DNA of 64,000 nt from Conexibacter arvalis (GTDB lineage Bacteria; Actinomycetota; Thermoleophilia; Solirubrobacterales; Solirubrobacteraceae), in contig NZ_JACHNU010000002.1 in the NCBI RefSeq assembly GCF_014199525.1, positions 292,147 to 356,146 on the forward strand. The letters run 5' to 3'. The translations under genes were made by a program, and so were the position numbers. The notes beneath the pieces were generated by a model. The model was not told the DNA's origin and searched no databases. It saw nothing but the letters and a program-made list of their open reading frames with translations. This document shows, one piece after another, positions 1-64,000 of the stretch. Every line of letters starts with the position of its first letter. Position 1 is the first letter of the stretch.

Positions 1-105
1 CGCGCCGCCGTCGCCGTCAGAGCCGCATGCCGCCAGCGGCACGCCGAGGGCCGCGATCGCGAGCACGCCGGCGCAGCGGGTGCGCCACCCACCGTTGAGA
101 TACAT
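1..105 (-). CDS. Sugar ABC transporter substrate-binding lipoprotein (N-terminal fragment)
   Basis: Only the first 35 residues are in the window; the gene continues past the left edge. The fragment is a lipoprotein signal peptide: basic start (residues 8-10, RTR), hydrophobic core around residues 13-24, and a lipobox LAAC ending at Cys27, followed by a Gly/Asp/Ser linker. A GGAGG lies about 8 nt before the ATG. It follows a sugar permease and ATPase on the same strand, so it is most likely the periplasmic binding protein of that importer. The call rests on the signal peptide and position; the ligand-binding domain is not visible. Confidence 0.75.
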   Translation of the reverse strand, partial: MYLNGGWRTRCAGVLAIAALGVPLAACGSDGDGGA

Positions 106-177
106 CCTGACCTCCGGTTTGATTGACCGTCGGCGGCCGCCCGGAAGGGGCGCGGCCGCCGACGCGATCTGGTTGCG

Positions 178-1242
178 TCAGTTGAAGCGGGATCGGCGAA
201 GCTGATCGAGCCAGACGGCCAGGATCAGGATCACTCCGACGACCACCAGCTGGTAGAAGGAGACGACGTCGAGGATCACGAGCCCGGTCGCGAGCACGAC
301 CGGGATCAGCGCGCCGAGCACCGCGCCGCCGACCGAGGCGCGGCCGCCGAAGAGGCTGGTCCCGCCGATGACGGTCGCGGCGAACGCGGCCAGCGCGTCG
401 GTCTGGTGCCCTTCGAGGTTGGTCGTCCCGAAGCGCGCGAGATCGACGATGCCGGCGATCCCGGCGAGCACGCCCATCAACACGAACAGCGAGACGATGT
501 GGCGGTCGACCGGCACGTTCGCGCGCCGAGCCGCCTCCTCGGAGGAGCCGATCGCGAGCGTGCGCATGCCGAAGCGGGTCTTGGTCAGCACGAACCACAT
601 CGCCGCCGCGACGATCGCGGCGAGGAAGACCGGCAGCGGGATCCCGGCCAGCTTGCTGCCGGCGAAGTCGGTCTGCAGCTGCTGCGGCACGTTCGGGACG
701 TTGACGCCGTTGGTCACGATCAGCGCGATCCCGTTGAAGATCCCCATCGTCGCGAGCGTGACGATGAAGGAGTTCAGCTTCAGGCGCGTGACGATCAGGC
801 CGTTGACCGCGCCGAGCAGCGCACCGCAGGCGATGCCGGCGGCGACGCCGCCCGCGATCCCCAGCGCGAGGTTCGGGTACACGCCCGCGGCGACCTCCTC
901 CGCGCTGCCCGCCAGGGCCGTCGTGACCTTCGCCGACACGATCGAGCAGAGCAGCAGGCTCGAGCCGATCGACAGGTCGAGGAGGCCCGCGCCGAGGATG
1001 AACGTCGCGCCGACCGCGAGGATCACGGCGATCACCGAGTTGACCGCCATGTCGCTGATGTTGTCGGCGCGCAGGAAGACGCCGTCCGACAGCGCGCCGA
1101 ACAGCAGGATGATCGCGAGCAGCGCGACCGCCACCCACAGCGTCGTCGAGCGCACCGTGCGGCCCAGCGCCGTCTGCTGCGCGGCGGCGGCGACCCGCGG
1201 GTCGACGTCGCCGAGGGCCGCCAGCTCTCTCACTGAATTCAC
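178..1242 (-). CDS. Sugar ABC transporter permease, RbsC family
   Basis: A 354-aa polytopic membrane protein of the BPD_transp_2 (RbsC/XylH) family. It shows the family segments GAGLLDLSIGSSLLLCSIV (around residue 95), NSFIVTLATMGIFNG and AATVIGGTSLFGGRASVGG. The GTG start overlaps the stop of the upstream ATPase by 4 nt (GTGA) and has GGAGGTG about 7 nt before it. Together with the single-domain ATPase upstream and the lipoprotein downstream it forms an importer in the style of the fructose FrcBCA system. As last-but-one gene of an operon with sugar-acid and isomerase genes, it probably imports the operon's substrate; the actual sugar is unknown. Confidence 0.92.
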   Translation of the reverse strand: MNSVRELAALGDVDPRVAAAAQQTALGRTVRSTTLWVAVALLAIILLFGALSDGVFLRADNISDMAVNSVIAVILAVGATFILGAGLLDLSIGSSLLLCSIVSAKVTTALAGSAEEVAAGVYPNLALGIAGGVAAGIACGALLGAVNGLIVTRLKLNSFIVTLATMGIFNGIALIVTNGVNVPNVPQQLQTDFAGSKLAGIPLPVFLAAIVAAAMWFVLTKTRFGMRTLAIGSSEEAARRANVPVDRHIVSLFVLMGVLAGIAGIVDLARFGTTNLEGHQTDALAAFAATVIGGTSLFGGRASVGGAVLGALIPVVLATGLVILDVVSFYQLVVVGVILILAVWLDQLRRSRFN

Positions 1243-2030
1243 TGTGTCACCTCCGCGCCCAGCATCAGGCGCAAGACCTCGTCGACGTTCGTCTTCTCGC
1301 TCTCGAGCGTCACCAGCACGCGGCCGTGGCGCATGATCGCGATGCGATCCGCGAGCGAGACGATGTTCGGGATGTCGTGCGAGACGACCACCACGGCGAG
1401 CCCGCGCGCAGCCGTCGCCTTGATCGTGTCGTAGACGATCGCGGTCTGACGGGCGCCGAGCGCCGCCGTCGGCTCGTCCATGACGACCGCCGTCGTCGCC
1501 CACATCACCGCTCGCGCGATCGCGACCGCCTGCCGCTGTCCGCCGGACAGATCCCGGACCGGCCGCGAGACCGACGGGATCGTGACGCCGAGGTCGTCGA
1601 GCGCCTGCTCGGCGCGACGTCTCATCTCCCCGCGCGCGAGCAGCCCGATGCGGCGCCCGATGCCGCCAAGGAGCTGCTCCCGTCCGAGGAAGACGTTCTC
1701 CAGCGCCGACAGGTCGGGCGCCTGCGCGAGATCCTGGTAGACGGTGAAGATGCCGCGCCGCTGCGCGTCGGCGACCGACGCGATCTCCGCGCTGGCGCCG
1801 TCGATGACGATCTCGCCCGACGTCGGCACGACGTTGCCGGAGAGCGCCTTCATGAGCGTCGACTTGCCGGCGCCGTTGTCGCCGACGACCGCCAGCACCT
1901 CGCCAGCGCGGATCTGCAGCGTGGCGCCGCGCAGGGCCTGGATGTGCCCGAAGCTCTTGGTGATGTCTCGCAGCTCGATCGCGTGCGCACGCGCGGTGGA
2001 TCGCTCCGCTGTTGAGACGGGGGGTCTCAT
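1239..2030 (-). CDS. Sugar ABC transporter ATP-binding protein, single ATPase domain
   Basis: About 263 aa, a single nucleotide-binding domain. Visible motifs are Walker A GDNGAGKST, signature LSGGQRQ, Walker B AVVMDEPTAAL and switch His in VVVSHD. Most sugar importers with RbsC-type permeases use a double-length RbsA ATPase; a half-size ATPase is typical of the FrcA subgroup, which works as a homodimer. I chose the ATG at 2030 because GGAG lies 6 nt upstream; ATGs at 2042 and 2054 are alternatives that add 4 or 8 residues. It lies between the mannose-6-phosphate isomerase-like gene and the permease, and overlaps the latter by 4 nt. Confidence 0.92.
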   Translation of the reverse strand: MRPPVSTAERSTARAHAIELRDITKSFGHIQALRGATLQIRAGEVLAVVGDNGAGKSTLMKALSGNVVPTSGEIVIDGASAEIASVADAQRRGIFTVYQDLAQAPDLSALENVFLGREQLLGGIGRRIGLLARGEMRRRAEQALDDLGVTIPSVSRPVRDLSGGQRQAVAIARAVMWATTAVVMDEPTAALGARQTAIVYDTIKATAARGLAVVVVSHDIPNIVSLADRIAIMRHGRVLVTLESEKTNVDEVLRLMLGAEVTQ

Positions 2031-2065
2031 CTCTCGCTCCATCGTCGTTTCCATCGCAACTGCTC

Positions 2066-3142
2066 TCAGCTGCCGGGCGTTCCGCCGCCGACCGCGGGAG
2101 GCAGGCACAGCAGCGCCTCGACCTCGCCTGCCAGACGGCAGGGACCGGCCGCATGCGGCACGACCCACGTCTGCCCGCCGGCGACCGCCTGCTCGCCGTC
2201 GCCCGCGCGCAGCCGGCCCTCCCCGGCGAGCACGACGAGCACGCCGAACGTCGGCGGGCCGAGCGCGAGCTCGCCGCGGACGGTCAGGCGCTGCGCGTCG
2301 AAGAACGGCAGCGACGCCTGCGGGAACAGGTGCTCGGCGCGGCTCTCGCCGGCGGTGCGCTCGATCCACGGGGCCGCCCAGCATTCGCCCACGCGCGCGG
2401 CGAAGCTCCGGCGGTGGAGCTCCTCGAGCGCCGTCTCCCAGCCGAGGCCGAGCGTGGCGACCTCGTCGTCCATGCCGAAGCGCGCGTGCTCCATGTGGAT
2501 CGAGAACGACGTCGGCTCCTGCAGCTCGCACATGAGGATGCCGGGGCCGAACGCGTGCGGCACGCCGGCCGGGACGTAGATCGCGTCGCCGGCGGTGACG
2601 TCGCGGCGGTTCATCGCGGCGAGCATCGCGTCGTGGTCCTGGCGCGCGACCCAGCGACGCACGGTCTCGAGCCCGACCTCCTCGCGGAAGCCGAGCCAGA
2701 CCGCCGCGCCGGGCCGCGCGTCGAGGATCACCCACCCCTCGGTCTTGCCGTACCGCGAGCCGAGGTTGCGTCGCGCGAACGCGTCGGTCGGGTGGAAGTG
2801 GACCGGCAGCCGCTCGCCGGCGTCGAGCAGCTTGACGAGGACGCCGGGCGTGCCGATCGCGCCCGCGAGCGTCGCTCCGAGCCAGCCGTCGGGATCCTCG
2901 GCGATCGCCGCGCGCAGCGTCCGCCCGTCGGGCAGGTGCGAGACCCCCCAATCGGCGCGCCCCTCACCGCGTGCGAACTGCGCCGGCAGCTCCCACACCG
3001 AGCCGACCCAGTCCTCGGGACCGGCGATCGTCCCGGGGGCGGCGCGGAAGGCGTCGATGGCGGCTCCGCCGGAGTACGAGAGCGGAACGCGGTTGTCTGC
3101 CATCAGGCACGGCGTCGCTGCCGTGGGGCGGTGTGGAGTCAT
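2066..3142 (-). CDS. Class I mannose-6-phosphate isomerase-like cupin protein
   Basis: 358 aa, resembling type I phosphomannose isomerases (zinc-dependent aldose-ketose isomerases). Zinc-site signatures are HFHP in VHFHPTDAFARR, a downstream Glu region and PAGVPHAFGPG with a ligand-type His. GSRYGKTEGWVIL is also typical. The start ATG overlaps the stop of the upstream M81 gene by 4 nt (ATGA) and has GGAGG 5 nt before it. Within this operon it may act on the imported sugar or on a phosphorylated intermediate rather than in general mannose metabolism; no sugar kinase is present nearby, so the true substrate is uncertain. Confidence 0.85.
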   Translation of the reverse strand: MTPHRPTAATPCLMADNRVPLSYSGGAAIDAFRAAPGTIAGPEDWVGSVWELPAQFARGEGRADWGVSHLPDGRTLRAAIAEDPDGWLGATLAGAIGTPGVLVKLLDAGERLPVHFHPTDAFARRNLGSRYGKTEGWVILDARPGAAVWLGFREEVGLETVRRWVARQDHDAMLAAMNRRDVTAGDAIYVPAGVPHAFGPGILMCELQEPTSFSIHMEHARFGMDDEVATLGLGWETALEELHRRSFAARVGECWAAPWIERTAGESRAEHLFPQASLPFFDAQRLTVRGELALGPPTFGVLVVLAGEGRLRAGDGEQAVAGGQTWVVPHAAGPCRLAGEVEALLCLPPAVGGGTPGS

Positions 3143-4614
3143 GCGTCCTCCAGGGGGTAGAGCGGGCGCGGCGCCCGCACGTAGGTCAGGTGGGAGAGGC
3201 GGGGCGTGCTCGGACCCGGGATGTCCAGGAACAGCGGCTCGCCGCGCATGACCTCCGCGAAGCCCGCGCGGAACAGCGTCGCCGAGCGCACGACGATCAC
3301 GTCGGCGGCGGCCGGCTCGAGGCCGAGCGCCCGGAAGGTGGCGACGTCGAAGGTGCTCGGAGGGCGCTCGGAGACGAGCACGTGCAGCGACCCGCTGCGG
3401 ATGACCGCGGCGCGGCCGATCGACACCTCCATGCCGGCCCACACCGGTCCCGCGAGCGTGATCGGCCCGTCGTGAAGGGCCGTCACGGTGCCGCGCAGCG
3501 GCACGGGCGCGTGGAAGCGCGCGTCGATCGACGCCCCGACGCGGACGTCCACGTCGGCGCCGACGCCGGTGGCGGCGCAGGCCGCCACGGCGGCGCGGTC
3601 GACGACCGTGACGTAGGCGGTGAGCCCCGCTCCGTGGTCGAGCAGCGCCCGCACCATCGCAGGGCTGTCGCCGGTCGCGCCCGCGGTCGGCGAGTCGGAG
3701 GACTCCGACAGCAGCACCGGCCCTTCCCGCCTGCGCGCCTGCGCGATCGCCGCGGTCGGCGTGTGCAGCGGGACGTCGAGACCGGCGCGCGCCGCCCATG
3801 CGAGGTCGGCCAGTCGCTCCGCCGCGACCCGGCCGCCGGCCGCGTCGCCGTCCGTGGTGACGACCGCCGCGAACCCGAGGTCGGGAACGTCGAGCCAGGG
3901 CTGGGCGAGGAACAGCGACGCGTCCAGCGCGCCGTCGCGCTGCAGCTCGTCGGCGGCGCGGCGCAGTCCCGCGACCGGCTCCTCGCTCGTGGAGCTGGTC
4001 TCGGCCGGGACCAGCAGCGGCCGCTTCGCCAGCACGGAGACCGGTGCGCAGCGCCCGAGCAGCGTGTCGTGCACGAGGCGCGCGGCGCGGCGGCCGGTGT
4101 CGGCCTGGTCGACGTGCGGGTACGTGCGATAGCCGATCACGAAGTCGGCCGGCTCCAGCAGCGCGTCGGTGACGTTGGCGTGGAGGTCGAGGCAGACGCC
4201 GACGACGACCGCCTCGCCGACCAGCTCGCGCACCCGCGCCACGACCGCGGCGTCTCCGGCCTCGCCGTCGGCGACGCAGAGGGCGCCGTGCAGCGCCAGG
4301 ACGATTCCGTCGAGCGGCCCGCTCGCGGTCAGCTCGCGCTCGAGCGACGCCAGCAGCTGCTCGAACGCGCCCCGCTCGACCGGCGGGCCGGACATCGCCC
4401 AGGCGCGGAACAGCGGGACGACCTCCGCGCCGAGCCGGGCGAGCTCGTCGCAGGCGCCGGCCAGCTCGGTGTTGGTCCCGTACATGCGGGAGAGCGCCTC
4501 GGCCCCGCGATGCAGTCCGTTGCAGGCGAAGTCCTCCAGCGTCGAGGCGCCGACCGCGAAGGTGTTGCTCTCCTGCATCAGGCTCGCGACGCCGATCCGG
4601 GGAGGCCCGCTCAT
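3139..4614 (-). CDS. M81 family metallopeptidase / MlrC-like protein
   Basis: 491 aa, the usual length for the MlrC (DUF1485/MlrC_C) family, named after the microcystin-degradation peptidase. The N-terminal half has the likely metal ligands in CLDLHANVT (Asp and His) and RTYPHVDQADT (His); the C-terminal MlrC_C domain follows. Family members in soil bacteria often sit beside sugar or amino-acid transporters, and their physiological substrates are mostly unknown. The start ATG overlaps the SDR stop by 4 nt; an in-frame ATG 12 nt upstream is an alternative. Its placement inside a sugar-acid operon suggests cleavage of an amide or peptide-like bond in the imported compound, which is inference. 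Confidence 0.88.
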   Translation of the reverse strand: MSGPPRIGVASLMQESNTFAVGASTLEDFACNGLHRGAEALSRMYGTNTELAGACDELARLGAEVVPLFRAWAMSGPPVERGAFEQLLASLERELTASGPLDGIVLALHGALCVADGEAGDAAVVARVRELVGEAVVVGVCLDLHANVTDALLEPADFVIGYRTYPHVDQADTGRRAARLVHDTLLGRCAPVSVLAKRPLLVPAETSSTSEEPVAGLRRAADELQRDGALDASLFLAQPWLDVPDLGFAAVVTTDGDAAGGRVAAERLADLAWAARAGLDVPLHTPTAAIAQARRREGPVLLSESSDSPTAGATGDSPAMVRALLDHGAGLTAYVTVVDRAAVAACAATGVGADVDVRVGASIDARFHAPVPLRGTVTALHDGPITLAGPVWAGMEVSIGRAAVIRSGSLHVLVSERPPSTFDVATFRALGLEPAAADVIVVRSATLFRAGFAEVMRGEPLFLDIPGPSTPRLSHLTYVRAPRPLYPLEDA

Positions 4615-5390
4615 CGCAGCACCCATCCGCCGTCGACGACCAGCGATTGGCCGGTGATGAAGCCCGCGGCCTCCTGGCACAGGAACGACACGACGCCGGC
4701 GACGTCGGAGGGCATCCCCCGCCGCTGCAGCGCCTGCACGGCGAGCACCTGCTCGTCGACCTCCGCCTGGTCGCCGTAGCGCGCCTCGTCAGGGGTCGTG
4801 ATCGCGCCGACCAGCAGCGTGTTAACGCGTACGCCCTGCGGGCCGAGCTCGCGGGCCAGCGCCCGCGTGAAGCCGATCTGCGCCGCCTTCGAGGCAGCGT
4901 AGTGGAGGTTCCCGGGCTTGCCCGTGACCGCCCGGATCGAGGAGATGTTGACGATCGATCCGCGGTGCGCGGCGAGCGACGGCAGCAGCGCCTTCGCGGT
5001 GAGGAAGCAGGCCGTGACGTTGGTTCGCAGGACGCGGTCCCAGTCGTCGGCGGTCAGCTGCAGCCACGGCCGCTCGGCGGTGACCGACGCCGCCGCGTTG
5101 TTGACCAGGAGGTCGACCGGCCCGAGCGCGTCGCTCGCCGCGGCGGCCATCCGCTCGACCGCGCGCTCGTCGCCGACGTCGGCCTCGATCGCCAGCGCGG
5201 CGCCGCCCGCGGCCTCGATGCGGCGCACGACCTCGCCGGCGGCGCCGGCGCTGTCGGCGCCGCGATGGTTGACGGCCACCGCGGCGCCGTCGGCGGCGAG
5301 CCTGAGCGCGATCTCCGCGCCGATGTTGCGCGCCGCGCCGGTGACGAGCGCGACGCGCCCGTCCAACGGCCTGCTCGAGTGCGCGCGCAT
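4611..5390 (-). CDS. SDR family NAD(P)-dependent oxidoreductase
   Basis: 259 aa classical short-chain dehydrogenase. It has the cofactor motif TGAARNIG near residue 17, the NNAAAS segment (NNAG equivalent), catalytic Ser in VNISSIRAV and YAASKAA (Tyr and Lys). The C-terminus FITGQSLVVDGGWVL is typical of FabG-like members. The ATG lies 1 nt after the stop of the upstream enolase-superfamily gene, so it is translationally coupled. It probably oxidises or reduces a keto group in the sugar-acid pathway encoded by this operon; the substrate cannot be read from the sequence. Confidence 0.9.
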   Translation of the reverse strand: MRAHSSRPLDGRVALVTGAARNIGAEIALRLAADGAAVAVNHRGADSAGAAGEVVRRIEAAGGAALAIEADVGDERAVERMAAAASDALGPVDLLVNNAAASVTAERPWLQLTADDWDRVLRTNVTACFLTAKALLPSLAAHRGSIVNISSIRAVTGKPGNLHYAASKAAQIGFTRALARELGPQGVRVNTLLVGAITTPDEARYGDQAEVDEQVLAVQALQRRGMPSDVAGVVSFLCQEAAGFITGQSLVVDGGWVLR

Positions 5391-5391
5391 C

Positions 5392-6594
5392 TCAGTAGAG
5401 CGGCAGCACGGGCCACCACTCGGGCTTCCAGGGGTTGCGGAACTCGTCGGCCTCCCCCTGCTCCTCGTAGAGACGGGCGTACTTCGCGACCTTCTCGGGA
5501 TCGAGCTCGACGCCGAGGCCGGGTCCCTCGGGCACGGCCAGCGTGCCGTCGACGAAGGTGTGCGGCTCGGTGATGACGTCGTCGACCTGCTCGGGGAGGT
5601 GCGAGTCGATCGCATGCCGGATCTGCGGGTGCGCGGCCGCGAAGTGCAGCATCGCCGCCGTCGACACGCCCAGCTCGCGATCGCTGTGCAGGCTGAACCC
5701 GAGCGAGAACGTGTCGCAGACGCGCGCGAGCTGGCCGGCGGCGACCGGCCCGCCCCAGAAGTGAACGTCGCCAAGGATCACGTCGAGCGCTCTGGCGCGC
5801 ACGACGTCGGGCACCTGCTCGAAGGAGACGCAGCACATGTTCGTCGCGAGCGGCACCGGCACCATCGCGTTGACGCGGCCCATCCCCTCGATGCCGGCGA
5901 CGGGGTCCTCGCAGAACTCGATGTCGAGCTCGGCCGCGCGCGAGAGGAACCGCACCGCGGTCGCCACGGACCAGACCTGGTTGGGGTCGATGCGCAGGTG
6001 GCGCATCCGCGTCCCGAGCTCGGACCGCAGGCGCCGGACGTCGGCGAGCTCCTCCTCGGGGTCCTTGATCCCGTTCTTGACCTTGACGTCGCGGAAGCCG
6101 TGGGTCTCGACGAGCTCGATCGCATGGTCGACGACCGACTCGACCGTGCGCTCGTCGGGGCTCGAGCTGGCGTAGCGGTAGAAGGCGTACGCGGCGAACT
6201 CGATCCGCTCGCGCTCGATGCCGCCCCACAGATCGCCCGCGCGCTTGCCCAGCGAGCGCCCCGCGGCATCCCAGCAGGCCATCTCGACGCCGGCGCCGGC
6301 GAGCTTCATCGCGCCGACGACGTGCAGCTGCTCGCTGGTGACGCGGTAGTAGGAGAACCGGCGCGCGATCCGGGCCGCCTCCAGCACGTCGACGCCGACC
6401 CACAGCTCGCGAGCGGCCTCGACCATCGCGGCGACCGAGGCCCCTCCGCGGGTCTCGCCGATCCCGATCGCTCCCTCGTCCGTGATCAGCTCGATCACCG
6501 TGCGCGCCGTGCCGGTCTCCGTGCCGCTGGAGTGCAGCAGGGGGCGCCGCATCGGCACAAGCACCGGCGTCGCGCGAATCTCGCGAATCCTCAT
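5392..6594 (-). CDS. Enolase-superfamily sugar-acid dehydratase (glucarate dehydratase-like)
   Basis: 400 aa with the capping domain followed by the barrel. Catalytic signatures are a KxK motif in DVKVKNG, metal ligands at DPNQVW (Asp), CEDPV (Glu) and ATNMC (Asn), then LGDVHFWGG (Asp) and SLHSDRELG (His), which would form the His-Asp dyad. Asn as third ligand and this spacing resemble the glucarate dehydratase subgroup, which dehydrates aldarates to keto-deoxy acids. It is the first gene of operon A; GAGGCGAGG lies directly before the ATG. Upstream DNA carries two 22-bp-spaced repeats that probably bind the IclR regulator. Substrate specificity is inferred only to subgroup level. Confidence 0.88.
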   Translation of the reverse strand: MRIREIRATPVLVPMRRPLLHSSGTETGTARTVIELITDEGAIGIGETRGGASVAAMVEAARELWVGVDVLEAARIARRFSYYRVTSEQLHVVGAMKLAGAGVEMACWDAAGRSLGKRAGDLWGGIERERIEFAAYAFYRYASSSPDERTVESVVDHAIELVETHGFRDVKVKNGIKDPEEELADVRRLRSELGTRMRHLRIDPNQVWSVATAVRFLSRAAELDIEFCEDPVAGIEGMGRVNAMVPVPLATNMCCVSFEQVPDVVRARALDVILGDVHFWGGPVAAGQLARVCDTFSLGFSLHSDRELGVSTAAMLHFAAAHPQIRHAIDSHLPEQVDDVITEPHTFVDGTLAVPEGPGLGVELDPEKVAKYARLYEEQGEADEFRNPWKPEWWPVLPLY

Positions 6595-6605
6595 CCTCGC
6601 CTCAC

Positions 6606-6644
6606 GTCTCGTTAGATGAAACCAAAGGTCTCGTTGGCTAAAAA
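6606..6644. promoter_or_regulatory. Putative IclR operator upstream of operon A
   Basis: Two imperfect direct repeats, GTCTCGTT(A/G)G(A/C)T(G/A)AAA, begin at 6606 and 6628, exactly 22 bp (two helical turns) apart. The segment TGAAACCA-N5-CTCG at 6617-6633 recurs with identical spacing at 7562-7578, upstream of the IclR gene. This AT-richer patch in very GC-rich DNA lies 12-50 bp before the enolase-superfamily start. Direct visual repeat; the regulator assignment is inference. Confidence 0.5.
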
Positions 6645-6733
6645 CCTATGGTCGCCTCCGGACGTTGTCAAGCGACCCGCCGCGCACCGGCGGGCGAGAT
6701 CGACGAGATCGCGGGATCGCGGCGCGCCGCCGC

Positions 6734-7534
6734 TCAGCGAGCGGCGAAGGCGCCGAGGCCGTTGAGCTCGGCGGCGAGCTCGGCCGCCGTTCTCACGAGC
6801 GCCGCGCCGACGGCCGGCACGTCTTCCGGCGCGAGGTGCGCGGCCGGCGCGCTCTGGCTGATGGCGACGCGCATGCCGCCGGGAACGGCGGTGGCGGGAA
6901 TCGCCGCCGCGACGCAGCGCCCGTGCGGCTCGTTCTCAAGGTCGTCGACGGCGTAGCCGATCTCGCGCACCCGTCTGAGCTCGTCGAGATAGGCATCGAC
7001 CGTCGTGATGGTCCGATCGGTCAGGCGCGGCATGCCGTCGGATCTGAGGATCGCCTTGACCTGCCTGACGTCGAGCTGGGCGGCGATCGCCTTGCCGAGC
7101 GCCGTCGAGTGGATCGGGTCGCGGTCGCCGGGACGCGCGGCGAGCCGCATGCTGTTGCGACTCTCGACGATGTCGAGGTACGCGACGCGGTTGCCGTCGA
7201 GCCGCCCCAGGTTGATCGTCTCGCCCAGGGCGTCGCGCAGCCGCTCGAGGTGCGGTCGCGCGACGTCGTGGAGCCGCTCGAGCACCGTTCCGTGCAACGA
7301 GGCGGCGGCGAGGCCGAGGCGATAGACGCCGCGCGACGTGTCGCGCTCGACGAAGCCGTACTGCTCCAGCGTGGCGATGTACCGAAATGCCGAGCTTCTC
7401 GGCAGCCCGGTCACTCTTCCGATCTCGCCGAGCGTGGCGCCGCCACGCGATGCCCCCAGCAACGTGAGGATCTCGCAGACGCGAGCGACCGCGCGAATCG
7501 TGTAGGAGGGTCTTTCAGCCTGGTCTGCGGACAT
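6734..7534 (-). CDS. IclR family transcriptional regulator
   Basis: 266 aa with an N-terminal winged helix-turn-helix (ATLGEIGRVTGLPRSSAFRYIATLEQYGFVER) and the IclR C-terminal effector domain (NRVAYLDIVES, IHSTALGKAIAA, REIGYAVDDLENEPHGRCVAAAI). Such proteins bind small carboxylates or phenolics and control adjacent catabolic genes. I prefer the ATG at 7534; a GTG at 7570 would place coding sequence over the putative operator. It is encoded just upstream of operon A on the same strand, with similar operator-like sequences before itself and before the operon, suggesting autoregulation plus operon control. Confidence 0.92.
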   Translation of the reverse strand: MSADQAERPSYTIRAVARVCEILTLLGASRGGATLGEIGRVTGLPRSSAFRYIATLEQYGFVERDTSRGVYRLGLAAASLHGTVLERLHDVARPHLERLRDALGETINLGRLDGNRVAYLDIVESRNSMRLAARPGDRDPIHSTALGKAIAAQLDVRQVKAILRSDGMPRLTDRTITTVDAYLDELRRVREIGYAVDDLENEPHGRCVAAAIPATAVPGGMRVAISQSAPAAHLAPEDVPAVGAALVRTAAELAAELNGLGAFAAR

Positions 7535-7558
7535 GTGGCTCAACCAGCGGGGTGGCGT

Positions 7559-7578
7559 GAGTGAAACCACTCTACTCG
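7559..7578. promoter_or_regulatory. Putative IclR autoregulatory operator
   Basis: GAGTG-AAAC-CACTC at 7559-7572 is a perfect 5-bp inverted repeat. It is part of the TGAAACCA-N5-CTCG pattern (7562-7578) that also occurs before operon A at 6617-6633. It lies 25-44 bp upstream of the preferred IclR start. Confidence 0.5.
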
Positions 7579-7624
7579 CCTAGCGAACCAACCGGGCAGC
7601 GCACCCGCGCGACGGGCAGCTCTC

Positions 7625-8611
7625 TCATCCCGGCGGAGACGGTCGCGCCGCGGCCGCCAGCTCCTCCCATCGCAGCGCGATCGTCGTCGCGGCGACGGCG
7701 CCCGGAGCGAGCGCGCGGACGGCGCGGGCGGCCTCGGCCTCCCGCATCCCGCGACCCGGGATCGTCGAGAGCTCGACGGCGAAGGTGTCCGCCCCGCCCC
7801 AGAAGGGCGACACCGGCGCGCGGAGGTTCTGCCACAGCAGCGCATGCTCGAACAGCTCGGCGTCGAAGGTGAGCGCGAGCGCCCGTCCCACGGCCGGCGC
7901 CGTCAGGCGCACGACGCCGGCGCGCAGCCGCAGGCAGACGTGGTCGAGGCGTCCGTCGGCGCGCGCCGGGACGATCGAGACGTCCTCCGCGCCGCCGTCC
8001 GCGCGCGGGGCGCGCGGCCACGCGAACGCGGCGCCGGCCCGCAGTCTGGCGCACGCCGGGACCGAGGCCGGCTCCGGCACCCGCGCCGCGTCGACGTCGA
8101 GCGTGAGCCGCCCGCCGGCGAAGGTCGCGCGCGAGAAGCAGGGATGGTGGCCCCAGGCGAACGGCGCGGCCGCGGCGCCGACGTTCTCGATCCGCTCCTC
8201 GACGAGCAGCCGCGGGCCGTCGAGCGCGACCCGGCGGCGCACCTCGAACGGGCGGCGCACGGTGCGCACGCGCGCGACCACCTCCGTCGGCGTCGCCTCC
8301 AGCTCCTCCCACGGCAGCCGCGCGAGCTCGCCGTGCATCAGCGACGACGGGTCGTCGGGCGGCGGGTAGCCGACGTCGGGGAACATCGTGAACCAGCCGC
8401 CGACGAACAGGTCCGCGAAGGTGGCGTCCGACGCCGCGCCGGACGGGCCGAGGGCGCGCGTGCAGCGCGCCGGCTCATGGCCGGCGCGCTGCCACAGCGC
8501 CTCCGCGCCGCTGCGCAGATCGACGATCGACGTGATCGCGAAGCCATGCGCCGGCGCGCAGCGGACGCGCAGCTCGGCGTTGGCCAGCTCCCGCTCGCCC
8601 GCGACCGTCAT
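7625..8611 (-). CDS. Aldose 1-epimerase-like (galactose mutarotase superfamily) protein
   Basis: 328 aa, beta-rich, with the HHPCFS segment (GHHPCFSRATFAGG) and SPFWGGADTFAVELST near the end, as in aldose-epimerase and DUF4432-type proteins. These interconvert sugar anomers in the cytoplasm. It is the last gene of operon B; its ATG overlaps the PIG-L stop by 4 nt. Whether the classical catalytic His-Glu pair is complete is not clear by eye, so a sugar-binding role without mutarotase activity is possible. Confidence 0.75.
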   Translation of the reverse strand: MTVAGERELANAELRVRCAPAHGFAITSIVDLRSGAEALWQRAGHEPARCTRALGPSGAASDATFADLFVGGWFTMFPDVGYPPPDDPSSLMHGELARLPWEELEATPTEVVARVRTVRRPFEVRRRVALDGPRLLVEERIENVGAAAAPFAWGHHPCFSRATFAGGRLTLDVDAARVPEPASVPACARLRAGAAFAWPRAPRADGGAEDVSIVPARADGRLDHVCLRLRAGVVRLTAPAVGRALALTFDAELFEHALLWQNLRAPVSPFWGGADTFAVELSTIPGRGMREAEAARAVRALAPGAVAATTIALRWEELAAAARPSPPG

Positions 8612-9330
8612 GCGCCGGGGAGCGGTCCCGGGCGCAGCCGCGGCCACGCCAGCGCCGGCGCGAACGCCTCCGCGTAGGCGACACCGCACTGCAGGCCGCG
8701 GAAGGCGCCGACGACCTCCGCGTAGCGGCGCAGGTCCCAGCCGCCGAACTGGTCCATGTTCGCCATCTGGGACTCGTGGAGCTCGAGCAGCTCGAGCTTG
8801 CGTTCGAAGTGCGGGCTGATGTCGACATAGGTCGTCGGCTGCCACTCCAGGCCGGTGATCGCGTCGGTGTAGAACAGCTGCGGCGCGCGCGCCAACGGCT
8901 CGTGGTCGGTCGCGATCGTGCGGACCGGCGCCAGCAGGCACGCGTGGTGGGCGAGCTGGCTCGTCACGGTGTGGTCGACGTTGTAGTCGACCGGCGGCGG
9001 CGCGTAGACGACGTCGGCGCGCGCCGCCCGCAGCACGTCGGTCAGCGCGAGCCGCAGGTCGGGCGTGTCCTCCAGCAGCTCGTCGGGCGCGTCGAGGCAG
9101 ACGTAGCGCCCGCCGAGGCGCTCGGCGACGGCGGCCGCCTCCGCCGTGCGGATCTCGGCGACGCGCGCGTGCGACAGCGACAGGTCGTGCTGGCCGCCCT
9201 TGTCGCCGTTGGTGACCGTGACCGTCGTGATCTCGACGTCGCCGCGCGCCCGCCAGGCGAGCAGCGTGCCGAGGCAGTGGAGCTCGACGTCGTCCTGGTG
9301 GGCGCCGACGCAGACGATCGACGTCGTCAT
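8608..9330 (-). CDS. PIG-L family zinc-dependent deacetylase
   Basis: 240 aa. It has the family zinc motif AHQDDVE near residue 10 (equivalent to AHPDD) and the third ligand region DYNVDHTVTS. TNGDKGGQHD matches the conserved loop of GlcNAc-PI/mycothiol/bacillithiol-type deacetylases. In operon B it lies between a Gfo/Idh oxidoreductase and the epimerase-like gene, with 4-nt overlaps on both sides, so it probably removes an acyl group from an N-acetylated or acylated sugar imported by the operon's transporter. Mycothiol biosynthesis (MshB) is less likely given the context. Confidence 0.88.
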   Translation of the reverse strand: MTTSIVCVGAHQDDVELHCLGTLLAWRARGDVEITTVTVTNGDKGGQHDLSLSHARVAEIRTAEAAAVAERLGGRYVCLDAPDELLEDTPDLRLALTDVLRAARADVVYAPPPVDYNVDHTVTSQLAHHACLLAPVRTIATDHEPLARAPQLFYTDAITGLEWQPTTYVDISPHFERKLELLELHESQMANMDQFGGWDLRRYAEVVGAFRGLQCGVAYAEAFAPALAWPRLRPGPLPGA

Positions 9331-10364
9331 GCCGCTCGCCCGGCCGCCGCGCCCTCGACCGCGACGCTCTCGCCCCGCTCGAGGGCGGCGCTCATCGCCG
9401 CCAGCACGCGTGTGACCTGCGCGCCCTCGGCAGCGTCGGGGCCAGCCGGGCGGCCGTCGCGCACGCCGGCGACGAAGGCCGCGCACGACTGGAACCACCA
9501 GCCTTGCGGGCGGCCGTCCTGGTCGGGCATGACGAAGTCCCAGCCCTGTGCCTCCACGCCGCCGCCCAGGTACGTGGCGCCGAGCGAGCCGAAGTCCATC
9601 CGCGCCGTCCCGCGCGTCCCGATCACCTCGACGGTGAAGTCGGCGGCGACCGGCGAGGAGTCCGGCAGCAGCCAGGAGGAGGCGAGCGTCGCCGAGGCGC
9701 CGCCGGCCAGCTCGGCGACGTAGGTGACCGACGTCGGCCCCTCGTAGCCGGCGAGCGCGTCGGGCCGGCCCCGACCGGCCGCGCCCGCGACGCGGACGAC
9801 CTCCGACCCGGCGATCCACTGCAGCAGGTCGACGAGATGGGAGACCAGGAACCAGGTGGGGTCGGTGCGGTCGTGCCACGCCAGCCCGGCGATCTTCGAG
9901 GCGGTCTCGTGGCCGCGCAGCGCGATCGACTCGATGGTGCCGAGCTCGCCGGCCTCGATCCGGCGGCGCAGCTCGATCAGCGACGCGCGGCGGCGGTTGC
10001 CGTAGTTGACCATCAGCGACCCCGACGACGCCTCGCAGGCGGCGACGATCCGCTCGGCCTCGGCGACGTCCATCGTCAGCGGCTTCTCGCACAGCACGTG
10101 CACGCCGGCCGCGAGGCAGTCGAGCACCGGCTGCGTGTGCGCGAAGTCCGGCACCGCGATCGCGACCGCGTCGGGCCGGCCCTCGCGCAGCAGCTGCCCG
10201 AGCGAGCCGAGCGCCGACACCCCATGGACGCCGGCGAGCGCGCCGGCCCGCTCGACGTCGAGATCGACGACGCAGGTCAGCTCGGCGTCGCGGCTCTTCG
10301 CGAACGCCTCCGCGTACAACGCCCCCATCGTCCCCGCGCCGATCACCGCGCACCGTACGCCCAT
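9327..10364 (-). CDS. Gfo/Idh/MocA family oxidoreductase
   Basis: 345 aa. It has an N-terminal Rossmann fold (VIGAGTMGALYAEAFAKS), the EKPLTMDVAEAERI motif with the Lys of the EKP signature, and a C-terminal substrate domain with HLVDLLQW. Members oxidise or reduce hydroxyls on sugars and inositols with NAD(P). The ATG at 10364 has a strong AAGGAG 6 nt upstream. An in-frame ATG at 10412, overlapping the permease stop, would add 16 residues that do not look like the family N-terminus. A 4-nt overlap couples it to the PIG-L gene. Confidence 0.9.
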   Translation of the reverse strand: MGVRCAVIGAGTMGALYAEAFAKSRDAELTCVVDLDVERAGALAGVHGVSALGSLGQLLREGRPDAVAIAVPDFAHTQPVLDCLAAGVHVLCEKPLTMDVAEAERIVAACEASSGSLMVNYGNRRRASLIELRRRIEAGELGTIESIALRGHETASKIAGLAWHDRTDPTWFLVSHLVDLLQWIAGSEVVRVAGAAGRGRPDALAGYEGPTSVTYVAELAGGASATLASSWLLPDSSPVAADFTVEVIGTRGTARMDFGSLGATYLGGGVEAQGWDFVMPDQDGRPQGWWFQSCAAFVAGVRDGRPAGPDAAEGAQVTRVLAAMSAALERGESVAVEGAAAGRAA

Positions 10365-10408
10365 CGTGTTCTCCTTCGTTCCGTTCGTTGTCGATTCGTG
10401 CGCGCCGC

Positions 10409-11394
10409 TCATCGCGGCGCTCCCGCGACGCCGGCGGCCACGCGCGAGCGCGCGATCCGGATGGCGGCGTCGAGCAGCAGGGCGATCACGATGATCGTCC
10501 CCTTGTAGAGGTCGAGGCTGGAGGGGTCGACGCCGAAGACGCGCAGCGCGTTGGTGACCAGCGCGATGATCAGCGCGCCGACGAGCACCCCGCCGACCGT
10601 CCCGCGTCCGCCGAAGATCGACGTGCCGCCGATCACCGCCGCGGCGATCGCGTCGAGCAGCAGGCTCACGCCGCCGACGTTCGGCGTCACGACCGGCGTC
10701 CGGCTGACGACGAGCACCGCGCAGGCGAGCACCATCAGCGCGCTCACGACGTAGATCAGCAGCTGCTGGCGGCGCAGGTCGACGCCCGAGAAGCGCGCCG
10801 CGTCGGCGTCGGAGCCGATCGCGCCGGTGCGGATGCCGAAGCGCGTGCCGCGCATCGCCGCCCACATCAGCGCCCCGACGACGGCGGTCGCGACCACCGC
10901 CACGGGGATCGGCCCGACGCGCTCGACGCCGAGCGTCCGCAGCGTCGGGTCGTTCGTCAGCAGCACGCCGCTGGTCGCCAGCTTCAGCGTCGCGCCCTGC
11001 ACCATCACCATCGTCGCCAGCGTCGCGACGAACGGCGGCAGCTTCGCGTAGCCGACCAGCAGCCCGTTGACGGCCCCGACCGCCAGCGCGACTGCGAGGC
11101 CGACCAGCAGCGCGACGAGCAGCCCGTCGCCGCCGGTCAGCCGCTGGGCGATCACGACCGCGCAGAGGCCGACGGCGAAGCCGGCCGACAGGTCGATCCC
11201 GCCGCTCAGCAGCACGACGTGCGCGCCGAGCGCCAGCAGCGCGATCGGCGCCGCCTGGACGGCGACGTTGCGCAGGTTGTCGGGGTCGACGACCCGACCG
11301 TCGATCAGGCCGAAGACGACGAGCAGCGCCACGAGCAGCAGCACGGGAGCGATCCCGAGCAGCCGCAGGACGGCTGTCTTCCGATGCTGCGCGG

Positions 11395-11398
<4 letters not shown>
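10409..11398 (-). CDS. Sugar ABC transporter permease, RbsC family (second permease of operon B)
   Basis: 329 aa polytopic membrane protein. RbsC-family segments are LLSGGIDLSAGFAVGLCAVV, PPFVATLATMVMVQGATL, RTGAIGSDADAARFSGVD and AAVIGGTSIFGGRGTVGGVLVGAL. The ATG overlaps the stop of the permease-ATPase fusion by 4 nt. With the permease half of that fusion it gives two non-identical permease domains per transporter, so the complex is probably a heterodimer in the membrane. Confidence 0.92.
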
Positions 11399-14031
<2,633 letters not shown>

Positions 14032-14033
14032 GG

Positions 14034-15128
14034 CTACTGCTCGCCGACCGTCATCGCGGCGTCAGGCTCGTCGGGGCCGAACTCCGCTCTGTAGTCCTGC
14101 GCGACCTGCTCGGCTCTGGCGGGGGTGACGGTCTCCAGCTCCAGGCCGTCCTCCGCCAGGTCGGCGGCGTTCTGCTCGCCGGCGATCAGGTACGTCGGCA
14201 TGTAGAGGTCGGTCGGCAGCCTTCTGCCGGCCGCCAGCCGCGCGGCGACGGCGATGTTCCAGTAGCCGACGCGCTCGCCGCCGGTCAGCACGTCGAGCAC
14301 CATCGAGCCGTCCTCGAGGAACGGCGCCATCTCGGCGTCGCCGTCGTGACCGGCGAACTTCGGCTGCATGCCGGCGTTCTGCAGCGCGCTCTGCGCGGCG
14401 AGGCAGAGGTAGTCGGAGGTGCAGGAGAAGCCCTTCAGGTTCGGGTAGGTGGTCGCCCACGTCGTCGCGACGTCGGTCGCCTTCGCCGCCTCGAAGTCGG
14501 TCGGCTGGACGGAGACGACCTCGATCTCCGGGAACTCTCTTCTGAGCGTGTCGACGAAGCCGCGCTCCCGCGTGTCGGAGACGAAGTTGCCGCGGCCGCC
14601 GACGAGCATGCCGACCTCGCCCTCGCCGCCGATCGAGGTCGCGAGCGCCCGGGCGACCTGCGCCATGTCCTCGTAGTCGGGGTACAGCGTGTTGTGGTTG
14701 CCGTCGCCCTCGACCTTGTTGCCCATCGAGATGAACGGGATGCCGGCCGCGGTCGCCTTCGCGATCACCGGCTTGAGCGCGTTCTTGTCGATCGGGTCGA
14801 CGAGGATCGCGCCGACTCTCTGGCGGATCATGCTCTCGACGATCGAGATCTGTCTCTCGACGCTTCCCTGCGCGCTCTGCCAGTTGGCCTTCACGCCGTA
14901 GTCGGCGGCGGCCTCGTCGCCGGCCTTCTTCATCTTCACGAAGAACGAGTTCTGCAGGTCGATCGCGACGACCCCGAGCGTGCCTCTGCCGCCCTCGACG
15001 GCCGGCGCCGCGGCGCCGCCGGCGGTCGACGCGCCGCCGCCATCGTCGTCGGACGAGCCGCAGGCGACTGCCAGGAGCGCGACGGCGACGAGCGCCGCCA
15101 GCGCGGTGAAGCGCTTCACTGCATGCAC
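14034..15128 (-). CDS. Sugar ABC transporter substrate-binding lipoprotein
   Basis: 364 aa. It has a signal peptide with lipobox LAVAC (Cys23), a Ser/Asp/Gly linker, then a periplasmic-binding-protein type 1 domain (VVAIDLQNSFFVKMKKAGDEAA, QISIVESMIRQRVGAILVDPID, GIPFISMGNKVEG, CTSDYLCLAAQSALQ). GTG start with GGAGG 5 nt upstream. AGA codons are unusually common for this genome. It is followed at once by the permease-ATPase fusion, so it supplies that importer. Two strong hairpins in the 85 nt upstream may raise or insulate its expression relative to the enolase-superfamily gene before it. Confidence 0.93.
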   Translation of the reverse strand: MHAVKRFTALAALVAVALLAVACGSSDDDGGGASTAGGAAAPAVEGGRGTLGVVAIDLQNSFFVKMKKAGDEAAADYGVKANWQSAQGSVERQISIVESMIRQRVGAILVDPIDKNALKPVIAKATAAGIPFISMGNKVEGDGNHNTLYPDYEDMAQVARALATSIGGEGEVGMLVGGRGNFVSDTRERGFVDTLRREFPEIEVVSVQPTDFEAAKATDVATTWATTYPNLKGFSCTSDYLCLAAQSALQNAGMQPKFAGHDGDAEMAPFLEDGSMVLDVLTGGERVGYWNIAVAARLAAGRRLPTDLYMPTYLIAGEQNAADLAEDGLELETVTPARAEQVAQDYRAEFGPDEPDAAMTVGEQ

Positions 15129-15147
15129 GGTTTCCTCCAGTGGTCCT

Positions 15148-15199
15148 GGCGGCGCCTCGCGCCGCCTCCGTCGACGCGCGCGCCGGCGGCGCGCGCGTC
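15148..15199 (-). terminator. Two hairpins between the second dehydratase and the binding protein gene
   Basis: GGCGGCG/CGCCGCC (15148-15154 and 15160-15166, loop CCTCG) and a perfect 12-bp stem with GGC loop at 15173-15199. No T-tract follows, so an intrinsic terminator is doubtful; an mRNA-processing or stability element setting higher binding-protein expression is equally plausible. Confidence 0.45.
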
Positions 15200-15213
15200 C
15201 CTGCGCGGCCCGC

Positions 15214-16410
15214 TCAGGCGCGGGCGGCGACCAGCGCCTCCGCCTCGCCGGCGTAGCGCTCGAGCGCGTCGCGGTCGAGCTCGACGCCGAGGCCCGGCGC
15301 CGTCGGGAGCGGGATCACCCCGTCGACCATCCGCAGCTCGTCGCTGGTGAGCTCCTTGCGCAGCGGCGAGGCGCTCAGCTCGGCCGGCAGGAACTCGATG
15401 TAATCGCAGTTCGGCGTCACCGCCGCCAGGTGCGCGGCGGCGGCGATCGAGATGCCGGACTTCCACAGGTGCGGGACGACCCGCAGCCCGCGCGCGTCGG
15501 CGAGCCTGGCGACGCGCAGCGCCTCGGTCAGCCCGCCGACGCGGCCGATGTCGGGCTGCACGACGCCGACGCGGCCGCGATCCATCAGGTCGAGGTGCTC
15601 GAAGCGGGTCGTCAGCCACTCGCCCGCGGCGATCGGGATCTGCTGCTCCTCCGCCAGCCGGCGGTAGCCGTCGAGGTCGTCGGGCCACAGCGGCGTCTCG
15701 ACGAAGAAGAGGTCGAACTCGACCCAGTCGCGCAGGACGCCGAGCGCCGTGTCGGCATCGGGGAAGGCGTACTGGACGTCGACGAGCAGGGCGACGTCGG
15801 GGCCGATCGCGGAGCGGACGGCGGCGAGCACCTCGGTGCTGCGCTCCCACGGCTCGCGCAGCCCGGTGTGCGCGTACGGGCCCTCCAGCGTCACCTCCGC
15901 CTTGACGGCGCGGAAGCCGAACTCCTTTGCCTTCACCGCCCACTCGACCATCGAGTCGCGGTAGGCGTCGAAGCCGTCGACCTCCGGCTGCAGCGACGCG
16001 TACGGCGTGATGCTGTCGCGTACCGCGCCGCCGAGCAGCGCGTGGACCGGCTTGCCGGCGGCCTTGCCGCGCAGGTCGTGGAGCGCGATGTCGAGCGCTC
16101 CGATCGCGTTGATGACGGCGCCGCGGCGGCCGTTCATCGCCGATCCGACGTACAGCCGCTCCCAGATCCCCTCGACGTCGAGCGGATCGGAGCCGAGCAG
16201 CATCTCGGTCAGCCCGAGGCCCATGTTGTGCGTTCCCGGCGCCTCGATGCAGGCGCGGGCGATCCACGGGTTGACGTCGGTCTCGCCGATGCCGACGAGG
16301 CCCTCGTCGGTGTGGATCTCGACGACCAGGTCGTCCTGGGCCGAGCTGGCGGCACTGGTGTCGTACGCCGGCTGCACCAGGACGTGGCAGTCGATCTTCG
16401 TGATCCGCAT
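15214..16410 (-). CDS. Mandelate racemase/muconate lactonizing enzyme family sugar-acid dehydratase
   Basis: 398 aa enolase-superfamily protein with capping domain and barrel. Signatures are VKAEV (KxE in place of the common KxK), metal ligands at VDVQYAF (Asp), VETPL (Glu) and AGEW (Glu), then QPDIGRVGG and PHLWKSG (Asp and His, likely dyad). AAGGAG lies 5 nt before the ATG. It is clearly different from the glucarate-dehydratase-like protein of operon A, mainly in the Glu third ligand, and so likely acts on another sugar acid. The exact substrate is not readable. Confidence 0.88.
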   Translation of the reverse strand: MRITKIDCHVLVQPAYDTSAASSAQDDLVVEIHTDEGLVGIGETDVNPWIARACIEAPGTHNMGLGLTEMLLGSDPLDVEGIWERLYVGSAMNGRRGAVINAIGALDIALHDLRGKAAGKPVHALLGGAVRDSITPYASLQPEVDGFDAYRDSMVEWAVKAKEFGFRAVKAEVTLEGPYAHTGLREPWERSTEVLAAVRSAIGPDVALLVDVQYAFPDADTALGVLRDWVEFDLFFVETPLWPDDLDGYRRLAEEQQIPIAAGEWLTTRFEHLDLMDRGRVGVVQPDIGRVGGLTEALRVARLADARGLRVVPHLWKSGISIAAAAHLAAVTPNCDYIEFLPAELSASPLRKELTSDELRMVDGVIPLPTAPGLGVELDRDALERYAGEAEALVAARA

Positions 16411-16428
16411 GCGTCTCCTTCTCGCGTT

Positions 16429-17130
16429 TCAGTCGAGGGTCAAGTCGTGGTCGGTGAGCGGATGTGCGCCGTCAGCGCACACGAGCAGGAGGTGCTCGAC
16501 GCGCACGCCGGGGCCCGCGTCGTAGGTCCCCGGCTCGAGGGCGATCACATCGCCCTCGAGCAGGACGTCGCCGCTCCCGGGTCTGATCCACGGCGCCTGC
16601 TGCGCAGACGCGCCGACGCCGTGGCCGCTGTGGTGTGAGTAGGCGTAGCCGCCGGCGGCCATCGCGTCGCGCACGACGCGGTCGACCTCGGCGGCGGCGA
16701 CGCCCGGCCGCGTTGAGGCGATCCCGGCCGCGAGCGCGCGGCGCGCGGCGTCATGCCGGCGGCGCAGCTCCGCGGGGGCGGCGCCACCGACGCAGAGCGT
16801 CGCGCACGAGTCGGCCCACCAGCCGCCGACGCGCGGCGCGAGGTCGAAGATGACGGCGTCTCCGGGCGCGAGCGTCCGCTCGGTCGGCGGCGCTCCGACG
16901 AGCGCCGTCCGCGTGCCGGAGACGAGGTCGACGACCGCCTCGCCGGGATCGGCGCCGGCCTCCTCCAACAGGCGGGCGACGTGCCGCCACGCCTCCAGCT
17001 CGGTCGCGCCGGCGCGCAGCGCCGACCGCAGCGCGCGCTGCCCGTCGGAGGCGAGCCGGGCCGCGCGGCGGATGCCGTCGATCGCGGCGTCGTCGGCGGG
17101 CGCCGGGCGAGCGTCTCGTCTCATGCTCAT
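16429..17130 (-). CDS. M24 family metallopeptidase (Xaa-Pro aminopeptidase/creatinase fold)
   Basis: 233 aa, covering only the pita-bread catalytic domain. The five metal ligands of the family are visible: FDLAPRVGGWWADSCATL (two Asp), HHSGHGVG (His), ALEPG (Glu) and RVEH (Glu). The N-terminal domain of longer prolidases is absent. The ATG overlaps the upstream SDR stop by 4 nt. M24-fold proteins include peptidases, creatinase and non-peptidase hydrolases, so in this sugar operon it may cleave a C-N bond in the substrate. Confidence 0.85.
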   Translation of the reverse strand: MSMRRDARPAPADDAAIDGIRRAARLASDGQRALRSALRAGATELEAWRHVARLLEEAGADPGEAVVDLVSGTRTALVGAPPTERTLAPGDAVIFDLAPRVGGWWADSCATLCVGGAAPAELRRRHDAARRALAAGIASTRPGVAAAEVDRVVRDAMAAGGYAYSHHSGHGVGASAQQAPWIRPGSGDVLLEGDVIALEPGTYDAGPGVRVEHLLLVCADGAHPLTDHDLTLD

Positions 17131-17900
17131 ACCGAGACCGAGGAGCGCGCGAGGATGCCGCCGTCGAGGACGAGCGCCGCCCCGGTCATGTACGCGGCCT
17201 CCTCCGACAGCAGCCAAAGCGCCGCGCGGGCGGGCTCGCGCGGGTCTGCCATCCGTCCGAGCGGGATCTCGCCCTCGACGACGGCGCGCATCCGCTCGCG
17301 CTCGTCGTCGGCGACGCTCGCCCACATCAGCGGCGTCTCGGTCGCACCCGGCACGAGCGCGTTGAAGCGGATGCCGGCCCGGGCGTACTCGACCGCGAGG
17401 CTCCGCACGAGCGCCGAGACGCCTCCCTTCGAGGCGCTGTACGCGGCGGTGCCGCCAGGGGCGCCGACCGACGCGAACGGCGATGAGACGCAGACGATCG
17501 CGCCCGTGCGGCCGTGCTCGAGCAGGATGCCGGCGAGCGTGCGGCAGGCGAGGAAGGTTCCGCGCAGGTTTACCGCGATCACGCGGTCCCAGACCGCGAC
17601 GGGCAGCTCGTGGCTCGGTCCCCCCTGGTCGACGCCCGCGGAGCAGACCGCGCCGCCGGGCACGCCGACGGCGTCGACGGCGGCGCGCAGCGCCGCCTCG
17701 AGCGCGGCGGCGTCGGTGACGTCGACCGGGAACGCGGCGGCCGTCGGCGCGCCGGAGGCCTCCGCCTCTTCCGCGACGCGGGCGAGCGCCGGCTCGTCGC
17801 GGTCCAGCAGCGCCAGCGGGAGCCTCCGGCCAGCGGCCTCGAGCGCGATCGCGGCACCGATTCCCGACGCCGCGCCGGTGATCAAGAGAGGATGGGACAC
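17127..17900 (-). CDS. SDR family oxidoreductase, first gene of operon B
   Basis: 257 aa. Cofactor motif TGAASGIG, CSAG in place of NNAG, catalytic VCVSSPFAS (Ser) and YSASKGG (Tyr, Lys), C-terminus MTGAALVLDGG. The GTG at 17900 is preceded by GGAG 4 nt upstream; a longer start at 17957 would run through the operator. It is the first gene after the divergent GntR operator region and so is expected to be directly derepressed by the inducer. Confidence 0.9.
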   Translation of the reverse strand: MSHPLLITGAASGIGAAIALEAAGRRLPLALLDRDEPALARVAEEAEASGAPTAAAFPVDVTDAAALEAALRAAVDAVGVPGGAVCSAGVDQGGPSHELPVAVWDRVIAVNLRGTFLACRTLAGILLEHGRTGAIVCVSSPFASVGAPGGTAAYSASKGGVSALVRSLAVEYARAGIRFNALVPGATETPLMWASVADDERERMRAVVEGEIPLGRMADPREPARAALWLLSEEAAYMTGAALVLDGGILARSSVSV

Positions 17901-17910
17901 AACACTCCAA

Positions 17911-17924
17911 CTGGTCTGACGACT
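17911..17924. promoter_or_regulatory. GntR operator half-copy before operon B
   Basis: CTGGTCTGACGACT matches the first 13 bases of the perfect operator at 17992-18007. It lies 11 bp upstream of the SDR start, where a repressor would block transcription or initiation. Confidence 0.55.
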
Positions 17925-17991
17925 GATGAGCGGGCATCCTAACCACGTTGTCCGCACGTCGTCAACCGCGCCGCTGTGCCGACAGTACCCA

Positions 17992-18007
17992 CTGGTCTGA
18001 CGACCAG
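17992..18007. promoter_or_regulatory. GntR/FadR-type operator
   Basis: Perfect inverted repeat CTGGTC-TGAC-GACCAG in the intergenic region between operon B and its regulator gene, just upstream of the regulator's TAGGGT box at 18016. FadR-family GntR repressors bind short palindromes of the TGGTC-N-GACCA kind. It probably controls both directions together with the related site at 17911. Confidence 0.65.
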
Positions 18008-18028
18008 CACACTGCTAGGGTCGTCGCT

Positions 18029-18751
18029 GTGACCACCCGCGTTCCCGATTCGGCCGACCTCGACCTGAGCCGCATCCCGCGCCACAAACTGGCGCGCACC
18101 GTCGCCGAGCAGCTGCTCGACCAGATCCGCGGCAAGGACCTGCGGCCAGGGACGAAGCTGCCGTCGGAGCGAGAGCTGCAGCGAGCGCTCGGCGTCGGCC
18201 GCTCGACCGTTCGCGAGGCGATCAACGGCCTCAGCCTCATGGGCGTGATCGAGATACGCCACGGCAGCGGCGCGTTCGTCGCCGAGCCGCCCGCGCGTCA
18301 GGGACCGGAGGTGCTCGCCGCCGCGCTCGCGAAAGGCGTGACGCGCGAGCTGTTCGAGGCCCGCCGGATCGTCGAGGTCGAAACGACCCGCCTCGCCGCC
18401 GAGCGCCGCAGCGACACCGAGCTGCACGAGCTCGAGCTGCTCCTGGCCGAGCACGAGCGCCTGATCGCCGCCGGCAGACTGGCGGTCGAGCCGTCGGTCG
18501 CCTTCCACCTCAAGCTCGCAGAGTCGGCCAGGAACGAGCTGCTCGAAGGGTTCGTCATCTCGTTCTCGGACCAGCTCGCCGAGCGCGGCCCGGTGCTCGA
18601 GCGGATCGACGGCTTTCAGGCCTGGGAGCTCGAGCAGCACCGCGCCGTCCTCGCCCCCGTTCGCGACCGCGACAGCGACCTTGCCGCCCAGCGCATGCGC
18701 GAGCACCTCGACGCCGTGATCCGCTACCACGAACAGGTCGGCCTCGAATAG
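18029..18751 (+). CDS. GntR family regulator, FadR subfamily
   Basis: 240 aa. N-terminal winged helix-turn-helix (LRPGTKLPSERELQRALGVGRSTVREAINGLSLMGVIEIRHGSGAFV), then an all-helical FCD ligand domain. I chose the GTG at 18029: a TAGGGT box ends 7 nt before it and no Shine-Dalgarno is present, suggesting a leaderless mRNA. Extending upstream would translate the operator. Divergent from operon B with a shared palindromic operator, so it is very probably its repressor. FadR-type proteins usually sense sugar acids, which fits the dehydratase in the operon. Confidence 0.92.
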   Translation: MTTRVPDSADLDLSRIPRHKLARTVAEQLLDQIRGKDLRPGTKLPSERELQRALGVGRSTVREAINGLSLMGVIEIRHGSGAFVAEPPARQGPEVLAAALAKGVTRELFEARRIVEVETTRLAAERRSDTELHELELLLAEHERLIAAGRLAVEPSVAFHLKLAESARNELLEGFVISFSDQLAERGPVLERIDGFQAWELEQHRAVLAPVRDRDSDLAAQRMREHLDAVIRYHEQVGLE

Positions 18752-18887
18752 AGGACTGGCCCGGACTGGGCAAGGTCGTCGAGAGCGTGCCGGTCTACCG
18801 CAGGCGATCGCTCGAGATCGACCCGCGATTCGAACTGCACGAACGCGCACAGCTCCGCGCCTCCGGGCGCCGCGAGCCTCGACCGCC

Positions 18888-19244
18888 TCACCTACCGCGC
18901 GCCGCTCTCCCCGCCGGCTTCGCCGGCAACGTGGCGACGAAGGCGAGCGCCCGGTCGACCCAGCCACGCAGCGCCTCATCGCCCGCACACGTTTCGGGGT
19001 CGACGTAGACGATGCCTCTCGCCGGCCGTCTCTGAAGGTCCATCAGCCGCACGTGCGGGTCGACCAACGCGGCCCTCGCCTGCTCCTCGCCGAGCCGCAC
19101 CAACAGCGCCTCCCCCATCACGCCGCAGACGAGGTTGCCGTCGCGCAGGAACGACAGCCCGCCGAACATCCGCCGCTCGGAGATCCCCTCCCGCGCGCTG
19201 AGCACAGCCCGCACGCGACCCGCGAGCTCCTCGTCGTAGGCCAT
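18888..19244 (-). CDS. TfoX N-terminal domain-containing protein
   Basis: 118 aa. The SERRMFGGLSFLRDGNLVCGVMGEALLVRLG segment is characteristic of the TfoX/Sxy N-terminal domain; GIVYVDPETCAGDEALRGWVDRALAFVATLP completes it. The separate TfoX C-terminal domain is absent, as is usual in actinobacterial members, whose function is unknown. TAGGCT (19254-19259) ends 9 nt before the ATG with no ribosome-binding site, consistent with a leaderless transcript. Monocistronic. Confidence 0.88.
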   Translation of the reverse strand: MAYDEELAGRVRAVLSAREGISERRMFGGLSFLRDGNLVCGVMGEALLVRLGEEQARAALVDPHVRLMDLQRRPARGIVYVDPETCAGDEALRGWVDRALAFVATLPAKPAGRAARGR

Positions 19245-19317
19245 CTCAGGTAGAGCCTAACCGCGAGCTGGGCTGCGATGCACCTGAATACCGTTGCGAC
19301 GCGCTAGGGTCCCCACC

Positions 19318-19656
19318 ATGCGTCTCAGGATGCAATCGGGACTCGCTGCGTCAGGACTCGCCACCATCACCCTCGCCGCCGGGGCTGCCCATGCCGATGC
19401 CGCCCTGCGCGTCTGCTCCGATCGAGGTTACGAGGACCTGAAGGCCCGGGCGATCACCTGCGACGCGGCCGAGCGCGTCTACCGCCAGAGCCTGCACGCC
19501 GCCCGGGGCAGCGGCTCCGCGAGGACGACCTTCAGACGGCGCGGCATCCGCTGGAGCTGCCAAGCGTTCAACCCGCCGGCGGTCGCCTTCTACACGTGGC
19601 GCTGCACCGCCAGAGGCAACCGCCTCATGCAGTACCGCTGGAAGTCCGGCGAGTAG
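19318..19656 (+). CDS. Hypothetical secreted protein
   Basis: 112 aa. Signal peptide MRLRMQSG plus hydrophobic core, likely cleaved after AHA near residue 27. The mature part has four cysteines (LRVCSDRG, AITCDAAE, RWSCQAF, TWRCTARG), which could form two disulfides, and many aromatic and Arg residues. TAGGGT at 19305-19310 ends 7 nt before the ATG, the same arrangement as the nearby GntR gene, so a leaderless mRNA is likely. I do not recognise a family. Confidence 0.65.
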   Translation: MRLRMQSGLAASGLATITLAAGAAHADAALRVCSDRGYEDLKARAITCDAAERVYRQSLHAARGSGSARTTFRRRGIRWSCQAFNPPAVAFYTWRCTARGNRLMQYRWKSGE

Positions 19657-19955
19657 GCCAACCGCCGGCCGCCACCGCTCCCGACCCGCCGACGGGCGCG
19701 TGAGGCCGCAGCGGGCTTCGGTGCCCGGCACCGCGCGGCGGGAGGCGACCGGCGCGGCACGGCGCTGCCGGACCGCGCGTCCACCGAGCGCCTGAAATGC
19801 TCGCCAGACCACAGCGCCGCCAGCACCCACCACCCGCCGCGATCGCGACACCGCCCAGCCAGATACCGCCGCTGTGCGGATGGATGTCAACAGTCGCGGG
19901 ACCGCGAATCGCCCGCCACATCTGCGATCCCGCCATCCGAGACGCGCGCGCGGGA

Positions 19956-20027
19956 GAACCGCAGCGCGGACTGCCGTGCGAACCGCAGCGCGAACTGCCG
20001 GGCGTATCGCAGCGCGAACCGTCGCGC
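19956..20027. repeat. Three tandem 24-bp repeats
   Basis: Units start at 19956, 19980 and 20004; a core of CGCAGCGCG is present in all three and units 1 and 2 differ at only 2 of 24 positions. The length is a multiple of three, so the repeat could once have encoded an 8-residue unit, but no convincing gene contains it now. Confidence 0.75.
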
Positions 20028-20053
20028 GAACCAGGCTTCTCCCCCAGCCGACG

Positions 20054-20179
20054 GCGCTCACGCCGCCGCGACGCAGCGCCGCACGGCTCGCGCCACGACC
20101 GCCAGGCGCGCGGCCAGCTCCTCCGCCTCTCGTCCACGGCCTCCAGCCGCCGGCCGAAATCTGCGTCGACGGCGCGGCC
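20054..20179 (-). pseudogene. Frameshifted partial duplicate of the RHH-like gene
   Basis: This 126-nt stretch aligns from end to end with 20602-20728, the 3' part of the intact gene at 20606-20860, at roughly 80% identity by eye, including the stop codon. One base is missing around 20125, which breaks the frame; part of the peptide (DADFGRRLEAVDE against DADLGRRLEAVEA) remains readable. The 5' part encoding the DNA-binding region is absent. Confidence 0.7.
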
Positions 20180-20212
20180 AGGAGGGAAGTGACACAAGCC
20201 ATCGGATATTCC

Positions 20213-20222
20213 CGTATATACG
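20213..20222. promoter_or_regulatory. Palindromic promoter/operator of the AbrB-type gene
   Basis: CGTATATACG is a perfect 10-bp palindrome 4 nt before the ATG at 20227, in the only AT-rich patch nearby. It contains a TATA-type -10 element, so a dimeric regulator binding here, plausibly the AbrB-type protein itself, would block its own promoter. Confidence 0.45.
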
Positions 20223-20226
20223 TGCG

Positions 20227-20481
20227 ATGAGAATCGTGAAGGTCCGCCGCGTCGGCAACAGCAACGTCGTCTCGATTCCACGCGAGCTGGAGGCGCGCGG
20301 CTACACCCCGGGCACCTCAGTCCTCGTCGAGGAGATGCCCGACGGCGAGCTGCGGATCATGCGTACCGATCAGGTCCGCGAGCAGATCCGCGACGTCGGC
20401 CGCCGCATCGTTGGGGAACGCAGCGAGGCGCTGCGCAACCTCGCGGAGCACGATCCCGACAGAGCGTCGCCGCGCGCCTGA
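20227..20481 (+). CDS. AbrB/MazE-type (SpoVT-AbrB) DNA-binding protein, antitoxin-like
   Basis: 84 aa. The N-terminal half has the swapped-hairpin signature VRRVGNSNVVSIPRELEARGYTPGTSVLVEEMPDGELRI; the C-terminal half is a charged helix (DQVREQIRDVGRRIVGERSEALRNLAEHD). Such proteins are often antitoxins or local regulators. No toxin gene (PIN or MazF) follows within the next few hundred bases, so it may be an orphan antitoxin or simple regulator. It sits between the intact and decayed copies of the RHH-like gene. Confidence 0.8.
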   Translation: MRIVKVRRVGNSNVVSIPRELEARGYTPGTSVLVEEMPDGELRIMRTDQVREQIRDVGRRIVGERSEALRNLAEHDPDRASPRA

Positions 20482-20605
20482 TCGCCGGCGACCGGCAGCG
20501 CTGCGAGCGCCGAGCCGACCACCTGCGCGACCGTGGCAGTGGCGCATCGCGTTTGCTCGACTGAGCGCGTCGCCCTCGTGGCATCGGTCACCTCTCCGCC
20601 AGCGC

Positions 20606-20860
20606 TCACCCCGCAGCGACGCACCGCCGCACCGCCCGCGCCACGACCGCCACACGCGCCGCCAGCTCCTCGGCTCGCGCCTCCACGGCTTCCAGCCGCC
20701 GACCGAGGTCGGCGTCAGTGGCGCGGCCGGAGTGCCGCAGCACCGCGCCGCGTATGTACTCGGCGTGCGCGATGCCGAGGCGCTCGGACTCGGCGACGAT
20801 CACCGCCCACGTGTCCGCATCGAAGCGCACCGTCGTCGTGTGCAAACGGCCGCGCGCCAT
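20606..20860 (-). CDS. Ribbon-helix-helix-like small protein
   Basis: 84 aa. The start (LHTTTVRFDADTWAVIVAESERLGIAHAEYIRGAVLRHS) resembles CopG/Arc ribbon-helix-helix DNA-binding proteins: a short strand followed by two helices. The rest (LGRRLEAVEARAEELAARVAVVARAVRRCVAA) is a predicted coiled coil. The ATG shares one base with the stop of the upstream Xre gene (TGATG), so the two are co-translated. A plasmid- or element-type regulator is likely. Its 3' part is duplicated and decayed at 20054-20179. Confidence 0.7.
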   Translation of the reverse strand: MARGRLHTTTVRFDADTWAVIVAESERLGIAHAEYIRGAVLRHSGRATDADLGRRLEAVEARAEELAARVAVVARAVRRCVAAG

Positions 20861-21117
20861 CAGGCCGCCTCGTCGCGGCGCAGCTCGTAGAGCGCGAACA
20901 ACTCCGACAGCGGCACCGCCAGCCCAGCGGCGACCTTTAGCAGGACGGCGAAGGTCGGGTTGATCTCGCCGCGCTCGATCGCGCCGACGTAGTTGCGATG
21001 CAACCCGCCCTCCAAGCCGAGCCGCTCTTGGGAGAGCGCACGCCGCGCCCGCAGCTCTCGGACCGCACGGCCGAGCACCACGTGCTCGGCCGACTGCACA
21101 CGCCGCGGCCGGCTCAC
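20860..21117 (-). CDS. Xre family helix-turn-helix regulator
   Basis: About 85 aa with a complete HTH_3 domain: LGRAVRELRARRALSQERLGLEGGLHRNYVGAIERGEINPTFAVLLKVAAGLAVPLSELFALYE. I chose the GTG at 21117; a TTG at 21201 would add 28 residues of low-complexity sequence. Overlaps the RHH-like gene by 1 nt. Small Xre/RHH pairs near a tRNA are typical of integrated elements, but no integrase is present. Confidence 0.85.
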   Translation of the reverse strand: MSRPRRVQSAEHVVLGRAVRELRARRALSQERLGLEGGLHRNYVGAIERGEINPTFAVLLKVAAGLAVPLSELFALYELRRDEAA

Positions 21118-21473
21118 TGCCGCCGCCCACGGCCGGTCAGCGCGCCGCAGCGCACGAGCATGCAACGAGGTTCCACACGCCACCAGGCGGGTGAAGGACA
21201 ATGGAGACGCATCGGAGGCTCATCCCTTCGGTGCCGGGCCCGGGGTGTCACCAGCACCGCCGGGCCGCTTTACAAGACGCAACCCACCAGAAGCTAGGTG
21301 GACCGCGATCCCGCCGCAAGGCTCTACCGCCGCCCGACGCGCCCGCACGTCTCCGCCAAGACCGCCGCAGGCAGGGCGACGCTGCACGCCGCCCGCACCC
21401 CTTAGATCCTTCCGTAGATCCTTCGGGCTTCGAAATCGCCCGAAATCCCCGCCACCACAGGGAAAACCGCTAG
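21118..21473. other. 356-nt intergenic stretch downstream of tRNA-Pro
   Basis: No gene supported. It contains a direct repeat TAGATCCTTC at 21403 and 21415 and a hairpin at 21422-21444. No second copy of the tRNA 3' end was noticed in the island that would mark an attachment site. Confidence 0.5.
21422..21444 (-). terminator. Hairpin downstream of tRNA-Pro
   Basis: TTCGGGC/GCCCGAA, a perfect 7-bp stem with a 9-nt loop, 30 nt beyond the tRNA 3' end. Possible terminator for the tRNA transcript; no clear T-tract. Confidence 0.4.
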
Positions 21474-21547
21474 TCGGGGCGCCGGGATTCGAACCCGGGA
21501 CCTCCTGCTCCCAAAGCAGGCGCGCTGCCAGGCTGCGCCACGCCCCG
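21474..21547 (-). tRNA. tRNA-Pro (anticodon TGG)
   Basis: Cloverleaf reads directly: acceptor CGGGGCG/CGCCCCG, D arm GCGC..GCGC, anticodon stem CCTGC/GCAGG with loop TTTGGGA (anticodon TGG), T arm CCGGG-TTCGAAT-CCCGG and discriminator A. CCA is not encoded. A TATACT box at 21558-21563 on the same strand lies 10 nt upstream. It flanks the small accessory island at 18.9-21.2 kb; tRNA 3' ends are common integration sites. Confidence 0.95.
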
Positions 21548-21557
21548 CGGGGGGTCG

Positions 21558-21563
21558 AGTATA
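21558..21563 (-). promoter_or_regulatory. -10 box of tRNA-Pro
   Basis: Perfect TATACT on the minus strand, 10 nt before the 5' end of the mature tRNA. Confidence 0.6.
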
Positions 21564-21600
21564 CGGTCCGGTGTGGCGGGGCTCTACCGTCTCCTCCACC

Positions 21601-22068
21601 ATGAGCGAGACGCATCGGTACGCGACGGTGACGAGCTGGACGGGGTCGACGGGCGCGGGCTACGACGCCTACGAGCGGGCGCACGCGGCCGCGGCAGTGC
21701 CGGCGGAGCAGGCGCTGACCCTCTCCTCCGACCCGGCCTTCCGAGGCGACCCGACCCTGCTCAATCCCGAGCAGCTGCTGGTGCTCGCGGCCAGCTCGTG
21801 CCAGCTGCTGAGCTTCCTGGCAGTTGCGGCGCGGGCGCGGATCGACGTCGTCGCCTACGAGGACCGCGCGGAGGGCGAGATGCCGGAGGAGCCGAGACCG
21901 GCGCGGGTGGCGCGGATCGTGCTGCGGCCGCGGATCACGATCCGGGGCGAGATGCCGAGAGGCACCCGTCTCCTCCACCTCGTCGAGGTCGCCCATCGGG
22001 AGTGCTTCATCGCCAACAGCCTCACGAGCGAGATCGAGATCCAGCCGAGCTTCCTGCGGGCGCCCTGA
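21601..22068 (+). CDS. OsmC family protein
   Basis: 155 aa. It has the OsmC/Ohr-type central helix with a redox-type Cys (NPEQLLVLAASSCQLLSFLAVAARARI) and the second Cys near the C-terminus (VAHRECFIANSLTSEIEI). The family detoxifies organic hydroperoxides with thiol cofactors. RITIRGEMPRGTRLLHLVEVAHRECFIANS corresponds to the peroxidase C-terminal domain. A second, shorter OsmC paralogue lies 1.5 kb downstream. Confidence 0.85.
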   Translation: MSETHRYATVTSWTGSTGAGYDAYERAHAAAAVPAEQALTLSSDPAFRGDPTLLNPEQLLVLAASSCQLLSFLAVAARARIDVVAYEDRAEGEMPEEPRPARVARIVLRPRITIRGEMPRGTRLLHLVEVAHRECFIANSLTSEIEIQPSFLRAP

Positions 22069-22162
22069 CACCGCGCGGCCGCACCTGCTCCCGAGGCAGG
22101 AGCCCCGCCCGCAAGACGACGGCGCACCACCGCGCGCCCGACCTACCGACTAGCCTGCCGCC

Positions 22163-23455
22163 ATGGCCGAGATCCTCCCGCTCACCGCGCTCCACTACGA
22201 CCCCGCCGTCGCCGGAGCGCTCGACGCGCTCGTCTCCCCGCCCTACGACGTCATCGACCCCGAGCAGCGCGCCGAGCTCGCCGCCCGCTCGCCGTACAAC
22301 GTCGTCCACGTCGACCTGCCCGACGCCGACCCCGCCGACCCGGCGAAGGACCCCTACGCCCACGCCGCCGCCCTCCTTCAACAGTGGCGCACCGACAAGG
22401 CGCTCGTCCACGACGAGACGCCCGCGATCTGGGCCCTCACGCAGGACTACGTCGGCCCCGACGGCCGCCGCCAGACGCGCCGCGGCTTCCTCTGCAGAGT
22501 CCGCGTCGAGCCGTACGGCGAGGGTCGCATCCGCCCGCACGAGCGGACCCATCCCGGCCCGAAGGAGGACCGCCTCCGTCTCACGCGCGCGACCCGAGCG
22601 AACCTCAGCCCGATCTTCAGCCTCTACTCCGACCCGGGCAACACCGCCTGGAGCGCGCTCACCCCGCACGTCCGCACCAGCGCGCCGTTCGGCGAGACGA
22701 CCGACGCCGACGGAACGGTCAACCGCCTCTGGCGCGTCACCGAGCCCAACGCGATCGAGACGGTCGTCGAGGCGGTCGCCGGAGCCGAGCTGCTGATCGC
22801 CGACGGCCACCACCGCTACGAGACCGCCCGCGCCTACGCCGAGGAGATCGGCGGCGAGGGCCCGCACCGCTGGGTGCTGATGTGCCTCGTCGCGCTCGAG
22901 GACCCGGGCCTGACGGTCTTCCCCACCCACCGCCTCGTCGCCGGGCTGGAGAGCGACCCCGACCGCCAGGAGGCGCTCGACCGCACGATCCGCGAGCAGT
23001 TCGACGTGATCGAGCTGCCCGACCACGGCTCGCTCGTGCCCGAGCCGCGCGCCGGCGACGACAGCGTCCAGATCGGCTACCTCGACGCGTACGGCAACGT
23101 CCCCTACCTCCTGTCGCTGAAGGACGACTCGATCGCCGACGAGCTGCTTGCGGGCCGCTCGGAGGCCTACCGCCACCTCGACACGGCGGTCCTGGAGGCG
23201 GTGATCCTCAAGCACGCGCTCGGGATGAGCGACGCGGAGATCGACCACAGAGACGGGCTCGACTACGCCCGCTCCTTCGACGAGGCGCTCGACCTGCTGC
23301 AGAGCGGCGAGTTCGACGCCGGCTTCTTCATGGGACCGACGCCCGTCGAGCGCGTGCAGGCCGTCGCGGAGGCCGGCGAGAGCATGCCGCCGAAGTCGAC
23401 CTTCTTCTTCCCGAAGGTCCCGACGGGGCTCGTCTTCAACCCGCTCGCCGAGTAG
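22163..23455 (+). CDS. DUF1015 family protein
   Basis: 430 aa. Hallmarks are the N-terminal SPPYDVIDPEQRAELAARSPYNVVHVDLP, GFLCRVRVEPYGEGRIRPHERTHPGPKEDRLRL and the central IADGHHRYETARAYAEE. The function of the family is unknown, although the conserved HE..GPKEDR and DGHHRYET motifs suggest an enzyme active site related to chromosome-partitioning ParB-type nucleotide hydrolases. TAGCCT (22151-22156) lies 6 nt before the ATG with no ribosome-binding site, so a leaderless mRNA is likely. Confidence 0.92.
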   Translation: MAEILPLTALHYDPAVAGALDALVSPPYDVIDPEQRAELAARSPYNVVHVDLPDADPADPAKDPYAHAAALLQQWRTDKALVHDETPAIWALTQDYVGPDGRRQTRRGFLCRVRVEPYGEGRIRPHERTHPGPKEDRLRLTRATRANLSPIFSLYSDPGNTAWSALTPHVRTSAPFGETTDADGTVNRLWRVTEPNAIETVVEAVAGAELLIADGHHRYETARAYAEEIGGEGPHRWVLMCLVALEDPGLTVFPTHRLVAGLESDPDRQEALDRTIREQFDVIELPDHGSLVPEPRAGDDSVQIGYLDAYGNVPYLLSLKDDSIADELLAGRSEAYRHLDTAVLEAVILKHALGMSDAEIDHRDGLDYARSFDEALDLLQSGEFDAGFFMGPTPVERVQAVAEAGESMPPKSTFFFPKVPTGLVFNPLAE

Positions 23456-23537
23456 CGCCGCCTGCCGCACCCTGACCGCCCGTGCGGCTCGCTACGATGC
23501 GCCGCTCAAAGAACTCCGAGTAGACGAAGGACGATGC

Positions 23538-23933
23538 ATGAGGGCGATCGCGCGACGCACGGGGACGTTCACGCACGAGATCGACGTGCGCGGCCACCGG
23601 CTGGTCGCTGACGAGCCGGCCGAGCACGGCGGCGACGACGACGGCCCCAGCGCACAGGAGCTGCTCGCCGCGGCGCTCGCCTCCTGCACCGCGACGACGA
23701 TCGAGATGTACGCACGTCGCAAGGGCTGGGAGATCGGCCCGATCGCCGTCGAGGCCGAGTACACCCCGGCCGAGCGCGGCGCGCCGACCCGCTTCAGACT
23801 GGTGCTGAAGCTCCCGTCGAACCTGACCGAGGAGCAGCTCGAGCGGCTGTCGGTGATCGCCGCCAAGTGCCCGGTCCACCGGACGCTCGACGGCGAGGTC
23901 ATGTTCGACGAGCGCATCGAGCTCGTCCCCTGA
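23538..23933 (+). CDS. OsmC family protein (YhfA-like)
   Basis: 131 aa. It has SAQELLAAALASCTATTIEMYARRKGW with the first Cys and IAAKCPVHRTL with the second, both in the expected places for OsmC-like peroxiredoxins of the short YhfA subgroup. AAGGA lies about 8 nt before the ATG, and TACGAT further upstream could be the -10 box, so unlike its neighbours it appears to have a normal 5' leader. Confidence 0.88.
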   Translation: MRAIARRTGTFTHEIDVRGHRLVADEPAEHGGDDDGPSAQELLAAALASCTATTIEMYARRKGWEIGPIAVEAEYTPAERGAPTRFRLVLKLPSNLTEEQLERLSVIAAKCPVHRTLDGEVMFDERIELVP

Positions 23934-23976
23934 TCGTCGCGGCGACGGCGCGCCGCCCGTCTAGACTCGGGCGGCG

Positions 23977-24555
23977 ATGACGACGGCGATCCGTGACGAG
24001 CTCCGCCGGCTGCTCGGCGCGCCCGAGCCGCCGCTCGCAGGCGCCGCGGGCGACACCGAGTCGGCCGTCCTCGTCCCCCTGTTCGAGGAGGACGGCGAGC
24101 TGCACGCCGTCTTCACCAAGCGCCGCGACGACCTGCGCCGCCACCCCGGCGAGATCTCGTTCCCCGGCGGCCGCCGCGACCATCCGCACGAGCCGCTGCA
24201 CGCGACGGCGCTGCGCGAGGCCGAGGAGGAGGTCGGGCTGGTGCCCGAGCAGGTCGACCTCGTCGGCACGCTGGCGCCGGTCCGCACCTTCGTCACCGGC
24301 TACGTGATCTACCCCCACGTCGGCCTGATCGCGCCGAGACGGGCCGACTGGGTGATCAGCGAGCACGAGGTCGCGCTCGTGATGGAGCTGCCGCTGCGCG
24401 CGCTCGTCGCCGGCTTCGACAAGCGCCCGGTGACGCGCCGCGGGATGACCTGGCAGACCGACTCCTACGTCGTCGGCGACCACTTCATCTGGGGCGCGAC
24501 CGCGCGGATCCTTGGCGACCTGCTGGAGCGGATCGGCCCGCTCGCCGACCGCTGA
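23977..24555 (+). CDS. Nudix hydrolase, CoA pyrophosphatase type
   Basis: 192 aa. The Nudix box is visible as GGRRDHPHEPLHATALREAEEEVGL. The preceding FTKRRDDLRRHPGEISFPGG is the UPF0035/NuCoA signature that marks CoA diphosphatases, which cut CoA or acyl-CoA into phosphopantetheine and 3',5'-ADP. TAGACT (23962-23967) ends 9 nt before the ATG; no ribosome-binding site, so leaderless translation is likely. Confidence 0.9.
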   Translation: MTTAIRDELRRLLGAPEPPLAGAAGDTESAVLVPLFEEDGELHAVFTKRRDDLRRHPGEISFPGGRRDHPHEPLHATALREAEEEVGLVPEQVDLVGTLAPVRTFVTGYVIYPHVGLIAPRRADWVISEHEVALVMELPLRALVAGFDKRPVTRRGMTWQTDSYVVGDHFIWGATARILGDLLERIGPLADR

Positions 24556-24571
24556 GCCCGCGCCGCCGGGC

Positions 24572-25081
24572 CTACCGCCCCGCCGGCCGCCGCGCCTCCA
24601 GCAGCCCCTCGACGCCCGCGACCGCCGCCGCCAGCCACGCCGCGTGCTCGTCGGGGTCGACCTCCAGCAGCGCGAACGGGATCTCCGAGCGCGTGCACGC
24701 CGCCCGCACCGTCTCCGCGCCGCCGGCCAGCCGCTCCGCCCCGGCGCTGCCGGCCGCCTCGTACAGCACCCCGCGCACGGTCGTGTCGATCGAGCGCTCC
24801 AGCAGCATCCTCAGCCGCGGCCCGTGGAGCGCGTCGAGCGCCTCGGGCGTCCCGCGCGCCGAGCCGAGCAGCCAGCAGAGCACCGTCACCCCGTCGAGCG
24901 CGTAGCTGAGCGTCGCGATCCGGTCGGGGTCGCCGGTCCACGCCTCCGCCCCGGCCGCCTCGATCGCGGCCCGCCGCTCCGGCGTGCGCGTCGTCCCCCG
25001 CACGGCGTGGCCGCGCGCCCGCAGCGCCCGCGCGAGCGCCTGACCGCGGCAGCCGCAGCCGACGATCAGGACCCGCGCCAT
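24572..25081 (-). CDS. NAD(P)-binding Rossmann-fold protein
   Basis: 169 aa. It begins VLIVGCGCRGQALARALRARGHAVRGTTRTPER, a nucleotide-binding P-loop of the NAD(P)-epimerase class, but is much shorter than full extended SDR enzymes and lacks the YxxxK catalytic pair. LYEAAGSAGAERLAGG and a short C-terminal helix follow. It may be a degenerate or structural relative. The ATG lies inside the end of the upstream membrane-protein gene (16-nt overlap), so the two are coupled. Confidence 0.75.
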   Translation of the reverse strand: MARVLIVGCGCRGQALARALRARGHAVRGTTRTPERRAAIEAAGAEAWTGDPDRIATLSYALDGVTVLCWLLGSARGTPEALDALHGPRLRMLLERSIDTTVRGVLYEAAGSAGAERLAGGAETVRAACTRSEIPFALLEVDPDEHAAWLAAAVAGVEGLLEARRPAGR

Positions 25082-25344
25082 CCCCGCTCGCGCGCCAGCT
25101 CCTCCTCGACCAGCCCCTCGACGGTCAGCTCCGGCTCGCCGCGGGCGCGGCGGCGCTCGTTGGCGGCCTCGAGCATCTGCGCGAGGTCCTCGCGGTCGCG
25201 CGCGGCCTCCTCGTCGGCATGCTGGCGCGGCGTTCTCCAGCCGACCTGCGCGGCGCCCGTGCCCGGGTAGAAGAGCCCGAGCGCGACGATCGCGATCACG
25301 ATCACCGCGACGATCCCGCCCATGATCGCCACGAAGGGGTCCAC
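25066..25344 (-). CDS. Small single-span membrane protein
   Basis: 92 aa. One N-terminal membrane segment (VAIMGGIVAVIVIAIVALGLFYPG), then a charged tail rich in Arg and Glu (RQHADEEAARDREDLAQMLEAANERRRARG), likely helical and cytoplasmic. GTG start; TAGACT (25354-25359) ends 9 nt before it with no ribosome-binding site. It overlaps the downstream Rossmann protein by 16 nt. Family not recognised. Confidence 0.75.
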   Translation of the reverse strand: MDPFVAIMGGIVAVIVIAIVALGLFYPGTGAAQVGWRTPRQHADEEAARDREDLAQMLEAANERRRARGEPELTVEGLVEEELARERGWRGS

Positions 25345-25639
25345 GATGGGCCGAGTCTACCCGCGGATCCGGCGGGTGGGACCGCGAACAGGTGCGCCGC
25401 AACTTCGGCTCGTGCCGTCTGTTTCAACCGGTGTCGGCGACGTTCGCGGCGATCCCCCCGAGCGGGCGCCCCGTCCCCACTTGGCGCCCGGCCCGTGGAC
25501 GTCCGCCGGCACATGGGATGGCCCGCCGGCTCCCGGCCACACCGCCCCCGTGGTCGGGAGTCGCAGGGGCCGTCCCGGCGGCGCGGCCCGCAGGCGGCCA
25601 CGAGGAGGCCGCGCGCCGCGCCAGGTAGCGTTCGCCGTC

Positions 25640-27271
25640 ATGGACCGCATGCCGCAGACCGTCGCCGTCGCGGGCGCAGGCACGATGGGGACCGGGATCG
25701 CCCAGCTCGCCTGCCTCGCCGGCGCCCGCACGCTGCTGCACGACCCCGACCCGGAGGCGCTCGCACGGGCGCTGGAGGCCGTCGCCGCCGCGCTCGACCG
25801 CGGCGCGCTGAGAGGCCGCTGGAGCGAGGACGAGGCGGCGGCCGCCGCCGAGCGGCTGCAGCCCGCCGAGACGCTGGAGGCGCTCGCGCCGGCCGGCCTC
25901 GTGATCGAGGCGGCGCCCGAGTCGCTCGAGCTCAAGCGCCAGCTGCTCGGGCGCCTCTCGCAGGTGGTCGCCGGCGACTGCGTGCTGGCGACCAACACCT
26001 CGTCGCTGCTGGTGACCGCGGTCGCCGCCGGCGCCACCGCCCCGGAGCGCGTCGTCGGCATGCACTTCTTCAACCCGGCGCCGCGGATGCGGCTGCTCGA
26101 GGTCGTCGCCGGCGTCCACACGGGCGAGCGGGCGCTCGCGGTCGCGCGCGCGACCGGCGCGGCGATGGGCAAGCGCGTGATCGACGGCGCCGACGGCCCG
26201 GGCTTCCTCGTCAACCGCGTCAACCGTCCCTTCTCGCTGGAGGCGCAGCGGCTGCTGACCGAGCGGATCGCCGACCACGCCGAGATCGACCGCATCTGCC
26301 GGCTCGGCGGTGGCTTCCCGATGGGGCCGTTCGAGCTGATGGACCTCGTCGGCGTCGACGTCGGCTTCGACGTCGCCCGCTCCTTCCACGCGCAGAGCTT
26401 CGGCGAGCCGCGCTGGCGCCCGAGCCCGCTCGTCGCGCGGATGGTCGCCGCCGGGCTCACCGGCCGCAAGTCGGGCCGCGGCTTCTACGACTACCGCGAC
26501 GGCGCCCACCGCCCGGACGACCCCGCCGCGCCGCAGGAGCCGCCGGGCGCGGGTGCGCTCGACGGCGCCCTCGTCGTCGTCGCCGGCGACACCGTCCTCG
26601 CCCACGAGCTGCTCGACCTCGGCGCCGCCGTCGGCTTCGACGCGCGCACGCCGGCGGAGGCCGACGGCGAGCTGCCGTTCCTGATCCTCGACTGCGGCGC
26701 GACCGACGACGATCCGCCGCTGCAGGGCGGCCCGCAGGCGCTCCTGCTCCACCAGGGCTCGCTCGCCGCGCTCGACGCCGGCGGCGCCGCGATCGGCTTC
26801 CACGCCCTGCCGCCGTTGTCGCCGGGCACGCTCGTCGAGCTGACCCGCGGCCCCGCCGGTGCCGGCTCAGACGCCGCCGCCGACGCCGCGGAGCGCTTCT
26901 TCGCGGCGCTCGGCTGCCCGGTCGCCTGGGTCGCCGACGCCCCGGGGCTCGTGCTCGGCCGGATCGTCTGCCAGCTCGTCAACGAGGCCGCCTTCGCGGT
27001 CGGCGAGGGCGTGGGCAGCGCCGCCGACGTCGACGAGGGCGTCGTCCACGGGCTCAACCATCCGCGCGGGATCCTCGCCTGGGCCGACGAGATCGGCCTC
27101 GACCACGTGCTCGGCGTGCTCGACGCGCTCGCCGAGGAGCACGGTGCGGAGCGCTACCGCGCGGCGCCGCTGCTGCGGCGGCTGGTGCTCTCAGACCGGC
27201 TCGGGCGCCCGACCGGCGAGGGCTTCTTCCCCGCCGACGGCGACGGCGACGACCTCGGCGGGCCCGCGTGA
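25640..27271 (+). CDS. 3-hydroxyacyl-CoA dehydrogenase
   Basis: 543 aa, in the size class of PaaH/PaaC-type 3-hydroxyadipyl-CoA dehydrogenases rather than the ~280-aa 3-hydroxybutyryl-CoA enzyme. N-terminal NAD fold VAGAGTMGTGIAQLACLAGA, then HFFNPAPRMRLLEVV (catalytic His), GFLVNRVNRPF and the 3HCDH C-terminal domain (GGGFPMGPFELMDLVGVDV). A second, more divergent 3HCDH_C-like domain occupies the last ~100 residues (APGLVLGRIVCQLVNEAAFAVGEGV). It catalyses NAD-dependent oxidation in beta-oxidation or phenylacetate-type pathways. TAGCGT (25626-25631) lies 8 nt before the ATG, suggesting leaderless mRNA. Confidence 0.92.
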   Translation: MDRMPQTVAVAGAGTMGTGIAQLACLAGARTLLHDPDPEALARALEAVAAALDRGALRGRWSEDEAAAAAERLQPAETLEALAPAGLVIEAAPESLELKRQLLGRLSQVVAGDCVLATNTSSLLVTAVAAGATAPERVVGMHFFNPAPRMRLLEVVAGVHTGERALAVARATGAAMGKRVIDGADGPGFLVNRVNRPFSLEAQRLLTERIADHAEIDRICRLGGGFPMGPFELMDLVGVDVGFDVARSFHAQSFGEPRWRPSPLVARMVAAGLTGRKSGRGFYDYRDGAHRPDDPAAPQEPPGAGALDGALVVVAGDTVLAHELLDLGAAVGFDARTPAEADGELPFLILDCGATDDDPPLQGGPQALLLHQGSLAALDAGGAAIGFHALPPLSPGTLVELTRGPAGAGSDAAADAAERFFAALGCPVAWVADAPGLVLGRIVCQLVNEAAFAVGEGVGSAADVDEGVVHGLNHPRGILAWADEIGLDHVLGVLDALAEEHGAERYRAAPLLRRLVLSDRLGRPTGEGFFPADGDGDDLGGPA

Positions 27272-28323
27272 TCGACCTCACCTGCGCCATCCACGTCCAC
27301 TCCGACCACTCCGACGGCACGGGGACGGTCAGGGAGATCGCCGCCGACGCCGCGGCGGCCGGCGTCGACGTCGTCCTGCTGACCGACCACGACACGCTCT
27401 CGGCCCGGTACCACGGCCACGAGCGGTGGCACGGCTCGGTGCTCGTCTGCGTCGGCGAGGAGGTGACGATGCGCCCGGGCCACCATTACCTCGCGTTCGG
27501 GATCGACGCGCCGATCGACCACCGCGACCTCACCCCCGAGCAGGTCGTCGCCGAGGTCGCGCGCCGCGGCGGCTTCGGCTTCACCGGCCACCCCTTCTCG
27601 GTCGGATCGCCGCTGCTGGCGAAGATCCCGGCCGCCGGCTGGGAGGACCCGACCCCGGCCGGCGCGACCGGACTGGAGGTGTGGAGCCTCGTCACCGACA
27701 CGACCGAGCGGCTGCGCCGCTGGCGTGACGTGCTGCGCTTCCTCGCCGCGCCCGCCGCAGCGCCGCAGCTCGACCACCCGCGCCCCGAGGCGCTCGCCGC
27801 CTGGGACCGCGCCGGCGCGGAGCGCCGGGTCGTCGGCATCGGCGCGCTCGACGCCCACCAGTTCGGCCTGCGGATAGCCGGTCGCGTGCCGCTGAAGCTG
27901 ATGAGCTACCGCCGCACCTTCGAGCTGCTGCGCACCCACGTGCTGCTGGAGCGGCCGCCGAGCGGCGACGCCGACGCCGACCGCGCCGCCGTCTACGCGG
28001 CGCTGCGCGCCGGCCGCTGCTACATCGCCCGCGACGAGCTGGCGCAGGCCGGCGGCTTCCGCTTCTGGGGCGAGGGCGAGCAGCACGTCGAGATGGGCGA
28101 CGAGGCGCCCGCCAGCGGCGGCTTCACGCTCCACGTCCGCCTCCCGCGGCCGGCCGACGTGCGGATCGTCCGCGACGGCGTCGAGCTTGCGCGCGCGGCG
28201 CGAGCGTCGAGCCTCACCGCGCCGGCGCGCGAGCCGGGCGTCCACCGCGTCGAGGTGACGCTGAGAGACCGCGGCCGCCCGCGCACCTGGATCCTCTCGA
28301 ATCCGATCTACCTGCGCGGCTGA
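27268..28323 (+). CDS. PHP domain-containing phosphoesterase-like protein
   Basis: 351 aa. Metal-binding PHP motifs are HVHSDHSDGTG, LLTDHDT, and later HPFSVGSPL and ALDAHQFG. The C-terminal ~80 residues form a separate beta-rich segment (FTLHVRLPRPADVRIVRDGVELARA). PHP proteins hydrolyse phosphate monoesters or nucleic acids in the cytoplasm. The GTG start overlaps the stop of the dehydrogenase by 4 nt. The physiological substrate is unknown. Confidence 0.87.
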   Translation: MIDLTCAIHVHSDHSDGTGTVREIAADAAAAGVDVVLLTDHDTLSARYHGHERWHGSVLVCVGEEVTMRPGHHYLAFGIDAPIDHRDLTPEQVVAEVARRGGFGFTGHPFSVGSPLLAKIPAAGWEDPTPAGATGLEVWSLVTDTTERLRRWRDVLRFLAAPAAAPQLDHPRPEALAAWDRAGAERRVVGIGALDAHQFGLRIAGRVPLKLMSYRRTFELLRTHVLLERPPSGDADADRAAVYAALRAGRCYIARDELAQAGGFRFWGEGEQHVEMGDEAPASGGFTLHVRLPRPADVRIVRDGVELARAARASSLTAPAREPGVHRVEVTLRDRGRPRTWILSNPIYLRG

Positions 28324-28327
28324 GCGA

Positions 28328-28352
28328 GCGGGGCGCGCCGCACGCGCCCCGC
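28328..28352. terminator. Hairpin between convergent PHP and trxB genes
   Basis: GCGGGGCGCG/CGCGCCCCGC, a perfect 10-bp stem with a 5-nt loop, filling the 38-nt gap between the two convergent stop codons. No T-tract; likely a shared bidirectional terminator. Confidence 0.6.
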
Positions 28353-28361
28353 GCCGCCCGT

Positions 28362-29339
28362 TCAGGCCTCGATCGCCTCCGAGACCGGACGCGCGTCGAC
28401 GTTCGGCGGCGTGTCGCGCAGGTACCACTCGGCGTCGAGCGCCGCCTTGCAGCCTGAGCCGGCGGCGGTGATCGCCTGCCGGTAGGTGTGGTCGACGAGG
28501 TCGCCGGCGGCGAAGACGCCGCGCAGGTTGGTGCGGGTCGAGACGCCGTGCACCTTGACGTAGCCGTTGTCGTCGAGCTCGACCTGGTCCTTGACCAGCT
28601 CCGACTGCGGCTCGTGGCCGATCGCGATGAAGGCCCCGGTCGCCGAGTGCTCGATGATCTCGCCGCTCTCGACGTGCTGGAGGCGGACCTTCTCGAGCGC
28701 CCCTCTCTCGCCCGCGACGAACTCGTCGACGACGTACGGGGTCAGCCACTCGATGTTCGGCTGCTCTCTGGCGCGGTCGAGCATGATCGCCGAGGCGCGG
28801 AACTCGTCGCGGCGGTTGACGATCACGACTCTGCCGGCGAACTTCGCGAGGAAGATCGCCTCCTCCATCGCCGAGTCGCCGCCGCCGACGATCACCGTCT
28901 CGTGCTCCTTGAAGAAGGCGGCGTCGCAGGTCGCGCAGTAGGAGACGCCGCGGCCGCCGAGCTCGTCCTCGCCGGGCTTGCCGAGCTTCTTGTGCTGGGC
29001 GCCCATCGCGAGCACGACCGCCTTCGCCTGGAAGGCGTCGTCGCCGACCCAGACGGTGTGCAGCCCGCCGTCGCTCAGCTCGACTCTCGTCGCGTCGTCG
29101 GTGATGAAACGGGTGCCGAAGCGCTCGGCCTGGTCGCGGAACTCCTGCATCATCACCGGGCCCATGACGCCCTCGCGGTAGCCCGGGTAGTTCTCGACCT
29201 CGGTCGTCTGCTGGAGCAGGCCGCCCCAGGCGAAGCCCTCGATCACGAGCGGTCTGAGGTCGGCGCGCGCGGTGTAGAGCGCGGCCGTGTACCCGGCAGG
29301 TCCGCTGCCGACGATGATCACGTTCTCGACGTCTGCCAT
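28362..29339 (-). CDS. trxB: Thioredoxin-disulfide reductase
   Basis: 325 aa flavoprotein that reduces thioredoxin with NADPH. FAD motif IIVGSGPAGYTAALYTARA, redox-active CATC in SYCATCDAAFF, NADP motif VIVGGGDSAMEEAIFLAKF and the C-terminal GVFAAGDLVDHTYRQAITAAGSGCKAALDAEWYL are all present. The ATG at 29339 matches the family N-terminus; an in-frame ATG at 29369 is possible. AGA codons are common. No thioredoxin gene is adjacent. Confidence 0.96.
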   Translation of the reverse strand: MADVENVIIVGSGPAGYTAALYTARADLRPLVIEGFAWGGLLQQTTEVENYPGYREGVMGPVMMQEFRDQAERFGTRFITDDATRVELSDGGLHTVWVGDDAFQAKAVVLAMGAQHKKLGKPGEDELGGRGVSYCATCDAAFFKEHETVIVGGGDSAMEEAIFLAKFAGRVVIVNRRDEFRASAIMLDRAREQPNIEWLTPYVVDEFVAGERGALEKVRLQHVESGEIIEHSATGAFIAIGHEPQSELVKDQVELDDNGYVKVHGVSTRTNLRGVFAAGDLVDHTYRQAITAAGSGCKAALDAEWYLRDTPPNVDARPVSEAIEA

Positions 29340-29379
29340 GGGTCGCTCGGTTCTCCCGGTCATTTCCAATACTTCACAA

Positions 29380-29385
29380 AGAATA
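29380..29385 (-). promoter_or_regulatory. Candidate -10 box of trxB
   Basis: TATTCT on the minus strand within the only AT-rich patch between the two genes, about 40 nt before the trxB start. I saw no convincing SigR-type -35/-10 pair. Confidence 0.35.
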
Positions 29386-29465
29386 GCGCCCGCTCGCGCG
29401 AAGCCGCGGGTTCCCCGGGCAGCACGAACCGTCGCGCGCCGCCGTGGGGCTGGCGCTGCGCGGCA

Positions 29466-30602
29466 CTACGCCGCCGCCGGTTCGCGGCGCCAGCCGGCGA
29501 CCCGCTTGCGCAGCCCAAGGTAGGCGATCACGCCGGGGACGGTCGGCAGCCAGAAGGCGAAGACGCGGTAGGCCAGCACCGCGACGATCGCGAGGCTGCC
29601 GCTGACGCCGAAGGCGACGAAGGCGCCGATCATCCCGCCGTCGACGCCGCCGATCCCGCCCGGCAGCGGCAGCAGGTTGCCGAGCATCCCGACGAAGTAC
29701 GCCTGCACGATGACGGCCATCGGCGGGGCGTCGCCGAAGGCGTGGAAGCAGGCCCACAGCACGGCGACGTTGAAGATCCACCAGGTCGCGACGCCGACCA
29801 TCGCGCGGTCGGGATGGGCGGCCTTGTGGATCGCGAAGCGGATCCCGCCGCGCATCGACGCCGGCCCGAGCGCCAGCCGCCGCAGCCACTTCGCCGTCCG
29901 CGGCCGCCGCGGCGCCATCGCCTCCACGCGCGCGGGGAAGTCCTCCGGCACGAGCGCCAGCGGCAGCACGAGCGCGATCGCCAGCAGCCCGATCGCGGCC
30001 GGCACGATCGTCATGCCGAACGGGGCCGGGCCGGGGAAGAGGCCGGTCCGCAGGCCGATCCCGCAGACGATCATCGCCGCCACGTAGACGCCGTAGAGCA
30101 GGATCAGGAAGGCGATCATCCGCTCGGCGACCTCGCGGCGCTCCATCCCCGAGCGCCGCAGCGCCCAGGCCGTGACCGCGACGCCGCCGGCGCCGCCGGC
30201 GGCGAACAGGCGCGTCGCCGCCAGCCCGGCCATCGTCATCAGGTAGCTGTCGCGCAGCGTGATGCGCGAACGCGGCGGCACGTGAACGCCGTGGAACAAC
30301 GCGACGTAGCTGGCCATCGAGAGGATCTCGAAGACGAGCGCCGCCGCCAGCCATGCGTGGTCTCCGTCGGAGACTCTCTTCCACGTGTCCTGCACGCCGC
30401 CGATCTTCGGCAGCCCGAAGTAGAGGAAGGCGACGACCGCGAGCACGAACACGACGGAGCCGACGACGCGCCGGCGCGTCATCGTGACGCTCGGCATCTC
30501 CTCGTCGTCGTCGTGCTCGGGCCCGGCGCCGTTGGGCGTGGCGATCGGAGCGGTCGACGCGCTCCCCCGCGCGTCGGCCCGCCGCTGGACGTCCCTGCCC
30601 AT
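29466..30602 (-). CDS. YbhN/lysylphosphatidylglycerol synthase TM-region (flippase-like) protein
   Basis: 378 aa. About 40 acidic cytoplasmic residues come first, then eight or so membrane segments. The family fingerprint is MTMAGLAATRLFAAGGAGGVAVTAWALRRSG and the C-terminal GMLGNLLPLPGGIGGVDGGMIGAFVAFG. These UPF0104 proteins form the lipid flippase half of MprF and stand-alone flippases or glycolipid transfer proteins. The start lies 5 nt after the PAP2-type gene, making a two-gene membrane-lipid operon. Confidence 0.88.
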   Translation of the reverse strand: MGRDVQRRADARGSASTAPIATPNGAGPEHDDDEEMPSVTMTRRRVVGSVVFVLAVVAFLYFGLPKIGGVQDTWKRVSDGDHAWLAAALVFEILSMASYVALFHGVHVPPRSRITLRDSYLMTMAGLAATRLFAAGGAGGVAVTAWALRRSGMERREVAERMIAFLILLYGVYVAAMIVCGIGLRTGLFPGPAPFGMTIVPAAIGLLAIALVLPLALVPEDFPARVEAMAPRRPRTAKWLRRLALGPASMRGGIRFAIHKAAHPDRAMVGVATWWIFNVAVLWACFHAFGDAPPMAVIVQAYFVGMLGNLLPLPGGIGGVDGGMIGAFVAFGVSGSLAIVAVLAYRVFAFWLPTVPGVIAYLGLRKRVAGWRREPAAA

Positions 30603-30607
30603 CCGGC

Positions 30608-31540
30608 CTACGCCCGCGCTCTTGCTTCGAGTGCCGAAACGACGCGCCCGGCGCGCAGCGCCAGCGGGGTGAGCTTCGGCGCGGCCGCCCGCACGCCCTC
30701 GGTCAGCGCGAGGCCGGCGAGCAGGTCGACGACGTAGTGCTCGCCGAGGTAGACGAGCGCCAGCCCGAGCGTCAGCGCGTAGGTCCAGCCGATCGCGCCC
30801 TCGACCACCCCGACCTCCCCGAGCAGGTGGGCGGCGTTGACGGACGTGGCGAAGTGCAGCGAGGGCATGGCGGCGAGGGGGTTGCCTCCGAGCAAAGAGT
30901 AGAGCGGCCCCCAGCGGTGCTTCCAGAACTGCTCGCCGTACTCGATCATCATCCGCCGCACGCGCGTCTCGTCGTGGTCCTCCAGGCGCCCTCTCGACGC
31001 GGCGTACCACGGCGGCGCCGTCGGCAGCAGGTGGTAGACGAGCGCGCCGAGGTCGAAGACGGCGTAGGTCGTGGCGGCGGCGCGCCCGAATCTCTCGCGT
31101 CTGCGGATCAGGACGTAGGCCGCCGCGACGTGCGGGACGGCGAACCAGACCCAGTGGCACCAGACCAGCACCTTCTCGCCGCGGCGGATGCTGCCAGGCG
31201 CCGACAGCAGCCGCTGGAGCCGCAGCGTCGGCGGCGTGCCGAGGCCGATCACCGTGTCGATCCTGACCGGGTAGTCGATGTGGACCCTGCGCTGGAGAGC
31301 CTCCGGGTCGTCGTGCGGCATCTCGTACGCCGCCAGGTAGGCCCACATCTGCAGCGCGCAGGCGGCGACGTCGCGCGTGCGCGAGCGCGGAACCGCCACG
31401 CACAGGGCGACCGGGGCGGCCGCTGACACCGCCAGCACGGCCGGTTTGGGCAGCCTGGCGCGACGGCGGATCACCGGGGCGGCGACGCCCGCTGCGACGA
31501 TCGCCCATGCTGCGGCTCGGAGGGCCTTCGACTTCCGCAA
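30608..31540 (-). CDS. PAP2 superfamily membrane protein (inositolphosphotransferase-like)
   Basis: About 310 aa with several membrane spans. The active-site segment AMPSLHFATSVNAAHLL and GEHYVVDLLAGLAL carries both catalytic His of the PAP2_3/AUR1-like branch. Such enzymes transfer or remove phosphate-containing headgroups on lipids. I prefer a TTG start at 31540: a perfect TATACT (31550-31555) lies 9 nt before it in the leaderless arrangement seen across this window. A GTG at 31570 would extend the protein by 10 residues but put the TATACT inside the gene. Co-transcribed with the flippase-like gene. Confidence 0.85.
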   Translation of the reverse strand: MRKSKALRAAAWAIVAAGVAAPVIRRRARLPKPAVLAVSAAAPVALCVAVPRSRTRDVAACALQMWAYLAAYEMPHDDPEALQRRVHIDYPVRIDTVIGLGTPPTLRLQRLLSAPGSIRRGEKVLVWCHWVWFAVPHVAAAYVLIRRRERFGRAAATTYAVFDLGALVYHLLPTAPPWYAASRGRLEDHDETRVRRMMIEYGEQFWKHRWGPLYSLLGGNPLAAMPSLHFATSVNAAHLLGEVGVVEGAIGWTYALTLGLALVYLGEHYVVDLLAGLALTEGVRAAAPKLTPLALRAGRVVSALEARARA

Positions 31541-31689
31541 AGCGCCGGGAGTATATGAGGGTCGTCTCACTTCGCCGTCTCAGGTGCGCGAGAGCGGGCA
31601 CCTGCATCCCTCCCGCGACCCAGGATGCATGCCTCCCACCACCCACGATCGGCGCCGGTGTCGCATCGGCGCTCGTAGGATCCGGCCCC

Positions 31690-32502
31690 ATGAGCGACTA
31701 CGAGTTGGTCCACGCCTACGACACGGTGAACCTTCACCGTTCCGGCGGCGTGGCACGGATCGAGCTGAACCGTCCGCAGAAGATGAACGCCTGGGACACC
31801 CAGCTCGGGCTCGACCTGCGCGCCGCCGTCGACCGCACGAGCGCCGACGACGAGGTGCGCGCCGTGCTGCTCACCGGGGCCGGCCGCGGCTTCTCCTCCG
31901 GCGCCGACCTCTCGGCCGGCTTCGACCTGACGCCCGAAGGCCACCCCGACCTCCGCACCGTGCTCGTCGAGCGCTACGCGCCGATCATCACCAGCCTGCG
32001 CGCCGCGCCCAAGCCGGTGATCGCGGCCGTCGGCGGCGGCGCCGTCGGCATCGGCTGCTCGCTCGCGCTCGCCGCCGACCTGGTGCTCGCCGCCGAGTCG
32101 GCCTACTTCCTGCTCGCCTTCGTGAACATCGGCCTGGTCCCGGACGGCGGCGCCTCGGCCTTCATCCCCGCGCGGATCGGGCTGACCCGCGCGACCGAGC
32201 TGGCGATGCTCGGCGAGCGCCTGCCCGCGTCGAAGGCGCTCGACTGGGGCCTGATCAACGCCGTCCACCCCGACGCCGAGCTGGCCGGCGCCGCCGACGC
32301 GCTCGCGCAGCGGCTCGCCGCCGGCCCGACGCTGGCCCACGCCGGCGCGAAGCGACAGCTGAACGCGTGGGTCTACGAGGGCCTCGACAGGCAGCTCGCG
32401 CTGGAGGCCGAGACGCAACAGGAACAGGCCGCGACGAAGGACTTCGCGGAGGGCGCGGCGGCGTTCCTGCAGAAGCGAGCGCCGGAGTTCAAGGGTGTCT
32501 GA
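31690..32502 (+). CDS. Enoyl-CoA hydratase/isomerase family protein (PaaG-like)
   Basis: 270 aa crotonase-fold protein. Oxyanion-hole segments are GRGFSSGADLSAG and VGGGAVGIGCSLALAADL. The position of the second catalytic Glu of hydratases carries Asp (IGLVPDGGASAFI), as in PaaG-type isomerases of phenylacetate degradation. TAGGAT (31676-31681) ends 8 nt before the ATG without a ribosome-binding site. With the 3-hydroxyacyl-CoA dehydrogenase 5 kb away it suggests aromatic or fatty-acid CoA metabolism, though they are not in one operon. Confidence 0.9.
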   Translation: MSDYELVHAYDTVNLHRSGGVARIELNRPQKMNAWDTQLGLDLRAAVDRTSADDEVRAVLLTGAGRGFSSGADLSAGFDLTPEGHPDLRTVLVERYAPIITSLRAAPKPVIAAVGGGAVGIGCSLALAADLVLAAESAYFLLAFVNIGLVPDGGASAFIPARIGLTRATELAMLGERLPASKALDWGLINAVHPDAELAGAADALAQRLAAGPTLAHAGAKRQLNAWVYEGLDRQLALEAETQQEQAATKDFAEGAAAFLQKRAPEFKGV

Positions 32503-32521
32503 CCAGGCGCGCAAGCAGGCA

Positions 32522-32544
32522 AAAGCCCGTCGCGACGGGGCTTT
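32522..32544 (+). terminator. Terminator after the enoyl-CoA hydratase gene
   Basis: AAAGCCCGT-CGCG-ACGGGGCTTT, an A/T-capped GC stem with one bulged G, 20 nt after the stop codon. It separates this gene from the oxidase cluster and argues against starting CtaC within the hydratase gene. Confidence 0.7.
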
Positions 32545-32617
32545 GAGCGATCCCATCTTCCGGAGCGGGGCACCTGGCGCTTCGCTCCGCCGCAACGTGG
32601 ATAGAATCCGCGCCGCC

Positions 32618-33508
32618 TTGCGACCTGAAACTGCTTCCATTCGCCGCCGCGCTGTCGCGGCCCTGCTGCTCGCGACGATCGGATCGCTCGTCTTCGCCAG
32701 CGGCGCGTTCGCCGACTTCTTCACCCCTGAGTCGGGTGGCTCGCCGAACGCCGACCAGATCGACTCGCTGTACAAGATCATCCTCTACATAGCCATCGTG
32801 GTCTTCGTGGTGGTCGAGGGTGCGCTCTTCTACTCGCTCTGGAGATTCCGCGCCAAGAAGGGCGCGGTTGCTGCTCAGATTCACGGCAACACCCGTCTGG
32901 AGATCTCCTGGACGGTCGGCGCCGCCCTCATCCTCGTGGCTCTCGCCGCGGTGACGTTCTCGAAGCTCAGCTCGATCCAGGACCCGCCGAACAGCGACCC
33001 GGACGGTCTCGAGCTCGCCGACGGCGTGCTGACCGCCTCGGTCGACATGCCCAGACCGCCGAACGGCAGAGCGCTCGTCATCTGCGTGTCCGGCCGCCAG
33101 TACATCTGGCGCTACACGTACGGCGCCGACTGCCGGAGAAACCCCTTCGGTCTCGTCTACTCCTACGAGGAGATGGTCGTGCCGGCCAAGACGACCGTCG
33201 TCCTCGACATCGAGGCGACCGACGTCATCCACTCGTGGTGGATCCCGAAGCTCGGCGGCAAGTTCGACGCCGTCCCCGGCTACAAGAACTACACGTGGTT
33301 CAAGGCCCCGAAGGCCGGCGAGACCTACGTTGGTCAGTGCGCCGAGCTCTGCGGCCGCAACCACGCCGACATGACCGCCCGCGTCCGCGTCGTGACGCCG
33401 GACGAGTACACGGCCTGGCTCGACCAGCAGAGAAGAGACATCGCCGACGCCGATAGACAGGTTCAGGAGCTCCGCAGAGAGCTCTTCAGCGACGGCGACC
33501 TCAATTAG
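32618..33508 (+). CDS. ctaC: Cytochrome c oxidase subunit II (aa3 type)
   Basis: 296 aa. Signal peptide ending around GAFA, two membrane helices, then the CuA cupredoxin domain with VIHSWWIPKLGGK (His) and GQCAELCGRNHADM (two Cys, Glu, His, Met), the full CuA ligand set. It receives electrons from cytochrome c. I chose TTG at 32618: TAGAAT (32602-32607) precedes it by 10 nt and a terminator lies further upstream; a GTG at 32597 is an alternative. Eight of about 21 Arg codons are AGA. The first gene of the A1-type oxidase cluster. Confidence 0.92.
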   Translation: MRPETASIRRRAVAALLLATIGSLVFASGAFADFFTPESGGSPNADQIDSLYKIILYIAIVVFVVVEGALFYSLWRFRAKKGAVAAQIHGNTRLEISWTVGAALILVALAAVTFSKLSSIQDPPNSDPDGLELADGVLTASVDMPRPPNGRALVICVSGRQYIWRYTYGADCRRNPFGLVYSYEEMVVPAKTTVVLDIEATDVIHSWWIPKLGGKFDAVPGYKNYTWFKAPKAGETYVGQCAELCGRNHADMTARVRVVTPDEYTAWLDQQRRDIADADRQVQELRRELFSDGDLN

Positions 33509-33529
33509 GAAAAAGGACCCAGACCGACC

Positions 33530-35230
33530 ATGGCAACCACCGACTTCGCGACGCGTCCCGTGCCGCAGGTGCTCGCCCACGAGGTCCATGCCGAACGCAC
33601 GCGCGCACGCTGGATCGACTGGCTGACCACCACCGATCACAAGAAGATCGGGATCATGTACATCGTCTCGTCGTTCGCCTTCTTCTTGATTGGCGGCATC
33701 GAGGCGCTGCTGATGCGGGTGCAGCTCGCCGTTCCGAACAACAACTTCCTCACGCCGGAACACTTCAACGAGCTCTTCACGCTCCACGGCACGACGATGA
33801 TCTTCCTCTTCGTCGTACCGATCATGGCGGGCTTCGCGAACTACTTCCTGCCATTGATGATCGGCGCGCGAGACATGGCGTTCCCGCGCCTGAACGCGCT
33901 GTCGCTGTGGCTCCTGCTGTTCGGCGGCATCGTCTTCTACGCGTCGCTGCTGTGGCAGCCGCCGGAGGCCGGCTGGTTCTCCTACACCCCGCTCTCGAAC
34001 GAGATGTACACGCCGAGCGGCGGTCAGGACGCGTGGATCTTCCTGATCCACATCACCGGCATCTCGTCGCTGGTCGGCGCGGTCAACTTCTACGCGACGA
34101 TCGTGAACATGCGCGCGCCCGGCATGGGCTGGGGCCGCCTGCCGCTGTTCGTCTGGACGATCCTCATCTACGCGCTCCTGCTGATCCTGGCGCTGCCCGT
34201 GATCGCCGGCGCGGTGACGATGCTCCTGACGGACCGTCACTTCGGAACGCACTTCTTCGACCCGACCGAGGGCGGATCGCCAGTCCTCTGGCAGCACCTC
34301 TTCTGGTTCTTCGGCCACCCCGAGGTGTACATCATGATCCTGCCGGGCTTCGGCATCGTCTCCGAGGTCCTGCCGGTCTTCGCCCGCAAGCCGATCTTCG
34401 GCTACAAGGCGGTCGCCGCCTCGACCGCGGTCATCGCCTTCCTGGCGGCGCTCGTGTGGGCTCACCACATGTTCAGCGTCCCGGTGCCGACCGTCGTGCT
34501 CGGGTTCTTCATGTTGTCCTCGTTCCTGATCGCGGTGCCGACAGGCGTGAAGATCTTCAACTGGATCGCCACGCTCTGGCGCGGGTCGATCGTGACGGCC
34601 TCCCCGCTCTACTTCGCGGCCGGCTTCATCGCGATCTTCGTCATCGGCGGCATCACCGGCATCTTCCTCGCCGTCTTCCCCGTCGACTGGCAGCTGACCG
34701 ACACGTACTTCGTCGTCGCTCACTTCCACTACGTGCTGATGGGCGGCGCGGTCTTCACCATCTTCTGCGGCCTCTACTACTGGTACCCGAAGATGACGGG
34801 CCGGCTGTGCAGCGAGCCGCTCGCGAAGGCCTCGTTCTGGGTGATGTTCGTCGGCTTCAACATGACGTTCCTCGTCCAGCACGCCGCCGGCCTCTCGGGC
34901 ATGCCGCGCCGCGTCTACCAGTACCCGGCGGACGCCGGCCTGACGCTGTACAACCAGATCTCGACGGTCGGCTCGTTCGTGCTCGGCGTCGGCATCCTGA
35001 TGTCGGTCTGGAACTTCGTCCGCAGCTGGAAGACCGGCGCGGTCGCGGGCCCGGACCCGTGGAAGGGCAACACGCTGGAGTGGTTCACCCAGTCGCCCCC
35101 GCCGGTCAACAACTTCGACGAGATCCCGCGTGTCCGCTCCGTCGAGCCGATGAAGGACATCCGCCGTCAGGTGGAGCGCCAGTCCGGCATCGAGCACGAT
35201 CAGGTCACGCAACCGTCGACGACCGCGTAG
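33530..35230 (+). CDS. ctaD: Cytochrome c oxidase subunit I, A1 type
   Basis: 566 aa with twelve expected membrane helices. It contains FFGHPEVYIMILPGFG with the D-channel Glu and the His-Tyr pair of the CuB site, WAHHMF (two CuB His), VPTGVKIFNW with the K-channel Lys, and VAHFHYVLMGG (haem ligands). HPEVY marks the A1 subclass. AAGGA precedes the ATG. Arg codons are nearly all CGN, in contrast to the adjacent ctaC. It forms the catalytic core with CtaC; no subunit III gene lies in this cluster. Confidence 0.96.
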   Translation: MATTDFATRPVPQVLAHEVHAERTRARWIDWLTTTDHKKIGIMYIVSSFAFFLIGGIEALLMRVQLAVPNNNFLTPEHFNELFTLHGTTMIFLFVVPIMAGFANYFLPLMIGARDMAFPRLNALSLWLLLFGGIVFYASLLWQPPEAGWFSYTPLSNEMYTPSGGQDAWIFLIHITGISSLVGAVNFYATIVNMRAPGMGWGRLPLFVWTILIYALLLILALPVIAGAVTMLLTDRHFGTHFFDPTEGGSPVLWQHLFWFFGHPEVYIMILPGFGIVSEVLPVFARKPIFGYKAVAASTAVIAFLAALVWAHHMFSVPVPTVVLGFFMLSSFLIAVPTGVKIFNWIATLWRGSIVTASPLYFAAGFIAIFVIGGITGIFLAVFPVDWQLTDTYFVVAHFHYVLMGGAVFTIFCGLYYWYPKMTGRLCSEPLAKASFWVMFVGFNMTFLVQHAAGLSGMPRRVYQYPADAGLTLYNQISTVGSFVLGVGILMSVWNFVRSWKTGAVAGPDPWKGNTLEWFTQSPPPVNNFDEIPRVRSVEPMKDIRRQVERQSGIEHDQVTQPSTTA

Positions 35231-35240
35231 GCTCTCCCTG

Positions 35241-36149
35241 GTGGAAGCGTCGCGCGTCACCTCTCCCGTCAAGCCGACGCACGCCCTCAGCGGCGTGCGT
35301 CGGGTCGTTGCGGACTACGTCACGCTGACGAAGCCGCGCGTTCAGCTGCTGCTGCTGCTGACGACCGTGGCGACGATGGAGATCGCCGGCAACCCGTCGC
35401 TCGGCCTGATCGTGCTGACGGTCATCGGCGGGTACCTGTCGGCCGGCGGCGCGGGCGCGATCAACCACTGGTACGACCGCGACATCGACGCGAAGATGGC
35501 CCGCACGGCGACCCGGCCGATCCCGTCGGGCCGCGTCAGCCCGCGCGCGGTGCTGATCTACGGCATCGGGCTGCAGGTCGCGTCGTTCGTGCTGCTGTCG
35601 CTGACCGTCAACCTGCTCGCGGCCCTCTTCGCGCTCGCCGGCTTCCTCGGCTACGTCTTCATCTACACGCTGTGGCTGAAGCGCTCGACGCCGCAGAACA
35701 TCGTGATCGGCGGCGCCGCCGGCGCCGTCCCGCCGCTCGTCGGCTGGGTCGCGACGACCGGCTCCTTCGATCCGGCCGCGCTCTATCTGTTCGCGATCGT
35801 CTTCTACTGGACGCCGCCCCACTTCTGGGCGCTCAGCCTTCGCATGAAGGACGAGTACGCGGCGGTCGGCGTGCCGATGCTGCCGGTCGTGCGCGGCGAG
35901 GAGGAGACCCGCCGCCAGATCACGCTGTACACCTTCCTGCTCGTCGCAGTCACCTTCCTGCCGTTCGCGGGCCAGCTGTTCGACGGCATCTACGCCGTCA
36001 GCGCGGCGGTGCTCGGCGGCTGGTTCCTGTGGCTCGCGGTGAGACTCCAGCGCAACCCGGACCGCGGCGCGGCGCTCAAGCTGTACCTCTTCTCGATGCT
36101 CTACCTCGCGCTGCTGTTCGCCGCGATGGTGGCCGACGTGAAGCTGTAG
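35241..36149 (+). CDS. ctaB: Protoheme IX farnesyltransferase
   Basis: 302 aa UbiA-family membrane prenyltransferase making haem O from protohaem, the first step to haem A. Signatures are TKPRVQLLLLLTT, the aspartate-rich NHWYDRDIDAKMARTATRPIPSG and a second motif in RMKDEYAAVGVPMLPVVRG. GTG start. TAGGCT, partly made from the ctaD stop codon, lies 7 nt before it, so an internal leaderless promoter is possible besides read-through from ctaD. Confidence 0.95.
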   Translation: MEASRVTSPVKPTHALSGVRRVVADYVTLTKPRVQLLLLLTTVATMEIAGNPSLGLIVLTVIGGYLSAGGAGAINHWYDRDIDAKMARTATRPIPSGRVSPRAVLIYGIGLQVASFVLLSLTVNLLAALFALAGFLGYVFIYTLWLKRSTPQNIVIGGAAGAVPPLVGWVATTGSFDPAALYLFAIVFYWTPPHFWALSLRMKDEYAAVGVPMLPVVRGEEETRRQITLYTFLLVAVTFLPFAGQLFDGIYAVSAAVLGGWFLWLAVRLQRNPDRGAALKLYLFSMLYLALLFAAMVADVKL

Positions 36150-36195
36150 ACCCCATACACTCTGCCCTTCCCCACCCCGACACCGAACTGGAACC

Positions 36196-36306
36196 ATGGA
36201 CCGACGTCTCGCTCGTAAGAACATCCGCTCGGCGCTGATCGCCACGGCCGTCTGCGTCTTCATGTTCGGCGCGTCGTTCCTGGCCGCCGCGATCTACATC
36301 TCCTAG
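36196..36306 (+). CDS. 36-residue membrane peptide in the aa3 oxidase cluster
   Basis: MDRRLARKNIRS followed by one hydrophobic helix (ALIATAVCVFMFGASFLAAAIYI). The stop lies 2 nt before the start of the next gene, and it sits exactly where small oxidase subunits are found, so I take it as real. ATACACT about 35 nt upstream could be a promoter. A 36-residue peptide of the same kind also occurs in the second oxidase cluster. Function inferred: oxidase assembly or accessory subunit. Confidence 0.6.
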   Translation: MDRRLARKNIRSALIATAVCVFMFGASFLAAAIYIS

Positions 36307-36308
36307 TC

Positions 36309-36563
36309 ATGAGCCAGATCCAGCCTGAGCAGACTCCGCCGCCCGTCGGCGAGGAGATCCATCTTCCCGGCCCGTCGCTGCTGCCGTTCTTCAACGCGGT
36401 CGGCATCACGGTCGCGATCATCGGCATCACGACCAGCATCTACGTCCTGGTCGTCGGCCTGCTGATCTTCCTCTACACGACGGTCCGCTGGATCGCCGAC
36501 ACCCGCCGCGACATCGCTCACCTGCCGCTCGAGCATTCGCACGGCCCCGGCGACCACCACTAG
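36309..36563 (+). CDS. Cytochrome c oxidase subunit IV-like small protein
   Basis: 84 aa. EIHLPGPSLLPFFNAVGITVAIIGITTSIYVLVVGLLIFLYTTVRWIADTRRDI: an N-terminal HLPGPS motif typical of actinobacterial subunit IV-like proteins, then two closely spaced membrane helices and a His-rich tail (HSHGPGDHH). The position 3' of ctaB in an oxidase cluster supports this. A strong terminator follows. Confidence 0.75.
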   Translation: MSQIQPEQTPPPVGEEIHLPGPSLLPFFNAVGITVAIIGITTSIYVLVVGLLIFLYTTVRWIADTRRDIAHLPLEHSHGPGDHH

Positions 36564-36601
36564 GCGGTCACACCACCTCCCGCCGCAACAGCGGCAACGC
36601 G

Positions 36602-36625
36602 AACGGCGCCCGACGGGCGCCGTTT
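36602..36625 (+). terminator. Terminator of the aa3 oxidase cluster
   Basis: AACGGCGCCC-GAC-GGGCGCCGTT, perfect 10-bp stem followed by T residues, 38 nt after the last stop codon. The following ~190 nt up to the CBS gene contain nothing I can identify. Confidence 0.75.
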
Positions 36626-36812
36626 GTCGTTCTGCCCTCGACAGCGGACCGCGCCGCAACCGGCGCGAGGGTCGCCCCCGCGACCTCGCCGCGCGCGACC
36701 GCAGCGGCGACTCCCTCTGCGAGCGGCGCCCCCACGACGCCGCTCGCCACTGCTTCTGTCCGACCGTCGCGCAGACGGCCGGTTGTGCTTGATGGGCGCC
36801 GGTCCCGCTCGG

Positions 36813-37235
36813 CTAGCGGGCCGCCGCCGCGCCGCCGGCGAGCGGGACGGCGCAGACGGCGCCGTCCTCCGTCCAGCAGCGAACGACATCTCGCATCGAG
36901 AGCACGCCGACCAGCTCTCCGCCCTCGACCACGATCAGGTGGCGGAAGCCGCCGCGCACCATCTCGCAGGCCGCCTGCTCGAGCGACCAGTCGGGGGCCG
37001 CGAAGACGAGGTCGCTCGTGAGGTGGTCGGCGACCAGCTCACGGTCCGGATCGAGCCCGCGCCCGAGCGCGGCGAGCACGTCGCGCTCGGTGAGCAGTCC
37101 AGGCCCGGGCTGCTCCGGATCGAGCACGATGGCGGATCCGACCCTCTTCGCGTGCATCTGCTCCGCCGCCTCCCTGAGCGTGTGGCCAGGGCCGACGGTG
37201 AGCGACGTGGCCGACATCCCCTCGCGTACCTGCAT
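36813..37235 (-). CDS. Two-CBS-domain protein
   Basis: 140 aa comprising two CBS repeats (LTVGPGHTLREAAEQMHAKRVGSAIVLD and FAAPDWSLEQAACEMVRGGFRHLIVVEGGELVGVLSMRDVV), which together bind adenosyl nucleotides. Start at 37235 with GGAGG 5 nt upstream; an ATG at 37265 is possible. It sits between the two oxidase clusters on the opposite strand. A possible energy-state sensor for the respiratory genes, which is inference. Confidence 0.87.
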   Translation of the reverse strand: MQVREGMSATSLTVGPGHTLREAAEQMHAKRVGSAIVLDPEQPGPGLLTERDVLAALGRGLDPDRELVADHLTSDLVFAAPDWSLEQAACEMVRGGFRHLIVVEGGELVGVLSMRDVVRCWTEDGAVCAVPLAGGAAAAR

Positions 37236-37254
37236 CGCCGCCTCCGTGGTCGCT

Positions 37255-37267
37255 TGCAACGATTGCA
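37255..37267. promoter_or_regulatory. Short palindrome upstream of the CBS gene
   Basis: TGCAA-CGA-TTGCA, a perfect 5-bp inverted repeat 20 nt before the CBS-protein start, possibly a regulator site. Confidence 0.3.
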
Positions 37268-37451
37268 TCAAGCATAACCCGTCCTCCCCGTCCCGACACG
37301 CTTTCCGTGGACGGGTGGCTTTCCGCCTGCACGTGCCCGGTTTCGAATCACCGCAAGCATCGGCGTACCCAAAAGGCTCGGGTGCGCCAGGATGATGCAA
37401 ATGCGCCACCGAGACCATCCAAAACTGGTCCTCGCTCCGTATCTCTGATCG

Positions 37452-37838
37452 GTGCCAACGCAACGACCAGGAACAGTCCGCCACCGCACGCAGCTCTACA
37501 ACGAGGCCGTGCGGATCGTCGAGGCCGAATACGCCTCCGACCTCGAGCTCGACGACATCGCGCGCCGCGTGGCGTCGTCGCGCCGTCAACTCCAGCGAGC
37601 GTACGCCGAGATCGGCGGCACGACCTTCCGCGAGCATCTCACGAGAGTGCGCATGGAGCGCGCCGCCGAGCTGCTCGCGAACGGGTCGCTGACCGTCCGC
37701 GAGGTCGCGCGGCGCGTCGGCTATCGGCAGCCCGCGCAGTTCGCGAAGACCTTCCGCCGCCATCTCGGCAGCGTGCCGTCGGCCTACCGGGCGCGCGCCC
37801 GGGAGAACACGCCGCCGCCCACGCAGCGCGCGGCCTGA
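37452..37838 (+). CDS. AraC-type helix-turn-helix protein, DNA-binding domain only
   Basis: 128 aa containing both AraC HTH motifs (LELDDIARRVASSRRQLQRAYAEIGGTTFREHL and LTVREVARRVGYRQPAQFAKTFRRHLGSVPSAYR). No sensor domain precedes them, so it is half the usual length and resembles MarA/SoxS-like stand-alone activators. GTG start; no clear ribosome-binding site. Its position upstream of the caa3 cluster makes it a candidate local regulator. Confidence 0.85.
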   Translation: MPTQRPGTVRHRTQLYNEAVRIVEAEYASDLELDDIARRVASSRRQLQRAYAEIGGTTFREHLTRVRMERAAELLANGSLTVREVARRVGYRQPAQFAKTFRRHLGSVPSAYRARARENTPPPTQRAA

Positions 37839-37981
37839 CGGCCTTTCCACTCGCTCGACGTCGATCGGCGCGCCGGTTACGAGACCGACGCGCCGATACC
37901 CCGCGGCCCGCGATCCCATGCCCTGACGGGCGATTCCGGTCTTCCTCCCGACCACGTTTGCGGTACGTCGGTCGACTCGCT

Positions 37982-37987
37982 TAGGAT
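37982..37987 (+). promoter_or_regulatory. Candidate -10 box of the caa3 oxidase operon
   Basis: TAGGAT about 45 nt before the ctaC start. Unlike many genes here it leaves room for a leader, and GAGGAG precedes the GTG start of the first gene. Confidence 0.45.
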
Positions 37988-38032
37988 CGGCAGCGGAGAG
38001 AAGGTCCACCGCGGCAGCGAGGAGACTCACGC

Positions 38033-39091
38033 GTGCGCAGACATCCGGTCGCACAGATGGTGATCGTCGGTGCAATCGCTTCGGCGATCGGCATCGTGAT
38101 CGCTCTCGTCATCGACTGGTTCCCGGCTGACGCCGCCGAGCAGGCCGGGCCGATCGACACGCTCTACGACGTGCTGATGATCGTGTCGGTCCCGGTCTTC
38201 GTGCTCGTGACGACGGTCACCCTGTTCGCGGTCTGGCGCTTCAGAATGCGGCCCGGCCAGGAGAACGAGGACGGCCCGCCGATCCACGGCAACACCCGCC
38301 TCGAGGTGATCTGGACCGCGGTCCCGGCGATCCTGCTCGTGTCGCTCTGCAGCTACGCCTACGCGGTGCTGGTCGACATCGAGGAGAAGCACGACGACCA
38401 GCTCGTCGTGCACGTGACCGGGCAGCAGTTCGCGTGGAGATACAGATACCCGCAGCCCGGCGGCAGAGCGATCGAGACGACGGCCCTCGTGCTGCCGAAG
38501 GACCGCCCGGTCCTGTTCAAGGTCCACGCGGAGGACGTGATCCACGACTTCTGGGTTCCTGCCTTCCGCGTGAAGATCGACGCCGTCCCCGGCATAACGA
38601 CCGAGGTCCGCGCGACGCCGACGAAGCTGGGCAGATACCCGGTCGTCTGCGCCGAGCTGTGCGGCCTCGGCCATGCCGTGATGCGCTCGTCCGTCAGGGT
38701 CGTCACGCCGGCCGCGTACGACAGATGGCTGCAGGAGCAGACCGCTCCCGCCGGCGGCGAGGCGACCGGTGGCGCGACCGCCGGCGGCGAGGGCGAGGCC
38801 GGCGGTGGCGGCGGCGCGGACCTCGCGGCGCTGGGCAGAGAGACCTTCGTCTCCAACTGCGGCAGCTGCCACACGCTGGCGGACGCCGGCACCAGCGGCG
38901 CGGCTGGCCCCGACCTGACGACGGCGCTGAGAGGCCAGGACGAGGCGACGCTCAGAGAGGACATCGTCGCCCCCGACGCCAGAATCACCGAGGGCTACCA
39001 GGCGGGTGTGATGCCCGACAACTTCGCGGAGACACTGTCAGCAGAGCAGATCGACGGGCTCGTCGCCTACCTCGCGAGCGTCTCGAGATGA
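38033..39091 (+). CDS. ctaC: Cytochrome c oxidase subunit II with fused cytochrome c domain (caa3 type)
   Basis: 352 aa. Two membrane helices, then CuA domain (VIHDFWVPAF, CAELCGLGHAVM), a Gly/Ala/Glu linker, and a C-terminal class I cytochrome c domain with CGSCH haem-binding motif and Met ligand region (AGVMPDNFAETLSAEQIDGLVAYL). This is the caa3 arrangement, in which cytochrome c is part of subunit II. Twelve Arg codons are AGA, about half of the total. First gene of a six-gene operon. Confidence 0.94.
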   Translation: MRRHPVAQMVIVGAIASAIGIVIALVIDWFPADAAEQAGPIDTLYDVLMIVSVPVFVLVTTVTLFAVWRFRMRPGQENEDGPPIHGNTRLEVIWTAVPAILLVSLCSYAYAVLVDIEEKHDDQLVVHVTGQQFAWRYRYPQPGGRAIETTALVLPKDRPVLFKVHAEDVIHDFWVPAFRVKIDAVPGITTEVRATPTKLGRYPVVCAELCGLGHAVMRSSVRVVTPAAYDRWLQEQTAPAGGEATGGATAGGEGEAGGGGGADLAALGRETFVSNCGSCHTLADAGTSGAAGPDLTTALRGQDEATLREDIVAPDARITEGYQAGVMPDNFAETLSAEQIDGLVAYLASVSR

Positions 39092-39107
39092 CGGAGGAGA
39101 CCAGCAG

Positions 39108-41024
39108 ATGACCGCAAAGCTCCGCGCTCCCGGTTGGTATCGCTCAGGGCTGTTCCTGCTGCTCGGGATCGCGTTCTCCTGGGTGCTCGTCGGCGTCGGC
39201 CGCCTGGCGATGGACTACCCGAACGCGTGGACCGACGGCGAGGCGATCACGACGGTCTCGCTGATAGCGGCGCCGCTTTTCTTCCTGGTCGGCCTCGGCT
39301 GCTTCGACTACTGGTTCTACTGGGCGTCGGGCCGCCCGACCCGGGCCGAGGACCACTCCTCGCACGGCGCGGAGAGCTGGAAGGACTACTTCCGCGTCAA
39401 CACCGATCACAAGGTGATCGGCATCCAGTACATCTGCACGTCGTTCTTCTTCATGTTCGTCGGCGGCCTGATCGCGATGCTGATGCGGGCCGAGCTCGCC
39501 CAGCCGGGGATGCAGTTCGTCGACACCGCGACCTTCAACGGCCTCTTCTCCGTCCACGCGGCGCTGCTGATCTTCCTGTTCGTGATCCCGATCTTCGCCG
39601 GGATCGCCAACTACGTGCTGCCGCTGATGATCGGCGCCCCGGACATGGCCTTCCCGCGCCTGAACGCGCTGTCGTTCTGGCTGCTGCCGGTCGCGGGCGT
39701 GATGCTGAGCGCGAGCTTCTTCGCGCCCGGGGGCGCCTTCGCCAGCGGCTGGACCGCCTACGCGCCGCTGTCGACCGAGATGCCGCTCGGCCAGGTCTTC
39801 TTCACCGTCGGCGTCCAGTTCGCCGGCGCCGCGTCGATCGCGACGGCGCTCAACTTCCTGGTCACGATCATCACGATGCGCGCGCCGGGGATGAGCTTCT
39901 TCCGGATGCCGCTGCTGGTGTGGGCGAACTTCGCGACGTCGCTGCTGGTCGTGATCGCGACGCCGTTCATCGCCGCCTCGCAGTTCTTCGTCCTGCTCGA
40001 CCGGGCGCTCGGCTTCAACTTCTTCGACGCCTTCGTCGGCGCCGGCAAGGACGGAAGCGTGCTGATGTACCAGCACGTCTTCTGGTTCTACTCCCACCCG
40101 GCGGTCTACATCATGATGCTGCCGGGCTTCGGGATCATCTCCGAGATCATCTCGGTGAAGGCGCGCAAGCCGATCTTCGGCTACCGCATGATGGCGTTCT
40201 CGCTGCTCGCGATCGTCGTGCTCGGCTTCACCGTCTGGGCCCACCACATGTTCGTCTCGGGCATGCACGCGTGGATCCGCGTCCCGATGATGATCACGAC
40301 GGCGATCATCGCCGTCCCGACCGGCATCAAGATCTTCTCGTGGCTGGCGACGATGTGGCGCGGCGTCCTGCGCCTCGACACGCCGATGCTGTTCGCGCTC
40401 GGCTTCCTGACGACCTTCACGCTCGGCGGGATCAGCGGCGTGATGCTGGCGATGATCCCGTTCGACATCTACGTCTCGGACACGTACTTCATCGTCGCCC
40501 ACATCCACTACGTGCTGTTCGGCGGCTCGATGCTGACGATCTTCGCCGGCATCTACTACTGGTTCCCGAAGATGACCGGGCGGATGTACGACGAGCGGCT
40601 CGGCAAGATCCACTTCTGGGCGACGTTCGTCTTCTTCAACGTCACCTTCGCGCCGATGCACCTGCTCGGGCTCGACGGCATGCCGCGCCGGGTCGCCGAC
40701 TACGCCGAGCAGTACGCGACGCTGAACCTGCTCGTGACGATCGCCAGCTTCATGCTCGGCCTCAGCATGCTGGTCTTCCTCTACAACATGGTCGCCAGCT
40801 GGCGCGGCGGCCCGCGTGCGGCGGCCAACCCCTGGCGGGCGCTCACGCTCGAGTGGCAGGTCTCCTCCCCGCCGCCGATCTTCAACTTCGACGCCGTCCC
40901 GACCGTCGTCGGCGGCCCGTACGAGTACGGGGTGCCGGGCGCCGTCCACGGCATCTTCCAATCGCCCGCAGAGGCGAAGCCGACCACTGCCGGCTCCGTC
41001 GCGACGTCACCGACCAGAGAGTGA
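39108..41024 (+). CDS. ctaD: Cytochrome c oxidase subunit I, A2 type (caa3)
   Basis: 638 aa. It has an extra N-terminal region with two membrane helices before the canonical core (FRVNTDHKVIGIQYI). The D-channel Glu position of A1 enzymes is Ala here, with YS just before: FWFYSHPAVYIMMLPGFG. This YSHPxVY motif defines the A2 subclass seen in Thermus caa3. WAHHMF, VPTGIKIFSW and VAHIHYVLFGG supply the CuB, K-channel and haem ligands. Only one Arg codon, at the C-terminus, is AGA. Confidence 0.96.
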   Translation: MTAKLRAPGWYRSGLFLLLGIAFSWVLVGVGRLAMDYPNAWTDGEAITTVSLIAAPLFFLVGLGCFDYWFYWASGRPTRAEDHSSHGAESWKDYFRVNTDHKVIGIQYICTSFFFMFVGGLIAMLMRAELAQPGMQFVDTATFNGLFSVHAALLIFLFVIPIFAGIANYVLPLMIGAPDMAFPRLNALSFWLLPVAGVMLSASFFAPGGAFASGWTAYAPLSTEMPLGQVFFTVGVQFAGAASIATALNFLVTIITMRAPGMSFFRMPLLVWANFATSLLVVIATPFIAASQFFVLLDRALGFNFFDAFVGAGKDGSVLMYQHVFWFYSHPAVYIMMLPGFGIISEIISVKARKPIFGYRMMAFSLLAIVVLGFTVWAHHMFVSGMHAWIRVPMMITTAIIAVPTGIKIFSWLATMWRGVLRLDTPMLFALGFLTTFTLGGISGVMLAMIPFDIYVSDTYFIVAHIHYVLFGGSMLTIFAGIYYWFPKMTGRMYDERLGKIHFWATFVFFNVTFAPMHLLGLDGMPRRVADYAEQYATLNLLVTIASFMLGLSMLVFLYNMVASWRGGPRAAANPWRALTLEWQVSSPPPIFNFDAVPTVVGGPYEYGVPGAVHGIFQSPAEAKPTTAGSVATSPTRE

Positions 41025-41037
41025 GGTGAAGCGCACC

Positions 41038-41889
41038 ATGGCCAGAAGAGTCCTCGTGGTCGCGAACGAGACCCACGGCGGCACCAACCTCGTCGAGGCG
41101 ATCCGCGCCCGGCACGAGGCCGGTGACGCCGAGTTCATCGTGATCGCGCCACAGAACCGCCCGCATTCCGGCTACGTCATCTACGACGAGGCCGTCCGCG
41201 ACGCCGCCCGCTGCCGCGTCGAGGCGACGCTCAGCGCGCTGCGCGAGCACGGCATCGAGGCGACCAGCGACGTGATGGACCCCGACCCGTACACCGCCAC
41301 GATCGACGCCGTGCGCGAGTACCGGGTCGACGAGATCATCATCTCGACCCATCCCGAGACCCGCTCGGGATGGCTCCGTCACGACCTGATCGAACGGGTG
41401 CAGAACGCGACCGGGCTGCCGGTCGAGCACGTCGTCGTCGACCTCGCCGCCGACAGAGGGCCGGTCACGCACACGCTGATCGTCGCCAACAAGACGGCGA
41501 GAGGCGAGCCGCTGTTCGAGGAGCTGCGCAGACGTGCGGCCGAGTCGCCCCACCGCTTCACGGTGATCGTGCCGCAGGAGGGCGGCCACGGCCACCACAC
41601 CGGCCAGGCGCGCGAGCGGCTCCACGCGCTGCTGGAGCGGCTCAGAAGAGACGGCATATCGGCCAGCGGCGGCATCGGAGACCCCGATGCCTACGCCGCG
41701 GTCGCCAACGCGCTGCAGTTCTACCGCGTCGACGAGGTGATCATCTCGACGCTGCCGCGGATGCGCTCGCGCTGGATGCGCTCGAACCTGATCGACCGCG
41801 TCCGCAAGATCACCGCCGCCCCGATCACCCACATCGAGGTCGACGTCGGCGCCGAGGAGTCCGCAGCGAGTGGAGCGAAGGCCGCCTGA
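41038..41889 (+). CDS. Tandem UspA-like domain protein in the caa3 operon
   Basis: 283 aa made of two similar halves of about 140 residues. Each begins with a beta-strand and nucleotide-loop-like segment (RRVLVVANETHGGTNL and THTLIVANKTARGEPL) and ends with a matching block (VDEIIISTHPETRSGWLRHDLIERVQNATGLPVEHVVVD against VDEVIISTLPRMRSRWMRSNLIDRVRKITAAPITHIEVD). The fold resembles universal stress proteins. GAGGTGAAG precedes the ATG; the stop overlaps the subunit III start by 1 nt. Its place inside an oxidase operon suggests assembly or regulation; function unknown. Confidence 0.75.
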   Translation: MARRVLVVANETHGGTNLVEAIRARHEAGDAEFIVIAPQNRPHSGYVIYDEAVRDAARCRVEATLSALREHGIEATSDVMDPDPYTATIDAVREYRVDEIIISTHPETRSGWLRHDLIERVQNATGLPVEHVVVDLAADRGPVTHTLIVANKTARGEPLFEELRRRAAESPHRFTVIVPQEGGHGHHTGQARERLHALLERLRRDGISASGGIGDPDAYAAVANALQFYRVDEVIISTLPRMRSRWMRSNLIDRVRKITAAPITHIEVDVGAEESAASGAKAA

Positions 41890-42512
41890 TGGAAGCCGCC
41901 TCCGCCTCCTCTTCGCTGCACCACGCCGGCGAGGCCGCGCATCACGGCCCGCCGGAGGCGCATCGGAGCTCCCGCGTGGATCCGCAGATGCTCGGGATGC
42001 TGCTGTTCATCATCTCCGAGATCATGGTCTTCGGGGCCTTCTTCACGGCCTACTTCTTCATCCGGGTCGTGGACGGCAACCCCTGGCCCGCGGAGGGGAC
42101 GGAGCTTCCGAAGGCGATCGCCGGCGTCAACACCGCGATCCTGCTCTCCTCCTCGGTGACCCTGCACTGGGCGCTCGAGGCGATCAAGCGCGGCAACCGC
42201 CCGGCGTTCAAGGCCGGCATGGCGACGACCTTCCTGCTCGGCGCCTGCTTCCTCTTCATCCAGATCAACGAGTACGTCCACGTCGGCTTCGCCCCGTACG
42301 ACAGCGCGCAGGCGTCGGTCTTCTACGGCTTGACCGGCCTCCACGGAGCGCACGTCGCGCTCGGCCTGCTGCTCCTCCTGATCGTGACGGTGCGCGCCTT
42401 CCGCGGGCACTTCTCGCCGCAGGCGCATCGGGGCGTCGAGGTGCCGGGGATCTACTGGCACTTCGTCGACGTGATGTGGGTGATCGTCTTCTCGACGGTC
42501 TACCTGCTGTAG
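41889..42512 (+). CDS. ctaE: Cytochrome c oxidase subunit III
   Basis: 207 aa. Family segments are MLLFIISEIMVFGAFFTAYFF (with the conserved Glu), LHWALEAIKRGNRPAFKAGMATTFLLGACFLFIQINEY and HGAHVALGLLLLLIVTVRAFRG, ending with YWHFVDVMWVIVFSTVYLL, which carries the conserved His/Asp. It is coupled to the gene before it. It is the only subunit III gene in the window and may serve one or both oxidases. Confidence 0.94.
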   Translation: MEAASASSSLHHAGEAAHHGPPEAHRSSRVDPQMLGMLLFIISEIMVFGAFFTAYFFIRVVDGNPWPAEGTELPKAIAGVNTAILLSSSVTLHWALEAIKRGNRPAFKAGMATTFLLGACFLFIQINEYVHVGFAPYDSAQASVFYGLTGLHGAHVALGLLLLLIVTVRAFRGHFSPQAHRGVEVPGIYWHFVDVMWVIVFSTVYLL

Positions 42513-42523
42513 GAGGCGGAGCG

Positions 42524-42634
42524 ATGCTCAACCCGCTGCGCTCGGAGCAGGAGGCCTTTCGCTTCCTGCTCTACGTCCTCCTCGCGGTCGTCGCCGTCGT
42601 CGCGCTCGTGCTGCTGGCACGCGTGCTGACGTGA
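42524..42634 (+). CDS. 36-residue membrane subunit of the caa3 oxidase
   Basis: MLNPLRSEQEAFRFLLYVLLAVVAVVALVLLARVLT: short polar start and one membrane helix. A strong AGGAGG lies 8 nt before the ATG, and it is 11 nt after ctaE, which supports translation. The EQEAFRFLLY motif resembles single-helix subunit IV proteins of caa3 oxidases. Confidence 0.75.
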   Translation: MLNPLRSEQEAFRFLLYVLLAVVAVVALVLLARVLT

Positions 42635-42674
42635 ACCCTGACGGTCGCGGCCCGCGGCCGTACCTTCCGTGACG

Positions 42675-43499
42675 ATGGAGTTGGCGTTCGATCCCGTCGT
42701 GATCGTCCTGACGCTGCTGGCGTGCTGGCTGTACGTGCGCGCGCTCGGCATCGTGGCGCGCCGCAACCTCCACGTCCCCGCTGGACAACAGGCCTGCTGG
42801 TGGATCGGGATCGCGCTGCTGACGGTCGCCCTCAACGGCCCGATAGACGCCTACGACGACCAGCTGTTCAGCGCCCACATGGCCCAGCACCAACTGCTCG
42901 GCGATCTCGCCGCGCCGTTCCTGCTGGCGGGGATGCGGGCGCCGGTCCTCTTCTTCTTCCTGCCGCGCCCGGCGCTGGTCCTGCTCGCCAGACAGCGCTG
43001 GCTGCGGCGCGCGTTCCGGTTCCTGCGCAGACCGCTGGTCGCGCTGCCGCTGTACGTGCTCGTCGTCTACGCCTGGCACGCCGGCTTCCTGTTCGAGGCG
43101 GCCGTGCGTGAGCCGGTCGTCCACGCGCTCCAGCACGAGAGCTTCTTCCTCGCCAACGCGCTGCTGTGGTGGCCGGTGCTGGAGCCGGCGAAGCGGCGGA
43201 TGCCCGGTCAGCTGTGGAAGATCGGCTACATCTTCGCCGCGCGGATGTCGACGATGTTCCTGGGGATGATGTTCGTCTTCGCCAGACCGATCCTCTACGC
43301 GGGCGTCTACGGCACGGCCGAGCGGCCGCTCGGCTTCTCCCCCAGATTCGACCAGCAGACCGCCGGCGGCATGATGATGACGCTCGACATCGTGATCATG
43401 CTCGCCGCGCTGATCTGGTTCTTCTGGCTCGCCTCCCAGCAGGAGGACCGCGATCAGGCGGCGGCCGAGCGGAGCGCGAGAGCGCGCACGGCGCACTGA
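42675..43499 (+). CDS. ctaG: Cytochrome c oxidase assembly protein, CtaG (caa3_CtaG) family
   Basis: 274 aa, seven membrane helices. HMAQHQLLGDLAAPFLLAGM and HALQHESFFLANALLWWPVL carry the conserved His of the bacterial caa3_CtaG family, which is needed to assemble CuB/CuA in caa3 oxidases (not related to Cox11). TACCTT (42661-42666) ends 8 nt before the ATG at 42675, so besides operon read-through it may have its own leaderless promoter. Confidence 0.9.
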   Translation: MELAFDPVVIVLTLLACWLYVRALGIVARRNLHVPAGQQACWWIGIALLTVALNGPIDAYDDQLFSAHMAQHQLLGDLAAPFLLAGMRAPVLFFFLPRPALVLLARQRWLRRAFRFLRRPLVALPLYVLVVYAWHAGFLFEAAVREPVVHALQHESFFLANALLWWPVLEPAKRRMPGQLWKIGYIFAARMSTMFLGMMFVFARPILYAGVYGTAERPLGFSPRFDQQTAGGMMMTLDIVIMLAALIWFFWLASQQEDRDQAAAERSARARTAH

Positions 43500-43581
43500 G
43501 CGCCAGGCGGACGGATCGCCGTGGCTGGCGCGGACACAGCGAGCGCTGCGGGCGCCAGCCCGTGAGCGACCGAGGACAAAG

Positions 43582-43607
43582 CCAGGCGCGGCGACGCGCC
43601 CGCCTGG
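43582..43607. terminator. Hairpin between convergent ctaG and cytochrome gene
   Basis: CCAGGCG-C-GGCG/CGCC-CGCCTGG, an 11-bp stem with one bulge and an ACG loop, immediately before the stop codon of the minus-strand gene. Likely shared bidirectional terminator. Confidence 0.6.
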
Positions 43608-44342
43608 TCATCTGACGGTGAGGGTGCCCTCCATACCGCCCTCGCGGTGGCCGGGGAGCGTGCAGTAGAACGTGTATCTGCCGGGTCTCACGTCGACCGA
43701 GATTCTCGACACGCCGCCGCCGGAGACCGTCTCCCCCTTCGCCAGCTCGGGACCGTCGGCCCCCTCCTGCAGCGCGATGTCATGCGGGACGGTCGACTCG
43801 TTGACGGAGTCGATCTCGAGCGGGCCGGCCGGCGCGGTCGCCTCGCTGACGGTGTAGGCGAGCTGGCCGCCCGGGTCGGCGGGAATCGCGAGTCTGCCGT
43901 TCTCGGCGGTCGCGCTGCTCTGCTCCGCTCTTCTGACGGCGGCCGCGAGCGCGCCCTCGTCCTCGCCCGGGTTCGCCGCCGCCTGCCCGACGTAGGCGGC
44001 GACGTCGATCGCGTTCTGGCCGGTGACGATCTTCGCGGGCATCTGCGAGTTCGGGTAGAGGATCTGCTCGTGCACGACCCCTCTGACGGTGTCGCGGCCG
44101 AAGCCCTCCGACAACGACTGCGCGAACGCGGCGTCGAGGTCGGGTCCGGCCGTTCCTCTCGTGCCCGCGCGTGCGAGCGTGTGACAGGCGCCGCATCTCT
44201 CGACGAACAGCTGCTTGCCGTGGACGACGTCCGCGCGCGACTCCTTGAGATCGTCACCACCGCAGCCGGCCAGCCCGACGACGAGCGCCGATGCCGCGAC
44301 CGTGGCGACGAGTGTTCCTCGTCTCCGTCGGCTCATCCTCAT
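43608..44342 (-). CDS. Cytochrome c-cupredoxin fusion lipoprotein
   Basis: 244 aa. Lipoprotein signal with lipobox LAGC (Cys27), then a class I cytochrome c with RCGACHTLA and the Met region NSQMPAKI, then a C-terminal plastocyanin-like domain: VPHDIALQEG (His) and YTFYCTLPGHREGGMEG (Cys, His, Met), a complete type 1 copper site. Both carriers in one membrane-anchored chain suggest an electron shuttle to the oxidase next door. TAGGGT (44349-44354) ends 6 nt before the ATG, so the mRNA is probably leaderless. AGA codons are frequent. Confidence 0.88.
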   Translation of the reverse strand: MRMSRRRRGTLVATVAASALVVGLAGCGGDDLKESRADVVHGKQLFVERCGACHTLARAGTRGTAGPDLDAAFAQSLSEGFGRDTVRGVVHEQILYPNSQMPAKIVTGQNAIDVAAYVGQAAANPGEDEGALAAAVRRAEQSSATAENGRLAIPADPGGQLAYTVSEATAPAGPLEIDSVNESTVPHDIALQEGADGPELAKGETVSGGGVSRISVDVRPGRYTFYCTLPGHREGGMEGTLTVR

Positions 44343-44382
44343 CGTCCGACCCTATCCGAGGCGCGGGACGAGAATCCAGTGT

Positions 44383-46224
44383 CTACCGCGCGGAGGTCCG
44401 CACGGGCGCGGGCAGGGTTTCGAGTCTGCCCTCGGCGGCCGCGATCACCCCGCGCGCGACCCCCTCCCACGACCACCGCTCGCGCGCGGTCGCGACCAGT
44501 GCCGCGCGGGTCCGCTCGCGCAGGGCGGCGGGCGCGCCGAGCCATCCGGTCACGCGCGCGGCGATCGCTTCGACCGCCCCGTCTCCGACCGGGAACGCGA
44601 GCCATCCGTGCGCCTCGGCCGGGACCGCCGCGGCGAGCGCGCCGGCGACCTCGGCGAGGCCGGAATGGGCGGCGCAGACGGGGAGCGCCCCGCAGGCCGC
44701 CGCCTCGGCGGCGACCATCCCGAACGCCTCCGGGAAGGTGCTGGGAACCACCTGCGCCGCGCACGCCGGCAGCAGGTCGGCGAGCTCGTCGTGCTCCAGC
44801 CGCCCGGTCAGGACGACCCGCTCCGGCAGCGTCACGGCCGCCGCGAGGTAGCGCTCGCGCAGCTCGCCGCCGGCGGCGAGGCGATCGAGGAAGGCGCGGA
44901 GGTGGGCGAGCGGTCTGCCGGCCGGCCCGCCCTCGGCGGCGCGCCCTTCGGCGGCGAGCGCGCCGACCGCGTCGAGGTCGCCGACGGCGAGCGCGGCGAG
45001 CAGCCGCTCGAGCGCCGGCCGGTAGGCGCCGAAGCCGACGACGGCCAGACGCGCTCGCGGCTGCTCCGCGAGCACGAGCGGCCACGCGGCGAGCAGCAGG
45101 TCGACGCCCTTGGAGACGATCAGCTTCCCGACGTAGGCGACGAGCGGGTCCTCGGCCGGCGCCTCGACGAGCCGCTCCAGCGCCCGGGCGGCCTCATCGG
45201 CGTCGCGGTCGAAGGAGGAGGGCGGCGCGGGTGCCGCGGCGGGGCCGGGCGTGGTCTCGGTGTCGGGGGCGGGCGCCGGTGGCGGGCCGGCGCGCGGCGC
45301 GTCGTCGTCGGGGGCGGGCGCCGGTGGCGGGCCGGCGCGCGGCGCGTCGTCGTCGGGGGCGTGCGCCGGGGTCGGCTTCGCGGCGGGCGGCGCTGGGCGG
45401 GCGCCGTCGGAGAGCGGCTCGCCCGGCGCACCCGCGGCGGCGGGATCGGCGATCACTCCGTCGGGCAGCGCGCCGGCGCTCGCCGCCGCTGCCGCCGCCT
45501 CCGCCAGCGCGCCGGCCAGGCGCGCCAGCCCGGCGCGCGCCTCCGTCGGCGGCCGCGGCGCGAAGCGGGCGACGTCGACGCCGGGCGGGCCGAGCCGCGT
45601 GCGCTCCGGCAGGCCCGGCTCCTCCACGGTCGCCCACAGTCGCTCGGCGGTGTGGCGCGAGCCGACGAGCACGCCGCGGGCGCCGGCGATCCCCTCGCGC
45701 GCCGGCGCGAGGAACCGCTCCGGATGCCGCGCGACGGTGTACTCGAGCGCGCTGCCGTGGATCTTGACGGCGTAGGGCGTCGCGCCGAGCGCCCGCCGCA
45801 CGATCAGCGGCCCCATGACGAGATGGTTGGCGAGCGCGGCGTCGGGCGCTGCGCGCGCGACCACCTCGCGCACCGCCGCGACGTTGCCCTCGACGTAGGC
45901 GGCGAGCTCGGCGTCGGTGAGCTGCGGGTACGGGCGCGCCTCGACCGCCTCGTAGCGATCGGCGACGTAGACCGGGAGGATCCCGCCGGGCAGCGCGGGG
46001 CGGTAGACGGCGCAGCGGACCGGCTCGCGCAGCGTTCTGACTCGCAGCTCGCCGGCGTCCCAGTCGCCGACGGCGTCGACGAACGGCAGGCGCGCCGGAT
46101 CGCGGTCCTGGCAGACGAGATCGACGACGTGGCCGAGTCGCACGAGCGCCGCCGCGAGCTCGGCGTTGTAGACGTTCGAGCCCGTCCCGCCGAGCAGATA
46201 GCCGTGGAAGAGCAGCAGGCGCAT
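44383..46224 (-). CDS. GT4 family glycosyltransferase with a Pro/Asp-rich insert
   Basis: 613 aa. N-terminal half as in glycogen synthase/GT4 enzymes (FHGYLLGGTGSNVYNAELAAALVRLGHVVDLVCQDRD), nucleotide-sugar half with YVGKLIVSKGVDLLLAAWPLV and PSTFPEAFGMVAAEAAACG (E-x7-E). Between the two halves, residues about 245-355 are a low-complexity Ala/Pro/Asp insert that includes a duplicated 15-residue unit. Normal family length is about 400-450, so the insert explains the excess. TACGCT (46234-46239) ends 9 nt before the ATG. Product unknown. Confidence 0.87.
   Translation of the reverse strand: MRLLLFHGYLLGGTGSNVYNAELAAALVRLGHVVDLVCQDRDPARLPFVDAVGDWDAGELRVRTLREPVRCAVYRPALPGGILPVYVADRYEAVEARPYPQLTDAELAAYVEGNVAAVREVVARAAPDAALANHLVMGPLIVRRALGATPYAVKIHGSALEYTVARHPERFLAPAREGIAGARGVLVGSRHTAERLWATVEEPGLPERTRLGPPGVDVARFAPRPPTEARAGLARLAGALAEAAAAAASAGALPDGVIADPAAAGAPGEPLSDGARPAPPAAKPTPAHAPDDDAPRAGPPPAPAPDDDAPRAGPPPAPAPDTETTPGPAAAPAPPSSFDRDADEAARALERLVEAPAEDPLVAYVGKLIVSKGVDLLLAAWPLVLAEQPRARLAVVGFGAYRPALERLLAALAVGDLDAVGALAAEGRAAEGGPAGRPLAHLRAFLDRLAAGGELRERYLAAAVTLPERVVLTGRLEHDELADLLPACAAQVVPSTFPEAFGMVAAEAAACGALPVCAAHSGLAEVAGALAAAVPAEAHGWLAFPVGDGAVEAIAARVTGWLGAPAALRERTRAALVATARERWSWEGVARGVIAAAEGRLETLPAPVRTSAR
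45265..45354. repeat. Two exact 45-bp tandem repeats inside the glycosyltransferase gene
   Basis: Copies at 45265-45309 and 45310-45354, identical, with a partial third at either end. In frame they encode APDDDAPRAGPPPAP twice, so copy number can change without a frameshift. Confidence 0.85.
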
Positions 46225-46311
46225 CCCGCAGCAAGCGTATCCGCGCCGCCGCCCGCCGAACCGCCGCCCGGCGGAGCCGTCGAGCCCGGTCCGTTGGTAG
46301 CATCACGGCCC

Positions 46312-46581
46312 GTGAGCCTTCATCAGCGTTATCGCATGCGGACGCCCTCGACGGGGCGCGAGATCATCCTCCAGGCCGAGCCGGGGCGCACCTACCTCGA
46401 CCGCGAGACCGGCGAGGAGCTCGAGGTCGTCGCCCAGCTGCTGCCGCTGGCGCCGACGCCGTCCGACCTGCCGTGGACCGTGGACAACCTCCGCATCTGC
46501 AACTGGTGCAATCAGTTCGCCCAGAAGGACCTCAACGACTGCCCGACCTGCGGGCGCCGCATGGCCCCGCTCGACCGCTGA
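46312..46581 (+). CDS. Small zinc-ribbon protein
   Basis: 89 aa. The C-terminus has a four-cysteine zinc ribbon: ICNWCNQFAQKDLNDCPTCGRRM. The front part is beta-rich (YRMRTPSTGREIILQAEPGRTYLDRETGEELEVVAQLLP). GTG start with TAGCAT (46298-46303) 8 nt upstream and no ribosome-binding site, indicating a leaderless transcript. Not recognised beyond the ribbon; a small regulatory or ribosome-associated protein is possible. Confidence 0.75.
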   Translation: MSLHQRYRMRTPSTGREIILQAEPGRTYLDRETGEELEVVAQLLPLAPTPSDLPWTVDNLRICNWCNQFAQKDLNDCPTCGRRMAPLDR

Positions 46582-46600
46582 GCCGGTCGCACTCGCGCTC

Positions 46601-47173
46601 GTGCCTCGTCGCACGCCCACGCTCCGACTGATCACAGCTCTCACGCTCGGCGTGCTGCTCTCCGCCGGGCTCGCGGCCTGCGGCGGCGGCTCCGACGTCG
46701 CCGCGACGCTCGAGACGCCGCCGTTGACCGTGCCCACCGGCGCGGCGCTGCCGGCGTCGGCCTCAACGACGCCGTCGACCTCCGCGACGACGTCGACGAC
46801 CGCGACCACGCCCGGGACGACGTCGTCCGACACGGGCGGCTCCTCCGACACCGGCTCGGTCGACAGCTCCGGTGGCGCGACCGACAGCGGCAGCGTCTCC
46901 TCCGGCGGCACCGGCGGGACGACCGGCGGCGGCACCGGCGGGACGACCGGCGGCACGACGGGCGGGGACACCGGCGGGACGACCGGCGGCGGTGACACGA
47001 CCGGCGGCGGCACCGGCGGGACCACCGACGGCACGACCGGCGGCGGCGCCGCCCCCGGTGGCGGCAGCACGACCGGCGGCGGTGGCGGCACGACCGGCGG
47101 CGGCACGAGCAACCCCGGCGGCGCCTCCGGCGACACCGACGCCTTCTGCCAGCAGAACCCCGGCGCCTGCTGA
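46601..47173 (+). CDS. Low-complexity Gly/Thr-rich lipoprotein
   Basis: 190 aa. Signal peptide with lipobox LAAC (Cys27). From about residue 75 to 175 the protein is made of GGTGGTTGGG-type repeats, flanked by a Thr/Ser-rich stretch; the C-terminus is DAFCQQNPGAC with two Cys. Such Gly/Thr-rich chains are typical of cell-surface spacer proteins. GTG start 19 nt after the zinc-ribbon gene, so it may be co-transcribed. The repetitive DNA could vary in length between strains. Confidence 0.65.
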   Translation: MPRRTPTLRLITALTLGVLLSAGLAACGGGSDVAATLETPPLTVPTGAALPASASTTPSTSATTSTTATTPGTTSSDTGGSSDTGSVDSSGGATDSGSVSSGGTGGTTGGGTGGTTGGTTGGDTGGTTGGGDTTGGGTGGTTDGTTGGGAAPGGGSTTGGGGGTTGGGTSNPGGASGDTDAFCQQNPGAC

Positions 47174-47200
47174 TCGACGCGCGGCCCGCTCGCCGCGCAC

Positions 47201-47330
47201 TCCCGTCAGCGCGACTCCGCTCGTCCGCTCGCGGCCCGCTCCCGCAGCGCGTCGTCCGGTCCCGTCAGCGCGTCGTCCGCTCCCGCGCTCGGCCCGCTCC
47301 CGTCAGCGCGTCGTCCGCTCGCGCTCGCGC
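47201..47330. repeat. Imperfect repeats at the 3' end of the small membrane-protein gene
   Basis: CCCGTCAGCGCG and CGTCGTCCGCTC recur at about 47202, 47241, 47261 and 47299, spaced 20-39 bp. On the minus strand every unit carries the end of the upstream gene (RERERTTR-type sequence plus a TGA stop), as if the gene's 3' end had been duplicated several times. Confidence 0.55.
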
Positions 47331-47614
47331 CGCTCCGGCACGCCGCGGCGTTCGACGCGCTGCGGCCGCGACGCGGCGTGGTCGCGGATGCGGACCGGCC
47401 ATGGACCTGCATCCGCCAGCGGCGCTCTGACGCCCGGCCCCTTGGGCCGCGGCGGAGTCGGGTCGGGCGGCGGGTCGTCGTCCCAGCCGTCCCAGTCGCG
47501 CCAGTCGTCGTCGGGCTCGTCGCGGTGACGGAAGTACCAGACGAGCCACACGACCATCCCACCGAGGTCGAGCACGCGCATCCCCACGAGGAAGATCCAG
47601 CCGGCGGTGCTCAC
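47303..47614 (-). CDS. Small membrane-anchored protein
   Basis: 103 aa. One N-terminal membrane segment (GWIFLVGMRVLDLGGMVVWLVWYF), then HRDEPDDDWRDWDGWDDDPPPDPTPPRPKGPG, an acidic, proline-rich tail ending in a basic segment. GTG start; TAGCAT (47621-47626) ends 6 nt before it, so probably leaderless. The 3' end merges into tandem repeats. Family not recognised. Confidence 0.7.
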   Translation of the reverse strand: MSTAGWIFLVGMRVLDLGGMVVWLVWYFRHRDEPDDDWRDWDGWDDDPPPDPTPPRPKGPGVRAPLADAGPWPVRIRDHAASRPQRVERRGVPERRERERTTR

Positions 47615-47721
47615 ACGGCGATGCTACTCCCGGACGACGCGGCGGCGGGCGCGCGCGGTCGGCGATCCGACCGCGCGAGCGCACGAGCCGAGCGCACGGG
47701 CGCCCGGCTCGCCGATGACGG

Positions 47722-48459
47722 TCAGCGGCGCTTCTTCGCCGCCCGTCTCGCCGCGGATCTTCTCGCGGCCGGTCTTCTGGTGGCTCTCGGGACCTTCGGC
47801 GTCGAGATCATCGTCGCCGTGTAGGTCAGCTTCGCCGTCTGGTAGAGGCACTTGTACTGCGCCTCGCTGCCGACGGTCAGCTGCGCGGTCTGCATCGTGA
47901 GCATCTGCTCGTCGCCGCATCTCGATCTGCGGCTCGCGCGCCAGCCGTTGGTCTTGTCGAGGTTGACGGCCAGCACCGGCGCCCACGTCGGCACGGTCAG
48001 CGCGATCACGTCGCCCTTTCTGACCGGCAGCGTCGTCTCGAGCGGGAACTGGACCGTTCTGCCGAGCCACGGCGTGATGCGGATGACCTCGCTCTGCGCG
48101 CTCGCGGTGTAGAAGCGCTTCGGCTTCTGTCTCGACGTCTGGCTGAGCACCGTGATCTGCACGCGCGGCGTGCCGCCGTAGGTGCGGTTGAAGAATCTGA
48201 TCTGTCTGTCGGTCAGCGAGCCGAGCTGGAGCGTGAACGCGACGATGCGACCGTCGGTCGGGATCGTGGTCGGGTACGTTCTGCCGGCCGTGTTGACCTG
48301 GAGCGCCGTCGTGCGCGTGACGACGAAGCAGGAGTCCGGGCAGCTCGTGGTGACGGGGACCGTGCTCTCGCCGATCTCGTAGATCTTCGCCGAGGCGATG
48401 GGAGCGGCCACGCCGAGCGCGCACAGCGACGCGACGAGGCCGAGGAGGATGCGCTTCAT
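47722..48459 (-). CDS. Secreted protein of unknown function
   Basis: 245 aa. Signal peptide (KRILLGLVASLCALGVAAPIASA), a beta-rich body with four Cys (SCPDSC; SRCGDE; YKCLYQ), and a highly basic tail (RATRRPAARRSAARRAAKKRR) of about 25 residues. Similar proteins with a basic tail are common in Solirubrobacterales-type genomes as surface proteins, although I cannot name a family. AGA codons are frequent. Confidence 0.7.
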   Translation of the reverse strand: MKRILLGLVASLCALGVAAPIASAKIYEIGESTVPVTTSCPDSCFVVTRTTALQVNTAGRTYPTTIPTDGRIVAFTLQLGSLTDRQIRFFNRTYGGTPRVQITVLSQTSRQKPKRFYTASAQSEVIRITPWLGRTVQFPLETTLPVRKGDVIALTVPTWAPVLAVNLDKTNGWRASRRSRCGDEQMLTMQTAQLTVGSEAQYKCLYQTAKLTYTATMISTPKVPRATRRPAARRSAARRAAKKRR

Positions 48460-48569
48460 GTGCTCATTCAACACGAACACGCGGCGCAAGTAGCGCTCCC
48501 GCACCGGCGGGAGGCGCGCCAGGAGGACGGTGCGGCGGCCGCGCGAGCAGCCGCCGCGGCTGCCGCCCT

Positions 48570-48773
48570 CTAGAGCTTCATCACGTTGACGGCCTTCGGC
48601 CCCTTGTCGCCCTGCTCCTCCTCGTAGGAGACCTTCGAGCCCTCGGCGAGCGAGCGATAGCCCTCCCCCGAGATCCCGGAATAGTGGACGAAGAGGTCGC
48701 GACCGCCGTCATCGGGGGTGATGAACCCGAAGCCCTTGTCGTCGCTGAACCACTTGACCGTACCCGTTGCCAT
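48570..48773 (-). CDS. csp: Cold-shock domain protein
   Basis: 67 aa, standard CspA length. RNA-binding motifs are [28 protein letters not shown] (RNP1 FGF and RNP2 LFVHY). It binds single-stranded RNA and DNA and acts as an RNA chaperone. The ATG has a G-rich stretch before it. A 160-nt untranslated stretch separates it from the HIT gene; csp mRNAs often have long structured 5' leaders. Confidence 0.95.
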
Positions 48774-48933
48774 TGCGCCCCCGAGGACTGCAAGCCGGCC
48801 GCTGCCGGCAGGTTCCACCGGGCCGGACGCCCGGTCTTGCTGCAAGAAAGTCAACCGCACCGGCCGGGTCGCGCGCAAGTGGCAATCGTCATCACCGCCG
48901 ACGCGCCAGTCGGTTGCCCCAGTCGGACGGGCG

Positions 48934-49350
48934 CTATCCGAGCAGCTGAGCGGCGGCCATCGCGATCTCGTCGGGATCGCCCTGGGCCGGGATCCACGGG
49001 AGCTTCAACGGGTCGTCGGCGTAGCGCGGGATCACATGCAGGTGGAAGTGGAAGACCGTCTGCCACGCCGCCGAGCCGCACGAGTTGATGAGGTTGACGC
49101 CGTCGGCGCCGAGCCGCTCCTTGACGCGTCCCGCGACCGCTCTGCCGGCGCGCACGACCGCCTCGAGGTCCTCCGCGGGGATCTCCAGCAGGTCCTGCGC
49201 GTGGTTGCGCGGGACGACGAGCGTGTGGCCGTAGGTCGCCGGCGCTATGTCCATGAACGCGACCGTGCGCTCGTCCTCGCGCACGATGCGGGCCGGCAGC
49301 TCGCCGGCGATGATCTTGCAGAAGATGCAGTCGTCGGATGTGGTGGGCAC
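48934..49350 (-). CDS. HIT family protein
   Basis: 138 aa. N-terminal [19 protein letters not shown] and histidine triad HFHLHVIPR near residue 97, the motif of HINT-type nucleotide hydrolases acting on AMP-lysine-like or adenylated substrates. GTG start; TATGCT (49357-49362) ends 6 nt before it, sharing the promoter region with the divergent M28 gene. Confidence 0.93.
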
Positions 49351-49356
49351 GCGCCG

Positions 49357-49372
49357 AGCATATCGGTAGCCT
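49357..49372. promoter_or_regulatory. Back-to-back -10 boxes of HIT and M28 genes
   Basis: TATGCT on the minus strand (49357-49362) and TAGCCT on the plus strand (49367-49372) are separated by only 4 bp, with start codons 6 and 10 nt further out. Two polymerases could not occupy them together, so expression of the two genes should be mutually exclusive at the initiation step. Confidence 0.5.
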
Positions 49373-49382
49373 GGACGCACTC

Positions 49383-50603
49383 GTGCCCGACCGTCGCCAC
49401 CTTCGTGACGCGATCGCTCACCTCGCGTCGATCGACCGTCCCTCCGCCTCGCCCGGCGAGCTCGAAGCGGCGCGGTGGATCGCGGCGCAGCTGTCGGAAT
49501 GGGGCTGCACCGCGCGGGTCGAGGAGGAGCGCGCCAACGGCGGCTACTGGTTCCCGCTCGGCGTCCCCGCCGCCCTCGCCGGCGTGGCGGGCCTGACGGC
49601 GCTCCGCGGCGGTCGCGGCGGCCGGATCGCGGCGACGGCGCTCGGCGCCCTCTCCGCCGCGGCGATCTACGACGACGTCAGCGGCGGCTCGCTGTGGTTC
49701 CGGCGCCGCTTCCTGCCGAAGCGCCCGACCTGGAACGTCGTCGCCGAGACCGGCGACGTCGAGGCCGACCGCACCGTCGTCTTCGTCGCCCACCACGACG
49801 CCGCCCACTGGGGGATCCTCTTCCACCCCGGCGTGCTGCCGCTGGTGGCGAAGGTCGCCCCGTCGCTGCTGGAGCGCAGCAACACCTCGCCGCCGCTGAT
49901 GGCGCCGGTCTTCGCCGGGCCGACGCTCGTCGCGCTCGGCGCGCTGACCGGCAGCAGACGGCTGCTCGCAGCCGGCGCGACCGTCTCGCTCGGCACCGCC
50001 GCCGTGATGGCCGAGATCGGCTCGCGCGACGCGGTTCCGGGCGCGAACGACAACCTGACCGGCGTCGCGACGCTGATCGGCGTCGCCACCGAGCTGGCCG
50101 AGCGGCCGCTGGAGGGGCTGCGGGTCCTGCTCGTCTCGACCGGCTCGGAGGAGGGCTTCATGGAGGGGATGCAGGCGTTCGCCGCGCGTCACTTCCCCCA
50201 CCTCCCGCTCGACCGCACGCACGTCGTCTGCGTCGACACGGTCGGCTCGCCCGAGCTGACGCTGATCGAGGGCGAGGGCATGCTGCGGATGCGCGAGTAC
50301 CCGGACGACTTCAAGGAGCTGGTCGCCGACTGCGCGCGCCAGAGCGGCGTCGAGCTGCGCCGCGGCCTGCGCTTCCGCAACGCGACCGACGGGCTGATCG
50401 CGCTGAAGGCCGGCTACCCGACCGCGACGATCGGATCGGTCACGCCGCACAAGGTCCCGGCCAACTACCACTGGCCGACGGACACCGCCGAGAACGTCGA
50501 CCACTCCAGCGTCGACGACGCCGTCACCCTCTGCACCGCGATCGCCCGCCGGCTCGCCGGCAGCGGCGACGCGCACACGACGGCGAGCGCCGCGTCGGCG
50601 TAG
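49383..50603 (+). CDS. M28 family metallopeptidase with membrane segments
   Basis: 406 aa. Two zinc-binding sites are visible: FVAHHDAAHW (His, Asp-type), GANDNLTG (Asp), STGSEEG (Glu pair), VDTVGS (Asp) and NYHWPTD (His). Two hydrophobic segments (GVPAALAGVAGLTALRG; GPTLVALGALTG) interrupt the N-terminal half, suggesting membrane anchoring. GTG start with TAGCCT 10 nt upstream. Members are aminopeptidases or glutaminyl-cyclase-like. Confidence 0.87.
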   Translation: MPDRRHLRDAIAHLASIDRPSASPGELEAARWIAAQLSEWGCTARVEEERANGGYWFPLGVPAALAGVAGLTALRGGRGGRIAATALGALSAAAIYDDVSGGSLWFRRRFLPKRPTWNVVAETGDVEADRTVVFVAHHDAAHWGILFHPGVLPLVAKVAPSLLERSNTSPPLMAPVFAGPTLVALGALTGSRRLLAAGATVSLGTAAVMAEIGSRDAVPGANDNLTGVATLIGVATELAERPLEGLRVLLVSTGSEEGFMEGMQAFAARHFPHLPLDRTHVVCVDTVGSPELTLIEGEGMLRMREYPDDFKELVADCARQSGVELRRGLRFRNATDGLIALKAGYPTATIGSVTPHKVPANYHWPTDTAENVDHSSVDDAVTLCTAIARRLAGSGDAHTTASAASA

Positions 50604-50623
50604 CGCCGACGGCGCGCCCGCGT

Positions 50624-52051
50624 TCAGCCCTCGGCGACGCGCGCGCGCTCGTCGAGCACGCGCCGGGCGTGGTCGACCGCCTCCTCGCGCGTCGCGACCT
50701 CGCCGGCGTACTGCGCCGCCTCCAGCTCGCCGAGCAGCTCGCCGAGCAGCGGGCCGCGGGCGATCCCGAGCGCGTCGGCCAGCTCGTCGCCGCGAATCAG
50801 CGGCGAGGGCCTGTCGCCAGCCTCCCATGCCAGCGCGGGCCCGATCAGCTCGCGCGCGAGGTCGAGGTGCTTGGCGATCGCCTCCTCCGACTTGCGGCCG
50901 CGCGTCGCGAGGCGGTCGGCGACCGACAGCAGCGAGACGTCGACCTCGACCGGCTGGCAGCGCCGCAGGTAGCCGTGGACCTGGCGTCTGGAGAGCGGCC
51001 GCTCGTGGACGAGGAAGCCGAGTCGCAGGTGGTGGAGCGCCAGCGCCGCGACGTGTGCGCGCAGCCGCTCGCTCGTTCTCAGCCGCGTCAGGATCGCGCG
51101 CGACAGCTCGGCGCCCTGGCGGTCGTGGTCGAAGAAGGTGACGCGGCCGCCCTCCAGCTCGCCGCGTGTCTGCGGCTTGGCGATGTCGTGCAGGAGCGCG
51201 CCGAAGCGCAGCGCCGTCCCGCGCGTCAGCTCGTCGGAGAACGGCTGCGCCAGCAGCTCGCTCAGCGCCGTGCCGTGGTCGGCGCCGAACAGCGCCGCCG
51301 GATCGCGCTCGATCGCGACCGTCTCGGCCAGCACCGCGAGCGTGTGGTCGTGGACGTCGAGGTGGTGGTACCGGCTCTGCTCGACCCCGCGCAGTGCCTC
51401 CAGCTCGGGCAGCACCGCCGCGGTCGCGCCGATCTCCTGCATCAGGCCCAGCCCGTGGAGCGGGTCGGGCGCGCCGATCACGCGCCGCAGCTCGGCGAAG
51501 ACCCGCTCCTGCGCGACGTCGCGCAGCCGCGCGGCCTCCTTGGCGGCCGCGGCGCGGGTGCCCGGCTCGGGCTCCAATGCCAGCTCGCAGGCGAACCGCG
51601 GCAGCCGCATGACGCGCAGCGGGTCGCTGGCGAAGGCGCTCGGCGCGACCATCCGCAGCCGCCGCGCCGCCAGGTCGGCGACGCCGCCGGTCGGGTCGAT
51701 CGGCTCGCCGCCGGCGAGCGGCTCGGCGATCGCGTTGACGGTGAAGTCGCGCTGCGCGAGGTCGTCGGCGATCGTCTCGCCGCCGAGCGGCGCGAGGTCG
51801 GCCTGCCAGCCGCCGCCGCGGCCGACGACGCGCCAGGCGCCGAACGCCTCCGACAGCGGGAAGACCGCGGCGCGCGCGGCACGGCCGAGCGCCCGCGCGG
51901 CCGCCTCGACGTCGCCGCCGACGGCGAGGTCGAGGTCGTTCGTCGCCCGGCCGAGGATGCGGTCGCGCACGGCGCCGCCGACCAGCCAAGCCGGCGCTCC
52001 GCGCAGCGCGTCGCGCGCGAGCGCGAGCGGATCGCCGCTCGCCCCGCTCAC
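50624..52051 (-). CDS. cca: CCA-adding enzyme / poly(A) polymerase family nucleotidyltransferase
   Basis: 475 aa class II nucleotidyltransferase: LVGGAVRD, NDLDLAVGG (metal Asp pair), RRDFTVNA-like QRDFTVNAIAEPL, and LRVMRLPRFA. A C-terminal HD-type domain follows (HHLDVHDHTLAVL; LLHDIAKPQT; FFDHDRQGAELS). As the tRNA-Pro here lacks encoded CCA, such an enzyme is needed. GTG start, minus strand, last gene of the alr-acpS-glmS block. Confidence 0.93.
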   Translation of the reverse strand: MSGASGDPLALARDALRGAPAWLVGGAVRDRILGRATNDLDLAVGGDVEAAARALGRAARAAVFPLSEAFGAWRVVGRGGGWQADLAPLGGETIADDLAQRDFTVNAIAEPLAGGEPIDPTGGVADLAARRLRMVAPSAFASDPLRVMRLPRFACELALEPEPGTRAAAAKEAARLRDVAQERVFAELRRVIGAPDPLHGLGLMQEIGATAAVLPELEALRGVEQSRYHHLDVHDHTLAVLAETVAIERDPAALFGADHGTALSELLAQPFSDELTRGTALRFGALLHDIAKPQTRGELEGGRVTFFDHDRQGAELSRAILTRLRTSERLRAHVAALALHHLRLGFLVHERPLSRRQVHGYLRRCQPVEVDVSLLSVADRLATRGRKSEEAIAKHLDLARELIGPALAWEAGDRPSPLIRGDELADALGIARGPLLGELLGELEAAQYAGEVATREEAVDHARRVLDERARVAEG

Positions 52052-52139
52052 GCGCCACCTCCGACGCCGGACGAGCGAGCGCCCACTGCGAGCGCTTCCG
52101 ACGCGACGCCGTGAGGCCGCCGGCCGAGCGGTCGCGCGG

Positions 52140-53258
52140 TCATGGCGCCACCTCCACGCCGTCGCGGTGGTAGGTCCAGGTGACGCGCGAGCTGAGCGCG
52201 GTCGTGATCTCGTAGTTGATCGTGTCGATCCGCGCGGCCCACTCCTCGGCCGTGATCCGCTCGCCGCCGGCCGCTCCGATCACGACCGCGACGTCGCCGA
52301 CCGCGGCATCGGGCTCGGGGCCGAGCGCGACCGTGACGTTGTCCATGCTGACCCGCCCGACGATCTGCCGTCGTCTGCCGCCGATCAGCACCTCGCCGTT
52401 GCCGGAGAAGCCGCGTCGGAAGCCGTCGCCGTAGCCGATCGGCAGCGTCGCGGTCCAGATCGGCTCGCGTGCCGCGAAGGTCGCGCCGTACCCGACCGTC
52501 TGCCCCGGCGCCAGCGGCTTCACGGCGGCGACGCGGGAGAGCAGCTCGAGCGCCGGCTCCAGGTCGTGGTCGCGCGGGTCCCTCCCCCACGGGTCCATCC
52601 CGTAGACGGCGATGCCGCAGCGGACCAGGTCGAGCCGGCTGGCCGGAATGGCGAGCGCGGCGGCGCTGTTGGCGGCGTGGGCTACGACCGCGGGTGCGAG
52701 GCCGCGCACGCGTTCGGCGAAGGCGACGAACCGATCGAGCTGACCGCCGGTCAGCTCAACGTCGGCGTCTGCGCTGGGGAAGTGGGTCATCACCCCCGCG
52801 AGCGTCAGCCGGGGCGCCGCTGCCACCAGCTCGCCGACGCGCAGCAGCGCGTCGCCGTCGCGCGTCCCGAGCCGCCCCATCCCGACGTCGAGCTCGAGAT
52901 GGACGCGAGCCGACGCGCCGTGTTCGCGCAGCCGCGCGACGAACGGCTCGCTCCAGGCGACGACGTCGGCGTCGGCCGCGAGCGCGACCGCGAGCTCCGC
53001 TTCGCTCAGCGCGCCGAGCACGACGAGGCGGGCGTCGATCCCCGCGGCGCGCAGCTCCGCCGCCTCACCGGCCGCCGCGACCGCCAGCCAGCTTGCGCCG
53101 CCGGCGAGCGCGGCGCGCGCCGCCTGCACCGCGCCGTGGCCGTACCCGTCGGCCTTGACGACCGCGCACAGCGCGCTCTCCCCCACGCGGGCGCGCAGCC
53201 GCGCGCAGTTGCGCTCGATCGCGGCGAGGTTGATGCGGGCGTTGGCGCGCAACGCCAT
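52140..53258 (-). CDS. alr: Alanine racemase
   Basis: 372 aa PLP enzyme making D-alanine for peptidoglycan. PLP lysine in CAVVKADGYGHGA; ELDVGMGRLG and GVMTHFPSAD; and the second active-site Tyr region GYGATFAARE with SMDNVTV. The ATG follows the CBS gene by 33 nt on the same strand. Confidence 0.96.
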   Translation of the reverse strand: MALRANARINLAAIERNCARLRARVGESALCAVVKADGYGHGAVQAARAALAGGASWLAVAAAGEAAELRAAGIDARLVVLGALSEAELAVALAADADVVAWSEPFVARLREHGASARVHLELDVGMGRLGTRDGDALLRVGELVAAAPRLTLAGVMTHFPSADADVELTGGQLDRFVAFAERVRGLAPAVVAHAANSAAALAIPASRLDLVRCGIAVYGMDPWGRDPRDHDLEPALELLSRVAAVKPLAPGQTVGYGATFAAREPIWTATLPIGYGDGFRRGFSGNGEVLIGGRRRQIVGRVSMDNVTVALGPEPDAAVGDVAVVIGAAGGERITAEEWAARIDTINYEITTALSSRVTWTYHRDGVEVAP

Positions 53259-53291
53259 CTCACTCGACCTTCCGCCGGACGGAGCGGCCCG

Positions 53292-53756
53292 TCACCGCTG
53301 GTCGTCGACGAGCGCCTCGAGCACGTCGAGCCGCGTCACGACGCCGACGAGGCGGCCGTGCTCGACGACCGGAAGGCGGTTGTGGCGGCGCTCGGCGATG
53401 ATCCGCGCCGCCTCGCGCACGTCGGTGTCGGAGTCGACGGTGATCGGGTCCGGGGTCATCATCTCGCCGACGGTCGCGGCGATCGCCTTCTTGAAGCGCT
53501 CCTCGAACCGCTTCACCGGGCCGAGGAAGATCTGCGCCCCGAAGAGGTCGATGTGCAGCGGGAGGCGCAGGTCCTCCTCCTCGTCGACCATCACGAGGTC
53601 GGCCTCCGTCACGATGCCGATCGGGCGTCCGCCGCCGTTGACGACCGGGACGCCGGGGAGCTCGTGGTCGCGCAGCGTGCGCAGCAGCGTCTCGACCGTG
53701 TCCTCCGGCGAGACCGTCACCGGGTCCCGCTCCATGATTTCGGCGACCGTTGGCAT
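53292..53756 (-). CDS. CBS-pair domain protein
   Basis: 154 aa, two CBS repeats (DPVTVSPEDTVETLLRTLRDHELPGVPVVNGGGRPIGIVTEADLV; DPITVDSDTDVREAARIIAERRHNRLPVVEHGRLVGVVTRLDVL) with an intervening helical stretch. It sits between alr and the nnr gene in a cell-wall block, but a leaderless-type TAGGCT (53763-53768), part of which is the nnr stop codon, precedes its ATG by 6 nt and could give separate expression. Confidence 0.92.
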   Translation of the reverse strand: MPTVAEIMERDPVTVSPEDTVETLLRTLRDHELPGVPVVNGGGRPIGIVTEADLVMVDEEEDLRLPLHIDLFGAQIFLGPVKRFEERFKKAIAATVGEMMTPDPITVDSDTDVREAARIIAERRHNRLPVVEHGRLVGVVTRLDVLEALVDDQR

Positions 53757-53765
53757 GCCGGGAGC

Positions 53766-55316
53766 CTATCCGACCTCGGCGGCCATTCGGCGAGCTGCCG
53801 GAAGCGCGTCCGCGACGTCGCCGGCGAGCGCGCCCTCGACGCCGATCCGCTCGCCGACCAGCTGACCGGCGCGGCGGTGCAGCTCGACGCCGGCGCAGGC
53901 GGCGGTGAACGGCTCGACCCCGCGCGCGAGCAGGGCCCCGATCGTCCCCGACAGCACGTCGCCGGTGCCGGCGGTCGCGAGCGCCGGCGCGTCGCCGCGG
54001 CTGATGCCGACGGCGCCCTCCGGCGTCGCGACCAGCGTGTCGTCCCCCTTCAGCACGACGATCGCGCCCGAGCGCATCGCCGCCTGCCGCGCCAGCGAGA
54101 GCCGCCGCGCGCGCACCTCGTCGCCGCCGACGTCGAGCAGTCGGGCCAGCTCCCCGCCGTGCGGCGTGAGGACCGTCGGCGCGGTGCGCGCGGCCAGCTC
54201 CTCGAGCCGGCCGGCATGGGCGTTGAGCCCGTCGGCGTCGAGCAGCAGCGGCACCGGCGCCTCGACCGCGAGCGCACGCGCCAGCGCGCCGGCCCCGTCG
54301 CTGCGGCCGAGCCCCGGGCCGAGCACGAGGGCGTCGGCGCGGGCGCAGCGCTCGAGCGCGAGATCGAGCGCCGCGGGCACGAGCGCGCCGTCCTCCTCCG
54401 GCAGCGGCACCGACATCACCTCGGCCTGGCGCAGCTCGAAGACGACGTTGAGCGACGCCGGCACGAGCGCGGTCACGTAGCCGGCGCCGGCACGCGCGGC
54501 CGCCAGCGCGGCGAGCGACGGCGCGCCGCTCAGACCGGTCGAGCCGCCGCAGACGAGCACCGCGCCGCCGTCGAACTTCGTCGCCTCGGCCCCGCGGTGA
54601 GGCAGCTCCCCGATCACCGCGGCGCCGATCAGCCCCGCGCGCGGCGCCGTCTCGGGCGGGCGCCCGTCGACGGGGATGCCGATGTCGACGACGGCCACCT
54701 CGCCGGCGCGGCCCTTCCCCGGCGCGATCCACAGCCCCGGCTTGGCGGCGTGGAAGGTCGCCGTCGCGACTGCGCGCACGGCGGCGCCGGCGACCTCGCC
54801 GGTCGAGCCGTCGACACCGCTCGGGACGTCGCAGGCGACGACCGGCACGCCGTGGACGGCGGCCTCGGCGATCGTCTCGACCGCGTCGCCGATCAGCCCG
54901 TGAGGCGCGCCGCCGGCGCCGGTCCCGAGCACCGCGTCGACGATCCCGGCGACCTCGAACAGCGCGCCCGGGTTGAAGACGCGCGGCGGCGAGCCGGGCA
55001 GCCGCTCGAGGTTGACGCGGGCGTCGCCGCGCAGCTCGGAGGGGTCGCAGACGAGGTGGACGTCGACCTCGCGGCCGGCGTCGCGCAGCAGCCGCGCGAC
55101 GACCAGCCCGTCGCCGCCGTTGTTGCCCTTGCCGCAGACGACGGCGATCGTCCCCGTCGGCAGACGGCGCTGGACCAGCTCGAAGAGGCCGCGGCCGGCC
55201 CGCTCCATCAGCTCGATGCCGGGGATGCCGCGCTGCTCGATCGCCCAGCCGTCGAGCGCGCGCTGCGCCGCCGCGTCGGGCAGCGGGTCCAGCCAACGCG
55301 GCAGCGGAGCGCTCAC
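53766..55316 (-). CDS. nnr: Bifunctional NAD(P)H-hydrate epimerase/dehydratase
   Basis: 516 aa. N-terminal YjeF_N epimerase (ERAGRGLFELVQ, CGKGNNGGDGLVVARLL), then the ATP/ADP-dependent YjeF_C dehydratase (LVLGPGLGRSDG, TPHGGELARLL, VLKGDDTLVA, ATAGTGDVLSGTIGALLARG). Repairs damaged NADHX/NADPHX. GTG overlaps the acpS stop by 4 nt; this acpS-nnr-alr order is conserved in actinobacteria. Confidence 0.95.
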   Translation of the reverse strand: MSAPLPRWLDPLPDAAAQRALDGWAIEQRGIPGIELMERAGRGLFELVQRRLPTGTIAVVCGKGNNGGDGLVVARLLRDAGREVDVHLVCDPSELRGDARVNLERLPGSPPRVFNPGALFEVAGIVDAVLGTGAGGAPHGLIGDAVETIAEAAVHGVPVVACDVPSGVDGSTGEVAGAAVRAVATATFHAAKPGLWIAPGKGRAGEVAVVDIGIPVDGRPPETAPRAGLIGAAVIGELPHRGAEATKFDGGAVLVCGGSTGLSGAPSLAALAAARAGAGYVTALVPASLNVVFELRQAEVMSVPLPEEDGALVPAALDLALERCARADALVLGPGLGRSDGAGALARALAVEAPVPLLLDADGLNAHAGRLEELAARTAPTVLTPHGGELARLLDVGGDEVRARRLSLARQAAMRSGAIVVLKGDDTLVATPEGAVGISRGDAPALATAGTGDVLSGTIGALLARGVEPFTAACAGVELHRRAGQLVGERIGVEGALAGDVADALPAARRMAAEVG

Positions 55317-55669
55317 GTCGCGATCGCCACCGCGGCCGCCTCGCTGCGGGTGTGGGTCAGCGAGATCTTCACCTCGGTCACGCCGAGCTCGGCCGCGTGG
55401 CGCGCGGCGTCGCCGTGGAGCACGATCGACGGCGCGCCGTCGCCGCGCACGACCTCGACGTCGGTGAAGCTCCACGCCTCCAGCCCGAGCGCCTTCGCGA
55501 CCGCCTCCTTGGCGCAGAAGCGCGCCGCGAGATGCTGGCCGGGACGCGCGCGCTCGGCGGCGTAGGCGCGCTCCGCCGCCGTGAACAGCCGCTCGGCCAG
55601 GCGTGGCCGGCGGGCCAGCGCCTGCTCGAGCCGCTCGATCTCCAGCTGGTCGATCCCGACGCCGTGCAC
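55313..55669 (-). CDS. acpS: Holo-[acyl-carrier-protein] synthase
   Basis: 118 aa phosphopantetheinyl transferase. VGIDQLEIERL (metal-binding Asp) and RFCAKEAVAKALG (KEA motif, metal-binding Glu) are the two AcpS signatures; LTHTRSEAAAVAIA closes the domain. GTG start; TAGGAT (55676-55681) ends 6 nt before it, again leaderless-type. Confidence 0.95.
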   Translation of the reverse strand: MHGVGIDQLEIERLEQALARRPRLAERLFTAAERAYAAERARPGQHLAARFCAKEAVAKALGLEAWSFTDVEVVRGDGAPSIVLHGDAARHAAELGVTEVKISLTHTRSEAAAVAIAT

Positions 55670-55722
55670 GCGCCGATCCTACCCCGGCGACGCCGCCGGG
55701 ATCCGCCGGCGCGCCCTCCCGC

Positions 55723-57594
55723 CTACTCGACCGTGACCGTCTTCGCGAGGTTGCGTGGCTGGTCGACGTTGAGCCCGCGCAGCCGTGCGACGTGGTAGGC
55801 GAGCAGCTGCAGCGGGATCACCGCCAGCAGCGGCGCGAGCATCCAGTCGGTGCGTGGGACGCGCAGCAGCTCGTCGGCGTGCTCGCCGATCTCCTCGTCC
55901 CCGTCGCTCGCGACCGCGATCACGTGGGCGCCGCGGACGCGCACCTCCTGCATGTTGGAGACGACCTTGTCGAGCACGGGCGACTCCGTCGCGACGCAGA
56001 CGACCGGCGTCGCCTCGTCGAGCAGCGCGATCGGGCCGTGCTTCATCTCGCCGGCGGCGTAGGCGTCGGTCGCGATGTAGGAGATCTCCTTCAGCTTCAG
56101 CGCGCCCTCGAGCGCCACGGGCAGACCGATGTGGCGTCCGAGGTAGAGGAAGAACTCCGCCTGATGGTGGCGCTCGGCCACCGCCTTGATCGCCTCGTCG
56201 TCGCCGTCGAGCATCTCCGCGATCAGATGCGGCAGCCGCTTCAGCTCGCCGACCAGCTCGCTCAGACGCGCGGGCTCGAGCGTGCCGCGCAGCTCTGCGA
56301 GCCGCAGCGCGAACAGGTACATCGCGGCGACCTGGCTGACGAAGGTCTTCGTCGCGGCGACGCCGATCTCCAGGCCGGCGCGGGTGAAGAGGACGCCGTC
56401 GGCGTCGCGCGTCGCCTGCGACCCCATCACGTTGGTGATCGCCAGCACGGTGGCCCCGCGCGCTCTCGCGAGCCGCATCGCGGCGAGCGTGTCGGCGGTC
56501 TCGCCCGACTGCGAGATCCCGATCACGAGATCGCCGGGCCCGACGACCGGATCGCGGTAGCGGTACTCGGAGGCGATGTCCATCTCGACCGGCACGCGCG
56601 CCCAGCCCTCGATCGCGTAGCGGCCGATCAGCCCCGCGTGGTAGCTGGTGCCACAGGCGACGACGACGATCCGGCGCAGCTCGCGCAGGAACGCGTCGTC
56701 GATCGTGCCGAGATCGCCGAGGTCGACGCCGTCTCCCCGAGCCGTGCGGTCCGCCACCGTCTCGGCGACGGCGTCGGCCTGCTCGTGGATCTCCTTCAGC
56801 ATGAAGGTCTCGTAGCCGCCCTTCTCGGCCGTCTCGGCGTCCCAGTCGATCTCGACGACCTCGCGCTCGATCGGCTCGCCGGCCGGCGACATGAACTCGA
56901 CGCCGCCGGGCCGCAGCACGACCAGCTCCCCGTCCTCGATGAACTGCACGCGCCGGGTGTGCTCCAGGAAGGCCGGGACGGCCGAGGCGAGGAACTGCTC
57001 GCCCTCGCCGCGGCCGACGACCAGCGGGCACTCGCGCCGCACGCCGACGAGCACGCCCGGCTCGTCGGCCGCCATCGCGACGAAGGCGAAATGGCCGACC
57101 AGCTCGCCGTAGGCGGCGCGGACCGCCGCCGGCAGATCGCCGTCGTAATGGCGCGCGATCACGTGCGCGATCACCTCGGCGTCGGTCTCGGAAGTGAAGG
57201 TGACGCCGCTCGCCTCCAGCTCGCGCTTGAGGACGATGTAGTTCTCGACGATGCCGTTGACGACGATGTGGATCCGCCCGGCCTCGTCCTCGTGCGGGTG
57301 GGCGTTGCGCTCGCTCACGCGCCCATGCGTCGCCCAGCGGGTGTGGCCGATGCCGGTCGACGGCTCGGCGAGCGCGACCGCCGCGCCGCCGTCGGCGACG
57401 GCCGCCCGCGCGGTCTGCGCGACCGCGTCGCGCAGCGCCTGCAGGTTGCCGACCGCGCGCACCGAGTCGACCCCGTCGCCGTTGAGGACGGAGAGCCCGG
57501 CACTGTCGTAGCCGCGGTATTCGAGCTTCTCGAGACCTGCGAGGAGCAGGCCCTGGACCGGTCTGGCGCCGACGTAACCGACGATGCCGCACAT
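55723..57594 (-). CDS. glmS: Glutamine--fructose-6-phosphate aminotransferase
   Basis: 623 aa. N-terminal Ntn glutaminase starting MCGIVGYVG with catalytic Cys2; two SIS domains (GTSYHAGLIGRYAIEGWA, SQSGETADTLAAMRLAR) and C-terminal LAYHVARLRGLNVDQPRNLAKTVTVE. First step of UDP-GlcNAc synthesis. It follows glmM with a 113-nt gap; no glmS ribozyme was recognised in that gap. Confidence 0.97.
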   Translation of the reverse strand: MCGIVGYVGARPVQGLLLAGLEKLEYRGYDSAGLSVLNGDGVDSVRAVGNLQALRDAVAQTARAAVADGGAAVALAEPSTGIGHTRWATHGRVSERNAHPHEDEAGRIHIVVNGIVENYIVLKRELEASGVTFTSETDAEVIAHVIARHYDGDLPAAVRAAYGELVGHFAFVAMAADEPGVLVGVRRECPLVVGRGEGEQFLASAVPAFLEHTRRVQFIEDGELVVLRPGGVEFMSPAGEPIEREVVEIDWDAETAEKGGYETFMLKEIHEQADAVAETVADRTARGDGVDLGDLGTIDDAFLRELRRIVVVACGTSYHAGLIGRYAIEGWARVPVEMDIASEYRYRDPVVGPGDLVIGISQSGETADTLAAMRLARARGATVLAITNVMGSQATRDADGVLFTRAGLEIGVAATKTFVSQVAAMYLFALRLAELRGTLEPARLSELVGELKRLPHLIAEMLDGDDEAIKAVAERHHQAEFFLYLGRHIGLPVALEGALKLKEISYIATDAYAAGEMKHGPIALLDEATPVVCVATESPVLDKVVSNMQEVRVRGAHVIAVASDGDEEIGEHADELLRVPRTDWMLAPLLAVIPLQLLAYHVARLRGLNVDQPRNLAKTVTVE

Positions 57595-57708
57595 GGGGGA
57601 ACCTCCGTGTGGAACGACGAGAGCGGCACGTTGGCCGGCTGCGCGCGCCTGCGGGCGCGAGTCGCGAATTCTAGCGGTCGCCTCGACGGCGTCCGTGTCG
57701 CGCTGCGG

Positions 57709-59061
57709 TCACCCCGCCGGCTGCGCGGCGGCCGCCTCGGCGCATGCGACGAGCCGCGCGCAGACGGCGTCTGCCTCGGCGGCGTCGGGTGCCTCGACCA
57801 TCACGCGCAGCAGCGGCTCGGTGCCGGACGGCCGCACGAGCACCCGGCCGCGTCCGTCCAGCTGGGCGTGCTCGCGCTCGATCGCCGCCGTCATCGCGGG
57901 GTCGGCCGCGGCGCGCTCGAGCGCCTGGCGGTCGCTGAGGCGCACGTTGACGAGCACCTGCGGAAGCTTCTCCATCCCCTTGCGCTCCGCGAGGGCGGTG
58001 CCGCCGAGCGCCTCGAGCGTCAGCAGCGCGCTCGCGATGCCGTCGCCGGACGGCGCGAAGCCGAGCTCGACGATGTGGCCGGACTGCTCGCCGCCCAGCG
58101 CCCAGTCGCGCTGACGGAGCGCTTCCAGCACGTAGCGGTCGCCGACGGCGGTCGTCGCGACCTCGATCCCGGCCTCCGCCATCGCCGCGTGGAATCCGTA
58201 GTTGGTCATCACCGTCACCGCGACGCCGTTGCCGCGCAGTCTCCCCTGCGCGCGCAGATGCAGCGCGGCGAGCGCGATCAGCTCGTCGCCGTCGACGACG
58301 ACGCCGTTGCCGTCGACCGCCAGCACGCGGTCGCCGTCGCCGTCGAAGGCGAAGCCGGCGTCGTGGTCTCCCGCCCGCATCGCCTCGACCAGCCCGTCGA
58401 GGTGCGTCGAGCCGCAGCCCGCGTTGATGTTGCGGCCGTCGGGGGCGTCGGCGAGCACGTCGACGTGCGCGCCGAGCCGGCGGAAGATCTCCGGCGCCGC
58501 CTTGCACGTCGCGCCGTTTGCGCAGTCGAGCACGATCCGCCGGCCGCTCAGGTCGAGGCCGCCGAAGCGCTGCTGCAGCTCGCGCAGGTAGTCGTCGAGC
58601 GTGCCGTGCAGCTGCGTGACGGCGCCGATCCGCGCCGGCGGCGGGACCGCGGCGCGGTCGCCGTCGAGCAGCGCCTCGATCTCCTCCTCGACGGCGTCGG
58701 AGAGCTTGTCGCCGTCGGCGCCGAAGAACTTGACGCCGTTGTCGGCGTAGGGATTGTGGGACGCCGACAGGACGACGCCGAGGTCGAAGCCGTAGCGGGC
58801 GATCAGCAGCGGCGCGGCCGGCGTCGGCAACACGCCGCCGAGCAGCGCGACGCCGCCGGAGGCCGCGACGCCAGCGGCGACCGCCGCCTCGAGCATCTCG
58901 CCCGACTCGCGCGTGTCGCGGATCACGAGCACGCGCGGGCGCTCCGCGGAGGCGGCGGCGCGCGCCGTGGCGGCGCGCGCGAGGGCGAGCGTCAGCTCGG
59001 CTGACAGGAACTCGCCGGCGACGCCGCGGACGCCGTCCGTGCCGAACAACCGGCGAGCCAT
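57709..59061 (-). CDS. glmM: Phosphoglucosamine mutase
   Basis: 450 aa. Catalytic phosphoserine loop in LSASHNPYADNGVKFF, N-terminal FGTDGVRG, metal-binding DGDGDR in FAFDGDGDRVLAV and the C-terminal phosphate loop RPSGTEPLLRVM. Converts glucosamine-6-P to glucosamine-1-P. It is 10 nt downstream of rpsI and so co-transcribed with ribosomal genes. Confidence 0.97.
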   Translation of the reverse strand: MARRLFGTDGVRGVAGEFLSAELTLALARAATARAAASAERPRVLVIRDTRESGEMLEAAVAAGVAASGGVALLGGVLPTPAAPLLIARYGFDLGVVLSASHNPYADNGVKFFGADGDKLSDAVEEEIEALLDGDRAAVPPPARIGAVTQLHGTLDDYLRELQQRFGGLDLSGRRIVLDCANGATCKAAPEIFRRLGAHVDVLADAPDGRNINAGCGSTHLDGLVEAMRAGDHDAGFAFDGDGDRVLAVDGNGVVVDGDELIALAALHLRAQGRLRGNGVAVTVMTNYGFHAAMAEAGIEVATTAVGDRYVLEALRQRDWALGGEQSGHIVELGFAPSGDGIASALLTLEALGGTALAERKGMEKLPQVLVNVRLSDRQALERAAADPAMTAAIEREHAQLDGRGRVLVRPSGTEPLLRVMVEAPDAAEADAVCARLVACAEAAAAQPAG

Positions 59062-59071
59062 GGCCTGCGGA

Positions 59072-59824
59072 CTAGCGCTTCGAGAACTGCGGCCGCTTGC
59101 GGGCCTTCTTGAGGCCGGCCTTCTTGCGCTCCTTCACGCGCGGGTCACGCGTGAGGAAGCCGCGCTTCTTCAGCTCGCCGCGAAGGTTCGGGTCGGCCTC
59201 GAGCAGCGCGCGCGAGATGCCGTGCCGCAGCGCGCCGGCCTGCGCCGAGACGCCGCCGCCGTGCATCTTCGCGATGACGTCCATCCGCTCCTCGAAGCCG
59301 ACGGCCTCGAGCGGCTGGCGGATGTTGCGCTGGAGCGTCGGGCGCGGGAAGAAGTCGTCGAGCGGCTTGCCGTTGATCGTGTACTGGCCGGTGCCCGGCT
59401 TCAGGATCACGCGCGCGACAGCCGTCTTGCGCTTGCCCGTGGCGGTGTAGCGAGCGCCGGACGCGAGGCTGATCGCGGCATCCGCGATCGGCTGCGCCTC
59501 CTGCTCGTCGTCGGCCTCGGACTCCGCGGCGGGGGTCGACTCCTCGTCGCCCTCCTCGTCGTCGCGCGCCTCGCCCTCGAGCACGATGTCCGGGACGAGA
59601 TCGGCGCCGGGGATCTCCGGCTTGACGCGCGGCGTCTCCTCGATCTCCTCCAGCTCCTCGTCGGCCTCGTCGGACTCCTGCGCAGCGGGCTGCTCGGGAG
59701 CGGCGTCGGCAGCGGGCTGCTCGGCGGCGGGCTGGGGCGCCTCGTTGGCGGCCTCGACGGGCTCCTCGGGCGCGTCGCCCGCGGGGTTGCGCTGCTCGTC
59801 TTCAGGCTGCTCGACGTCGGACAC
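59072..59824 (-). CDS. rpsI: 30S ribosomal protein S9 with a long acidic N-terminal extension
   Basis: 250 aa, nearly twice the usual length. The S9 core begins near residue 124 ([18 protein letters not shown]) and ends with [12 protein letters not shown]. The first ~123 residues are an acidic, Ala/Pro/Glu-rich low-complexity stretch (for instance [14 protein letters not shown]). The GTG overlaps the rplM stop (TAGTG). No internal start with a ribosome-binding site was evident just before the core, so the extension seems to be translated. Confidence 0.93.
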
Positions 59825-60258
59825 TAGGCTTCGATCTCCATCGGTTGCGGCTGCTGGGCGGTGTGCGGGTGGTCCGGACCGGCATACACCTTCAGCTTGG
59901 TGAGCTGCTTGCGCGCAAGGCGGTTGCGGGGCAGCATGCCCTTCACCGCGATGCGGATGACCTCCTCCGGGCGCCGCTCGAGCATCTCCTCGAGCGTGCG
60001 GGAGCGGAGGCCGCCGGGGTAGCCGGAGTGGCGGTAGTAGCGCTTGTCGGCTCGCTTGTTGCCCGAGACCGAGATCTTCTCGGCGTTGATCACGACGACG
60101 AAGTCGCCAGTGTCGACGTGCGGGGTGAACGTGGGCTTGCGCTTGCCGCGCAGGGCATCGGCGATCTGCGTGGCGAGGCGGCCGAGCGTCTGCCCGTTCG
60201 CGTCCACGACAAGCCAGTTGCGCTCGCGGTCGTTGGGATTGGCGACGTAAGTTCTCAT
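59824..60258 (-). CDS. rplM: 50S ribosomal protein L13
   Basis: 144 aa. [49 protein letters not shown] and [29 protein letters not shown] are diagnostic. The ATG at 60258 matches the actinobacterial MRTY start. First gene of the rplM-rpsI-glmM-glmS operon. Confidence 0.97.
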
Positions 60259-60270
60259 GGCATGAAAGGG

Positions 60271-60305
60271 GCCACGCACCGTGGCGCGGCGGGGAGAGGA
60301 CTATA
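60271..60305 (-). promoter_or_regulatory. Promoter and short leader of rplM-rpsI
   Basis: TATAGT at 60300-60305 (minus strand) is a good -10 box. The resulting leader of about 35 nt contains a 6-bp hairpin GCCACG-N3-CGTGGC at 60271-60285, 13 nt before the rplM start. L13 autoregulates its own leader in other bacteria; whether this hairpin does so is not known. Confidence 0.45.
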
Positions 60306-60433
60306 GAGAACCTGCGGCGCTCGTGTCGGCAGACCGTGGCGGCGCAGACCGGCGGCAGGCGTCGACGGGCGCCGCGAGCGCGCGCGTGCGAGCCGCGCGG
60401 CGGCACCCGGCGGTCATCCGTCGGACGCGTCTC

Positions 60434-60439
60434 TATACT
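60434..60439 (+). promoter_or_regulatory. -10 box upstream of the riboswitch
   Basis: TATACT, perfect match, placing the transcript start near 60446, just at the beginning of the aptamer. Confidence 0.6.
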
Positions 60440-60445
60440 GCCCCG

Positions 60446-60610
60446 CGTTCCATAAGCCTGCCGAATCCCTCCACGGAGGGAGCGGGGAACCCAACGGCGG
60501 TGGCGCACGTCGCAGCGCCACCGTTGGGGCGAATCCGAGCGAGTCGCTCGGTAGCGCGGCCCTTTCAGCGCGAGCCCGTCAGCTAACCCCGTAGGCCGTC
60601 AAGAAAGGGG
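60446..60610 (+). promoter_or_regulatory. c-di-AMP riboswitch (ydaO/yuaA type)
   Basis: Recognised from the conserved blocks of this class: CATAAGCCTGCCGAATCC near the 5' end, GGGGAACCCAACGG, GGGGCGAATCCGAG, and AGCCCGTCAGCTAACCCCG followed by TAGGC near the 3' end. A promoter box precedes it and an M23 peptidase gene follows 12 nt after it, a combination typical of actinobacteria where c-di-AMP represses cell-wall hydrolases. GAAAGGG at 60603-60609, next to the ribosome-binding region, can pair with CCCTTTC at 60560-60566, so control may act on translation. No separate terminator hairpin was seen. Confidence 0.88.
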
Positions 60611-60622
60611 CATCGACCGACG

Positions 60623-61924
60623 ATGCTGCTTGGACCGGGGTCCTCCCTGCCCCGACCTGCTGGGATGACGACGCTCGCCACCGCCCTCCTTGGGCTCGCC
60701 GGCGCCTCTCCCGCGATCGCCGCCAGCGGCGGCGCCTCGGCCGCTCCCTCCGCGCCCGCCGCGGCCTCGCCCTCCGCCCCATCGGTCACGAGCGTCGCCT
60801 GCCGTAGCGGCTGCCGCACCGGCGGAGCGGTCGCGCGCGGCGGCACGATCACCCTTCACGGCCAGCGGCTCGATCGCGCGACCGCCGTCGTCTTCCTCGG
60901 CGGCATCGGCCCGCGCGACGACGTCCGCGTCGCGATCCGCGCCAAGAGCGCGGCACGCGTCGACGTGAAGATCCCGGCGACGGCCAAGAGCGGTCGGATC
61001 GCGCTCGCCAGCTCGGCCGGCGTCGCCGCGCAGACCTCGGCGGCCCCGTTGAAGGTCACGGGCGCCGCGTCGCGGCAGCTCTCGACCGTGACGGAGCCGG
61101 TGGAGCCGACGCTGAAGCCGGTCAAGGGGATCGCCCAACTCGACGCCGGCATCGCCAAGCGCAAGGTCGGCAAGGCCGGCGTCTCGGCCGTGACGATCGC
61201 CTACGTCTCGCACGCGCCCGAGCAGACGGTGCGCGTCGACGTCGTGCGCCGCGCCGACAACCTCTCGATCTTCAGCGACGAGCGCACCGTCAGCGGCGAG
61301 GAGCAGCAGACGCTGACGTGGAACGGCCGTGGCGCGAGCGCCCTGGCGCTCGACGGCAAGTACGACGTGCGCATCTCGACCGGCGGCAGCCCGACCGGTC
61401 CGCGCAGCGCCAAGTTCGACGTCGCCGCCGCCGGCGGCGCCGCGCCCGAGGGCACTCCCCCGCCGACCGGCTCGACCAGCCTCGGCGCCTTCACCTTCGT
61501 CGGCGCGGTCTTCCCCGTCCGCGGGACGCACAACTTCGGCCAGAGCGCCGCCCGCTTCGGTGCAGGCCGCGGCGGCCGCTCCCACCAGGGCCAGGACATG
61601 ATGGCGCGCTGCGGCACGCCGGTCGTCGCCGCGCGCGGCGGCGTCGTGAAGATGCGGACGTTCCAGGCGGCCGCGGGCAACTACGTGGTCGTGAGCGACC
61701 CCGTGACCGGCCAGGACCACGCCTACATGCACTTGCGCGCGCCGGCCGTCGTCGCCAGAGGCGACACCGTCGAGACGGGACAGCTGCTCGGCTACGTCGG
61801 CTCCACCGGCAGCTCCACGGCCTGCCACCTCCACTTCGAGATCTGGACCGCCCCCGGCTGGTACGAGGGCGGTCGGCCGATCGACCCCTACGCGACGCTG
61901 AAGCGCTGGGCGAAGCTCGGCTGA
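60623..61924 (+). CDS. M23 family peptidoglycan endopeptidase
   Basis: 433 aa, exported (hydrophobic N-terminus ending about ASPAIAA). Next come an IPT/TIG-like domain (PSVTSVACRSGCRTGGAVARGGTITLHGQRL...) and an FlgD-like Ig segment (TLTWNGRGASALALDGKYDVRIST). The C-terminal LytM domain has HQGQD (Zn His, Asp) and HLHFE (Zn His). Directly downstream of a c-di-AMP riboswitch, so wall hydrolysis is linked to c-di-AMP level. Confidence 0.93.
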   Translation: MLLGPGSSLPRPAGMTTLATALLGLAGASPAIAASGGASAAPSAPAAASPSAPSVTSVACRSGCRTGGAVARGGTITLHGQRLDRATAVVFLGGIGPRDDVRVAIRAKSAARVDVKIPATAKSGRIALASSAGVAAQTSAAPLKVTGAASRQLSTVTEPVEPTLKPVKGIAQLDAGIAKRKVGKAGVSAVTIAYVSHAPEQTVRVDVVRRADNLSIFSDERTVSGEEQQTLTWNGRGASALALDGKYDVRISTGGSPTGPRSAKFDVAAAGGAAPEGTPPPTGSTSLGAFTFVGAVFPVRGTHNFGQSAARFGAGRGGRSHQGQDMMARCGTPVVAARGGVVKMRTFQAAAGNYVVVSDPVTGQDHAYMHLRAPAVVARGDTVETGQLLGYVGSTGSSTACHLHFEIWTAPGWYEGGRPIDPYATLKRWAKLG

Positions 61925-61946
61925 GCCGCGCTTCGCGGGTGCGGGG

Positions 61947-61965
61947 TCGCCGGCACGGCCGGCGA
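61947..61965. terminator. Hairpin after the M23 gene
   Basis: TCGCCGG-CACGG-CCGGCGA, 7-bp stem 22 nt after the stop codon, in the gap between convergent genes. No T-tract. Confidence 0.4.
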
Positions 61966-61980
61966 TCCCGCGGCGCTGGC

Positions 61981-62020
61981 GCCCCGCGGCGCGCCAAGCG
62001 GCCCCGCGGCGCGCCAAGCG
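61981..62020. repeat. Two exact 20-bp tandem repeats
   Basis: GCCCCGCGGCGCGCCAAGCG occurs twice back to back in the convergent intergenic region. No function apparent. Confidence 0.85.
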
Positions 62021-62028
62021 CACCCGGC

Positions 62029-62235
62029 CTACCGCTTCAGCGGTCTTCCGTCCTCGTCGCGCGGGATCTCGTCGGGCTGCGGCGACTGACCGTCGAGGTA
62101 GCCGCCCGGCCGCTTGCGACCCTCCGGATGGAAGGTCGAGACCAGCAGCACGACGATCGCGATCGCGACGACGGCCAGGCCGACGTAGCCGAGCCAGTCG
62201 TCGGTGATCTCGAGGACGGTCGCGAAGGTCGTCAT
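62029..62235 (-). CDS. Small membrane protein downstream of guaA
   Basis: 68 aa. One membrane helix (WLGYVGLAVVAIAIVVLLVSTF) followed by HPEGRKRPGGYLDGQSPQPDEIPRDEDGRPLKR, a charged cytoplasmic tail. ATG start 28 nt after the guaA stop, so probably co-transcribed. Function unknown. Confidence 0.75.
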   Translation of the reverse strand: MTTFATVLEITDDWLGYVGLAVVAIAIVVLLVSTFHPEGRKRPGGYLDGQSPQPDEIPRDEDGRPLKR

Positions 62236-62263
62236 CGCGCGAGGGCTGCGCCGCGGCGCAGCC

Positions 62264-63881
<1,618 letters not shown>

Positions 63882-63895
<14 letters not shown>

Positions 63896-64000
63896 GGGCG
63901 ACGGCCCGGCCGTTGGAACCCATGCCCACCTGCTGATCGCGCTGGAGGCTCTTGCCCTCGGTCTGCAGCGCCGGGGCGACCATCAGCTCCGCGCGGTTGA
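63882..64000 (-). CDS. Unidentified protein, C-terminal fragment
   Basis: An open frame enters from the right edge and ends at TGA 63882-63884, overlapping the assumed guaA start. The 38 visible residues ([19 protein letters not shown], then [19 protein letters not shown]) are not recognised. Probably the upstream gene of the guaA operon; it is also possible that the frame is accidental. Confidence 0.4.

What the first reader, a model, noticed from the sequence alone, without database searches (positions are those of the whole stretch)
59072..59824. Ribosomal protein S9 with a 123-residue acidic extension
The S9 core is complete but preceded by an acidic low-complexity tail as long as the core itself. 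Many actinobacterial S9 proteins carry extensions, but rarely this long as far as I know. Such a tail would project from the ribosome surface and could bind basic factors, or act as an assembly chaperone for the very basic S9.
Basis: partly seen in the sequence, partly recalled or inferred. Interest (0 to 1): 0.5.

Follow-up and report, generated by a model that had tools for sequence, protein, structure and literature searches.

The report
Acidic ribosomal S9 arm with peptide
In one order of soil bacteria the ribosomal protein S9 carries a long, probably floppy, negatively charged N-terminal arm, and inside it a short stretch is conserved about as strictly as S9 itself, which suggests that the arm holds out a docking peptide for a still unknown partner.

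Summary
S9 (window 59824-59072, minus strand) has a complete core (residues 125-250) behind a 124-residue acidic extension (net charge -38; core +20). Its GTG start overlaps the rplM stop. No in-frame start codon lies between residues 82 and 138, so internal initiation near residue 124 is very unlikely; cleavage is untested.

The extension is not merely low complexity. Residues 65-84 ([20 protein letters not shown]) are a conserved motif. A profile of it matches in frame, 37-67 residues before the S9 core, in 137 of 146 genomes of the order that have S9. Four of the nine misses are one family that lacks it; the other five are contig breaks, masked bases or a variant motif. No convincing copy was seen outside S9. 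In eight species pairs its dN (0.020) is near that of the S9 core (0.028) and about eightfold below the acidic flanks. Thirty-one loci from four other families of the class have 2-6 residues before the core.

Best explanation: a disordered acidic tether on the 30S head, near the mRNA exit, holding out a docking peptide for an unidentified partner. Charge shielding by the flanks is compatible. No partner, structure or mass spectrum was available. New variant of a known kind.

The parts
59072..59824 (-). rpsI, ribosomal protein uS9, 250 aa with N-terminal extension
   Evidence: single copy in the genome
59633..59824 (-). residues 1-64: acidic A/P/E/D-rich segment, fast evolving, variable length in relatives
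   Evidence: pooled dN 0.164, dN/dS 0.42
59573..59632 (-). residues 65-84: conserved motif [20 protein letters not shown]
   Evidence: pooled dN 0.020, dN/dS 0.09
59483..59572 (-). residues 85-114: second acidic variable linker
   Evidence: pooled dN 0.155, dN/dS 0.36
59453..59482 (-). residues 115-124: conserved junction ([11 protein letters not shown]; consensus ID-LAAGA before RY) to the core
   Evidence: pooled dN 0.043, dN/dS 0.11
59075..59452 (-). residues 125-250: canonical bacterial S9 core with intact C-terminal tail (QFSKR)
59824..60258 (-). rplM (L13), directly upstream; its stop TAG overlaps the S9 start GTG. Start taken at the second candidate (ATG); the longest ORF runs to 60279
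   Evidence: start choice is inference

Best explanation
The S9 extension is a disordered acidic tether that displays a short linear docking motif (residues 65-84) from the 30S head, probably near the mRNA exit side, to a protein partner that is not identified. Shown by computation: the extension is part of the gene; it is acidic and predicted disordered; the 20-residue motif is under purifying selection about as strong as that on the S9 core, sits 37-67 residues before the core, and was found in S9 only; the flanks vary in sequence and length but keep their acidic A/P/E/D make-up. Inferred: that the tail stays on mature S9, that it projects near the mRNA exit (from the place of the shorter C. 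acnes extension), that the motif binds a protein, and that the acidic flanks keep the motif off rRNA and may also shield the very basic S9 before assembly.
For: Motif profile in frame upstream of the S9 core in 137 of 146 order genomes with S9 (135 of them at E below 0.003, two at 0.02-0.05). Of the nine misses, four are the f4 genomes with S9, two are cut by contig ends (G351, G354), one has its 5' part with the motif on another contig (G328), one has masked bases inside the motif (G358), one carries the variant SGADLEP (G355). [IVLP]PGxxL in 80 of 82 distinct long extensions, against a mean of 0.57 and a maximum of 4 in 500 shuffles. Eight non-overlapping pairs: dN 0.020 motif, 0.028 core, 0.164 and 0.155 flanks; dN/dS 0.09, 0.10, 0.42, 0.36; in 6 of 8 pairs no extension window at least 10 residues away has fewer changes. 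Synonymous sites in the motif do change (23 of 124), so the conservation is of the peptide and not of the DNA. AlphaFold2: motif blocks pLDDT 65-68 between flanks near 48. C. acnes uS9 extension above the mRNA exit, disordered (PMC10085706, passages).
Against: No partner is known and none was sought experimentally. A motif of this size could instead lie on rRNA or another ribosomal protein of the same ribosome. The flanks are not neutral (dN/dS 0.36-0.42), so the acidic make-up itself may matter, and their dN may be inflated by uncertain alignment. In 2 of 8 pairs some distant windows were as quiet or quieter (14 of 64 and 4 of 78). The regex was derived from the sequences it was tested on, many loci were fetched with patterns that include extension peptides, and the profile A2 was built from some of the genomes it was then run on; the core-only searches are free of the second bias only. 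A two-gene tree puts the motif-less family f4 inside the order with f1+f3 (support 92), so the motif was lost there or gained twice: it is dispensable in at least one family.
Confidence: 0.5

Rival explanations
1. Docking in cis: the motif binds a fixed site on its own ribosome (a neighbouring ribosomal protein, bS1, or rRNA) and is a structural or regulatory part of the 30S head.
For: Conserved extension segments of other actinobacterial ribosomal proteins do this: bS16 on uS4 and uS17 on 16S rRNA h9 in C. acnes and M. smegmatis (PMC10085706, PMC6133939; passages). bS21 is missing from the class (0 of 150 genomes, control positive in 6 of 14), so the exit side has free space.
Against: The motif is acidic and aliphatic, unlike an rRNA binder, and is tethered by variable linkers. 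AlphaFold2 shows no confident contact with the S9 core (other partners were not modelled). bS21 is missing inside and outside the order alike, so it does not track the extension.
Confidence: 0.22
2. Electrostatic assembly chaperone: the acidic N-terminus shields the basic S9 (+20) during synthesis and transport to the assembling 30S.
For: Net charge -20 to -53 in the long extensions listed against +19 to +23 for their cores; acidic leaders also start S17 and L22 in this genome and S17 in family f7 and in f1/f2 relatives.
Against: Does not explain a 20-residue motif with near-core constraint, nor why related S9 cores of the same charge do without any extension (31 loci of the class with 2-6 residues).
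Confidence: 0.15
3. The extension is removed by a protease after or during assembly, so that mature S9 starts near residue 124; the conserved junction would be the cut site and the motif a recognition element.
For: The junction L-A-A-(G/D)-A-R-Y is conserved (L 74 of 80, A 78 of 80, R 75 of 80, Y 73 of 80).
Against: The junction residues adjoin the first strand of the core and model with fair confidence (block 121-130 pLDDT 85), a sufficient reason for conservation. No protease or precedent was found here.
Confidence: 0.08
4. Mostly neutral low-complexity growth of a tolerated N-terminus.
For: Lengths 85-209 aa in the long extensions and visible repeats such as DAPAAE in L147.
Against: Motif and junction dN/dS about 0.1; motif position and acidic make-up kept across three families.
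Confidence: 0.05

Closest known systems
Actinobacterial uS9 N-terminal extensions (C. acnes 46 aa, M. smegmatis about 23 aa; PMC10085706, passages)
   Same: N-terminal, disordered, on the 30S head by the mRNA exit
   Different: One third of the length or less; the named Actinomycetes loci have extensions of up to 55 aa with other short sequences (for example DREIAYRSE) and not the PGADL motif
Mitochondrial uS9m with long N-terminal parts (chains of 244-430 residues)
   Same: S9 core with an N-terminal part as long as the core or longer
   Different: Not compared in detail; matched only over the core, or from about residue 100 or 111 in a few chains
Other actinobacterial ribosomal protein extensions (uS17, bS16, uS5, uL22, passages)
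   Same: Lineage-specific extensions, part ordered and part disordered
   Different: Those with described contacts bind rRNA or ribosomal proteins; the S9 motif here is acidic and aliphatic, and its partner is unknown
Tethered docking peptides such as the acidic C-terminal tip of ribosomal stalk proteins, SSB or FtsZ (recalled, from no call)
   Same: Conserved short peptide on a disordered, often acidic linker
   Different: Those sit at the C-terminus and have known partners; here the peptide is internal and has none. A resemblance in working only

Membership tests
Bacterial ribosomal protein uS9 | Full-length match to curated S9 models above cut-off | tested here: met
   NF001099.0 183 bits (cut-off 112), PF00380 163.5 bits (cut-off 22.5)
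Bacterial ribosomal protein uS9 | Position in the rplM-rpsI pair, single copy | tested here: met
   rplM directly upstream with overlapping stop and start; one S9 in the genome
Short linear docking motif in a disordered region | Short conserved stretch inside a variable, disordered region | tested here: met
   (prediction only)
Short linear docking motif in a disordered region | Binds a defined partner | not testable with these tools
   No partner known; no PDB match of the motif profile at E up to 10
Electrostatic ribosomal protein chaperone | Charge opposite to, and enough to balance, the core | tested here: met
   -38 against +20 in the window protein
Electrostatic ribosomal protein chaperone | Needed for solubility or assembly of S9 | not testable with these tools
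C. acnes / mycobacterial type uS9 extension | Same sequence motif or length | tested here: not met
   Lengths and sequences differ (named Actinomycetes loci L116-L136; L228)

The most novel reading that the evidence does not exclude
The arm is a recruitment device: an order-specific docking peptide on uS9 that brings a dedicated trans-acting factor (initiation, hibernation, mRNA decay or rescue) to the mRNA exit of every ribosome, much as the acidic stalk tip recruits translation GTPases, in a lineage without bS21.
Probability: 0.3. Interest if true: 0.75.

Novelty: new variant of a known kind. Interest (0 to 1): 0.48.

Why it matters
Ribosomal protein extensions are usually set aside as disordered tails. 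Here a universal ribosomal protein carries, across most of a bacterial order, a peptide as constrained as its core in the middle of an otherwise fast-evolving tail. That is a concrete, testable handle: one peptide pull-down in a cultured Conexibacter or Solirubrobacter could reveal a new ribosome-associated factor or a lineage-specific step at the mRNA exit. It also adds to a wider pattern in these bacteria (acidic leaders on S9, S17 and L22) that bears on how very basic ribosomal proteins are handled before assembly.

Tried and rejected
Internal start: the window extension has in-frame start codons only at residues 1 and 81, and the core first at 139; 61 of 82 distinct long-extension proteins have none from 20 residues before to about 4 residues into the core, and in the other 21 no Shine-Dalgarno-like GGAG is seen in the printed upstream bases, judged by eye. 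Rejected as likely.

A second S9 without extension in the same genome: one S9 only.

The motif as a general domain used elsewhere: a consensus peptide hits only S9 in the own genome at E up to 10. The profile over 151 genomes gives 13 listed places away from S9. Two with E below 0.01 are 5' pieces of S9 genes at contig ends (G305, G328). The other 11 have E 0.015-0.06, about what 151 genomes give by chance, and were not identified. The row list was cut, so weaker places were not seen (one search counts three places in G000 at E up to 1, of which only the S9 one is listed). No PDB match.

bS21 loss as the cause: bS21 is absent throughout the sampled class, so there is no contrast.

Single gain of the motif: expected f4 as the sister of the rest, but the L13+S9 tree gives f2 first, then f4 with f1+f3 (support 92), so gain in the order ancestor and loss in f4, or two gains (five loci were placed in f3 and one in f4 by resemblance, not by label). 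One search was a first attempt at this tree and failed on the thread setting.

Literature searches found no paper describing this S9 extension; the library holds open-licence papers only.

Rows dropped: one search resolved 149 of 158 loci. Dropped were L003 (looks like a frame break in the assembly, motif present), L006, L080, L096, L105, L110 (cut before rplM), L026 and L111 (cut at the core) and L138. One search used whole-sequence rather than domain scores and mis-registered a few loci; one search replaces it. One f1 locus (L019, short L13) and L003, L006, L026 were left out of the tree.

Full report
What is there. Window 59824-59072 (minus) encodes a 250-residue S9. The curated S9 models cover residues 125-250 and 130-250 only, and solved bacterial S9 chains align to about 125-250. 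The upstream neighbour is rplM; S9 starts with GTG sharing a base with the rplM stop. Among 92 loci with an extension of 60 residues or more (duplicates and the window's own locus included), the start nearest the rplM stop overlaps it by one or four bases in 75, the usual sign of coupled translation. The genome has one S9.

Composition. The 124 residues before the core carry a net charge of -38 and 34% D+E, with none of C, W, F, Y or H; the core carries +20. AlphaFold2 on 41 aligned sequences gives pLDDT above 90 for most of the core and about 48-52 for most of the extension, with rises at residues 61-80 (65-68) and from 101 on (60, 64, then 85 at the junction). That is a prediction of disorder, from a shallow alignment.

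Distribution. Loci fetched through the S9 core alone: 27 of 30 family loci could be resolved, with extensions of 88-189 residues (median 135); 14 loci of families f2 and f3 of the same order have 117-202; 31 loci of other families of the class (25 of f7, 3 of f11, 2 of f6, 1 of f9) have 2-6. Families f5, f8, f10 and f12 were not fetched. Family f4 of the order has 23-85 residues without the motif (L149-L151, L222). Outside the class, 29 phylum genomes have 4-10, and five of six more picked for long open frames have 5-40, the sixth being unresolved; starts there are less certain, since rplM is not always close. The order is named from identical named loci: for instance L027 equals L069 (Solirubrobacteraceae) and L030 equals L059 (Conexibacter sp.), the latter from a genome of the window's own genus.

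The motif. Alignment of 41 extended S9 proteins shows a conserved stretch in the middle of the extension. In the window it is [20 protein letters not shown], residues 65-84. [IVLP]PGxxL occurs in 80 of 82 distinct long extensions, against a mean of 0.57 (maximum 4) in 500 shuffles of the same sequences; positions outside the regex are conserved too (D at +8 in 67 of 80, V at +10 in 69 of 80, E at +6 in 57 of 80). Family f2 has a variant, PGADLEPI-IEPE, followed by a charged stretch rich in E and R; f3 has PGAHLEPDLVLEE.

Order-wide test. A profile of 40 motif peptides was run on 151 genomes of the order and compared with the S9 places of the same 151 genomes. S9 was found in 146. In 137 of these a listed motif match lies in frame upstream of the S9 core, 37-67 residues before it. 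The nine misses were examined or are known: four are f4; G351 and G354 are cut by contig ends; G328 has the 5' part of S9, with the motif, on another contig; G358 has masked bases in the motif; G355 has SGADLEP. So every f1-f3 genome with readable sequence at that place carries the motif or a close variant. Away from S9 the profile gave 13 listed places: two are S9 pieces at contig ends and 11 have E 0.015-0.06, about the number expected by chance over 151 genomes.

Selection. Eight non-overlapping species pairs, chosen by me among close relatives, give pooled dN of 0.164 (N segment), 0.020 (motif), 0.155 (C segment), 0.043 (junction) and 0.028 (core), with dN/dS of 0.42, 0.09, 0.36, 0.11 and 0.10. 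Six of the eight pairs have no window at least 10 residues away with fewer changes than the motif; two do (14 of 64 and 4 of 78 windows). An earlier run with overlapping pairs agrees. Synonymous differences occur inside the motif (23 over 124 sites), so the DNA itself is not what is conserved. dN of the flanks may be overestimated because low-complexity alignment is uncertain.

Place on the ribosome. In C. acnes the 46-residue uS9 extension lies above the mRNA exit site and its first 39 residues are disordered (PMC10085706, passages). In M. smegmatis the exit site is formed by uS7 and uS11, bS1 is seen there in the hibernating state, and bS21 is missing (PMC6133939, PMC5876184; passages). bS21 was found in 0 of 150 genomes of the class (control: 6 of 14). 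That the Solirubrobacterales arm leaves from the same place is inference from the shared core.

How it most likely works. The anatomy (acidic variable linker, constrained aliphatic-acidic peptide, acidic variable linker, conserved junction, core) fits a tethered docking peptide: the linkers give reach and repel rRNA and mRNA, the peptide binds a partner. Partner and binding are inferred. Docking on the ribosome itself is the main rival, since uS17 and bS16 extensions do that in related bacteria. Charge shielding explains the flanks but not the motif. The two-gene tree suggests an origin in the ancestor of the order and loss in f4, or two gains; in f4 the extension is also shorter, which fits a function that was given up there.

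Comparison with what is known. Lineage-specific ribosomal protein extensions are well known, uS9 extensions in Actinobacteria included. I found no description of this one in nine full-text searches of an open-licence library; subscription papers and preprints were not covered. I file it as a new variant of a known kind: unusual in length, and unusual in holding a core-like conserved internal peptide.

Noticed in passing
window 60449-60612 (+): c-di-AMP riboswitch (RF00379, 81.6 bits) just upstream of an ORF at 60623-61924 (+) that looks like an M23-type peptidase (by eye from the translation; no family search was run on it).
   Followed up: no
L161:3555-4130 (-), own genome: S17 has a 110-residue N-terminal extension, acidic leader then Arg/Lys/Ala-rich. 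In class family f7 nine of nine fetched S17 have 96-204 residues, several ending in a basic stretch like RKPIVRLPKPEHER.
   Followed up: partly
L161:5848-6498 (-), own genome: L22 (216 aa) has an N-terminal extension of roughly 105 residues, acidic then Arg/Ala-rich.
   Followed up: no
L161:4763-5842 (-), own genome: S3 (359 aa) has a Gly/Arg-rich C-terminal extension of roughly 130 residues with many RGG/GRG repeats.
   Followed up: no
window 58913-59827 (+): A 304-residue open frame runs antisense through S9; read as a G+C-rich mirror artefact, not tested.
   Followed up: no
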